IMG/VR virus record: IMGVR_UViG_3300027365_000033
Span: 1 to 36,708 of that record
Reading direction: 5' to 3' (one strand)
Source of the DNA: a virus
Length of the DNA: 36,708 nt
This document shows positions 1 to 36,708 of this stretch, piece after piece (within the stretch, counting starts at the first letter, position 1; each line of letters begins with the position of its first letter). A program made the translations under genes and the position numbers. A model generated the notes under the pieces. It saw only the letters and a program-made list of their open reading frames with translations, ran no database searches and was not told the DNA's origin.

Positions 1-165
1 ATTTGCTATTTATTAGTTTTTATAAAATTCGACCTTACGCGATATTATGTAAATATTACGTTTTGAAAATAAGGTAAATATGCTTGTATCATGTTGATAT
101 ATATAGGTTTATCCGATTTTCTTTATATTCGTCTTATGTAACTTATGGTTTTCCGACGGCCTTTC

Positions 166-441
166 CTAAAATAGAGATGAAAACTCACGCCGGTGGGGTA
201 CGCAATTAGCTAGTTGTTGCTCATTACCAGGAAGCATTTCGAACACTTCTGTGATCAGTTCTCCACGTTCAACTAATAGGGTGGACTCGACCTTATATAA
301 AACTTCTCTGATTAGCTTCTCAGCGGCTTTTATCTTCCCTTGCTGGTGCAGCCAGCATCCTGTTGCAAAACTATCAGCAAGAAGTGCCCTGTCACTATCA
401 GGTAGGCTGACAAACAGTTCGTATAGCTCAGGCTTAATCAT
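166..441 (-). CDS. hypothetical protein, second gene of repressor operon
   Basis: A 91-residue acidic, mostly helical protein that I do not recognise. It has no signal peptide, membrane segment or cysteine motif. Its ATG lies inside the last codons of the repressor gene (4-bp overlap), so it is almost certainly translated from the repressor transcript and made in the lysogen. That position suits a superinfection-exclusion or repressor-accessory role, but this is inference from context only. The 165 bases downstream are AT-rich and contain no gene I can support. Confidence 0.6.
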   Translation of the reverse strand: MIKPELYELFVSLPDSDRALLADSFATGCWLHQQGKIKAAEKLIREVLYKVESTLLVERGELITEVFEMLPGNEQQLANCVPHRREFSSLF

Positions 442-887
442 TTTTTAAATCTGGGTAATGGTGGTGGATTATTGGCAAGCTTCAGACGAATATCTGTCTC
501 TAGCCAGATAGCTTCATCCTCACTGGCAACTGTTAGCCAGTGGTTTATATCGTTGGCTATTCTTGATAGTCGTTCATCACTCGATGTGTACGTTGCCTGT
601 TTTTCGCTTACCTGGTTGTTGTCAGCTGTAACAAACATATTCCCAACACCACTCAACACCCAATCAATTGAAAGTCCATAATTCAGGTGGCATTGCCGCA
701 AAATTTTCGCGCCAAGTGGATTATCTTCATAAATACTGTTGGTGACAGTTCTTACTGATACACCCGTATCTTTTTGAATATCCTCAGGATTAATGTTTTT
801 TGCGGTCATAAATTGTATGAATCGCAAAATTTCACCTGATTTTTTCTTGCCTGTCCATTTATTAGGTTGTAATGTTTCTTCTGTCAT
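438..887 (-). CDS. CI-like phage repressor (HTH)
   Basis: Putative lysogeny repressor of about 149 residues. The N-terminal half holds a helix-turn-helix: a segment reading NPEDIQKDTGVSVRTVTNSI, then the motif GLSIDWVLSGVG, which is typical of the end of the DNA-binding domain in small phage CI-type repressors. The C-terminal half is acidic and has no visible S24 autoprotease motif, so control by an antirepressor rather than RecA cleavage is plausible, and the window carries three antirepressor-like genes. I prefer the internal ATG at 887 over the one at 932. It has an AAAGG Shine-Dalgarno about 10 bases upstream, and the longer form would run across the divergent promoter region into the facing gene. 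The inverted repeat CATAC-GCT-GTATG overlaps this start codon. Confidence 0.8.
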   Translation of the reverse strand: MTEETLQPNKWTGKKKSGEILRFIQFMTAKNINPEDIQKDTGVSVRTVTNSIYEDNPLGAKILRQCHLNYGLSIDWVLSGVGNMFVTADNNQVSEKQATYTSSDERLSRIANDINHWLTVASEDEAIWLETDIRLKLANNPPPLPRFKK

Positions 888-930
888 ACGCTGTATGCCT
901 TTGTAAACGTAAAGTATATCAGGTGAAACC
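885..930. promoter_or_regulatory. divergent immunity promoter/operator region
   Basis: Only 43 bases separate the repressor start (887, leftward) from the first early gene (931, rightward). The stretch carries a perfect inverted repeat, CATAC-GCT-GTATG (885-897), placed over the repressor start codon, and the direct repeat GTAAA-C-GTAAA (903-913). On the minus strand TATACT (918 to 913) is a good -10 for the repressor. On the plus strand TATATC (915-920) is a weak -10 for the early operon. The repeat is a reasonable candidate operator for the repressor or the Cro-position protein, but no binding data can be inferred from this alone. Confidence 0.5.
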
Positions 931-1167
931 ATGAAAGCAGATAAACAAAAATCACTAACTTTTGAGTTATGTTCATTTCGTCACAGCAGCGAAGTTCGTG
1001 ACTTTCTCATTGAAATTACACAGGTTGATAACATTGAGTTTGCTCCATTAATGCGTCAACTTATCAATGAGGGTCTTAAATCAACACGTAACGTTCAGGT
1101 GGTCGGTAATCGAATAGCCGACCGTGGAACGGTTAAACACCTAAACAAAGTATCTCGCGCCAGCTAA
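931..1167 (+). CDS. hypothetical protein in Cro/Cox position
   Basis: A 78-residue basic protein, first gene of the rightward early operon and divergent from the repressor. Its position matches cro or cox in P2- and lambda-type phages. I see no convincing classical helix-turn-helix. The central stretch EVRDFLIEITQVDNIEFAPL followed by a helix ending in NEGLK could be a small ribbon-helix-helix fold, but that is a guess. The start has AGGTGAAACC just upstream (AGGTG spaced 6). Role as lytic switch protein is inferred from position only. Confidence 0.6.
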   Translation: MKADKQKSLTFELCSFRHSSEVRDFLIEITQVDNIEFAPLMRQLINEGLKSTRNVQVVGNRIADRGTVKHLNKVSRAS

Positions 1168-1185
1168 CACCTGAATATTGGTGTT
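1166..1185. promoter_or_regulatory. CACC-N8-GGTG palindrome, site 1
   Basis: Perfect inverted repeat AACACC-TGAATATT-GGTGTT between the stop of the first early gene and the LuxR-type HTH gene, overlapping the alternative TTG/GTG starts of the latter. The same half-sites with the same 8-base AT-rich spacer occur at 9620-9635 and 31679-31694. The shared geometry suggests an operator for a dimeric regulator. Confidence 0.4.
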
Positions 1186-1195
1186 TCAACCCAAA

Positions 1196-1636
1196 ATGAA
1201 AAAGTTACGTGCCATTGTTGTCGACCGGAAGTCGCTTACACGAGCCGAGGCTATTACATTTCGTTATCTATGTGAGGGATATTCCCGCGTTGAGATAGCT
1301 GACAAAAAGCGGTTTCGGTCACTAAGCACGATTAATCGTCAGGTTGAAAGCATCGCTTTGAAATTAGAAGCACATAGCCATGCTGAAATAGTCGGTACAG
1401 GTGTTGCTCTTGGGATGGTGCGTTATGAGTTCAGAGAAACACACGGATTAGTCACTAATTTATTTGTGATTCTCTTAATGCTAAATGTGACAGCTGGCCA
1501 TATCGACCTTCGCCGTATTATGGGTCAGCCAGGTCCGCATCCTATACAAACGCCACGCGGACCACGTTCACCACGGCCTCTTCGCATCATTCGCTATAAC
1601 GGCAGAACCTTACGCACCGGAAGGCAGTACCCATGA
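1196..1636 (+). CDS. LuxR/GerE-type HTH protein with hydrophobic C-terminal part
   Basis: The first ~65 residues read as a GerE-type DNA-binding domain: SLTRAEAITFRYLCEGYSRVE, then EIADKKRFRSLSTINRQVESIALKLEAHS in overlapping order, matching the four-helix pattern of LuxR-family C-termini. After it comes a hydrophobic run (around VTNLFVILLMLNVTAGHI), then a Pro/Arg-rich tail. No receiver or autoinducer-binding domain is present, so this is a free-standing HTH. It is probably an early regulator, activator or adaptor. Three starts are possible: TTG 1178, GTG 1181, ATG 1196; none has a strong Shine-Dalgarno. I chose the ATG because the palindrome at 1166-1185 covers the other two. The stop overlaps the next start by 4 bases. 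Confidence 0.65.
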   Translation: MKKLRAIVVDRKSLTRAEAITFRYLCEGYSRVEIADKKRFRSLSTINRQVESIALKLEAHSHAEIVGTGVALGMVRYEFRETHGLVTNLFVILLMLNVTAGHIDLRRIMGQPGPHPIQTPRGPRSPRPLRIIRYNGRTLRTGRQYP

Positions 1637-1899
1637 AGAAAGAAATACCAGAGTGGGTGAGTTATGTGCCGGTGAAGTGGGAGCCTATGACCCCTCGTGT
1701 CGATATTTCAAAGCTAACACCAATAGAAAAGCAAACTCTCTGGCGTGGAATGAAACAAATCAAACCAGCCTTAGCAAAAATGCTAAGCGAAGACGAAACA
1801 CTCAAACACATCCTGAATACATTCAACGGCACCATTCAAATGGAAAAGACCGACTTTGATGAATGTATGGATGCCGCAAACCAACACCCAAACGGATAG
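1633..1899 (+). CDS. hypothetical early protein
   Basis: An 88-residue protein, unrecognised. It has a Pro/Trp-rich N-terminus (EIPEWVSYVPVKWEPMTPRV) and a helical, acidic C-terminus, with no metal-binding or membrane features. Its ATG overlaps the stop of the HTH gene (ATGA), and it ends six bases before the preferred start of the primase gene, so it is part of the same translationally coupled early operon. A replication-accessory role is possible from context only. Confidence 0.65.
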   Translation: MKKEIPEWVSYVPVKWEPMTPRVDISKLTPIEKQTLWRGMKQIKPALAKMLSEDETLKHILNTFNGTIQMEKTDFDECMDAANQHPNG

Positions 1900-1904
1900 C
1901 ATCA

Positions 1905-4649
1905 ATGCAGCAATACGATCTTAATCCACAAATCATCGACCTATTAAAAGCCGAGTTTGAAATGAAGGAAGACGGGCAATATCTACGTGGTAGATGCCCT
2001 GAGTGTCAAAAAAAGGAGTTATGGACCTGGTTAGATCGTCCTGGTCGTGTTCAATGTAACCGAACCAATAAATGTGATTTTTCGGCCACCACAAAAGAAC
2101 TATTCCCCGAGCTGTTTGAAAAGCTCAATGAAAAATATCAAGCCACAGAAGAAAATCCCAACGCCACAGCTGATGCCTATATGTCATTAATACGCGGTTT
2201 TAATATCGCTGATATCAAAGGCTGGTATGAGCAAGGCAATTACTGGCACCCACTAGGTGATAAAGGCACGGCCACGGTTCGCTTCTTTCTCGATGATGCT
2301 AAAACCATCATGTGGGAACGATTGATTGATGATGTAACTATTACAAACGAAGACGGCGAAGTCGAATCACGCAATAAAAACTTTAAAGGCTTATTCAAGG
2401 GATTATGGTGGAAGCCGGCCAGTGTAAAAATAGAGCCAGGTGACGAAGTATTTTGGTGTGAAGGTATCATCGATGCAATCTCCTTAAACGTCGCCGGTCA
2501 TAAAGCCGTGGCCATCATGACATCTGGCATGTTTCCCGAAAAAGCGATCGAACCATATTTAGGTAAAGGCATCACCTGGGTAATCGCCCTTGATAATGAT
2601 AAAACCGGCAGACGATTCTTAGAAAAACATGCTGAAAGACTGCGTGACATGGATGAAAAAGTCACCGCCGTGATGACCAGTTCCGGCGAATCAAAAAAGG
2701 ATTGGAACGACTTATACAAAGCCAATCGATTAACAGAAAAACACATGCACGAATATCGCTATCTAGGCCGACTAGAACTAGCGAAAAGCTCACATGAAAA
2801 AGCCCAAATGATGTACGAGCACCGTACACAGGATTATTTCATCTTCACTTTCAAAAATAGAACGTATTCGGCCAACGTAGACAGCACAGCCTATAAAAAA
2901 TCACAAGTTTCCTTAATTGCAGGACCAATGGCCGAGCTAAATGATGATGAACTTAAGGAAATGCGTGAAAAACAGCCAGAAGAACAACAAAAACGTATTG
3001 ATGAAAGTGCCTTTTCCCAGGCAGCAAAAATACGGGAAATCGCCAGCTTTACAATGCAATTCTTGTACTTTCAAAACTCAGATGTTGGTGATGATCCTCA
3101 ATATTTCTTTCGTTTACGTTTCGGTAACCGAGCTGATGAAAAATTAATTCCATTCACAGGTAAAACATTATCAACTGCTGGTGATTTCAAAAAAGCAGTT
3201 AAGAATGAAACTCATAGTGCTCAATTTGTCGGCACTCAATTCGATATAGAGAAAATGTACTCACAATGGATGATTAATATTCCACGTGAGGTCCGGACGC
3301 TTGATTTTATTGGCTATGACAAAACCACTGATGCCTATGTGTTTAACAAGTATGCGGTTCAGGGTGGTCGATTAATTGAGCTAAATGACGAATCATTTTT
3401 TCAACTAAAAAAATCAGGCATAAAAACTGGCGTTGATATCCGTCAAACACTTGAAACACGTATCAACTTTGCCTGGTTGGAAGACTTTATCACCGCATTT
3501 AGCACTAAGGGGTTAATCGCTTTAGCTTGGTGGTTTGGCTGTCTGTTTGTTCAGCAAATTCGCCATCGTCACCGCTCATATCCTTTTTTAGAAATGATAG
3601 GTGAGGGTGGCAGCGGTAAATCTGATCTCGTCGACTTTCTCTGGAAGCTTTACGGCAAAGAAGGGGAATCATTCAACCCAAACTCCTCGACCTTACCTGG
3701 TCGTATTAGAAAAATGTCAGAAGTCAGCAATCTACCTGTTGTATTCAACGAAACAGATAATGAAAAATCCGCTGAAGACAAACACCTAAAACGCTTTAAT
3801 TGGAATGAACAAAAAGATTTATTTGAAGGTAGGTTTGGCCGAATAATTGGTGTTAAATCGCAAGATAACAGTACAAAAACACCTCTATTTAAAGCCGGCC
3901 TGATGGTGGTGCAAAACGTACCAATTCAAGCAGAAAGGATATTACTCTCCAGGACGTGCTACCTAAACTATGACCGAAGTCATCATTCTATTGAAGGTAA
4001 GTTGGCATCAGACCGCCTAAAAATGCTGCCTATATCTGATTGTAGTGGTTTTTTACTACATGCTGTAAAGCAGTCTGATCGAGTCATGAACTTTTTCAGT
4101 AAATCACTGGGAAAATACATGGCTAAGCTGCAAAAAAATAAAGAAATTAAGCTCCAACGTATCATTGAAAGCCACGCCAAGATGATGGTGTTGGTCGACT
4201 GTCTTAAACATATCCTAGAAGACCTTCCTGAGCAGTTAATTGATTCAGCCAAAATTGAATTAGAAAAAATGGCTGTTTTCCGTGAGCAGTCACTTAATGA
4301 CGACCATGAAACAGTGGTTGAATTTTGGGCTCGATGGGATTACCTGGACAACAAGCCGCTATCACAAGAAACGCCAAAAGTGGTCAATGGCAAAGTTGAC
4401 TACTCACGCATCGCAAACAGCGTTGCACCCCAACATCAAATGAATCATTCAACCAAACCAGACATAGAGATCGCCATCAATATCGATCACTTTCTGCGTG
4501 AATGTCGTAACTACGGATTGCCGGTGATGGACCCAAAAGAGCTACGTCGGCATTTACCTGAAAGTAAAAAACGCAAATTTAAAGAAAACGGCAATGTGCA
4601 TTCCAGGCTGGAAGGCCGAACCGTCCGTTGTTGGGTTTTTGAACGATAA
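1905..4649 (+). CDS. phage primase-helicase (zinc finger, TOPRIM, P-loop helicase)
   Basis: Replication protein of 914 residues from the preferred ATG at 1905, which follows the previous stop; an ATG at 1863 would overlap that gene. Domains in order: a zinc ribbon with C31-x2-C34 and C51-x5-C57; a TOPRIM fold near 181-240, with the motif glutamate in WCEGIIDA (E186) and the DxD in ALDNDKTG (D230, D232); and a C-terminal superfamily 3-like/DUF5906-type helicase with Walker A GEGGSGKS near 566-573 and an acidic patch VVFNETDN further on. This architecture is that of P4-alpha-like or satellite/temperate phage primase-helicases that prime and unwind phage DNA. It replaces the rolling-circle gpA expected in a true P2, so the replication module is not P2-derived although the head genes are. 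Confidence 0.9.
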   Translation: MQQYDLNPQIIDLLKAEFEMKEDGQYLRGRCPECQKKELWTWLDRPGRVQCNRTNKCDFSATTKELFPELFEKLNEKYQATEENPNATADAYMSLIRGFNIADIKGWYEQGNYWHPLGDKGTATVRFFLDDAKTIMWERLIDDVTITNEDGEVESRNKNFKGLFKGLWWKPASVKIEPGDEVFWCEGIIDAISLNVAGHKAVAIMTSGMFPEKAIEPYLGKGITWVIALDNDKTGRRFLEKHAERLRDMDEKVTAVMTSSGESKKDWNDLYKANRLTEKHMHEYRYLGRLELAKSSHEKAQMMYEHRTQDYFIFTFKNRTYSANVDSTAYKKSQVSLIAGPMAELNDDELKEMREKQPEEQQKRIDESAFSQAAKIREIASFTMQFLYFQNSDVGDDPQYFFRLRFGNRADEKLIPFTGKTLSTAGDFKKAVKNETHSAQFVGTQFDIEKMYSQWMINIPREVRTLDFIGYDKTTDAYVFNKYAVQGGRLIELNDESFFQLKKSGIKTGVDIRQTLETRINFAWLEDFITAFSTKGLIALAWWFGCLFVQQIRHRHRSYPFLEMIGEGGSGKSDLVDFLWKLYGKEGESFNPNSSTLPGRIRKMSEVSNLPVVFNETDNEKSAEDKHLKRFNWNEQKDLFEGRFGRIIGVKSQDNSTKTPLFKAGLMVVQNVPIQAERILLSRTCYLNYDRSHHSIEGKLASDRLKMLPISDCSGFLLHAVKQSDRVMNFFSKSLGKYMAKLQKNKEIKLQRIIESHAKMMVLVDCLKHILEDLPEQLIDSAKIELEKMAVFREQSLNDDHETVVEFWARWDYLDNKPLSQETPKVVNGKVDYSRIANSVAPQHQMNHSTKPDIEIAINIDHFLRECRNYGLPVMDPKELRRHLPESKKRKFKENGNVHSRLEGRTVRCWVFER

Positions 4650-4664
4650 GTTTTTGATACCCAA

Positions 4665-4751
4665 GCCGGTAGTGGGGAGTGAATAACACCGGCAGTGATG
4701 GCAGTCTCCTTCTCGAATGAGTAAATGCTGTGACATCACCGACTAGCCGGC
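4665..4751 (+). ncRNA. structured leader element upstream of small accessory genes
   Basis: Intergenic segment with nested complementarity. An outer stem GCCGGTAGT (4665-4673) pairs with ACTAGCCGGC (4742-4751) with one bulged base. Inside is a long hairpin: GTGATG (4695-4700)/CATCAC (4734-4739), CAG/CTG (4702-4704/4728-4730) and an apical CTC-GAAT-GAG (4712-4721). The alternative stem GCCGGT/ACCGGC (4665-4670/4688-4693) competes with the outer stem. The unpaired segment GUCUCC (4704-4709) could pair with GGAGAU (4779-4784), the Shine-Dalgarno of the next gene. No promoter or poly-U terminator is obvious, so a cis-acting leader in the early transcript is more likely than a free RNA. Confidence 0.4.
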
Positions 4752-4792
4752 GCAAGCGGCCCCTTATTTATAAACGGTGGAGATATATGGAA

Positions 4793-5053
4793 ATGAATTT
4801 TATAAATGAATTAGTGGCGAAAGCATCAATAGTTGATATGCACATTAACCAGATTAATAAGTTGGGAAAACGTGCTATTTGCCCAAGAGGCTACATGTTA
4901 ACAGCTCACTATCACTATGGTGAAGTACGTTTTTCTATGCATGGTAAAGGTAGTGTGCTGATTAATCCTTTGCTTTCAATTATTGATTATCAGGGTATGA
5001 CGCGAGTTTCGGCTTATATCCTTGTTCAAGAATTTAAATCATTAAACAGCTAA
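4793..5053 (+). CDS. hypothetical protein
   Basis: An 86-residue soluble protein, unrecognised. It contains a compact segment rich in Gly, Tyr and His (ICPRGYMLTAHYHYGEVRFS) that looks like a small beta-rich domain. Two ATGs are six bases apart (4787 and 4793). I chose 4793 because GGTGGAG (4776-4782) then sits 10 bases away rather than 4. GGA motifs flank the start (GGAG in the Shine-Dalgarno, ATGGAAATG at the start), so it is a possible target of the CsrA encoded next. It precedes csrA by 13 bases, in the same operon. Confidence 0.6.
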   Translation: MNFINELVAKASIVDMHINQINKLGKRAICPRGYMLTAHYHYGEVRFSMHGKGSVLINPLLSIIDYQGMTRVSAYILVQEFKSLNS

Positions 5054-5059
5054 TAGGTG

Positions 5060-5070
5060 ACACGGAATGT
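5060..5070 (+). promoter_or_regulatory. candidate CsrA-binding site over the csrA start
   Basis: The sequence ACACGGAATGT places a GGA directly against the csrA ATG (5067), between the GGTGA Shine-Dalgarno (5056-5060) and the start codon. The SELEX consensus for CsrA is close to ACARGGAUGU; this site differs by one changed base and one inserted A. CsrA homologues commonly repress their own translation through GGA motifs at the ribosome binding site, so autoregulation is plausible. Confidence 0.45.
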
Positions 5071-5243
5071 TGATTTTAACTAGAAGAGTAGGCGAGTCAT
5101 TAATCATCGGTGATGACGTGGTGGTCAATGTGTTGGGTGTAAAGGGCAACCAGGTGCGTATCGGTATCGATGCACCGAAAGATGTGACCGTTCATCGTGA
5201 AGAAATCTATGACCGTATTCAATCTGAAAAGGATCGTAAGTGA
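5067..5243 (+). CDS. csrA: phage-encoded CsrA/RsmA translational regulator
   Basis: A 58-residue CsrA, complete from [10 protein letters not shown] to the [11 protein letters not shown] helix. RNA-contact residues known from the family are intact: L4, T5, R6, R7 at the N-terminus and V42, R44, I47 near the end. Length is close to the 61 residues of E. coli CsrA, and only the extreme C-terminus differs. As a homodimer it should bind GGA motifs in hairpin loops or leaders and block, or sometimes stabilise, mRNAs. It sits in a tight run of small genes, with the next ATG overlapping its TGA. The close similarity to chromosomal CsrA suggests relatively recent capture from a gammaproteobacterial host. 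It could rewire host motility, metabolism or biofilm, or regulate phage mRNAs; neither is shown by the sequence. Confidence 0.95.
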
Positions 5244-5590
5244 TGGGCGAATATACACTGATAAAACACGAAGAATATGCCGAAGCGGTTATTCATTTAT
5301 ATGAGCTTGCTCGGCATGATTCTAGTGGATCATTGTGTGCTGCTGAGGTGTTACTTAGCCTATACAATGGCAATAACTTTCACGCGGATCTGGCTTCAAT
5401 CGCCTGTAATTTAGATGCGGACCATTTCACATCAGCCATTATCGCCATAAAAGGCAGAAAGCAACTGCATATGGAGCCACACCAGGTAATTGAAGAAGGT
5501 GATGAACACTTTAGAAAACTGGCTGAGCGATGGTGGGATTCGGTGAGTGTTCACGAACGTTACAAACGCTATTACAGGTCAGCATCATGA
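5243..5590 (+). CDS. hypothetical protein (DUF7673-like)
   Basis: A 115-residue acidic helical protein. The pattern 'ELARHDSSGS..AAEVLLSLYNGNNFHADLASI..L', then a late 'L.ERWW' motif, resembles small phage and mobile-element proteins grouped as DUF7673, but I give that from memory and with limited confidence. No enzymatic motif is visible. The ATG overlaps the csrA stop (TGATG) and a GTG three bases upstream is also possible. The tight coupling to csrA makes co-translation likely. Confidence 0.6.
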   Translation: MGEYTLIKHEEYAEAVIHLYELARHDSSGSLCAAEVLLSLYNGNNFHADLASIACNLDADHFTSAIIAIKGRKQLHMEPHQVIEEGDEHFRKLAERWWDSVSVHERYKRYYRSAS

Positions 5591-5817
5591 GCTTAGCACA
5601 ACAAAACCAGATTGACCTGCTGAAAAAGCGGGTCAGTCAACTTGATCGGCAGGTCAGTCAACTTGATGGCCAGGTCACCGAAGCTAATCGAAAGCTGGAT
5701 TTATTGCTCAATAACTTTGAAACCACTATGGCCAAGGCCATCGATAAAGTGATTGCTGATGGTATTGAAGTAGAGCAAACGACTGATAGCCAGATAAAAG
5801 CGTTAATCAATGAATGA
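5587..5817 (+). CDS. small coiled-coil protein
   Basis: A 76-residue protein dominated by a heptad coiled coil (roughly residues 6-50). It contains a nearly exact tandem heptad, VSQLDRQ-VSQLDGQ, encoded by a 21-base direct repeat (about 5631-5671), which shows that the coiled coil has grown by repeat duplication. No hydrophobic membrane span is present. The ATG overlaps the previous TGA by four bases. Function unknown; such proteins often mediate oligomerisation of a partner. Confidence 0.65.
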   Translation: MSLAQQNQIDLLKKRVSQLDRQVSQLDGQVTEANRKLDLLLNNFETTMAKAIDKVIADGIEVEQTTDSQIKALINE

Positions 5818-6025
5818 TATCGGCTACTGCAATACCTGCGTTGAGCCTGAATGTGATCAGCCACGAATTAAAAAGACGATGTCTTCCTGTCCGAAAGGTT
5901 TAGCCTGGACGGATGGCTCTTTTCACGATGAGATAAGCGAGCATTGGGATTGCCCGAACTGTGAAGAAATCTTATTTATCGAAACGGCTGATCAGCATCG
6001 ATGTGAAGTGGTGAATGATGATTGA
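5810..6025 (+). CDS. small Cys-rich, probably zinc-binding protein
   Basis: A 71-residue protein with cysteine pairs: C-x2-C near the N-terminus (YCNTCVEPEC), a single SCPKG, and a second knuckle DCPNCEE, with a later HRC. The pattern suggests one or two zinc sites. It overlaps the coiled-coil gene by eight bases and the following membrane-protein gene by eight bases, so it belongs to the same operon. No DNA-binding domain can be assigned with certainty. Confidence 0.65.
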   Translation: MNDIGYCNTCVEPECDQPRIKKTMSSCPKGLAWTDGSFHDEISEHWDCPNCEEILFIETADQHRCEVVNDD

Positions 6026-6155
6026 ACGAATCCTACCGACGATTCTGGTGGTGCTGCAGGCAATGTCAGCAGTGCCTTATTTTTACCTTGGTGACTGGCG
6101 TAAAGGGCTGTATTGGTCCTTCGCTGCTGGTTTAACCTTTGTTGTGACGTATTGA
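6018..6155 (+). CDS. small hydrophobic membrane protein
   Basis: A 45-residue ORF, ATG 6018 to TGA 6155, overlapping the Cys-rich gene. Its sequence has two hydrophobic stretches (ILPTILVVLQAMSAVPYFYL and GLYWSFAAGLTFVVTY) joined by a short GDWRK turn, giving a likely two-helix inner-membrane hairpin. It is the only open frame covering this 130-base gap and it sits between two coupled genes, which supports it being real. Function unknown. Confidence 0.55.
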   Translation: MIERILPTILVVLQAMSAVPYFYLGDWRKGLYWSFAAGLTFVVTY

Positions 6156-6157
6156 AC

Positions 6158-6451
6158 ATGAAACCTTTATTTGTACCTTTAAAAAAAGAGTATTTCATGC
6201 AGTTTAAAAACGGTACTCAAGACTGTGAAATTCGACCAAACAATCATCGTTTCTGGAATATTAAAAATGTTTATCCAGGGAGATTGATGACGTTTTCAAA
6301 CGGCTATGGAAAACATGACAGATTAACGCGTGAAATACGCAGTACGATGGTTACATCTGATTTGAGAATGGAAAACATACCAGAATGGCACATCGAAGCT
6401 GTTCAGAATATTTATGGGAAACGTTACCGCTGGTTAATTGCTTATATATAG
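6158..6451 (+). CDS. ASCH-domain-like protein
   Basis: A 97-residue protein starting KPLFVPLKKEYFMQFKNGTQ followed by an E-x-R pair, then a Gly-Arg turn (VYPGRLMTFSNGYGK) and R residues. This matches the pattern of small phage ASCH-fold proteins, a PUA-like beta-barrel that binds RNA or nucleotides. The start at 6158 follows the previous stop by two bases. The gene converges on ogr with a 2-base gap. Role unknown; its neighbour csrA is also an RNA-binding regulator. Confidence 0.7.
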   Translation: MKPLFVPLKKEYFMQFKNGTQDCEIRPNNHRFWNIKNVYPGRLMTFSNGYGKHDRLTREIRSTMVTSDLRMENIPEWHIEAVQNIYGKRYRWLIAYI

Positions 6452-6453
6452 CT

Positions 6454-6714
6454 TTAACTACCAAACAAATCACTCTGAATTAAAGCCTGGCGTTCACTGA
6501 CCGTCAGGCTTTTTAATAGGCTGGCTGCCAACTGCCTGGTGTTTTGGATGGGTGGATTTAGGTCGTGTGAATAGCCTAGTTTCATCACAAAAGACGCACC
6601 GCAGCCGCCTTCCAGGTTGGTGCATTGGCAGTATAAATCTTTAACCGTGTGAGATAGCGCATTGGTGGAAGCGATGATGGCTTTATGGTGACAATGAGGG
6701 CATTCAACGCGCAT
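6454..6714 (-). CDS. ogr: Ogr/Delta-type late transcription activator
   Basis: An 86-residue zinc-finger protein from ATG 6714. The metal-binding pattern C5-x2-C8 ... C31-x6-C38 with aromatic/polar residues around YCQCTNLEGGC is that of the Ogr/Delta family, which in P2 and P4 binds upstream of late promoters and contacts the RNA polymerase alpha subunit. P2 Ogr is 72 residues; this one has an extra C-terminal helix. In P2 ogr is the last late gene, whereas here it lies beside the portal, ahead of the leftward portal-terminase pair. It should activate the divergent late operons at 9603-9793. A longer frame begins upstream inside the portal gene but lacks support. Confidence 0.85.
   Translation of the reverse strand: MRVECPHCHHKAIIASTNALSHTVKDLYCQCTNLEGGCGASFVMKLGYSHDLNPPIQNTRQLAASLLKSLTVSERQALIQSDLFGS
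6482..6514 (+). terminator. rho-independent terminator inside 3' end of ogr
   Basis: AAAGCCTG (6482-6489) and CAGGCTTT (6505-6512) form a perfect 8-bp stem with a 15-base loop, ending in a run of T (6510-6514) on the plus strand. It would stop the rightward accessory/early operon 30-60 bases after its last gene. It is embedded in the final codons of the oppositely oriented ogr gene, so that coding sequence doubles as a terminator. Confidence 0.55.
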
Positions 6715-6788
6715 AAGTAGAGCAGTCCGCAGTGGTTTGATCAAGTATAACAAAAACATAGACTTAATTAACACTGTTGACAACCCGA

Positions 6789-7778
6789 TTAGCTCACATT
6801 TTGGTTGTTCCACTTCGGTTCGCGGAACTCAACAACACGACGACCTAAAATCTCATTTAATTCCAGGAATGGCTGCTGCATCGCGCCCACTTCCAGCTCG
6901 TGATACACATGCATCAGCTTTTCCATATCACCAAAGCCGCTGTTGTTTTCAGGTATAACGCCAGATAAACCGGCATACATTCGATGCATGGAAAGTATCT
7001 CGCCACGGGTGATGTTTTTGATGCGCTCAAACTCATCCTTAGTGCCAATATCACCCACGGGGATGATTTGCACCGGCTCTTTTGCTTTTGAACTTTCAAT
7101 ATTGAGATGCATGGATCGGAAGTTACCTGGCCCTTTTGATTGTGATACCTGCTCGGATATATAGTCCAATTCTTCTTCATCAAGTCCGGTGTCGGTCGTT
7201 AGAAAGATATAGCCCATATGCACACCATTTTTGAAATATTTACGGCGAAACAGGCCGGCATCTTCGCTTAACAGGACAGACTGAATACCGCCAATATATT
7301 CAGGTACGCCATAGATGCTTTGCATCACGTCATATTCGTTTATCTGGATGACTTCACCTGGTTTAAATTCTATTTCGGTGCCATCGGATAACAGTTGAAA
7401 AAATACACCAGGCTTTTTACCTCTTCGCATCGCTAAAGCGGGTAAGTGACCAAGGCGAACAGGTGTGCCGAAAGCATTAGTAAAGACCTGAGCATATAGC
7501 ATTCCGAAGGCTTCAAAATCGAGCGCCAATTGTTTCATTGTGGGATAGCTGAGTATCTTGGATGGGTTAAACCACTTCAAAATCATGTTCTTTTTAAAGT
7601 GAATAATACTGTTGTGATGTGGGTTGGCTTTCATGGTTTGAGCTAATCCATTCAGGCTCACCGGTGGCACCCAATACTTACCGCCCAGGTCAGTAAATAT
7701 GCCGAGATAATCGGTCATTCTGTTGTTCAATACTGGCTCTGGATCGCCAAAAGAAAAATTCATTTTTGTGTCTGACAT
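6789..7778 (-). CDS. Q: phage portal protein (P2 gpQ family)
   Basis: A 329-residue PBSX/P2-family portal, close to the 344 of P2 gpQ. It forms the dodecameric ring at the capsid vertex through which DNA is packaged and which docks the terminase. Family features visible include an early YWVPPVS and the central GEVIQINEYDVMQSIYGVPE, followed by the conserved FRRKYFKNG.H.GYI segment and a C-terminal YAGLSGVIPENNSGFGD block. The start has AGGAAA six to seven bases upstream. It lies 12 bases downstream of the terminase ATPase gene in a leftward pair, the P2 arrangement. Confidence 0.93.
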   Translation of the reverse strand: MSDTKMNFSFGDPEPVLNNRMTDYLGIFTDLGGKYWVPPVSLNGLAQTMKANPHHNSIIHFKKNMILKWFNPSKILSYPTMKQLALDFEAFGMLYAQVFTNAFGTPVRLGHLPALAMRRGKKPGVFFQLLSDGTEIEFKPGEVIQINEYDVMQSIYGVPEYIGGIQSVLLSEDAGLFRRKYFKNGVHMGYIFLTTDTGLDEEELDYISEQVSQSKGPGNFRSMHLNIESSKAKEPVQIIPVGDIGTKDEFERIKNITRGEILSMHRMYAGLSGVIPENNSGFGDMEKLMHVYHELEVGAMQQPFLELNEILGRRVVEFREPKWNNQNVS

Positions 7779-7790
7779 GGTGGTTTCCTG

Positions 7791-9602
7791 TTAAGCGGCC
7801 ATCTTCATTGAAGACTTGCGGCGTGGGGCAATGGGTTCGTACATGAATGCGTGCATAATTGCCCAGGCGACGTCGGCATGGCCGGTCGCATTTGAGCGAT
7901 TAGCACCATAGGTGATCTGTCCTGAACCGGTCACAGTTTGGGTGATCATCATGAATGCTTGAGTGACTTCTTTATCACCCGCGCTGTATTGAAAACGTCC
8001 GCTTTCAATGACATCGAGGGCTTTCATTACTAATTCAGTTTTAGTCTGAACGCTGTAGGTGATCGGGGTGGCTCTTGGATAGAACTTTTCAACAAGTTCA
8101 AATACTCCGTATCCGATGCCGGTGATATCTATGCCGATGTGTTTTACAGCAAAGCGATGAGTTTCATCTTTGATGCGGTTGGCCTGATATTGGAAATTGG
8201 CTCCATGGTAGGAATCTTTTTTTATCAACCGAAATTTATCACGCTCATCCAGCGGTATTGAACATAAAGCCAGGCTGGCATTATCTCTCGTCCTGGATGG
8301 GTCATACCCTATTGCTACAGGTCTATTACCTAATGGCCTTTCTGCATCCGGGTTGTAATCTCCCCAGGTGTCGGCATCCACCATGCATTTCATGAGTTTA
8401 GCCAGGCTAAATACGCTATTGGCATCATCAATCCATTTGCACATATATTTGTTATCAAAATCAGCTTGGCTGTTTTCCAGCTTCAACTGTTCGATATCCG
8501 ACAAATCACAGCCTTTTTCCAGAGCATCTTCGATATTAACTATCTGGCGCCATATTTTGTCCGGCCCTAAAACCCCGTGTCTTAATGTTTTGTGGCTAAT
8601 ATCAAAATCAACACGTTTAGACTCAGCCAGTTTGGCGTTGAACTCGTTACCATTCCACATTTCATAGGCGGGGTGAGATGTGGCTGAAGGAACAGAAAAT
8701 AGCGTGCGTCGCCATTTTTTATGTGTAGCCATACCTGAAGCCATGTGCCATAGCTTTTTAAAGTCAGGCATCCAGAAAATCTCATCACAATACAGATGGC
8801 CGTGATACGAGTTAGCCGTGCGGCTGTTCGTTGATAAAAATCGTAGTTCAGCACCATTGGAAAGAGTAATCACGCCTTGCCCTTTCAACTCAACGCCAAA
8901 GTGCTCCATGGCAAAAGCGATGATGTAAGCTTTAAATACTTCAGCTTGATCACGTGATGATGAAAGGAAAAGCTGGTTATCTCCCGTGCGGACGGCATCA
9001 TCAAACGCTTCAAATGCAAAATACCATGTCGCCCCAATCTGACGAGATTTAAGCAGCATTCTGGTTCGGCGTGTTAGTGGATCAAGTTTGCGTTCGTACC
9101 ATTCCTGTTGATAGTCGAAAAAGAGCTTTTCTCTCACTTCATCCAGCATTTCTTCCGTGATGCCGGATATATCGTTTTTAACCTTTTTTTCTCTTCGTTT
9201 TCGCCTGGTCTTTTTCTCTTGCTTCAGCTCATCTTCGGTCGGGGCCGAGTCCCGAAACTCAGGCGGTATGTAGTTACCTTTGGATATCGCCACCGCTTCA
9301 GCTTGTAGTTTCTGAGCCTGGGCGATATTGATGCGAAGGTTGCCAAAGTTAGCCACCAACGAATCCAGCTCTCGCTGCTGTGACTCTGTTTTGTTATCAA
9401 TCTCAATTAGGGCATTAATACGCCTGGTAATGGCTTGCTCAACCGTGTCCGGTGCGGCATAGGCTTCCCATTCATCAGCATCACGCCAGTTATACAGCGT
9501 TCGCTCATTCACGCCGGTCTGAGCTGATATCTCAGTGATAGACCAGCCCTTAATAAAGAGCTTTTTCGCCGTTTCTTTTATCTCTGCTGAATACTTCGCC
9601 AT
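7791..9602 (-). CDS. P: terminase ATPase/large subunit (P2 gpP family)
   Basis: A 603-residue packaging motor. It starts with an HTH (residues about 9-42, ITEISAQTGVNERTLYNWRD) as in P2 gpP. The ATPase follows, with Walker A-like LKSRQIGAT (about 184-192) and Walker B LYCDEIFW (D273/E274). A C-terminal nuclease-like domain has acidic strands in IGYDPSRTRDN and HIGIDITGIG. Length is close to P2 gpP (590). The start carries GAGG five bases upstream and lies beside the divergent late promoter region. Orientation opposite to the capsid genes matches P2. Confidence 0.93.
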   Translation of the reverse strand: MAKYSAEIKETAKKLFIKGWSITEISAQTGVNERTLYNWRDADEWEAYAAPDTVEQAITRRINALIEIDNKTESQQRELDSLVANFGNLRINIAQAQKLQAEAVAISKGNYIPPEFRDSAPTEDELKQEKKTRRKRREKKVKNDISGITEEMLDEVREKLFFDYQQEWYERKLDPLTRRTRMLLKSRQIGATWYFAFEAFDDAVRTGDNQLFLSSSRDQAEVFKAYIIAFAMEHFGVELKGQGVITLSNGAELRFLSTNSRTANSYHGHLYCDEIFWMPDFKKLWHMASGMATHKKWRRTLFSVPSATSHPAYEMWNGNEFNAKLAESKRVDFDISHKTLRHGVLGPDKIWRQIVNIEDALEKGCDLSDIEQLKLENSQADFDNKYMCKWIDDANSVFSLAKLMKCMVDADTWGDYNPDAERPLGNRPVAIGYDPSRTRDNASLALCSIPLDERDKFRLIKKDSYHGANFQYQANRIKDETHRFAVKHIGIDITGIGYGVFELVEKFYPRATPITYSVQTKTELVMKALDVIESGRFQYSAGDKEVTQAFMMITQTVTGSGQITYGANRSNATGHADVAWAIMHAFMYEPIAPRRKSSMKMAA

Positions 9603-9793
9603 GATGCCTCTGTGTTTTTCACCTTATTTTAGGTGCCAAAACACACAAAAAAAGCGAACTAAGTCCTTATAATTCCTAGTCTTTATTTATCGGAATTTAG
9701 CCAAACCAAAAGCGTTGAATCAGCCTTTTGTAACACCTAATATTTTCATCAACCAAGCACGAAAACTGAAAAATTAAGGTTACCAGGTGATGA
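9603..9793. promoter_or_regulatory. divergent late promoter region
   Basis: 191 bases between the terminase (leftward) and scaffold (rightward) genes. It holds a large imperfect inverted repeat: TGTGTTTTTCACCT (9611-9624), a TATTTT loop, then AGGTGCCAAAACACA (9631-9645). The core CACC-TTATTTTA-GGTG (9620-9635) has the same geometry as the palindromes at 1166 and 31679. TATAAT at 9668-9673 is a perfect plus-strand -10 with no -35. The palindrome centre would then lie about -52, near the -55 position of Ogr-family activator sites. A half-site AACACCT occurs at 9732-9738. I found no exact TGT-N12-ACA (the P2 consensus). Confidence 0.55.
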
Positions 9794-10690
9794 ATGGCTA
9801 AGTTAAAAACAGAGTGGGTACGCATAGGCCGAAGTGGCAAAACCATCGATGGTCGAGATATTGACCCGCAATGGTTACGAGATGCAGCTGAAACGTATAA
9901 CCCAGAGTTATACCAGGCGAAAATCTGGCCAGATCATATTCGTATGTACAGCATGGGTAGCGTGGTGGCTGTTAGAGCAGAAGATAATTCGGAAGGTGGC
10001 GTCGACCTTTACGCTCAAATCGCCCCGAACGAGATTTATCAATCAACAGCTAGATCAGGGCAGCGTCTTCACACCTCAATGGAGTTAATGCCTAACTTCA
10101 GAGACACCGGCAAGTTTTATCTATCTGGTCTTGCTGCAACCGACACGCCGGCATCAGTAGCTACGTCTGAAATGCGATTCACCGCGAACAAAGACCAAAC
10201 CATCATCTTAGGTGAGTTCGTCGAGAACGAGACTCACAACTTCAACGATTCACACAACGACGACCAGCCCCCGAGTTGGTTTACACGTTTATTTACCAAA
10301 GACAAATCCGACGAGGGCGACATGGATAAGAAAACCGCAGAACAACTGACGGCTTCAATGACAGCTTTAAGTGAGTCATTAGCTGCTTTTAAACAACAGC
10401 TAGATGGCAAACCAGAAGGTGAAGGTAATCCAAACGGCGAACCGGCAACGCTGGAAATCACCGCTGAACGCTTTGCTGCATTAGAAGCGGAAATCAAAGA
10501 ACTGAAGGATGCCAAAGCCGGCGACAAAGGTGGCGAGCAAGCTTCAACCGTGGACGCTGAAGCCTTTAACAAACTGCAAACCGAGTTTGATGAGCTGGCC
10601 AAACAGTTCCAAGCCGCGCTGGAAGAACAACCAGGCACGCCGGGCGGCGAGCATGCCGGCGATGGCTTCAATGCAAGCCATTACGTGTAA
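9794..10690 (+). CDS. O: capsid scaffolding protein/protease (P2 gpO family)
   Basis: A 298-residue fusion of an N-terminal serine protease and a C-terminal scaffold, as in P2 gpO. The catalytic triad is recognisable by position and context: D19 (TIDGRD), H48 (WPDHIRMY) and S95 in HTSMEL, which corresponds to P2 S107. The motif KFYLSGLAATDTPAS follows. From residue ~180 the protein is a charged coiled coil (LEAEIKELKDAKAG... LQTEFDELAKQFQ) that would template the capsid and be removed by autoproteolysis. The start has AGGTGA a few bases upstream. It is the first gene of the rightward late operon. Confidence 0.92.
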   Translation: MAKLKTEWVRIGRSGKTIDGRDIDPQWLRDAAETYNPELYQAKIWPDHIRMYSMGSVVAVRAEDNSEGGVDLYAQIAPNEIYQSTARSGQRLHTSMELMPNFRDTGKFYLSGLAATDTPASVATSEMRFTANKDQTIILGEFVENETHNFNDSHNDDQPPSWFTRLFTKDKSDEGDMDKKTAEQLTASMTALSESLAAFKQQLDGKPEGEGNPNGEPATLEITAERFAALEAEIKELKDAKAGDKGGEQASTVDAEAFNKLQTEFDELAKQFQAALEEQPGTPGGEHAGDGFNASHYV

Positions 10691-10718
10691 TCGATATTAA
10701 AAGTTAAGGAACATAGAG

Positions 10719-11750
10719 ATGAATTTATCTGAACAAGGCCGCCAAGCGTTAGACCTTCATTTTGTGAATACTGCACGCGCTTTTGGTGTTCAACCTGGAA
10801 ACCCGTCTGCTGGCCAACATTATGCCGCCACACCAAGCGTGGCCCAAACGATTTACAACAAGGTTGTTGAAGATGGAAACCAGTTTTTACGTCTAATCAA
10901 TGGCGCGGTGATGGTTGGTGAAATCAAAGGTGAGAAAGTTGGCATGGATCTAACTGGTCGCGTAGCCAGCCGAACCGATACAAATGGTGCCGGCGAAAGA
11001 ACTCCTAAACATCTGGTAAACACAGACGCAAATGGATATGAACTTTTTCCTACCCAATTTGATGTGGCATTAAAGTATTCAAAAATTGATAGTTGGGCGA
11101 AGTTTCCAGACTTTGCTGAACGATATATCCGTCTTGTGCGACAAGCCATGGGCAACGATATGCTGACAGTGGGGTGGCATGGTACATCAGCTGCAGGAAC
11201 AACTAATCTGGGCAGTAATCCAAATCTTGAAGATTTGAATATCGGCTGGTTACAAATTCTTCGCGACTTCAACAGTGGTTCTCAACATTATGCTGCCTCA
11301 GCTAGTGAACTTGTCCTGGGGACCGGCGACGCGAAAAACCTCGATGTATTGGTGCATGAAGCCAAAATGATGTTGCCGGTATATCACCGTAATCGTGATG
11401 ACCTGGTGGCGTTGGTTAGTGGTGATCTTCTTTCAGCTCAAGAAGAAACCTATTACGAAGTAAATGGTAATACACCGACGGAAAAAGCCATGCTTTCTGG
11501 TCGAATTACTCGGGCTTATGGTGGTTTGCCAGCAATTACGCCACCTTTCTTCCCTGATGGCATCGTAAAAGTTACACCACTGAGCAACTTATCCATTTAT
11601 ATCCAGGATAGTTCAATCCGTCGAATACAAAAAGACAAGCCAGAGAAAGACGAGGTACAGGACTTTAACTCAGCGAATCAAGGTTACGTGGTTGAGGATG
11701 AAGAAATGGCCGCCTTTATTGAAGGTATTGAATTACCACCTGCTGCATAA
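10719..11750 (+). CDS. N: major capsid protein (P2 gpN family)
   Basis: A 343-residue HK97-fold capsid subunit; P2 gpN has 357. Family landmarks include the N-terminal SVAQTIYNKVVEDGNQFLRL segment, V.MDLTGRVASRTDT, the LVRQAMGNDMLTVGWHG helix-turn, and a C-terminal segment ending RRIQKDKPEKDEVQDFNSAN. The N-terminal ~30 residues are expected to be trimmed by the upstream protease. RBS AAGGAA lies upstream of the ATG. A strong hairpin follows the gene. Confidence 0.93.
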   Translation: MNLSEQGRQALDLHFVNTARAFGVQPGNPSAGQHYAATPSVAQTIYNKVVEDGNQFLRLINGAVMVGEIKGEKVGMDLTGRVASRTDTNGAGERTPKHLVNTDANGYELFPTQFDVALKYSKIDSWAKFPDFAERYIRLVRQAMGNDMLTVGWHGTSAAGTTNLGSNPNLEDLNIGWLQILRDFNSGSQHYAASASELVLGTGDAKNLDVLVHEAKMMLPVYHRNRDDLVALVSGDLLSAQEETYYEVNGNTPTEKAMLSGRITRAYGGLPAITPPFFPDGIVKVTPLSNLSIYIQDSSIRRIQKDKPEKDEVQDFNSANQGYVVEDEEMAAFIEGIELPPAA

Positions 11751-11777
11751 CAACCCTGAAGCAATGCAACCACTGTT

Positions 11778-11801
11778 CCCAGGCAGGTGAGCCTGCCTGG
11801 G
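11778..11801 (+). other. strong intergenic hairpin after capsid gene
   Basis: CCCAGGCAGG-TGAG-CCTGCCTGGG: a perfect 10-bp GC-rich stem with a 4-base loop between the capsid and small-terminase genes. No T-run follows, so it is not a standard rho-independent terminator. It could mark an RNA processing or 3'-end stabilisation point that raises capsid mRNA relative to downstream genes. Confidence 0.6.
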
Positions 11802-11817
11802 ATAAACAGGAGCCAAT

Positions 11818-12645
11818 ATGAGTTTAATTAAAAAATTAAAAGCGCGACGTGCTGAGCAGGGTGGTGAACCAAAACCGACCAAGCCAAAAACAGATCAGCG
11901 TGTCAGTAAGTTCCAAGCCAAAAAGCTGGCACAACAAGCTTCCGTAATTGGGGTGGATGTCGCGGCAAGTGCTGATGAATCAGTTGTGGCTACTATCGGA
12001 CCCGATGGTCTTCAAAACCTGACCGCATCTATGCCTTTAAACAAACAACTCCTTGAACAATACCAGGCCGTATTACAGACCGATGTTCAGCGTTTAAGCA
12101 CCAAAGACACGCTGGAAGACAAAGCAGCGATGAAAAAAGAGCTGCTGAAGAACTATATGCCGTTTGTTCAAGATTACATGGCCAATGGTCATGACTACCC
12201 AAACAGTGTGGCCGTGATGATGATGGTCTGGTTATTCGACATCGGCGATATCGAGCAAGGCTTACACCTGGGCTTTTACCTGGTGAAAACGCCAAAACAA
12301 GTTATGCCGCATGGCTTTAGCAGCACGATGGAAACGTTCATTTGTGATTACACCTATGACTGGGCCAGTACGCAGATCAAGGATGAAAAAACAGCCAGCC
12401 CGTACCTGGATAACTTGGTGAAAGTTCTGCTGGATGCGAAGTGGGAACTGGCGATGCCAGTGAAAAGCAAAATGCTGAACATGATGGCCAAGAATGCCTT
12501 CCTGAAAGGTGACTTTAAAGCCTGCGTGTCATGGTGTGAAGCGACACAAAAGGTCAACCCAGAAGGGCATGGCACCAAAACATTAATGAATAAAGCACTC
12601 AAGGAAATTGAGAAATTAGAACAAGCCGCTGCTGAAACTAAATAA
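11818..12645 (+). CDS. M: terminase endonuclease subunit (P2 gpM family)
   Basis: A 275-residue P2 gpM-type small terminase subunit that cuts cos DNA with gpP. The first ~45 residues are a basic arm (KKLKARRAEQ...), then DQRVSKFQAKKLAQQA. The central region has ALVMM-like helices NSVAVMMMVWLFDIGDIEQG and FYLVKTPKQVMPHGF, which recur in the family. The C-terminus contains a TPR-like ALWCEATQKVNPEGHGTKT helix pair. Start ATG has CAGGAG upstream, immediately after the 11778 hairpin. Confidence 0.88.
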   Translation: MSLIKKLKARRAEQGGEPKPTKPKTDQRVSKFQAKKLAQQASVIGVDVAASADESVVATIGPDGLQNLTASMPLNKQLLEQYQAVLQTDVQRLSTKDTLEDKAAMKKELLKNYMPFVQDYMANGHDYPNSVAVMMMVWLFDIGDIEQGLHLGFYLVKTPKQVMPHGFSSTMETFICDYTYDWASTQIKDEKTASPYLDNLVKVLLDAKWELAMPVKSKMLNMMAKNAFLKGDFKACVSWCEATQKVNPEGHGTKTLMNKALKEIEKLEQAAAETK

Positions 12646-12759
12646 TTCAGCCGCTTTACAGGCTCCACCGCCGGGGCAGGGCAAAAAACGAAGCACTCCA
12701 ACGCTGTATCAGGTGTGGTTCGTGTTTTGTTCCGGCACCTTACATAAAACAGGGTTCGC
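12646..12759 (+). other. 114-base gap with imperfect hairpins
   Basis: No gene. It contains an interrupted symmetrical stem, CGAA-g-CAC-t-CC pairing with GG-t-GTG-g-TTCG (from about 12689 to 12722), and a second pair TGTTTT/AAAACA just before the head-completion gene start. P2-like operons are usually tighter here. No promoter or terminator is clear. Confidence 0.3.
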
Positions 12760-13260
12760 ATGAGTTTAACGGGAAAACCATCACTAGCAAACGCATCACC
12801 CATCACCAATGATGGGTGGTGGCCTGATGTGTCCACGGCTGATTTGGTGAGCAAATACCGTGTGCCTTCAGATATTGCAGACGACACGATCAGCACAGGC
12901 TTAAGCCTGGCCGTCGTGCGTGTCAATGAAACGCTGGACCCTGTAAAACAACACCTATTAACGCTCGGTTATGCTGACTTTGAAAGCTACCTGACGGCTA
13001 ACTCATCACCCGTGGTGAGCAGTGAATTATTACTGGTTCACTATGAAGCAGCGGTCTATAGCCGCGCCAAAGCGTATCTATTGCAACAGTTCATCAGCAT
13101 GAATCGCCGAGAAGTCGCTGAAAATCAGGCCAAAGAATCTGAGCAAACCGAAAAATTCTGGCTGGATGAAAGCCAGTCATCCATTGCATCGCTCTGGAAT
13201 ACGTTTTTCCCTGATAACCCCAAAATGAAAACGCATGGTTTTCACGCGGTGCTGCTGTAA
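12760..13260 (+). CDS. L: head completion/stabilisation protein (P2 gpL family)
   Basis: A 166-residue protein at the gpL position. Family signature: NDGWWPDVSTADLVSKYRVP near the N-terminus, a helix pair ISTGLSLAVVRVNETLDPVK, and a C-terminal HHyEAAVYSRAKAYLLQQF-like block followed by a short alpha-turn. In P2, gpL closes the connector after packaging. It ends by overlapping the next gene (stop TAA shares its last base with the next ATG). Confidence 0.85.
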   Translation: MSLTGKPSLANASPITNDGWWPDVSTADLVSKYRVPSDIADDTISTGLSLAVVRVNETLDPVKQHLLTLGYADFESYLTANSSPVVSSELLLVHYEAAVYSRAKAYLLQQFISMNRREVAENQAKESEQTEKFWLDESQSSIASLWNTFFPDNPKMKTHGFHAVLL

Positions 13261-13712
13261 TGAAGAAGTTACAAGCCATCACTGACTACTTGCTAAACCT
13301 GAACATGGTCGCAGCAGAAAATATCGATGCCTGGGCAGAAAATGCCCGTTTCGTCGGTGTGGCCAAAGATATGGGCAATGACGGCATGGTGCTGTTTCGC
13401 CTGCATTACACAGCGGCCATCGTGATTGAACGTTTCCCTCACCAGGAGCATCCCGCCGAACTGTTATTCGGCCATGTCATTGCCTGGCTAATGGATAACG
13501 ACGATTTACGCGAAAAGCTGGAACTTGATCCACCTGAAACCGATATCGACATCCTTGATAACCAAACCGCTGATTTAGAAATCAATATCGATTTTGTTGA
13601 AGACGTGGAAATCATCCAAGACCCAGCCGGACCACTACGGTTAAACGGTGAACGTTATCGCCTGGCACCGGTGCGTATTGATTATGCCCTGGAAGGTGAG
13701 GTGACAACATGA
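13260..13712 (+). CDS. R: tail completion protein (P2 gpR family)
   Basis: A 150-residue protein that starts MKKLQAITDYLL and has the gpR pattern of a short N-terminal helix, a VGVAKDMG.DGMVLFRLHYTAAI-type beta segment and DLEINIDFVEDVEI near the C-terminus. P2 gpR joins head and tail. It is coupled to L (1-base overlap) and to the following gene (4-base overlap). Confidence 0.8.
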   Translation: MKKLQAITDYLLNLNMVAAENIDAWAENARFVGVAKDMGNDGMVLFRLHYTAAIVIERFPHQEHPAELLFGHVIAWLMDNDDLREKLELDPPETDIDILDNQTADLEINIDFVEDVEIIQDPAGPLRLNGERYRLAPVRIDYALEGEVTT

Positions 13713-14392
13713 ATCCTGCTTTAAATATTCAAGTCACCGGTCTGATGACGCTTAAACAGCAGATTGAAATCCTCGGCCTACCAACAAAGCTTCGCCGTCG
13801 TTTAATGGCGAGAGTAGGTAAAAAAGTCATATCCGACAGCAAGCGTCGAGTTCGCACACAAACGGATCTGTCTGGCCAGAGTTATCCAGCACGGGCCAAA
13901 AAGAAACGTGGCGGCAGCAAAATGCTGCTGAAACTCGCCCGTCAGCTCAAAGTTATCAGAGCAGATGGCACAGAAGCCGTGGTCGGTTTTTATAAACGCT
14001 CGTCTGCCCGTATTGCCGCTAAGCAACAGCATGGTTACACACAAAGAGTCACCGCACGCTCACTGAAAAGAAACAGTGCAAAAAACCAAGACAGCCCAGC
14101 CACACGCGACCAGGCACGCGCCTTACGTGAGGCCGGCTTCACCATTAACAAACGCAAATCAAAGAACGGAAAAAAGCCAAGCCAAAAGTGGGTAATGCAA
14201 AACCTCACCATTGGCCAGGCGGGTTCGTTGTTACGTCAGTTACGTGAGCAAGCAGGCGAAAGCCCAAAAACATCATGGAAAACCACGCTGCCGGCACGCT
14301 CATTTTTAGGGGCAACTAAGGCCGAAATTACGCAGCACTTTGATGCCATTTTTAAACAAATTAAGCAGGAGATAGCCCGTGGCGTTACCTAA
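13709..14392 (+). CDS. S: tail completion / virion morphogenesis protein (P2 gpS/Mu gpG-like)
   Basis: A 227-residue strongly basic protein. The central Arg/Lys-rich helices (VGKKVISDSKRRVRTQTDLSG) and the later ARSFLGATKAEI motif near the C-terminus recur in the gpS/Mu gpG virion-morphogenesis family. The position after gpR fits tail completion. Relative to P2 gpS (150 residues) it is longer, owing to a basic insert (about 105-165) rich in Lys, Ser and Arg. GTG of the sheath gene lies within its last codons. Confidence 0.78.
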   Translation: MNPALNIQVTGLMTLKQQIEILGLPTKLRRRLMARVGKKVISDSKRRVRTQTDLSGQSYPARAKKKRGGSKMLLKLARQLKVIRADGTEAVVGFYKRSSARIAAKQQHGYTQRVTARSLKRNSAKNQDSPATRDQARALREAGFTINKRKSKNGKKPSQKWVMQNLTIGQAGSLLRQLREQAGESPKTSWKTTLPARSFLGATKAEITQHFDAIFKQIKQEIARGVT

Positions 14393-15500
14393 AATTACGG
14401 TCAATGCGCTCAACTTACAGCAAGGCCCATTCCCAACGGTCGAGAAGTATTTGCTGTATATCGGTGAGGCTGCGACAAACCAGGACCAATTGTTATTTTT
14501 AAATACCGATAGCGATTTGGATGTTGAACTTGGCGAAGCCGATTCAGAGCTGAAGCGACAACTGATTGCAGCAAGACAAAATGCCGGTGAAAACTGGGCC
14601 TGTGTGGCTATTGCAACAGAGGATGGTTCTACTTGGGACCCGCTGATTGATATGGCCATGAATGAAAATGTGAAGGTTGAAGGCTCGGTTATTTGTACGC
14701 CAGTAACGGCAGCGGCTGACTTTACAACTATGCAAGCTAAATCAATTAGCATCCTGGCTCAATATAACCGTCGGTTATTTATCGAAGGGGCTATTCGAGG
14801 TATTGATAGCGAAACAGAGTCCTGGTCGGAATATATTTCTTATGTGGGCACGCTCACCGATAGCATTAATGCGCCTCGTGTAATGCCTGTGCCTTATATC
14901 CTTGATGATGCCGTTGGCATTATCGCTGGCCGTTTATGTAACTCGGGTGTCAGCGTGGCTGATACGCCAATGCGCGTAGAAACTGGCCCATTAGTGGGGC
15001 AGGACCAAACCACCTTACCCGTGGATAAAAACGGTGTCCGTTTCAATATGGCCCATGCCAAGGCGCTCAATGATGTGCGTTGTTCAGTGCCGGCATTCTT
15101 CCCTGATTATCCTGGCTTGTTCTGGTCTGATGCTCAAACGCTGGATGCCCCAGCGGGTGATTATCAAGTGCTGGAAAACCTGCGTGTGGTCGATAAAGCG
15201 GCACGTGCTGTTCGCTTGGTGTTAATTGGCTTGATTGGTAACCGCCGATTTAATTCCACGCCTGCCGGTGAAGCCTGGGCGATTAATAAACTCATGCGTC
15301 CATTGCGTGAAATGAGCAAGTCGACGGTGTTCCAGGGCATTCCTTTCCCTGCTGAGTTAAAGCCACCGGTCGATGGTGACATTGTGATCACCTGGATTAC
15401 ACGCGAAAAGGTCGAAGTGTTTATGAAAGCGCGACCTTTTGAAATTCCGAAAGAAATCACCGCCAACATCGTGTTGGATTTATCTGATCCAACTGCATAG
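14379..15500 (+). CDS. DUF2586 contractile tail sheath protein
   Basis: A 373-residue protein with the DUF2586 pattern: N-terminal MALPKITVNALNLQQGPFP, YLLYIGEAAT.Q, an NENVKVEGSVICTPVTAAAD segment and a C-terminal VFMKARPFEIPKEITANI..D strand. In phages of this group DUF2586 replaces the P2 gpFI sheath as the contractile polymer around the tube. Start is GTG at 14379 with AGGAG eight bases upstream. The next gene, the tube, follows after 11 bases. Confidence 0.85.
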   Translation: MALPKITVNALNLQQGPFPTVEKYLLYIGEAATNQDQLLFLNTDSDLDVELGEADSELKRQLIAARQNAGENWACVAIATEDGSTWDPLIDMAMNENVKVEGSVICTPVTAAADFTTMQAKSISILAQYNRRLFIEGAIRGIDSETESWSEYISYVGTLTDSINAPRVMPVPYILDDAVGIIAGRLCNSGVSVADTPMRVETGPLVGQDQTTLPVDKNGVRFNMAHAKALNDVRCSVPAFFPDYPGLFWSDAQTLDAPAGDYQVLENLRVVDKAARAVRLVLIGLIGNRRFNSTPAGEAWAINKLMRPLREMSKSTVFQGIPFPAELKPPVDGDIVITWITREKVEVFMKARPFEIPKEITANIVLDLSDPTA

Positions 15501-15511
15501 GAGACTAACCC

Positions 15512-15967
15512 GTGTCTAAACGTTTATCCGGTCAAAACTTTGACTTTATGTTCAGCGATTTATTGATACACGCTGAAAGCTTCACGGCGACGATTACTGA
15601 TAACAGCGCCGCCACCTATACCAATGGCGTGCCTGATGGATATGTGGATGGTGATGTCTCTTGCTCTGGTGAAATTGAGCTTGATAGCCGTAACTTTAAC
15701 TTGATGGTGGAAACAGCCAAATCAGCAGGCAGCTGGAGAGGCATGGACACCTTCGACATTATTTCAACAGGTAAAGCCCTGGATGAGTCTCAGAAGTTCG
15801 AGCTGTTTGGCTGCCGAGTGAAAATCTCTGATCTGCTCAACATCGACCCAAAAGGTGGCGAGAAAACCAAGCACAAAGTGCCGTTTGATGTCACCAGCTC
15901 AGACTTTGTACGCATTAACGGCGTGCCGTATCTGAGTGAAGACGATACACGGGATCTGCAGGGTTAA
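15512..15967 (+). CDS. DUF2597 tail tube protein
   Basis: A 151-residue protein with DUF2597 features: MSKRLSGQNFDFMFSDLLIHAESFTATITDN, then VDGDVSCSGEIELDSRNF and KFELFGCRVKISDLLNIDPKGGEK in separate strands. DUF2597 genes follow DUF2586 sheath genes, and the protein is taken as the gpFII-equivalent inner tube. GTG start at 15512. Confidence 0.85.
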   Translation: MSKRLSGQNFDFMFSDLLIHAESFTATITDNSAATYTNGVPDGYVDGDVSCSGEIELDSRNFNLMVETAKSAGSWRGMDTFDIISTGKALDESQKFELFGCRVKISDLLNIDPKGGEKTKHKVPFDVTSSDFVRINGVPYLSEDDTRDLQG

Positions 15968-15970
15968 TTC

Positions 15971-16411
15971 ATGGACTTTTCACTACTCAAAACAGTGATA
16001 GCGATGATGCCTGGTAATGAAACAGATGATCAGGTGGTGGCTGATTGGTGCAATACACCATCAATCACCATCCAGCGTCAGACGTTTGTCACCACACGTA
16101 CATTGATGGACCGGTTAGGTCCACAAGCTGCAACAGACATTATGGCCAAGCTTGAAACAGCGGCGGACGGCTCGCCGTTACTAGCAAAAACATTGGCCAT
16201 GATGAGTCCTGTCCAGGGTGGCATCGATGTCGCTTTGGATAGCGTGCGCTTTCAGCTTGATGATCTGGCTCTGAACAGCGTGATTACTGAGCAAGAAGCC
16301 ACCAACATCAAATCACTAGGCGAATACCTGGTTAGCCCTGCTGAATCGTTTGGTTTACCTGTTATTACAGCTCAAAACGTGGCTTTTGTGAGGGTGAATC
16401 ATGACGATTAA
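15971..16411 (+). CDS. hypothetical tail-region protein
   Basis: A 146-residue alpha/beta protein that I do not recognise. The sequence has a helical middle (GPQAATDIMAKLETAADGSP) and an acidic C-terminus. It follows the tube by three bases and overlaps the next gene by 11, so it is part of the structural operon. In related contractile phages this position holds a conserved uncharacterised protein; a tail-assembly role is likely but unproven. Confidence 0.6.
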   Translation: MDFSLLKTVIAMMPGNETDDQVVADWCNTPSITIQRQTFVTTRTLMDRLGPQAATDIMAKLETAADGSPLLAKTLAMMSPVQGGIDVALDSVRFQLDDLALNSVITEQEATNIKSLGEYLVSPAESFGLPVITAQNVAFVRVNHDD

Positions 16412-16844
16412 TACCGGAGCAGCTATTGTTGAAAAGCAAGCCGAGCATACGGCGATTAATGCAGCGGCATCGATAGCCAATGGTGCCTACAGCACAGAAG
16501 CACAAGCCACTGCCTTAGTTTTAACCGACAAGGTCCGGTTCGCGGATGCCGTTTTGGATATCACGCTGCCAACCCTGGCCACCGCAGGCAAATCAGTGCA
16601 TTTGTACCGCCGTGATAAAAACATCAAAGGCAGCAATCACGCGCCAGTGCCTGGTGATAACTTTCCCCACATTTATATTGGCTCATTCCCATTAAATGCA
16701 GTGGGGACACAGCAATTTATTTCATTGCCTGGCATTACCATCAGCGACGACTGTGAGTTCTACATCAAGAATGATTCTGGTGTGGCCACAAGTGGTACGA
16801 CCGTGCTGACGGTAACCCCTTGGACATGGAACGGGAAGGCTTAG
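16401..16844 (+). CDS. hypothetical beta-rich structural protein
   Basis: A 147-residue protein, mainly Thr/Ala/Gly-rich beta strands, with ITLPTLATAGKSVHLYRRDKN and PHIYIGSFPLNAVGTQQFISL. No signal peptide. It resembles small phage decoration or fibre-associated proteins by composition only. It overlaps the previous gene by 11 bases and the next GTG start follows immediately. Confidence 0.5.
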   Translation: MTINTGAAIVEKQAEHTAINAAASIANGAYSTEAQATALVLTDKVRFADAVLDITLPTLATAGKSVHLYRRDKNIKGSNHAPVPGDNFPHIYIGSFPLNAVGTQQFISLPGITISDDCEFYIKNDSGVATSGTTVLTVTPWTWNGKA

Positions 16845-16845
16845 C

Positions 16846-17583
16846 GTGAGCGTTTATCTACCTGATAACAAAATCACAGCACCAGAACTTTGGTATCCAG
16901 GGCGTAAGCCGACTGTGCCTGTGAGATTGAATCAAAAAGCTAAAAACAAAAGCATCATTGCTGACTTCTTCCCAAGTTCAGCACATAGACGTGAGTTGTT
17001 GAGGAACACGCCTATCTCATTTGTTGGTGATGTTTCTTTCACTGACCAGGGGAATATAAGTGCAAAAACCTTAGGCTCCTATGGTTATGCTGATATTCCT
17101 TCAATATCGAAAGCGTTCACTATTTTTGTCTCAGGCACATATAAACACTCTGGTGGCTATGGCTGCATAATCAGCTATGGGCTTGCTGGTACTGAAACAT
17201 CATTGAGAGGGATTCTTCTACAAAGTAGTGGTTCCCCAGGAAGCATTAGGTTGCAAGTTGTAGCAGGTGGAAATGCTTATACGACATCACCGGTAGTTTC
17301 GCTATCTGAAGGTGACAGGTTTGCATTTTTAGCAAGCTATAACGGAGCGAAAATTACATTAAAAGAACTGTACTCAAAAAATGAAGTTTCTATTGCTGCA
17401 AGTGGCCTAGTAAACATAGTCACGCCTAACTTCTATTTATGCGGGAACCCTCATCAAACAACTGGTCAAGGCCAAGCTGTCAGTACTATCACTGAATTAG
17501 ATAGATGCATCGTTTTCGCTGATGGCAACTTGTTTTTGAGTGACTTTCACCTAAACCCATACCAATTCCTTGAGGCCGCCTAA
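16846..17583 (+). CDS. LamG/concanavalin-like receptor-type protein
   Basis: A 245-residue protein from a GTG at 16846. After an ~45-residue N-terminal head (MSVYLPDNKITAPELWYPGRKPTV in pieces) comes a jelly-roll pattern typical of LamG/concanavalin A-like domains: KAFTIFVSGTYKH, SLRGILLQSSG, IRLQVVAGG, DRFAFLASYNGAKITLKELYS and a final FADGNLFLSDFHL. Such domains bind carbohydrate or decorate phage tails. Codons and composition (more Ser/Thr, AT-richer) differ from its neighbours, consistent with exchange of a host-recognition module. Confidence 0.55.
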   Translation: MSVYLPDNKITAPELWYPGRKPTVPVRLNQKAKNKSIIADFFPSSAHRRELLRNTPISFVGDVSFTDQGNISAKTLGSYGYADIPSISKAFTIFVSGTYKHSGGYGCIISYGLAGTETSLRGILLQSSGSPGSIRLQVVAGGNAYTTSPVVSLSEGDRFAFLASYNGAKITLKELYSKNEVSIAASGLVNIVTPNFYLCGNPHQTTGQGQAVSTITELDRCIVFADGNLFLSDFHLNPYQFLEAA

Positions 17584-18194
17584 TGCTATCGCCTCTCTGG
17601 ATTAGACAAAACAACACGCCGGCACCGACTCAATCATTCAGTGTGAATAGTATCGGTTCGGCTGAGTCAGCGGGGGTGATCACGCTTTCACCTGGTCCCG
17701 TTTCCTTGGCGTTGTCATCCATCCTGAGTCAATCAGCCTTCGGTGATATTGAATTGTTACCTGGTGCGGTTTCGTTTTCTGTGCCTGGCATCGAGGGGGA
17801 TGCTGTGGTGCCGAATCCCACTTTCTCTGTTGGCGGCTCGAACGTCTCTCTTGTGGCCATTCCTTCTCAGGAGTTTGTGGGTTTACCTGTGTTATCACCT
17901 GGCGCTGTCAGCTTCTCGGCTGCCTTTATCAGCGAGTCGTCAGTGCTGGGCGATATTCACTTATCAACCGGTCCCGTGAGTATCAGCGTTTCTGGAATTA
18001 CGCCTAGCGAACAGGTGCAGCCATTCAATATTGAAAATGTGAACCATGATTTAAGGCTAAACAGCATAGAAACGGCTGAAATGTTCGGTGCTATCAGCAT
18101 AAAAGGTGGATCGAGAATCACAGGCTACATGAACGCCGACATTTTCACAGGTCCGCCAATTTTAGGCGTGGTGGAGGTGAACGTTGGCCACTGA
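17583..18194 (+). CDS. repeat-containing hypothetical structural protein
   Basis: A 203-residue protein built from imperfect repeats of about 24 residues with the pattern I-x-S-x-x-x-x-G-x-I-x-L-x-P-G-x-V-S-x-x (for example GVITLSPGPVS, GDIELLPGAVS, GLPVLSPGAVS, GDIHLSTGPVS, with alternating SIxSxSAxG parts). This looks like a beta-helix or stalk-like fibre. The N-terminal ~20 residues (SPLWIRQNN) differ and may attach it to the particle. Function unknown; placement next to the LamG-like gene suggests an accessory fibre. Overlaps both neighbours. Confidence 0.55.
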   Translation: MLSPLWIRQNNTPAPTQSFSVNSIGSAESAGVITLSPGPVSLALSSILSQSAFGDIELLPGAVSFSVPGIEGDAVVPNPTFSVGGSNVSLVAIPSQEFVGLPVLSPGAVSFSAAFISESSVLGDIHLSTGPVSISVSGITPSEQVQPFNIENVNHDLRLNSIETAEMFGAISIKGGSRITGYMNADIFTGPPILGVVEVNVGH

Positions 18195-18501
18195 GAATGT
18201 TTTTCTGCTGGCAAATTCCAACACGATTGAGCTTCGTGGGCTGCGTAACGTATTTACAGATGAATACATCAACACAGCGAATGTGGTGGCCACGTTGCAC
18301 ACATCGAAGGGCGTATCCGTGGTGACACCAGAGGCCATCACGCTGCATTACGTTGAGGAATCAGACGGTTGCTATCGGGCGTTATTAGCACCGGACACAC
18401 CCTTAGAAGAAGGCAAGCGTTACAAATTACACATCGTGGCCCAGGGCGAAGGACTCACCGCCACTTGGGAACAGTTAATTCAAGCAAAAGTTAGGCGGTA
18501 A
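18184..18501 (+). CDS. hypothetical structural protein (TTG start)
   Basis: A 105-residue protein with beta-sandwich-like strands (IELRGLRNVFTDEYINTANV, GVSVVTPEAITLHYVEES, RYKLHIVAQGEG). It begins at a TTG at 18184, which is decided by a strong GGAGG (18173-18177) six bases upstream; no ATG in frame gives a sensible N-terminus. It overlaps the previous gene by 11 bases. Unrecognised; probably a fibre-attachment or decoration protein from context. Confidence 0.55.
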   Translation: MATENVFLLANSNTIELRGLRNVFTDEYINTANVVATLHTSKGVSVVTPEAITLHYVEESDGCYRALLAPDTPLEEGKRYKLHIVAQGEGLTATWEQLIQAKVRR

Positions 18502-18506
18502 ACGTT

Positions 18507-18914
18507 ATGACAGCAAGTTTATACGGCAAAGGCCGTGAGGGTTTTCTAGGCGGCGACATCGATTGGGATGCCGACATCATCAAAGTGGTGGCCATCGATG
18601 TGGCTAATTACAGCGTGAGCATCAATGCGGATGAATTTCTGGCTGATATCCCCGCTGCAGCTCGTGTATCGATAAGTGATGCGCTAACCAGTAAAACCAA
18701 AGCATTAGGCGTGGCCGGTGCGGCGAATGTCGTCTTCCAGACTGTAACTGGTCCTGACATTGAAGCGATTGCGTTGTACCAGGACACAGGCAATGAAGCG
18801 ACCTCGCGTTTGATTGCTTACAACGATGAAAGTGCTGATTTACCCATTTTACCCAATGGCGGCGACATCAACCTGAATTGGGATGCCGGCGTGAACAAAA
18901 TTTTCAAACTATAG
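18507..18914 (+). CDS. conserved phage structural protein (IDWD family)
   Basis: A 135-residue protein of a widespread phage family with the pattern FLGGDIDWDADIIKVVAIDVA, then 'AARVSISDAL.SKTKALG', an AALYQDTG-like region and a C-terminal LPNGGDINLNWDAGVNKIFKL. I recall many phage homologues with this signature in tail/fibre clusters but no assigned function. Start ATG with AAACG upstream, weak. Confidence 0.6.
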   Translation: MTASLYGKGREGFLGGDIDWDADIIKVVAIDVANYSVSINADEFLADIPAAARVSISDALTSKTKALGVAGAANVVFQTVTGPDIEAIALYQDTGNEATSRLIAYNDESADLPILPNGGDINLNWDAGVNKIFKL

Positions 18915-18922
18915 GTGACGAT

Positions 18923-19132
18923 ATGGCCAAAGCATTAAAAGACATGAGCATAAACGAGCTGGAAGTCACTATCCATGACTTAACAAAACAACGCCAGGTC
19001 ATTCGTGGCAAAGCCATCCAGGCCCAGGCTGTATTAGCCAAAAAACTGGAACAACAACGCGTCAGCAAGCTGTTAGGCCGTGATGTGCAGTTGGTTGAAG
19101 TCAGCAGCATCGAGTCTGAGGAAGAAGCATGA
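18923..19132 (+). CDS. small coiled-coil protein
   Basis: A 69-residue protein, almost entirely a charged coiled coil (SINELEVTIHDLTKQRQVIRGK, then KAIQAQAVLAKKLEQQRVSKLL). AGGTGACG precedes the ATG at 18923. It lies between structural genes and the lysis cassette and overlaps the next start by 4 bases. Role unknown. Confidence 0.55.
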   Translation: MAKALKDMSINELEVTIHDLTKQRQVIRGKAIQAQAVLAKKLEQQRVSKLLGRDVQLVEVSSIESEEEA

Positions 19133-19716
19133 AAAGCTTCAACACCAAGACCATCACTGATGCCCTGAAAAAACACGATTACCCGTTTTTTAAGGGTGAT
19201 TACAACCTGAACATTATCGGTGTGCGTAGCAATGATACGGATGCCAACACATTTAATGACGTGATTGTGGTGCTGTATGAGCTGGATAAAAAGCAAGTGA
19301 TGCATGTGTTTCCGGCCACGACCGATCCTGGTCTGTTTTACCGTGAAAACCCGCTCAATGTCGATGGCACAGCCATTCTGGTGCCTGGTAATTATCGTGG
19401 TGTGTGGCAGATTGGCCCGCACCAGGCGAAATACAACGCCCTGGTTCAACGTAAGCCGATGAAGGTCTATCGAGACAATGATAGCGATACGGCCTTGGAT
19501 ATGGACGAAACCAGCATTGATGAAGGTTTATTCGGCATTAACTTGCACCGTGCTGGCGTCAATAACATCTCGCTGCAGGTGGATAAATGGTCTGCCGGTT
19601 GCCAGGTGTTAGCCGACCCATGTGATTTTGATTTGTTAATGGCCCTGGCTAAAAAATCAGCCTCAATGTATGGGCCGTCGTTCAGTTACACGCTGTTAAC
19701 GGAAGATCAATTGTGA
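19129..19716 (+). CDS. L,D-transpeptidase-like endolysin candidate
   Basis: A 195-residue protein. The C-terminal half contains H140 (GINLHRAG) and S155-A-G-C158 (KWSAGCQVL), the H...SxGC arrangement of YkuD/L,D-transpeptidase-type folds. A preceding NYRGVWQIGPHQ and a YRDNDSDTALDMDE loop are family-typical of phage versions of this fold. It stands at the head of the lysis cassette, followed at 4 bases overlap by Rz/Rz1 and the holin, and no other lysozyme, amidase or peptidase is visible. I therefore propose that it degrades or cross-links peptidoglycan during lysis. No signal peptide, as expected if export depends on the holin. Confidence 0.6.
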   Translation: MKSFNTKTITDALKKHDYPFFKGDYNLNIIGVRSNDTDANTFNDVIVVLYELDKKQVMHVFPATTDPGLFYRENPLNVDGTAILVPGNYRGVWQIGPHQAKYNALVQRKPMKVYRDNDSDTALDMDETSIDEGLFGINLHRAGVNNISLQVDKWSAGCQVLADPCDFDLLMALAKKSASMYGPSFSYTLLTEDQL

Positions 19717-20207
19717 ATTGGCTGATTATCGGGATATTTGCGGCCAGTTGTTCAGCCAGCTTTTTTGTGGGCTACGACTACCGCGATCGTGGCGTTCAGG
19801 CTGAAATGGCCAAAGCGATATCCAAAGCCCTGGAAGATGCTGACGAACAATACGAAAAGGACCGTCAGCAGGAACTGGAGCTGATTGAACAGCAAAAAAA
19901 GACCGAAATTGTTTACAAGACCATTACCAAAGAGGTGCCGAAGTATGTGCCCGTTATTCAGCAAAAAGACAGTGATTGCAATCTGTCTCATGGCACTGTG
20001 CGGTTGTTCAACAGTGCCGCCCGTGACGAGATGCCCGAAGCCACCGATATCGATGATGATACCGATACCCGACCTTCCACCATTACAGAAGCCGATCTCA
20101 TCGACTATGGACTCGTCACCATCAAGCAGTACAACAAGGCAAAAAACCAATGCAACGCCTTAATGGATTGGTTTCACTCCGTGGAAAAGAAGGAAAAGAA
20201 CGAATGA
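19713..20207 (+). CDS. Rz: i-spanin (Rz-like)
   Basis: A 164-residue protein with an N-terminal membrane anchor (NWLIIGIFAASCSASFFVGY) and then a long Glu/Gln/Lys-rich coiled coil (residues ~30-75, with KALEDADEQYEKDRQQELELIE in overlapping segments) ending near EVPKYVPV. This is the inner-membrane spanin layout. GTG start at 19713, overlapping the enzyme's stop. The Rz1 partner gene is nested inside it in the +1 frame. Confidence 0.8.
   Translation: MNWLIIGIFAASCSASFFVGYDYRDRGVQAEMAKAISKALEDADEQYEKDRQQELELIEQQKKTEIVYKTITKEVPKYVPVIQQKDSDCNLSHGTVRLFNSAARDEMPEATDIDDDTDTRPSTITEADLIDYGLVTIKQYNKAKNQCNALMDWFHSVEKKEKNE
19945..20163 (+). CDS. Rz1: o-spanin (Rz1-like lipoprotein), nested inside Rz
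   Basis: A 72-residue frame inside Rz, +1 relative to it. From ATG 19945 the signal peptide MCPLFSKKTVIAICLMALCG is followed by lipidation Cys21 (lipobox LCG-C), then a short Pro-rich mature protein (STVPPVTRCPKPPIS, IPDLPPLQKP). A proper Shine-Dalgarno GAGGTG (19932-19937) lies seven bases upstream. A fully embedded Rz1 is the classical spanin arrangement and explains why the Rz gene keeps this second frame open. With Rz it bridges inner and outer membrane in the last step of lysis. Confidence 0.85.
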   Translation: MCPLFSKKTVIAICLMALCGCSTVPPVTRCPKPPISMMIPIPDLPPLQKPISSTMDSSPSSSTTRQKTNATP

Positions 20208-20554
20208 TCGAGAAAGACCCAACGGCCTATCCATTAATTACCTATTCGTGGGTGTTTCTACTTTCGATTATGGGCGGTGTGGTGAGCTATATCCGCAAAC
20301 GTCGCATGGGCAAGATTGCACGCTTTTCGATTACAGAATTGGTCGGGGAGATTGTAACAGCGGCATTTGCAGGGCTTATCACCTTCTTTTTATGTGAAGC
20401 CGCCAAGATTCCACCGATGCTGGCTGCGGCCATGATTGCTGTTTCTGGCCACATGGGTTCCAGGCTGATTTTCATGCTCGAGGAAGGGCTGCAGAAGTGG
20501 TACGAAAAATACGTTTTCAAAAAACAACTTTCTAAAACTAAAAACGAGGACTAA
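20204..20554 (+). CDS. phage holin (LydA-like)
   Basis: A 116-residue membrane protein from ATG 20204 with AAGGA eight bases upstream. Three hydrophobic segments: ITYSWVFLLSIMGGVVSYI, EIVTAAFAGLITFFLC and PPMLAAAMIAVSGHMG, then a charged C-terminus (KWYEKYVFKKQLSKTK). The pattern fits a phage holin of the LydA/Phage_holin_3 type. It directly follows Rz/Rz1 with an overlap. It would time the opening of the inner membrane for the preceding lytic enzyme. Confidence 0.75.
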   Translation: MIEKDPTAYPLITYSWVFLLSIMGGVVSYIRKRRMGKIARFSITELVGEIVTAAFAGLITFFLCEAAKIPPMLAAAMIAVSGHMGSRLIFMLEEGLQKWYEKYVFKKQLSKTKNED

Positions 20555-20557
20555 ACC

Positions 20558-20851
20558 ATGCCTTTAACTACGCTCACACTCGATGACAAGCCGTTTGATT
20601 TTGATATCGGCGTGGATGATTCAAACCGCTACATCAACTCGATTGATGCACAAGACAAAGTCGCGCCTAGCTATAACCTGATCATGCAAACCATCAAGCC
20701 AGAGCAAAAAGACGACCTGAAAAAAGTCGTGCTGATTGATGGCAAACCGAACGGCTTTTTATGCATCAACATCGCCGGTGAATTGAATAAACAGTTTTCC
20801 GGTGCGGTGAAAGTCTCGCTGGGAAAGCCGAGCACATCGCAAAGCGAATAG
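20558..20851 (+). CDS. tail assembly chaperone (gpG-equivalent, unshifted product)
   Basis: A 97-residue protein in the slot just upstream of the tape measure. The body (LTLDDKPFDFDIGVDD...) is a small beta-rich/helical domain as in tail chaperones. The reading frame ends at 20851 shortly after the heptamer GGGAAAG (20821-20827). In tailed phages this gene pair makes two proteins by -1 frameshifting, here with the -1 frame extending to 21009. Role: keeps the tape measure soluble and recruits tube subunits during tail assembly (family knowledge). Confidence 0.8.
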   Translation: MPLTTLTLDDKPFDFDIGVDDSNRYINSIDAQDKVAPSYNLIMQTIKPEQKDDLKKVVLIDGKPNGFLCINIAGELNKQFSGAVKVSLGKPSTSQSE

Positions 20852-21009
20852 AAGAAAACGGGTTGCACCAGGTTTTATGCCTGGTGCATCACTGGTTGCC
20901 CGGGCAGCCAATTAATGAAGACACCATGGGCGAAGCGATATACCTGGAAAAACGCTATTGGGAAAACATGAGCAACGCCGTCGCAGCAGGCATTCAAAAG
21001 GCTTTATAG
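20558..21009 (+). CDS. frameshifted tail assembly chaperone (gpGT-equivalent)
   Basis: The -1 frame is open from the slippery site to TAG at 21007-21009 and reads as an additional 60 residues after K90: AEHIAKRIEENGLHQ, then LVHHWLPGQPINED and a helix YLEKRYWENMSNAVAAG. The join is exactly G-GGA-AAG in the zero frame, the same heptamer used by lambda gpG/gpGT. The extension has no ATG start of its own near the junction, so frameshifting is the natural way to express it. Predicted fusion is 150 residues. Coordinates span the joined product: 20558-20827 zero frame, then 20827-21009 in -1. Confidence 0.8.
20821..20827 (+). promoter_or_regulatory. programmed -1 frameshift heptamer GGGAAAG
   Basis: Zero-frame codons CTG GGA AAG provide X_XXY_YYZ as G_GGA_AAG, the classical tail-chaperone slippery sequence. 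Confidence 0.8.
20864..20888 (+). other. hairpin downstream of frameshift site
   Basis: TGCACCAGG-TTTTATG-CCTGGTGCA, a perfect 9-bp stem with 7-base loop inside the -1 extension, about 36 bases after the heptamer and 12 after the zero-frame stop. That is farther than the usual 5-9 base spacer for a stimulatory structure, so it may act as a ribosome pause or mRNA-stability element instead. Confidence 0.5.
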
Positions 21010-21013
21010 CAAC

Positions 21014-22852
21014 GTGAACGCACTACAACACCTAGATTTTATTGTGAAACTGACCGACATGGCTTCTGGCCCTGCCGGCAAGATCATGACGCAAATGGAT
21101 ACCATGACCACCAAAGTGCAGGCCGGTTATAAAAAAATCGGCTATGGCGCGGCAGGGATATGGGGTGCCGGTGCGGCCCTGGATAACTTGCTTACACCTG
21201 CCAAAGAAATGGATCGGGCATTAGGTGAAGTTAGCTCACTAGAAGTGACCGATAAAACCTTAAAAGAACTGACCTCAACATCGCTGAAATTCAGTATGCA
21301 ATATGGCGAGTCAGCCGCTGACTTTGTGCGTAGCTCGTATGACATTCAATCGGCTATTAGTGGCCTGGTCGGTAATGAATTAGCCACCTTTACTAATGCC
21401 AGTAATATTCTGGCCAAAGGCACCAAAGCCGACGCGGCCACTATCACCGATTACGTCGGTACGATGTACGGCATTTTCAAAAATGGCGCGGATGAAATGG
21501 GCAAAGGCCAGTGGGTAGAAATGCTGGCAGGCCAAACAGCGGCAGCGGTGCAGATATTCAAAACCACCGGTGGCGAAATGTCGGCAGCGTTTGGTCGTTT
21601 AGGCGCTGAAGCGACCAGTAATGGCGTGGCCATGAATGAACAAATGGCCATACTCGGTCAGTTGCAATCCACCATGTCGGGTTCAGAGTCGGCCACTAAA
21701 TATCGGGCGTTTTTATCGGGCGTGGGTAAAGCCCAAGAGGCGTTAGGGCTACAGTTCACCGACAGCCAGGGCCGTATGTTGCCGATGGTCGATATTCTCA
21801 ACGCGATTAAAGGCAAGTTTGGCGAGATTGATACCGTTGCTGAATCCGACATGCTGCAAAAAGCCTTTGGCACCAAAGAGGCTGTCTCGCTTATCAAGTT
21901 ACTGGCCAGCGATGTCGATGGGCTGAATAGCAATATTGAGCAGCTAGGCCAGCAAAAAGGCATGGAAAAAGCCATTCAAATGGCGCAAGAAATTCGCGAT
22001 CCATTTGAAATGGGTACGCAGGCCATGAATGCCATGAAAACGGTACTCGGTAGGGCGATGATTCCAATGCTCACGCCTGTTCTGGGCTTGCTGGGTGATG
22101 TGGCAAACCGCATGCTGCGCTGGTCTGAAATGTTCCCCACGCTCACAAAATACATGGGCGGGGCTGGCCTGGTCATTTTTGGTCTGATTGCCACCATTTC
22201 AGCCTTATCGATTGCGGTGGGTATAAACATTATCGTTTCAGCAGGTTGGAGTGCCGGGTTAAAAGTAATCAAGTTCATTTTTAAAGACCTTATATGGGGT
22301 CTCATGAAATTAATCCCAACGGTTTGGAGCTTTACTGCCGCGTTATTCGCTAGCCCGATCACCTGGATAGTGCTTGGCATCACTGCACTGGTGGCTATTG
22401 TGGCCGCTGCCATTATCTATTGGGATGAATGGACCGGCGCGCTCGGTAAATGGGCGGGCCAGTTTATGGAAGCGCTGAACATTTTCGGCATGGTCGATGG
22501 TGTATTAGCGGCATGGGATGCACTGCCACAGTGGTGGGGCAACTTTAAAAACTGGCTAGGCACGCTCGACCCGATGGCTTTTGTCGGTGAAAGCATGGAC
22601 TGGATTATCGACAAGGTAAACATGATCCCAGGCATCAGCATCGGTGATGGGCCTACAGCGCCCAAACCCATAGCGCCACCGCCAAGCCTGGATGTCAACA
22701 AATCACTCAGCAGCCAGGGCGGGGTGATGCAACGTATTACCAATGCCAACAACTCGCAAACACGCAGTATCGGTGATGTGGTGGTGAATAACTACGGCCC
22801 AAGCGTCAACGGCAACACGCTGCGTGACGAACTCGCGTTTATGGGTGGCTGA
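21014..22852 (+). CDS. tail tape measure protein
   Basis: A 612-residue protein that sets tail length. Long alpha-helical N-terminal half (ASGPAGKIMTQMDTMTTKVQ through the NASNILAKGTKADAATITDY region), TIGR01760-like tape-measure motifs (ATKYRAFLSGVGKAQEALG), a set of hydrophobic segments around residues 385-480 (GLVIFGLIATISALSIAVG and WIVLGITALVAIVAAAIIY) and a Pro-rich C-terminus. GTG start at 21014, five bases after the frameshifted chaperone stop, so it is probably coupled to termination of the frameshift product. A 612-residue tape measure implies a short contractile tail. Confidence 0.85.
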   Translation: MNALQHLDFIVKLTDMASGPAGKIMTQMDTMTTKVQAGYKKIGYGAAGIWGAGAALDNLLTPAKEMDRALGEVSSLEVTDKTLKELTSTSLKFSMQYGESAADFVRSSYDIQSAISGLVGNELATFTNASNILAKGTKADAATITDYVGTMYGIFKNGADEMGKGQWVEMLAGQTAAAVQIFKTTGGEMSAAFGRLGAEATSNGVAMNEQMAILGQLQSTMSGSESATKYRAFLSGVGKAQEALGLQFTDSQGRMLPMVDILNAIKGKFGEIDTVAESDMLQKAFGTKEAVSLIKLLASDVDGLNSNIEQLGQQKGMEKAIQMAQEIRDPFEMGTQAMNAMKTVLGRAMIPMLTPVLGLLGDVANRMLRWSEMFPTLTKYMGGAGLVIFGLIATISALSIAVGINIIVSAGWSAGLKVIKFIFKDLIWGLMKLIPTVWSFTAALFASPITWIVLGITALVAIVAAAIIYWDEWTGALGKWAGQFMEALNIFGMVDGVLAAWDALPQWWGNFKNWLGTLDPMAFVGESMDWIIDKVNMIPGISIGDGPTAPKPIAPPPSLDVNKSLSSQGGVMQRITNANNSQTRSIGDVVVNNYGPSVNGNTLRDELAFMGG

Positions 22853-22853
22853 T

Positions 22854-23177
22854 ATGGCTGATTACGTCGATTTATTAATTGTTGATGATGATGTGGTCCT
22901 GGACGCTGCCGGCGAGCCGCAGCTTATCTATGACAAAGCCTGCATCACTCAGGACATCAAGCACATGGTGCGTGATTCGGGCTTGCTTGTGGAAATGATT
23001 GGCGAGCGTAGCAGCAGCAAGATTCAGGAAAAAATGCTGAAACTCGTGCTGTTTATCGAAACGGACGAACGCTTAATTCCTGGCACCGTCGCTATCACTC
23101 GCACCGATACAGAAATCTTTTTTATCACTGCCACGACTTACAAATATGGCAGCACCAGCCTTGAGGTAACAAGCTAA
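22854..23177 (+). CDS. DUF2590 baseplate-associated protein
   Basis: A 107-residue protein of the DUF2590 type: 'DDDVVLDAAGEPQLIYDKACITQDIKHMVRDSGLL..MIGERS' followed by beta strands. In this phage group it sits directly upstream of baseplate J and is thought to be the equivalent of gpW/gp25 baseplate wedge proteins. Start ATG 22854 follows the tape measure stop by one base. Its stop overlaps the next ATG. Confidence 0.8.
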   Translation: MADYVDLLIVDDDVVLDAAGEPQLIYDKACITQDIKHMVRDSGLLVEMIGERSSSKIQEKMLKLVLFIETDERLIPGTVAITRTDTEIFFITATTYKYGSTSLEVTS

Positions 23178-24355
23178 TGGCCGATGTGGATTTTAAACAA
23201 ATCGTTTCTGATGCCGGCATACCGACCACCGAAGCGGAATTGAATGCGGCCTGGAAAGAAGAAGTCACCAACGCCGGCAGCACCATCAGCAATGATAGTG
23301 ACTATAGCCCGTTCTGGCGTGTCATTACGGCTTTAGTGACCAAGCCCGTGCTATGGCTGATTAACTTTTTAATTGAAACGGTGTTACCGAATGCGTTTTT
23401 AAAAACAGCCGTGTTTGATTGGGCAGTAGAGCTACTCGCTGATGCGGTGAACCTGACCAGAAAGGATGAAACCTTCACCACCGGTGAAATCACCTTTACC
23501 CGTGGCGAAATTGGCACGAGCGTCACCATACCGAAAGACACCATCATCCAAACGCCGACCTTAAACGGCAAGGTGTATCAGGTCAAAGTCACTCAGGCGA
23601 CCAGTTTTTTAGCTGGGTTAAGTACGGTGCGTGTACCAGTTAAAGCGGTGGAAGCCGGTTCTGCATTTAACCTGGCTGCGGGGTATTACTCCATTTTACC
23701 TGTGCCACTGGCCAACATCGTGCAAGTTAGAAATGAGGCTGATTGGATCACCTCACCAGGTGCGGACCGTGAAAGTAATCTCGATTTAAAAAATCGCGCC
23801 CGAAACCAGTTTGGTACCGCCTCAGATTTTCATACTGATAGTGTCTATCGCGCTTTAATTTCAGAGTTTCCAGGGGTAACGGTCGATGCCATCTGGTTTG
23901 AGCATGATGCACCACGCGGACCAGGCACAGCCAACGCGTTTGTGCTGTTCGACTTTGCTGCACCGGTAGCGCAATACCTCACCGACATTAACACCCATAT
24001 CACCGATGACGGCAACCACGGCCATGGTGATGATCTGCAAGTGTTTCAAATGCCTGAGCAAACCGTGTCATTGGTGGTGACCGTATGGCACAAAAAAGGG
24101 TTAGGTAGTGATGCCGTAACCACACTTAAAAACAATGTGCGTGATTTTGTGAATGCGGCTTTCCGTGAAAACAAAGAGTTTTCACCCACACTGACCTTAC
24201 CATTCAGCCGGTTCAGCTTTTCTAATCTGGATCGCGAATTACACAACCAGTTTACTGGCATTCATAGCGTGGATTATTCACTCGATGACATTGTGACCGA
24301 GCTTTGGATACCACGTTTAACCAGCTTAATCGTCAACATCCAGGAGACAGAATAA
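23177..24355 (+). CDS. J: baseplate assembly protein J-like
   Basis: A 392-residue protein of the gpJ/gp47 family. Features include ITFTRGEIGTSVTIPKDTII (the strand-rich 'J' motif with extended AGT.I.KGT-like pattern), VPVKAVEAGSAFNLAAG and ESNLDLKNRARNQFGTASD. It forms wedges of the contractile baseplate. Starts at the ATG overlapping the DUF2590 stop and ends overlapping the next gene's ATG (TAATG). Confidence 0.9.
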   Translation: MADVDFKQIVSDAGIPTTEAELNAAWKEEVTNAGSTISNDSDYSPFWRVITALVTKPVLWLINFLIETVLPNAFLKTAVFDWAVELLADAVNLTRKDETFTTGEITFTRGEIGTSVTIPKDTIIQTPTLNGKVYQVKVTQATSFLAGLSTVRVPVKAVEAGSAFNLAAGYYSILPVPLANIVQVRNEADWITSPGADRESNLDLKNRARNQFGTASDFHTDSVYRALISEFPGVTVDAIWFEHDAPRGPGTANAFVLFDFAAPVAQYLTDINTHITDDGNHGHGDDLQVFQMPEQTVSLVVTVWHKKGLGSDAVTTLKNNVRDFVNAAFRENKEFSPTLTLPFSRFSFSNLDRELHNQFTGIHSVDYSLDDIVTELWIPRLTSLIVNIQETE

Positions 24356-24960
24356 TGCTGAACATCAAGCTGCCTTTCTGGATTAGTGCCGAGCAAACCG
24401 AAGCACTGACCAAAGCGGCCACACGCTATTGGTCAAACATTGAAGCCTGGCTGCGCTGGCCACTGGACCAAATGGACCCGCTCACCTGTACGCCTGGCAT
24501 GCTCGACTTGCTGGCCTGGCAGCGTGACATTGAACGCTTCACCACTGAGCCATTAGACCTTTACCGCAAGCGGGTGAAATACGCCCTCATTAATGCTCAG
24601 GATGCCGGCAGCAAAGCCGGGTTTATCCGCATTTTTGAAAGGCTGGGTATTGGGTATGTGGAAATTGATGAACGGGTTGATCCAGTGGATTGGGACGTGA
24701 TTCTAGTGCGTTTATCAGATAGCCAACTTTCAGAAAACACCGAGCTTTTAAACCGGATTATTCAAAAGTATGGACGCACCTGCCGACGCTATCAGCTCAC
24801 TGTATTAACACCAATACAAACAGGCATCACAGCAAGAGCCACCGGCCATACCTGGTGGTTTGACACCGCGATACAAACCATCGCGCCATGGTGGGCAGAT
24901 AACACGATTGATAACAACGCGACAGGCAATGCCTGGTCGCTCGACATTGCAAAACTATAA
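24355..24960 (+). CDS. I: phage tail protein I (gpI-like baseplate protein)
   Basis: A 201-residue protein at the gpI position after J. The pattern TCTPGMLDLLAWQRDIERFT, RKRVKYALINAQDAGSKAGFIRIFERLG and a C-terminal RTCRRYQLTVLTP is that of phage tail protein I (P2_GpI). It joins the wedge to the tail fibre. TAATG coupling with J. Confidence 0.85.
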   Translation: MLNIKLPFWISAEQTEALTKAATRYWSNIEAWLRWPLDQMDPLTCTPGMLDLLAWQRDIERFTTEPLDLYRKRVKYALINAQDAGSKAGFIRIFERLGIGYVEIDERVDPVDWDVILVRLSDSQLSENTELLNRIIQKYGRTCRRYQLTVLTPIQTGITARATGHTWWFDTAIQTIAPWWADNTIDNNATGNAWSLDIAKL

Positions 24961-24971
24961 GAGGGCTTGAA

Positions 24972-26417
24972 ATGGGCTTTATAACCATCAGCGGCGAAAA
25001 CCAGATTGCCAACAAACAAGGCAACAGCGAAACGCTCAACATCACCCACTTTGTGCTGGCCAACATCGATGGCCTGGACGTGAATAACGAACCGGTCAAT
25101 CGGGTAGAAGCCATGCCGGCAGCGGGTGACATTATGGACACCTTGCCGGTAACCAAGCAGGGGTATGTCAATACCAATCAGGTCGTTTATTCCCTGGTGA
25201 TGGATAGCGCCATTGGTGACTATGATTTTAACTGGGTTGGGCTGATTGATGATGAAGGCGTACTGGTTGCGGTGACCTACACGCCGCTTATTCAAAAGCG
25301 AAAAACAGCGGGGGCGGTGCCAGGCAATAACCTCACGCGTAATTTCCTGATCGCCTTTTCAGGTATTCAAGCCACCACGGCTATCGCCGTGCCGGCTGAA
25401 ACCTGGCAGATTGATTTTAATGCCAGATTACACGGCATCGATGAGCGAGAGCGGTTATCCAACTATGACATTTATGGTCATGAAGGCTTTTTGGGTGATG
25501 GCTGGAAACTGGAACGAGTTGGCACGTCATCCACGTATAACGTGTTGCCAGGCGTGGGTTATGTCGGCGGTATTCGTATTGCTGAAACGCTGACACAACA
25601 AATCACCGCCACAGGGCCAAAATCAGTTTGGCTTGATGTATCAATGCAGGGCGATATCTCCGATATGACTGCCGTGGTCGACTTTGTGATTGATGCGGTG
25701 GCACATAACGATTACACCGATGGCAATGGCTTCAATCATTACCTAACTAAAATCAGTGACATTGCAGCGAATGGTGATGTGACCGATGTACGGGTAGATG
25801 GTGACGGCCTTTCTCAGCATTTGTTGGATGAAGACCCACACCCTCAATACCTCACCGAAGCCGAAGCCAACGCTTTATATAAAGCAAAAACGGCCATCGA
25901 TTACCCGATTGGTGCTTTGCTGATCATGGATGGTGATGTGGTACCAACGGGATTTTTAAAACGTAACGGGGCAGAACTAGTGCGTGCCTCATACCCACTG
26001 TTGTGGGCCTATGCTCAGACAGTTAGCAACTTTGTGACACAAGCCACTAAGGATAGCGACCCTGAAGCTTATGCCGGTTACTACGGTGATGGGGATGGTT
26101 CCACCACCTTCACGATACCTGATTGGCGTGGTGAATTTTGGCGTGCCTGGGATGATGGTCGTGGTGTCGATGTGGGGAGGGCTATTGGTTCATTCCAAGG
26201 CGATGCAATTAGGAACATTACGGCTAGTGTATTAACACAATCAAGATTGCTGGATTTCGAAGGTGCGTTTACGTCTGGAGGAAATATCGATGGCGGTGTG
26301 AATGGCAGCGGTAATGGCCCAGACATACTCGCTTTTGATGCATCACTGACTGTCCCCACTGCTGACCAAAACAGACCCCGAAGTATTTCGGGTATGGCTT
26401 TAGTACGCGCATATTAA
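24972..26417 (+). CDS. tail fibre/collar protein
   Basis: A 481-residue tail fibre. The N-terminal ~190 residues are a DUF3751-like tail-attachment domain (GFITISGENQIANKQGN..., FVLANIDGLDVN). The middle holds a collar repeat-like segment with HLLDEDPHPQYL, a motif common in fibre shafts, and a phage tail collar domain (IDYPIGALLIMDGDVVPTGFLKRNGAEL... FTIPDWRGEFWRAWDDGRGVD). The C-terminus is Gly-rich and ends RPRSISGMALVRAY, typical of a trimeric fibre tip. Host-range determinant. Confidence 0.85.
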   Translation: MGFITISGENQIANKQGNSETLNITHFVLANIDGLDVNNEPVNRVEAMPAAGDIMDTLPVTKQGYVNTNQVVYSLVMDSAIGDYDFNWVGLIDDEGVLVAVTYTPLIQKRKTAGAVPGNNLTRNFLIAFSGIQATTAIAVPAETWQIDFNARLHGIDERERLSNYDIYGHEGFLGDGWKLERVGTSSTYNVLPGVGYVGGIRIAETLTQQITATGPKSVWLDVSMQGDISDMTAVVDFVIDAVAHNDYTDGNGFNHYLTKISDIAANGDVTDVRVDGDGLSQHLLDEDPHPQYLTEAEANALYKAKTAIDYPIGALLIMDGDVVPTGFLKRNGAELVRASYPLLWAYAQTVSNFVTQATKDSDPEAYAGYYGDGDGSTTFTIPDWRGEFWRAWDDGRGVDVGRAIGSFQGDAIRNITASVLTQSRLLDFEGAFTSGGNIDGGVNGSGNGPDILAFDASLTVPTADQNRPRSISGMALVRAY

Positions 26418-26430
26418 TCAGAGGTTAATA

Positions 26431-27144
26431 ATGGATATCACACATTACTCACGAAAAACGGGCGAGCCTTTAAATCCAGGAAAGGCTGATGCTGATCCAA
26501 AAAACAAAGGCCAGTTTCTAATCCCAGCCTATGCCACACCGGACACAGTTCCTGAAGTTGAAGAAAATCAATGCGCCGTGTTTACCGATGAAAATGGCAC
26601 GGTGCCACGCTCACATAAAGAGGGCGAATGGAAAATTGTTGCTGATCATCGTGGCTACTTTGGCTATGACGCAAATGGCAATGAGCAAGAAATATCTGAG
26701 CTAGGTATTGAGCCTGACGAGTCATGGACATTAACCAAACCAGAGCCACCTTTTGTATTTACTGATGCCGCTCAACTTAAAAACACTGAGATTAAAAACG
26801 GCTTTCAGGCAGCAGTGCAGGCCATCACCACCACCTACACACAAGAGGAAATATCGACTTTTCTCACCCAAGAAAATGAGGCCTTAGCCTGGCAAGCGGA
26901 TAACACCGCTTTAACGCCTGGCATCGATTATATTGCGGCCAATCGGCCCTCAGTTGATAAAGCGACATTAGTGAGCCGCATCATTACGAATGCCACCACG
27001 TACAAAGACATCGTGTTTCCTGCTATGGGTAAAAAGCAGGCGTATGAAGACGAGCTTTATGCCTTGCAAATTCAGCATGAAGACAGCGAACAACCCGACG
27101 TTACTCAGGCAGATATTGACGCCATCATCGTGGACTTTAGCTGA
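26431..27144 (+). CDS. tail fibre assembly-like protein
   Basis: A 237-residue acidic protein directly after the fibre. Its start (DITHYSRKTGEPLNPGKA) and the strand KIVADHRGYFGYDANGN fit tail-fibre adaptor/assembly proteins; the C-terminal half is helical with TYTQEEISTFLTQENEALAW. It is larger than the usual ~150-200 residue Caudo_TAP. It ends with a 1-base overlap with the next ATG. Confidence 0.55.
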   Translation: MDITHYSRKTGEPLNPGKADADPKNKGQFLIPAYATPDTVPEVEENQCAVFTDENGTVPRSHKEGEWKIVADHRGYFGYDANGNEQEISELGIEPDESWTLTKPEPPFVFTDAAQLKNTEIKNGFQAAVQAITTTYTQEEISTFLTQENEALAWQADNTALTPGIDYIAANRPSVDKATLVSRIITNATTYKDIVFPAMGKKQAYEDELYALQIQHEDSEQPDVTQADIDAIIVDFS

Positions 27145-27515
27145 TGAACTGCCAATGCAAGCCTGTTCGCTGGGCTAAGTTAAGTGAGTCAGAAAAAAAC
27201 GCCTTTGGTAATGGCTGCGGCCCTGCCTGGTTTCCTGATTGGCTAATTAAATTACTGTTTGGCTGGTTTTTTGAAGCTTCATGCCGCCGGCATGACTTTG
27301 CTTATAGCCGTGGTGGTTCACCTAATGACAGGAAAGCCGCTGATAAGGGATTTTTCAAGGCCATGCTGCGTGATGCCAAACGCTTAAGCAGCTATCAACG
27401 TTGGCTGGCCAGTGTAGTGGCCGTGGTGTTTTATCTGCTAGTGCGTTTGTTTGGCTGGCTGGCTTTTGAGTATGGGCCTTACCTCACTTTAACCATGATT
27501 TATGAGGCGGAATAG
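27144..27515 (+). CDS. PLA2-motif membrane protein
   Basis: A 123-residue protein. It has a GCGP turn (C25-G-P27) and, 20 residues later, C47-R-R-H50-D51-F-A-Y54 followed by RKAADKGFF. The C-x2-HD-x2-Y pattern is the catalytic helix of secreted phospholipase A2 enzymes, and GCG recalls their calcium loop. One or two hydrophobic segments follow (WLASVVAVVFYLLVRLFGWL). I infer a PLA2-like fold; enzymatic activity is not shown by the sequence. Its position behind the fibre genes is unusual for an enzyme. Possible roles: membrane attack at entry, lysis, or host toxicity. Confidence 0.55.
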   Translation: MNCQCKPVRWAKLSESEKNAFGNGCGPAWFPDWLIKLLFGWFFEASCRRHDFAYSRGGSPNDRKAADKGFFKAMLRDAKRLSSYQRWLASVVAVVFYLLVRLFGWLAFEYGPYLTLTMIYEAE

Positions 27516-27727
27516 TGAAAATAACCGTCACTCAAACAATCCCGATTTATGGTGTGGTTGGACACAAGCAAGTGAAAATACCGGTGTTTAACTTCACCAC
27601 GATCGATGAGTTTTATCGCGGTTTTTATCGTGATTTTGAGTGCGTGCCACCTTATCGCCGTGGGCAATACAGCATGCCGACCAATCTAGCGTCCGGCTAT
27701 GAGCAATGGAAGCGTGACAATGTCTAA
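27515..27727 (+). CDS. hypothetical protein
   Basis: A 70-residue protein from a GTG at 27515 that overlaps the TAG of the preceding gene. It has beta strands (VTQTIPIYGVVGHKQVKIPVFNFTT split by a turn) and a basic C-terminus (YRRGQYSMPTNLAS). Unrecognised. The overlapping start with the PLA2-like gene suggests a functional pair, perhaps an inhibitor or partner, but only by context. Confidence 0.5.
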   Translation: MKITVTQTIPIYGVVGHKQVKIPVFNFTTIDEFYRGFYRDFECVPPYRRGQYSMPTNLASGYEQWKRDNV

Positions 27728-28427
27728 TTGGTCACCGGTGGTACTTCACACACCGATATCCGATGCCAGTGGCTTAAGCGGTAATGTGACGGTGGAAACC
27801 ATCACCCCCTGGACGCTGGGCGCGAAAGAGGGCAGTGGGACCAATACTTGGTTAGCGTTTCCCAACGCGGTGACGGCCTTGGTGAACAAACTCAGCGCGC
27901 AACCGGTGCCGGCGGTGTTTGTTTTGGCGTTTACCGCTGGCAGCGTGAAAGACCTGGCCAGCCAATGCCAAAGCATGGCCGGTGTGTTCCCGCTAAAACA
28001 AATTGAACAATGGCAACGTCACGCTGAAAAGCTGACCAACTTGCAGCAAGACAAAATGCAGCTGGTAGATGCGGAAGTGGTGACCGCCGGCATCAAACTG
28101 AACGCGGTACCGACCGTTAAAGCGCGTATGAAAAAAGCACTCAGCCAACAGGCTAAAGCGGCGGCCAGCAGCTTAACCAGTAGTGATCCCTTAGCGGCAT
28201 TAACTAGCGTTGAAAGTGAAAAGGCTGCGTTTGATAGTGCCATCGATGCCGCTTTGCCTGACTTAACCGGCGGTGCCGGCTGGCGATTTTATGCTGAGAG
28301 CGATATCTCGAACCAGTTACAAATTGGTCACCCGGGTTATGAATATGCCTATACCGCCTTGATGGCGTTCATCGGTCAGCCAGCTGATCTCGCTTATTTA
28401 CGTGAAATGATGCCGGAGGATGCATGA
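27720..28427 (+). CDS. hypothetical baseplate-region protein
   Basis: A 235-residue protein. An N-terminal Ser/Gly-rich portion (TPISDASGLSGNVTVETITP) precedes a helical Ala/Lys-rich body (VKARMKKALSQQAKAAASSL). I do not recognise a family; location between fibre and hub genes fits a baseplate or tail-assembly role. Start ATG 27720 lies in the last codons of the previous gene; an ATG 21 bases earlier is also open. Overlaps the next gene by four bases. Confidence 0.6.
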   Translation: MSNWSPVVLHTPISDASGLSGNVTVETITPWTLGAKEGSGTNTWLAFPNAVTALVNKLSAQPVPAVFVLAFTAGSVKDLASQCQSMAGVFPLKQIEQWQRHAEKLTNLQQDKMQLVDAEVVTAGIKLNAVPTVKARMKKALSQQAKAAASSLTSSDPLAALTSVESEKAAFDSAIDAALPDLTGGAGWRFYAESDISNQLQIGHPGYEYAYTALMAFIGQPADLAYLREMMPEDA

Positions 28428-28966
28428 GCATAAGGCTAGGTGGTGAAAAGCTAAATGGTAAAGACTTTAAAGTCGCCAGCACATTAACCATGGCCGGTGC
28501 GGATTTAAGTGGCCAAACCAGCTACACCGATACAGCAGAAACGGGCGATAAACCCAAGCAACTATCGGTGCGTTACAAGATCCCATTTAAAGACAAGGCT
28601 CATTTGCAGCAAGTCGTCAGGCTGGCTGAAGCCAAAGACACATCTGGCAATCGCATGGTTTATACGATTGTGAATATCACGGCTGAAGGCATGGGAATAC
28701 GCCAGGTGAAATTTGAGGGGGATCTGAGTGCCAGCGAAGATGAATCTCTCAATTTATGGTCCGTGTCATTCAAACTCACCGAAGTGCGATCCGTGCCTGA
28801 ATTAAAAGAATCACGCCAGGAAGCCAAAACCGTCACCGACCAGGTGGCTACTGGCGATACCGTGGTGCAGGAAGACACCGCCGTGCCGGATGCAGTCGAG
28901 CTATCCAGCTTTGAAAACATTCTCAACTTTATTGATAAACACTTACCCGGTAGCGAGACAGCTTGA
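28424..28966 (+). CDS. putative baseplate complex protein
   Basis: A 180-residue protein. The N-terminus (MSIRLGGEKLNGKDFKVAST) and a beta-rich core (LSVRYKIPFKDKAHLQQVVRLAE, 'VNITAEGMGIRQVKFEGDL') are in the style of small baseplate complex proteins that precede the hub in this phage group. The C-terminal ~45 residues are acidic. Family assignment is by resemblance and position. Its stop overlaps the hub start (TGATG). Confidence 0.5.
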   Translation: MSIRLGGEKLNGKDFKVASTLTMAGADLSGQTSYTDTAETGDKPKQLSVRYKIPFKDKAHLQQVVRLAEAKDTSGNRMVYTIVNITAEGMGIRQVKFEGDLSASEDESLNLWSVSFKLTEVRSVPELKESRQEAKTVTDQVATGDTVVQEDTAVPDAVELSSFENILNFIDKHLPGSETA

Positions 28967-29661
28967 TGCGGATAATCAAGCAAGTTTCCGTTAATGGCAT
29001 GTCTCAGCAACTGGTCGAGGACCAGGTGCGTGCCGAGCTGAATACACCAGGCCGAGCCATATTAACCCTGGTGAAAAGTGACGCGATTGCACCAGGCAAA
29101 CTCGTCACCTATGAAGTGGGGTATAGCCAACAATCATCACTGCAGCGGTGGTTTATTGGTTTTGTGGAAAGCGTGGTCCCGATGGGTGACAAACGGGTGA
29201 AATGCTTTTGCAGAGAGCTATCATCAGCGTTGATCAATAACATCTCATTACAACTTCGACATGTGACATTGCGTGAAGTATTAACCGAGGTGAACAAACT
29301 CACCGGCTTAAATTTTTCAACGCCCGATATCGCTTATGCGAACACTAAAGTCTCGCACTTTTTTCACCTGGGCAGCGGCTATCAAATGATGGCCATGTTG
29401 GGGCGGGTGTTTAACATTCCCGACTATCTCTGGCAGCAGCAAGGCAATGGCGTGATTTATGTCGGCAGCTGGGCCGATTCACGCTGGGCGCAGATGAAAA
29501 ACATTTCATTGCCACAAAAGCTGTTTGATCAGCAGCAGGCGACCAACTCGGCTCGCGTGGCCATCATGCCGCAGCTTCGCCCTGGTATGCGTATCAATGG
29601 CAACCGCATCAGTGAAATCACGCTCAAAGCTAATCACATGGAGCTGGTATGGAACAGCTAA
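28966..29661 (+). CDS. D: baseplate hub protein (gpD/gp27-like)
   Basis: A 231-residue protein at the hub position, before the spike. It contains the hub pattern IIKQVSVNGMSQQLVEDQVRAE, then 'PGRAILTLVKSD', a central LREVLTEVNKLTGLNF and GVIYVGSWADSRWAQ. It is shorter than P2 gpD (387) and resembles the trimmed hub of small contractile baseplates. ATG 28966 overlaps the previous stop; TTG 28963 is the alternative. Confidence 0.65.
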   Translation: MRIIKQVSVNGMSQQLVEDQVRAELNTPGRAILTLVKSDAIAPGKLVTYEVGYSQQSSLQRWFIGFVESVVPMGDKRVKCFCRELSSALINNISLQLRHVTLREVLTEVNKLTGLNFSTPDIAYANTKVSHFFHLGSGYQMMAMLGRVFNIPDYLWQQQGNGVIYVGSWADSRWAQMKNISLPQKLFDQQQATNSARVAIMPQLRPGMRINGNRISEITLKANHMELVWNS

Positions 29662-30620
29662 TGAAACGCATCCTGATGAAGCTTTTCCCCGAGCTGTTCG
29701 CCGGATATCACTTGCCGATGTTTGGCCAAGTGGTCGGCGTGCGTGAAGCACCAAAAACGACCGATATCTGTGATGAGTTTCGGCCTAAATATGCCGTTGA
29801 TGTTCAAGTATTAACGGAAAACGGCGAGCCTGATCCCAAATGGGACATCCTTACCGATGTAATCATGTCGTTACCGGTGGCCGGTCATGAAATGGGCCAG
29901 TTTGCCTATCCCGAAGATGGGGCCTGGGTGGAATTGGCTTTTGCCTATGGTTCACCGCAGCGGCCATTTATTCGCAGCGTGTTACCCAACGGCCTCACCA
30001 TGCCAGCGGTCGAGCGTGGCGAACAGCGCTGGCAGCACAACCCCGCCTCATTTCAGCGGGTAGATAAGGACGGCAATTGGGAGCGTAAAACAGACCTGGC
30101 CATCAATGAAGAATCACTCGAGCGATTCATCGAGGCGATGTCGATCGTTGAAACCTATCACGTGGCCAACAAAGAAACAGCCACCAATGACACCGAGATT
30201 ATCGGTGCGATTAAAACGATTAAAGCGTTTGGCGCCATTGTGGTTCAGTCAGGCGGTATATTGGATTTATCTGCCGTGGCCCATTTACGACTGACCACTA
30301 AAGCCGATGCCCTGGTGAAAACCATCGGCAAAATGCAAAGCAACATCGGCACGAGTAATAAGGTGACATCTGGCCAAGACAACACGCTAGAAGCCGGCAC
30401 AAAAAACCACTTTCAAGCCCCCAAAAGCTGGATAGGCACCAGCGAGGAAAACGGCCTGCGTTTGATGAGTGAGTTGGCTCAGCTCGTTATTCAATTGGCT
30501 GAAATATTGGCCCAACACACGCACCCCAGCACAGGGCAAATTACGCAGTCATCACAAGTGACCAACATTGCCACGCTGACCACGGCCATTAAGGGCCGAA
30601 TCGATGGCATAGCAGAATGA
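29649..30620 (+). CDS. V: baseplate spike / VgrG-gpV-like protein
   Basis: A 323-residue protein with a gp45/gpV-like OB-fold domain (residues ~20-110: YHLPMFGQVVGVREAPK, QFAYPEDGAWVELAFAYGSPQRPFI) followed by a beta-helical C-terminal spike (GILDLSAVAHLRLTTKADALV, LTTAIKGRIDG). It punctures the cell envelope at infection. ATG 29649 has GGAG five bases upstream and overlaps the hub gene by 13 bases. Last gene of the late operon; no terminator is obvious before the convergent gene. Confidence 0.8.
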   Translation: MEQLMKRILMKLFPELFAGYHLPMFGQVVGVREAPKTTDICDEFRPKYAVDVQVLTENGEPDPKWDILTDVIMSLPVAGHEMGQFAYPEDGAWVELAFAYGSPQRPFIRSVLPNGLTMPAVERGEQRWQHNPASFQRVDKDGNWERKTDLAINEESLERFIEAMSIVETYHVANKETATNDTEIIGAIKTIKAFGAIVVQSGGILDLSAVAHLRLTTKADALVKTIGKMQSNIGTSNKVTSGQDNTLEAGTKNHFQAPKSWIGTSEENGLRLMSELAQLVIQLAEILAQHTHPSTGQITQSSQVTNIATLTTAIKGRIDGIAE

Positions 30621-30625
30621 TGGGG

Positions 30626-31054
30626 TTATCGATACGACACGCTGGCAGAAACAGGGCTGATGTCATGGTAATCAGCCAAGATGATATCCGGTTCCTGCAC
30701 CACCACATACACACGGCGTTCATTCGTTTCTGGGTTTTTTGCCACCAGGCCGACCAGGTGCGTTTTCATATCGTTTGGGTACCATTTTGGTTTGCCCTCA
30801 AAGTTCAGCAGCATATAGGCATCATTGGGTATCAACACCCGACGCGGAAACCACTTATCCCAACGACCAGCCAGCACCGCATCACGCTTAGCGGTAAAGC
30901 CAAAAGGCAACGCGCCTGGTTGATTGGAATGACGGCCCCAGGGAAACATTTTCGACGACTGATCAGGCATAAGCACAGGCAAAGCCGGACGAGGATGGCT
31001 GATATCGACGGTGAATTGCTCACCGTTAAATTGAAAAGTCACTGCCTGGCACAT
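30626..31054 (-). CDS. degenerate SRAP/YedK-like protein
   Basis: A 142-residue protein beginning Met-Cys, the hallmark of SRAP (HMCES/YedK) proteins, whose C2 becomes the crosslinking nucleophile at abasic DNA. Other weak landmarks: ISHPRPALPVL (cf. N-x-A-P-T-x-x-x-P), a WGRHSN turn, a PRRVLIPNDAY strand and H130-D131 near the C-terminus (cf. HDRMP). Relative to YedK (~220 residues) it is short; the Asn and Glu catalytic positions appear replaced. So it may bind ssDNA/abasic sites without full activity. It faces the late operon convergently (5-base gap) and so has its own promoter, suggesting expression in lysogeny. No clear Shine-Dalgarno. Confidence 0.55.
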   Translation of the reverse strand: MCQAVTFQFNGEQFTVDISHPRPALPVLMPDQSSKMFPWGRHSNQPGALPFGFTAKRDAVLAGRWDKWFPRRVLIPNDAYMLLNFEGKPKWYPNDMKTHLVGLVAKNPETNERRVYVVVQEPDIILADYHDISPVSASVSYR

Positions 31055-31125
31055 GCGAGAAAATATAGAGAAGATTATTCATATCTTCAATCGATTTTTC
31101 CTAACAACACGATGAGGAACCCGCT
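31055..31125. promoter_or_regulatory. divergent promoter region with inverted repeat
   Basis: 71 bases between two accessory genes. GAAGAT-TATTCAT-ATCTTC (31070-31088) is a perfect inverted repeat. On the minus strand TATATT (31067 to 31062) is a plausible -10 only a few bases from the SRAP-like start, giving a very short leader. On the plus strand AGGAA (31114-31118) is the ribosome binding site for the next gene. The repeat is a possible operator; no partner is known. Confidence 0.35.
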
Positions 31126-31629
31126 ATGAAAGCGTTTTTTGTTTGTTTACTTTTTATGATGTTCTCGACGATGGCCATGAGTGCGGAACTCACAAAACTA
31201 AAATACCTGCAGCCAGGCGATCCCATCTGGTATTCCAATGATGGTGAAACCTGGCAGCAAGGTGAATTGGTTTATTTTGTGTCATCACCAGAATGCGAAG
31301 CCACAGAAACCAGGCAAGATGCCACCAATAATCAACAAGTGATTTATAGCTGTGATGAAAATGCGGGGCAGGTGCAAACAGTGAGATATCGCCACAGCAC
31401 GGAATACGATGGCTTCACCATTAATTACGTGACAGGCGTTGATCCAGCCTTACCACCACCGACTAAAGCCGAGCTTTATGGCCTATTAACCCGAGTGGAA
31501 AACTTGATCAACACCAACTCAATACCCTCATTTTTCACCACGGCCAAAGGGCTCATTGATGACCGAATCGACATGCAGAGGCGGGTTGAATTGCTGCGCG
31601 AGAATTTAAAAACCAGCGATATTGAGTAA
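31126..31629 (+). CDS. secreted hypothetical protein
   Basis: A 167-residue protein with a clear signal peptide: MKAFFVCLLFMMFSTMAMSA followed by E21, with an A-x-A-type cleavage site (AMSA). The mature protein has a beta-rich half (LQPGDPIWYSNDGETWQQG, VIYSCDENAGQVQTVRY) with two cysteines that could form a disulfide, and a helical end (ELYGLLTRVENLINT). No family recognised. A periplasmic lysogenic-conversion protein is the likely class. It has its own promoter region upstream and a clean terminator downstream. Confidence 0.65.
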   Translation: MKAFFVCLLFMMFSTMAMSAELTKLKYLQPGDPIWYSNDGETWQQGELVYFVSSPECEATETRQDATNNQQVIYSCDENAGQVQTVRYRHSTEYDGFTINYVTGVDPALPPPTKAELYGLLTRVENLINTNSIPSFFTTAKGLIDDRIDMQRRVELLRENLKTSDIE

Positions 31630-31656
31630 CAACGGATAGTTTTGCAAACGAAAAAT

Positions 31657-31690
31657 AAAGGTGTTATTTTGTTTTTAACACCTTTTTTTA
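31657..31690 (+). terminator. rho-independent terminator
   Basis: AAAGGTGTTA (31657-31666) and TAACACCTTT (31676-31685) form a perfect 10-bp stem with a 9-base loop, followed by T31686-31689. It terminates the secreted-protein gene. The right arm is shared with the palindrome AACACC-N8-GGTGTT that overlaps it. Confidence 0.75.
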
Positions 31691-31694
31691 GGTG
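31679..31694. promoter_or_regulatory. CACC-N8-GGTG palindrome, site 3
   Basis: CACC-TTTTTTTA-GGTG, extended to AACACC...GGTGTT (31677-31696). Same half-site and spacer length as at 1166 and 9620. It overlaps the terminator and sits about 20 bases upstream of the -10 TATAAT (31713-31718) of the antirepressor leader, so a bound regulator could block or help that promoter. Confidence 0.4.
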
Positions 31695-31712
31695 TTTCGA
31701 TGTGACAGTCGA

Positions 31713-31718
31713 TATAAT
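31713..31718 (+). promoter_or_regulatory. -10 TATAAT for antirepressor leader
   Basis: Perfect -10 with no recognisable -35. The local context GTC-NN-TATAATTCCT is shared with the late promoter at 9663-9677 (GTCCTTATAATTCCT versus GTCGATATAATTCCT), suggesting both respond to the same activator. Confidence 0.45.
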
Positions 31719-31738
31719 TCCTGATTCCCAACCTCTCA

Positions 31739-31847
31739 ATGGTGGTCGGGTTTAGGCCACTTCGGTGGATCTGTTCCAGGAGCAGTACTGTCACCCTAAA
31801 CCCGAACCCGCCGCCCAACGCGGTGGCTTCATAATTGGAGCGACACC
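31739..31847 (+). ncRNA. structured 5' leader of P22-type antirepressor gene
   Basis: P1: CGGGTTTAGG (31747-31756) pairs perfectly with CCTAAACCCG (31795-31804), extendable by GGT/ACC across a one-base bulge. P2: CCAC-TTCG-GTGG (31757-31768), a UUCG tetraloop. P3: CTGTT-CCAGG-AGCAG (31771-31785). Next to the start, GGTG-GCTTC-ATAATT-GGAGC-GA-CACC (31822-31847) hides the GGAG Shine-Dalgarno and abuts the ATG. CCGCC (31808-31812) can pair with GGTGG (31822-31826) instead, freeing it. ATGGTGGTCG (31739-31748) is complementary, with one bulge, to CGACACCAT (31841-31849), the start region. Together this looks like a translational switch. Function not shown. Confidence 0.5.
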
Positions 31848-32426
31848 ATGTCTGAAGAAGAAAACCTCACAACCACGTTTAAACAAATTATCCCTTTTCA
31901 TGGAATTCTGATCAGTGTTGTTGAACACAACGGCACTGACTATATCCCACTAAAACCTATCGTTGAGTTGTTAGGAACACAGTGGAAAACGGCCAGAGAA
32001 AAAGCCTTTTTTGGCGATAACAAAGAATTATTTGGTACATGTGAGCTGAACGAACCAATTTTCAACACATTCCATACCCCTAGGGGTGCGAAAAAAGCGG
32101 TGTTCATCTTATTAGAGGCTGGAGAAATGTATCTAATGAAGACGAATACCAATCAAATTAGAAAAAATGGCAATGCCTCAACAGCAGATTATTTATTAAA
32201 ACTGCAAAAAGAATGGCGTAAAGCGCTACATGATTATCAAAACAAAGGCATTGCTGTTAAGAGCAAATCATTGGATCAGAAAAAGGAATTAAAAGAACTA
32301 TTCAATGCACGAAAACTAGCCACTAAACCAGCAGAAAAAGAAGCTTTATCAAAAATGATTGAGCATCAAATGGCAGAATTAGGGTATCCATTAACACCCG
32401 ATCCTCAAGGTGAACTGCCTGTTTAA
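31848..32426 (+). CDS. phage antirepressor, P22_AR_N domain
   Basis: A 192-residue protein. Residues ~10-125 match the P22 antirepressor N-terminal domain: IPFHGILISVVEHNGTDYIPLKPIVELLGTQWKT..., later RGAKKAVFILLEAGEMYLMKTNTNQI, separated by the typical variable loop. The C-terminal part is a Lys/Glu-rich helix (LDQKKELKELFNARKLA). It probably inactivates a phage repressor by direct binding, promoting induction. A structured leader (31739-31847) covers its ribosome binding site, so expression should be tightly limited. A strong GC hairpin follows. Confidence 0.8.
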   Translation: MSEEENLTTTFKQIIPFHGILISVVEHNGTDYIPLKPIVELLGTQWKTAREKAFFGDNKELFGTCELNEPIFNTFHTPRGAKKAVFILLEAGEMYLMKTNTNQIRKNGNASTADYLLKLQKEWRKALHDYQNKGIAVKSKSLDQKKELKELFNARKLATKPAEKEALSKMIEHQMAELGYPLTPDPQGELPV

Positions 32427-32434
32427 TATTAAAG

Positions 32435-32456
32435 TGGGGGAGGCTTTCCTCCCCCA
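32435..32456 (+). terminator. probable terminator after antirepressor
   Basis: T-GGGGGAGG-CTTT-CCTCCCCC-A: a 9-bp stem (8 bp GC-rich) with 4-base loop at 32435-32456, followed by ATATTTCAGTT. The T-tract is weak, so termination may be partial. Confidence 0.6.
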
Positions 32457-32517
32457 TATTTCAGTTATGGGTGTAAAAATAACTCACTATTTGAAAGTAT
32501 AAAAAAAGGGGTTAAGC

Positions 32518-32793
32518 GTGGACAAAATCACACTTAAAAGATTAGAACGAACCGTTGGTCTTACACTTCGAATTGCTCACGGCCAACCAATACACATAGA
32601 TAAAAAAGATTTGAAATTGCTACCAGGTTATTTAGATATAAAAACAAAAACACAAGCCAGAAAAGAAGGTCTTGAACTAAAACGTGGAGCAAAACCAATA
32701 GGGCAGTGTGTTTGGCGTTTAAGTGTCGGTGGTTCAGCAACGGGCGATCTGTATTTGGGTGCAAGTTTTAAGCAAATACACCGAAAAAAATAG
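32518..32793 (+). CDS. hypothetical protein with possible frameshift at its end
   Basis: A 91-residue basic protein (ITLKRLERTVGLTLRIAHGQ, then KPIGQCVWRLSVGGSATGDL). No family recognised. GTG start at 32518 with GGGG seven bases upstream. It ends at TAG right after a run of seven A (32784-32790). Deleting one A would continue the frame for another 23 residues (NSYEKSEFDMAVKGLTEMNQQ...) to TAA at 32860, with protein-like composition. So the gene may be truncated by homopolymer slippage, or read both ways. Confidence 0.5.
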   Translation: MDKITLKRLERTVGLTLRIAHGQPIHIDKKDLKLLPGYLDIKTKTQARKEGLELKRGAKPIGQCVWRLSVGGSATGDLYLGASFKQIHRKK

Positions 32794-32860
32794 CTATGAA
32801 AAAAGCGAATTTGATATGGCGGTGAAAGGGCTCACAGAAATGAATCAGCAAGCCGCTTAA
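32784..32860 (+). other. A7 slippage site and possible C-terminal extension
   Basis: Seven adenines (32784-32790) immediately precede the TAG of the 32518 gene. In the frame reached by loss of one A (or +1 shift) there is an uninterrupted coding-like stretch to 32858-32860. Homopolymers of this size permit transcriptional slippage or replication error. Confidence 0.35.
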
Positions 32861-32870
32861 TATTCACCCT

Positions 32871-32927
32871 GAACTTACCCGCTCCGCCATGGATGGCCAG
32901 TCGAGGAAACTCCTGGCGGGTAGGTTC
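32871..32927. ncRNA. compact three-way-junction RNA element
   Basis: 57 bases fold completely: P1 GAACTTACCCGC (32871-32882) with GCGGGTAGGTTC (32916-32927), 12 pairs with one G-U; P2 GCCA-TGGA-TGGC (32886-32897), giving AUGGAU at the apex; P3 CAG-(TC)-GAG-GAAA-CTC-CTG (32898-32915), a GNRA tetraloop. It lies between a plus-strand gene (stop 32793) and the minus-strand stop at 32932, so it could be a 3' element of either gene or a stand-alone RNA. No promoter or T-run is clear. The AUGGAU loop matches the ANGGA hairpin-loop preference of CsrA. Strand cannot be decided. Confidence 0.45.
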
Positions 32928-32931
32928 GCCT

Positions 32932-33717
32932 TTATTCTACGATGTAAGTTTGCCTCATGGGTTCTCTCATCGTGACATTACTGATGTCGGTGTTAAGTTC
33001 CTGAGCAACAAACTTTTTGAAACCATCAATATCAGGCTCGAAGATATTTTCTCCAGCAAATTTATTACCGTGTTTCTCCCAAAGCTCTAAAGTTTTAACT
33101 TCAATATCAGTCAATGGTTTCAATGCTTCAACTTGCCAATACCAGCTCTGCTCACCTGAATTGCCACCACCATCAACAGCATATCTAGCAATGGCTAATG
33201 CATCACCATTATTAATCTGCTCCAGATTCTTACCAAGAAACACATAAACGACTTGTACACGCTGGCTACGTTGAAAGTCTTTTGCTGCTTGAATAGCTGT
33301 TTGGGCATACTGTTCATAGCTATTGGCAGAAGGTGCAGAAATATTAAATTGCATGCGTTTACGACCTGAAAAACTGTAGTTATCAGTCGACAAAAGCTTA
33401 TATTCAACCGCTTCGCTAGTTTCAGGTTCAGGGCGAACTGATGGGGCGGGAGCTTCTGTAATCGTGGTTGTTTTTTTGGCTTCAGGCTCTGAAATTTGCG
33501 AGGGTTTGGAATCTGAGTTATCACCGAAAATGGCAATCATCAACATTGGAACTATTATGATGCTGACAATCGCGGGTAATAAAATCCCTAATATCTGAGG
33601 GCCAGTATTGTAGCTGCCACGCTTTGTGAAGAAATTAACGATTGTTTTTCTAGTAAACCAAAAGCCAACAACCATCAAAACTAAAGCTAATACAGCTTCA
33701 AAACTGCTCATGTTCAT
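32932..33717 (-). CDS. membrane protein, DUF4875-like C-terminal domain
   Basis: A 261-residue protein with two N-terminal transmembrane segments (AVLALVLMVVGFWFTRK and GILLPAIVSIIIVPMLMIAIF), a Pro/Thr/Glu-rich linker and a C-terminal cytoplasmic or periplasmic domain reading YKLLSTDNYSFSGRKRMQFNI and TAIQAAKDFQRSQRVQVVYVFLG, the pattern I know from DUF4875. AAGGA lies three bases before ATG 33717 and nine before ATG 33711, so the second ATG may be used. No catalytic motif. A lysogenic-conversion or defence-associated role is possible; unproven. Confidence 0.6.
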   Translation of the reverse strand: MNMSSFEAVLALVLMVVGFWFTRKTIVNFFTKRGSYNTGPQILGILLPAIVSIIIVPMLMIAIFGDNSDSKPSQISEPEAKKTTTITEAPAPSVRPEPETSEAVEYKLLSTDNYSFSGRKRMQFNISAPSANSYEQYAQTAIQAAKDFQRSQRVQVVYVFLGKNLEQINNGDALAIARYAVDGGGNSGEQSWYWQVEALKPLTDIEVKTLELWEKHGNKFAGENIFEPDIDGFKKFVAQELNTDISNVTMREPMRQTYIVE

Positions 33718-33887
33718 ACTTCCTTGTAATTGTGATCAATGTCTCGATTATGGATCATCCGCGTTAACGTAGCAATGATGCGGGGTTGTGGTGATGGGGC
33801 AGGGCTTATACACTCAACCACGGCAAGCACTCTCAAAAGTACATTTTTCTAATTTGATTATGTCGTCCAGGTTGTGAGTGCTTGCCT
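33718..33887 (-). other. 170-base gap with long inverted repeat
   Basis: GGCAAGCACTC (33822-33832) is repeated inverted as GAGTGCTTGCC (33876-33886), extendable to 15 pairs with one mismatch, enclosing 43 bases, starting directly after the BRCT gene stop (minus strand). There is no T-run, so it is not a plain terminator. A further ATCAT/ATGAT pair and CCGC/GCGG pair lie closer to the next minus-strand gene. Probably a structured 3' UTR/leader between the two minus-strand genes. Confidence 0.4.
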
Positions 33888-34610
33888 TTATAACTTCAGA
33901 ACTTTAAAGAAATATTCTTCAGTAATAATCACTATGGGGTGACCAGCATCCCTTACATTCACAGCCTCTTCAATTTTTCGCCCAAATGATGAGTGTATCC
34001 ATGCACCACTTCCAATTTCACCTATCACAAGATAATGGCAGTTGGAATTTGCATTCTTTTTGACAAAACCACCATTTTCTAAGATGAGTTTTTCAACATC
34101 TTTTCGTTTTGCATGTGAGAAGTTGCCTGTTAATGCAAAGTGATGACCGGGTATTGTTATTTCATCAGGCGGGTTTTCAGTTAATGGAAGCGATGTTGAT
34201 GTGTTGGAACCATTATCACTCTTGTGGTTTACTCCAGTTATCTCAATAAGTGAATCTAGCAATTTTGCTTCTTCATCGTTATCAATAATGTCATCAGATA
34301 AATAGACCTTTAATCGCCAATGAAGCTTTTTGCCGATCCAGTCTTCAGCAACTAATGGATTAGCATTTAACCAATCAAGTAAGTTTTCAGCCTCAGCCTT
34401 TGTTACAGCACCATCAAATAAGACACCTCGACAAATACCAATAAGTTCATCAATAGCACGGTCTTTGAGACGTTGTTTATTTCGGTTGTCGATTCTGTTA
34501 CGAGCTTGTTCATCTTTAGCGGCCTGACGATTTTTCTCGTCTTCAGCAATTAAAATATCCCATTCTTCGTCTGTTAAATTATTGAAATACTCAATGTCTT
34601 TGTCGTCCAT
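33888..34610 (-). CDS. BRCT-domain protein with TerB-like middle region
   Basis: A 240-residue protein. The C-terminal ~85 residues form a BRCT domain: 'IPGHHFALTGNFSHAKRKDVEKLI.ENGGFVKKNANSNCHYLVIGE', 'S.FGRKIEEAV', the PIVIITEEYF end, as in DNA ligase/RFC-type BRCT. The N-terminus is a charged helix (EEWDILIAEDEKNRQAAKDE) and the middle (ELIGICRGVLFDGAVTKAEAE...DEEAKLLDSLIEITG) recalls TerB-like helical bundles. BRCT domains recognise phosphopeptides or DNA ends. Encoded opposite the antirepressor genes with its own transcription, so it may act in the lysogen, possibly in DNA-damage sensing or defence. Confidence 0.65.
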   Translation of the reverse strand: MDDKDIEYFNNLTDEEWDILIAEDEKNRQAAKDEQARNRIDNRNKQRLKDRAIDELIGICRGVLFDGAVTKAEAENLLDWLNANPLVAEDWIGKKLHWRLKVYLSDDIIDNDEEAKLLDSLIEITGVNHKSDNGSNTSTSLPLTENPPDEITIPGHHFALTGNFSHAKRKDVEKLILENGGFVKKNANSNCHYLVIGEIGSGAWIHSSFGRKIEEAVNVRDAGHPIVIITEEYFFKVLKL

Positions 34611-34691
34611 ATTCGTCCCTGATCAAGCTGAAATTTGAAAGCCAAATTATTACATAATTTCGTTATCCACGTTTACAGAGATATACAGGAG

Positions 34692-34720
34692 TTGACAGAG
34701 AAAACGCAGAGGACTATATT
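34692..34720 (+). promoter_or_regulatory. consensus sigma-70 promoter
   Basis: TTGACA (34692-34697), 17-base spacer, TATATT (34715-34720): one of the best sigma-70 promoters in the window. The start would fall around 34726-34728, exactly at the 5' hairpin of the small RNA. It reads rightward, away from the BRCT gene. Confidence 0.75.
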
Positions 34721-34725
34721 TTTAA

Positions 34726-34806
34726 GCACATCAGCAAAATCTGATGTCAGGGTTTGGAAGCTCTGTTATTCAAGGACGCCCAATCAGCCGCGTCACGCGG
34801 TTTTTT
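34726..34806 (+). ncRNA. candidate small RNA (~80 nt)
   Basis: Transcript predicted between the strong promoter and a clean terminator. It opens with ACATCAG-CAAAAT-CTGATGT (34728-34747), then a 40-base mostly unpaired stretch carrying GTTTGGAAGC (34752-34761) and TTCAAGGAC (34769-34777), and ends in the terminator CCGCG-TCA-CGCGG-TTTTTT. GTTTGGAAGC and TTCAAGGA recur at the translation start of the downstream gene, and their complements lie in the leader loop (34856-34877). No long ORF or ribosome binding site fits, so it is not a gene. Proposed role: antisense/decoy regulator of the cassette. Confidence 0.6.
34788..34806 (+). terminator. rho-independent terminator of small RNA
   Basis: CCGCG-TCA-CGCGG (34788-34800) followed by six T (34801-34806). 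Short perfect GC stem plus U-run. No protein gene ends nearby on the plus strand, so it defines the 3' end of the upstream small RNA. Confidence 0.8.
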
Positions 34807-34818
34807 GTGCCATAATTT

Positions 34819-34944
34819 TATGGTGGTTGTGCGTGGGGGAGCTTCGGCTCGCCAGGTCCTTGAACTGGTCTTCCAACCCTGCGTGCAGCCATCACCCATG
34901 TTTGGAAGCGTGGTTGATGGTTTAATTTTCAAGGAGATTAACCA
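34819..34944 (+). ncRNA. structured leader with kissing-loop anti-Shine-Dalgarno
   Basis: P1: GGTTGTGCGTGGGG (34825-34838) pairs with CCCTGCGTGCAGCC (34877-34890) over 14 pairs (5 wobbles), extendable by ATGGTG/CACC-C-AT. P2: GAGC-TTCG-GCTC (34839-34850). P3: CCAG-GTCCTTGAA-CTGG (34852-34868). A separate hairpin TGGTTTAAT/ATTAACCA (34918-34944) presents TTTCAAGGAG as its loop, holding the Shine-Dalgarno. The P3 loop UCCUUGAA is exactly complementary to UUCAAGGA (34928-34935), so a loop-loop contact can mask the ribosome binding site. GUCUUCCAAC nearby complements GUUUGGAAG in the same region. Also complementary to the upstream small RNA. Confidence 0.6.
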
Positions 34945-35264
34945 TGTCAACTCAGCAATATTCCCGCCTGCGTCTCGTTCAGGCCATTTCTCAAAATGAC
35001 TCACTCTATAATCCAGAGCCTAATTATCAAGTAAGCACCGGCACAGTCTGGGGCTGGCGTGATAGTGATAACGCCCCCTTAGTTATCCAGCTTTCTAACG
35101 GTATCCATTTCGCCTGCCCAGGCATCAGCAAAATAGCCAGACAATCCGCCTTAGCCCAAGGGGCCATTGGCCAGAAGGTGGCCTTTTATCATCGTGGGTT
35201 TGATATCCAGGGCAAGCCCATCCAGCCCGAGTTTAAAACACTGATTATGAATGGGGAGGGCTAA
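34944..35264 (+). CDS. hypothetical protein, first gene of Bro-N cassette
   Basis: A 106-residue soluble protein (MSTQQYSRLRLVQAISQNDS, VSTGTVWGWRDSDNAPLVIQ), beta-rich, no motif recognised. It directly follows the structured leader with AAGGAG (34931-34936) seven bases upstream and is three bases ahead of the first Bro-N gene, so its translation is the first target of the leader control. Function unknown; possibly a partner of the antirepressors. Confidence 0.6.
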   Translation: MSTQQYSRLRLVQAISQNDSLYNPEPNYQVSTGTVWGWRDSDNAPLVIQLSNGIHFACPGISKIARQSALAQGAIGQKVAFYHRGFDIQGKPIQPEFKTLIMNGEG

Positions 35265-35267
35265 ACC

Positions 35268-35819
35268 ATGGCTGATTTACGCACATTAGCGAATCCATTC
35301 CAGTTTGCTGAGCTGGATGTAAGAACGGCGGTCGACCAAGATGATCAAGTCTGGTTTTGTGCCAAGGATGTTTGTTTGGCTCTGGATATTGCTTGGTCAG
35401 GTGGATCAATCACTCTGGAAAACATGCCAATTGACTGGTTTATGGTCATGAATCTCATGACCATAAAAGGCGAAAGAGACGCCATTTTCATCAATGAGCC
35501 AGGCTTATATCGGCTCATTTTTCGCTCCAATAAACCCAAGGCCGTCGAGTTCTCTAATTGGGTTTGTCGTGAGGTGTTGCCTGTTATCCGTAAAAATGGC
35601 TTTTTCGGCACTGTTTCAGGTAAGGACAGGTTGGCTTATTCAAAGCAGGTGGTCGAGATAACCACCAGACTCACCCAAACCAAAGATGCCATGCTTCATA
35701 AGATGCTCATTGCAGAGCTGCGTGACTGCTGCAACATCATCGGCAGGCCAATGCCTGATTTAGCATTGCTAGGCAAAGACTATAAACAGTTGGATATGTT
35801 GGAGAACGGCCATGAATAA
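35268..35819 (+). CDS. Bro-N antirepressor, copy 1
   Basis: A 183-residue protein with a complete Bro-N domain: NPFQFAELDVRTAVDQDDQVWFC in pieces, AKDVCLALDIAW, NEPGLYRLIFRSNKPKAVEF and WVCREVLPVIRKNGFF. The C-terminal 60 residues (MLIAELRDCCNIIGRPMPDLALL) form a variable tail. Bro-N antirepressors bind phage repressors or DNA and release lytic genes. It overlaps the paralogue by eight bases. The loop TLEN... lacks the usual aromatic pair at one site but the fold motifs are intact. Confidence 0.85.
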   Translation: MADLRTLANPFQFAELDVRTAVDQDDQVWFCAKDVCLALDIAWSGGSITLENMPIDWFMVMNLMTIKGERDAIFINEPGLYRLIFRSNKPKAVEFSNWVCREVLPVIRKNGFFGTVSGKDRLAYSKQVVEITTRLTQTKDAMLHKMLIAELRDCCNIIGRPMPDLALLGKDYKQLDMLENGHE

Positions 35820-36315
35820 CTTAAAAACATTAGCCAATCCATTCACCTTTAAAGGCCATGATGTCCGTGTGGCCGTAACCGAGCAGGGCGGTGTGTTATT
35901 CCATGCTGAAGATATTGCGAACGCGATGGGTATGGATAGCAATACGCTGCAAGATGCCGTTCGTTTTATACCGGGTAACTGGCGTGTCTTTTTACCAAAC
36001 ACCGATATGATTTTCTTAACTGAGCCGGCAGTGTTCAAACTGATATTCCATTATCAGTCTGAGCAGGCGGTATCATTAGCTGAGTGGATAGTGCAGGACG
36101 TACTAACCACGTTAAGGAAACATGATTTTTTCGGTGAACTCAATCCAGCGTTAAGACTGGAATATGCCAAAACTATCACCGACTTGTTGCAGCAACTAAC
36201 AAGCAACCGGTCGGGCCATGTCCGCGATGTATTAGTCGCAGAGCTGCGTGATTGCTGCAACCTGGTAGGCAAAGAACTACCTGCAGCAATCAACAAAACC
36301 AGCATGCACTTCTGA
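35812..36315 (+). CDS. Bro-N antirepressor, copy 2 (tandem paralogue)
   Basis: A 167-residue protein paralogous to the preceding gene: NLKTLANPFTFKGHDVRVAV, EDIANAMGMD, TEPAVFKLIFHYQSEQAV, WIVQDVLTTLRKHDFFGE, and the same tail AELRDCCNLVGKELPAA. The alignment is end to end but with many changes, so the duplication is old or the copies have diverged for different repressors. Its ATG lies in the previous gene's last codons, so the two are translated together. Confidence 0.82.
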   Translation: MNNLKTLANPFTFKGHDVRVAVTEQGGVLFHAEDIANAMGMDSNTLQDAVRFIPGNWRVFLPNTDMIFLTEPAVFKLIFHYQSEQAVSLAEWIVQDVLTTLRKHDFFGELNPALRLEYAKTITDLLQQLTSNRSGHVRDVLVAELRDCCNLVGKELPAAINKTSMHF

Positions 36316-36332
36316 TTTATTAAGGATGTGGT

Positions 36333-36509
36333 ATGAAACAATTGATAAGAGAAATGGAAGAGAAGGTCATCGCGTTACGTGGGGCCGCTCATGGAATTGC
36401 AGCATCGATGGATGATGAAACCATCACCAGTCAACAAGCATATCAACTGCTGAAAGCACTGGCCGATAGTATGCAGGACATCATCGATAAACGTTCCATA
36501 CCAGAATAA
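36333..36509 (+). CDS. small hypothetical helical protein
   Basis: A 58-residue ORF, ATG 36333 to TAA 36509, with TTAAGGATGTGGT giving AAGGA at a suitable distance (about nine bases). It reads as two helices (LIREMEEKVIALRGAAHG and AYQLLKALADSMQDII) linked by DDETITSQQ. It closes the Bro-N cassette. Unrecognised; small proteins here often act as antitoxin-like partners, but nothing supports that further. Confidence 0.55.
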   Translation: MKQLIREMEEKVIALRGAAHGIAASMDDETITSQQAYQLLKALADSMQDIIDKRSIPE

Positions 36510-36524
36510 ATCATCACTCAGCAC

Positions 36525-36550
36525 GGGCCGGCTTAATGTCGGCCCATTCT
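36525..36550 (+). terminator. probable terminator after Bro-N cassette
   Basis: GGGCCGGC-TTAAT-GTCGGCCC (36525-36545): an 8-bp stem with one G-T pair and 5-base loop, followed by ATTCTTTAT (partial T-tract). It ends the cassette transcript that begins at the 34692 promoter region. Confidence 0.55.
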
Positions 36551-36708
36551 TTATATACAGGCCAGGCATTCACTGGACATCCCACATAAAACAATAAACA
36601 CCAGGTCAGAAGCTGCCAGAAAACAATGGCGTTGATTATTGGACAGCGGTCATCACCAACAAAATCATCGGTGTCAGCTGCTGAGAATAACCTGACCAGG
36701 TGAACACC
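36551..36708. other. gene-free right end with CAGGT repeats
   Basis: No ORF of credible length. CACCAGGTCAG (36599-36609) and CTGACCAGGTG (36692-36702) form an inverted pair with one mismatch. This could be an attachment or integrase arm site in a phage where int lies just beyond, but nothing here proves it. Confidence 0.25.

Follow-up and report, generated by a model that had tools for sequence, protein, structure and literature searches.

The window, that is, the whole stretch of 36,708 nucleotides analysed here, is a virus contig of 36.7 kb (IMG/VR record IMGVR_UViG_3300027365_000033) that carries P2-type capsid and terminase genes and comes from a phage whose host is probably Methylophaga. 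The locus under study lies near its 3' end, where a small RNA (sRNA), a folded leader, a small open reading frame and two antirepressor-type genes follow a single promoter on the plus strand (Table 1). The promoter is found at the same place in L018, a locus about 95% identical to the window. A gene for a BRCT-domain protein (33888-34610, minus strand) is divergent from the operon and is positioned just 5' of the sRNA promoter. The 106-aa reading frame, which is the first gene under control, occupies the position of icd in phage P1; it is without a match in Pfam and PHROG, and its homologue in Methylophaga sp. OBS4 is 77% identical. No close relatives of the locus were found in the E. coli genomes searched, and the search of phage records gave weak matches solely in the Bro-N part.

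Table 1. Features of the sRNA-leader-antirepressor locus and of a second C4-like unit in the window
Feature	Position	Strand	Basis or remark
Second C4-like RNA	31735-31818	+	39.5 bits, below cut-off
Promoter, strong, sigma-70-type	34692-34720	+	TTGACA-17-TATATT; 11/12 consensus positions
sRNA, isrK family	34728-34807	+	Rfam RF01394, 53.0 bits
a1, decoy copy of the upstream target segment	34751-34761	+	complementary to a'
b1, decoy copy of the Shine-Dalgarno segment, TTCAAGGAC	34769-34777	+	exact 9-base complement of the P3 loop
Predicted antiterminator hairpin	34775-34794	+	GACGC-(10)-GCGTC; kept in most of 40 loci
Intrinsic terminator of the sRNA	34786-34806	+	7 pairs and T run (34786-34802)
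C4 antisense RNA	34816-34899	+	Rfam RF01695, 61.9 bits; fold
b', P3 loop GTCCTTGAA	34856-34864	+	fold and exact position
a', CTTCCAACCC	34870-34879	+	3' of P3, before the closing P1 strand
a2, target segment 5' of the start	34900-34909	+	exact position
b2, TTCAAGGAG(A)	34928-34937	+	exact position; holds the Shine-Dalgarno of the ATG at 34944
106-aa ORF	34944-35264	+	P1 icd position
Bro-N antirepressor	35268-35819	+	Pfam PF02498 8.5e-20; PHROG anti-repressor 9.7e-36
Second Bro-N/antirepressor-like gene	35812-36315	+	Pfam/PHROG searches

The sRNA consists of a 5' hairpin, a second hairpin that contains a1, the single-stranded segment b1 and then the terminator. Its length of about 80 nt is a prediction for the window phage, the experimentally known relative being IsrK of Gifsy-1 (PMC4825925). 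The sequence GTTTGGAAGC is present twice, at 34752-34761 and at 34900-34909. Between the two copies the leader folds as a C4 cloverleaf, in which GTCCTTGAA is the exact 9-base loop of P3. The promoter, the terminator, the doubled segments and this loop, on which a preliminary description of the DNA had been built, were all found again where it had placed them. A conserved ATGGTGG at 34820-34826 falls where cleavage occurs in phage P1, and, placed by position in P1, the mature C4 would start at the GG at 34822.

Both RNAs belong to known families. The sRNA matches the whole Rfam isrK model (1-77 of 77) above the cut-off of 50 bits, the near-identical locus L003 scoring 58.6 bits, and the leader matches the whole C4 model (1-87 of 87) above the cut-off of 45 bits. 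As is characteristic of C4, the a' and b' segments have complementary targets on both sides, upstream and downstream, the b target covering the ribosome binding site, and the window has the order of the P1/P7 immI region: promoter, a1, b1, C4, a2, b2, small ORF, antirepressor. When the sRNA was compared with the Rfam c4-a1b1 family (RF03163), a score of 22.2 bits over the full model was obtained, below the cut-off of 46.7. The window sRNA would function like a1b1, though it falls outside that model. Sub-threshold isrK matches in other genomes were used only where a C4 adjoins, because matches at loose E-values also arise in unrelated control genomes; those of P1 and P7 have an adjoining C4.

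The complementarity of the doubled segments, to which the preliminary description had drawn attention, is not due to chance. Among 10,000 dinucleotide shuffles, 2 attain the complementarity of the C4 loops to the two sRNA segments in their order, and 18 attain the corresponding complementarity to the start region; random pieces of the window, used as a control, reach neither (0/10,000 for the sRNA and 0/10,000 for the start region).

For a comparison across genomes, 40 C4 loci were assembled: the window, two relatives that a protein search turned up (L005, a virus contig, and L006 from Methylophaga sp. OBS4), matches to the C4 or isrK family from genomes that are related to Methylophaga OBS4 or belong to its class, P1, P7 and Gifsy-1. 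Across these loci the a' 7-mer takes 29 different forms and the b' loop 37. The a' segment and P3 loop of each locus were scored against the upstream and downstream regions of its own locus and of all the others. Own regions scored far above those of other loci, with z of 18.6 for the sRNA (upstream) and 18.2 for the start (downstream), neither of which is reached in any of 20,000 permutations; these z-scores overstate the evidence because relatedness among loci leaves them non-independent. In the subset of 18 loci recovered through C4 alone, z was 9.7 and 9.5. Far less affected by kinship are the 28 loci with unique a' and b' segments (z 15.4 and 13.8) and the comparison of the window with L018, in which a1, a' and a2 differ at the same two positions with all pairs kept (TTTGGAAG becoming TTTAGCAG and CTTCCAAC becoming CTGCTAAC). 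Matched changes in all segment copies are also seen between P1 and P7. Rather than changing independently, the loop, the Shine-Dalgarno and the sRNA segments covary in the 40 loci. This makes a strong covariation case, in which an sRNA, an antisense loop and a Shine-Dalgarno change together.

Four loci (L038, L058, L045 and L026) have matching a1/b1 segments and poorly matching a2/b2 segments; judged from their sequences, these loci may have lost their mRNA target or exchanged it for another. Several genomes have at least two C4 units with different a/b segments (L015/L027, L017/L028 and L020/L029/L030), and one contig, L051, has two C4 units within 1.4 kb (266-345 and 1603-1684).

The window itself contains a second C4-like RNA, located 29 nt 5' of a P22_AR_N antirepressor gene (31848-32426). 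An 8-base a1-like match is present nearby at 31702-31709; no isrK-like sRNA and no clear a2 were found at this unit, and a search for it in phage records gave no matches. The unit may be decayed or variant, and there may be two C4-type antirepressor units in the phage. A weak match to the Termite-leu RNA at 32429-32509 on the plus strand (30 bits, cut-off 51) is probably a terminator hairpin.

Repression by C4 is demonstrated in P1 and P7, where the established form of C4 is a separately processed, trans-acting antisense RNA. The repressing piece of the window may act in the same form, a possibility that the preliminary description had not taken up, and the locus is very probably an IsrK-C4 immunity module of the P1/P7/Gifsy-1 kind. 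In such a module, the one promoter would give rise either to the terminated IsrK-like RNA of about 80 nt, which contains a1 and b1, or to a readthrough mRNA. The readthrough RNA would contain the C4 cloverleaf; the a' and b' segments of C4 would bind a2 and b2, where the antirepressor operon begins, and prevent the first ORF and, via coupling, the antirepressor from being translated. C4 would probably be excised by RNase P and act in trans, as it does in P1. The short RNA would present copies of a2 and b2, and, when in excess, it would occupy C4 and allow the antirepressor operon to be translated, pushing the prophage toward the lytic state. The earlier proposal that the loop masks the start and that the sRNA mimics the start and removes the loop is well supported, at the level of sequence, by the tripartite covariation, and it agrees with Gifsy-1 IsrK. 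The parts, their folds, their family membership and the covariation are read directly from sequence; for the window phage, we infer transcription, processing, the direction of the effect and the decision of the phage.

Cofolding of the separate pieces at minimum energy gives a gain of -3.4 kcal/mol for the sRNA with C4 and of -0.6 kcal/mol for C4 with the start. With gains this small, pairing would need to begin by loop kissing, which is outside the models of these programs. In the lowest-energy fold of the readthrough RNA, a1 and b1 are paired in cis with a' and b'. This cis-paired state is reported to be silent in Gifsy-1 (PMC4825925), and its silence is not explained by a plain decoy model. 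Co-expression of the C4-containing RNA STnc1160 in Gifsy-1 increased the growth arrest mediated by IsrK (PMC4825925), which also counts against the model.

The experiments on Gifsy-1 bear on the proposed mechanism in several ways. Supplied in trans, IsrK activates the antirepressor operon, as is supported by compensatory mutations; an anrP translation fusion rises 114-171 fold and the long transcript about 8 fold (PMC4825925). After mapping of the published numbering onto the Gifsy-1 sequence, the published pairs G28-C162 and G31-C159 turn out to be a1-a' pairs. Basal expression, otherwise at 4 units, reached 484 and 926 units with the two a' mutations alone (PMC4825925). Such a rise would be expected from lost C4 repression of a2; this is the present re-reading and not that of the paper, which accounts for its data by two leader folds and mentions neither C4, Rfam nor P1 in its text (PMC4825925). 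In cis, a1 mutations alone brought expression up to 93 and 218 units (PMC4825925), a rise that stays unexplained under the C4 re-reading. In Gifsy-1 (L067, minus strand), the orf45/STnc1160 region coincides with the C4 RNA, and a2/b2 are at the anrP start; the start of orf45 was placed inside the region that is C4 (PMC4825925).

C4 may have a further role, in that we infer that it also controls termination of the sRNA. The 5' arm of the predicted antiterminator hairpin begins within the final bases of b1, and the 3' arm overlaps the 5' arm of the terminator; in P1 the counterpart of this hairpin is TGCGG-ACAA-CCGCA. C4 supplied by a lysogen would pair with nascent b1, cover the 5' arm of the antiterminator and so favour the sRNA terminator. 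The short RNA would then be partly a product of repression, and the circuit would keep C4 at a set level. This form of attenuation is a real, if tentative, possibility; it is compatible with the decoy role of the sRNA, and the confidence placed in it overlaps that placed in the IsrK-C4 module. In its favour, the hairpin is conserved and covarying: its strength summed over 39 loci exceeds that of shuffles (z 9.7), and swapping arms between loci lowers its score (z 7.0; 0/20,000 permutations; 25 arm types), although few loci reach significance by themselves, the test covered a short region, the position beside b1 is partly forced by that shortness, and relatedness inflates the z-scores. In three loci (L020, L030 and L026) the scan returned the terminator itself instead of the hairpin. 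In a simulation of nascent window RNA, the hairpin forms before the 3' arm of the terminator appears. The rise of the Gifsy-1 long transcript fits the removal by IsrK of a termination factor, and the CI RNA of phage P4 with seqA and seqC is a published precedent, raised by the Gifsy-1 authors themselves (PMC4825925). Against attenuation stands the co-expression of STnc1160 in Gifsy-1, which did not reduce the growth arrest mediated by IsrK (PMC4825925).

Taken further, it may be proposed that IsrK is the a1b1 leader of P1/P7, that C4 controls the attenuator in all of these systems and that the orf45 region of Gifsy-1 is largely C4, although the balance leans slightly against this proposal as a whole. 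If it is true, an antisense RNA limits its own synthesis in addition to blocking the antirepressor, and the terminated RNA returns as a decoy. Antisense-controlled termination is a specific prediction, cheaply tested in the classical P1 system.

The cis-paired fold of the readthrough RNA described above would also suit a plain cis switch, in which the leader flips between the fold pairing a1b1 with a'b' and the fold masking a2b2, and neither a free C4 nor a trans-acting sRNA takes part. Such a switch is quite improbable. IsrK has been shown to act in trans (PMC4825925), a processed RNA of the size of C4 is reported in P1/P7 and Acinetobacter (PMC5320573), and a T-run terminator between b1 and C4, needless for a pure cis device, is detected by script in 38 of the 40 loci and can be seen on inspection in one more (L015). 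Chance repeats in a GC-rich leader have only the shortness of the segments in their favour and are a negligible prospect, being rejected by the shuffles and permutations and refuted by the covariation.

The IsrK-C4 module can be compared with several known systems. The control by antisense RNA in P4 immunity (CI RNA, seqA, seqC) resembles the window in having an antisense RNA between upstream and downstream target copies (PMC4825925), but it acts through transcription termination of replication genes, and the likeness is one of described layout. The C4-like sRNAs of Acinetobacter baumannii share the C4 fold, a variable a' loop and processing at the GG site, whereas they occur in many copies per genome (PMC5320573).

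Gifsy-1 is much closer. Like the window, it has a promoter, the IsrK sRNA with its terminator, C4, and a2/b2 where the antirepressor gene begins; C4 begins about 25 nt 3' of IsrK, and the two score 69.0 bits (C4) and 79.3 bits (isrK). In Gifsy-1 the readthrough RNA is the target on which the sRNA acts in trans, and the same pairings predict such an action in the window. The a and b segments differ between the two, the upstream neighbour is antQ in Gifsy-1 and the BRCT-domain gene on the other strand in the window, and only in the window does the 106-aa ORF precede the antirepressor.

The immI region of P1 and P7 (c4, icd, ant) has a1, b1, C4, a2, b2, a small ORF and an antirepressor in common with the window, as well as a terminator 5' of C4. 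The antirepressors are Ant1/Ant2 in P1/P7 and two short Bro-N proteins in the window, and P1 is a plasmid prophage, whereas the window belongs to a P2-type phage. The C4 RNAs of P1 and P7 score 68.8 and 69.6 bits, and against the isrK model the a1b1 regions of the two phages reach 35.1 and 43.7 bits, below the cut-off of 50. As these regions score as isrK beside C4, like Gifsy-1, IsrK and the P1/P7 a1b1 leader appear from their sequences to be one element.

The statement in the preliminary description that no described phage system has this layout did not survive this comparison. The GenBank annotation of P1 (AF234172) lists, in order, putative a1, putative b1, C4, a2, b2, icd and ant1, and Gifsy-1 IsrK, which adjoins a C4, is published. 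The switch is therefore already known from P1, P7 and Gifsy-1, and the window is a well-made example of it, adding a host lineage, probably phages of Methylophaga, to a known immunity switch. In the literature searched, isrK and C4 antisense RNA are mentioned together only in the annotation table of a Xylella paper. The comparison outweighs the locus itself, since it joins the work on C4 of P1/P7 with that on IsrK of Salmonella, which are separate in that literature.
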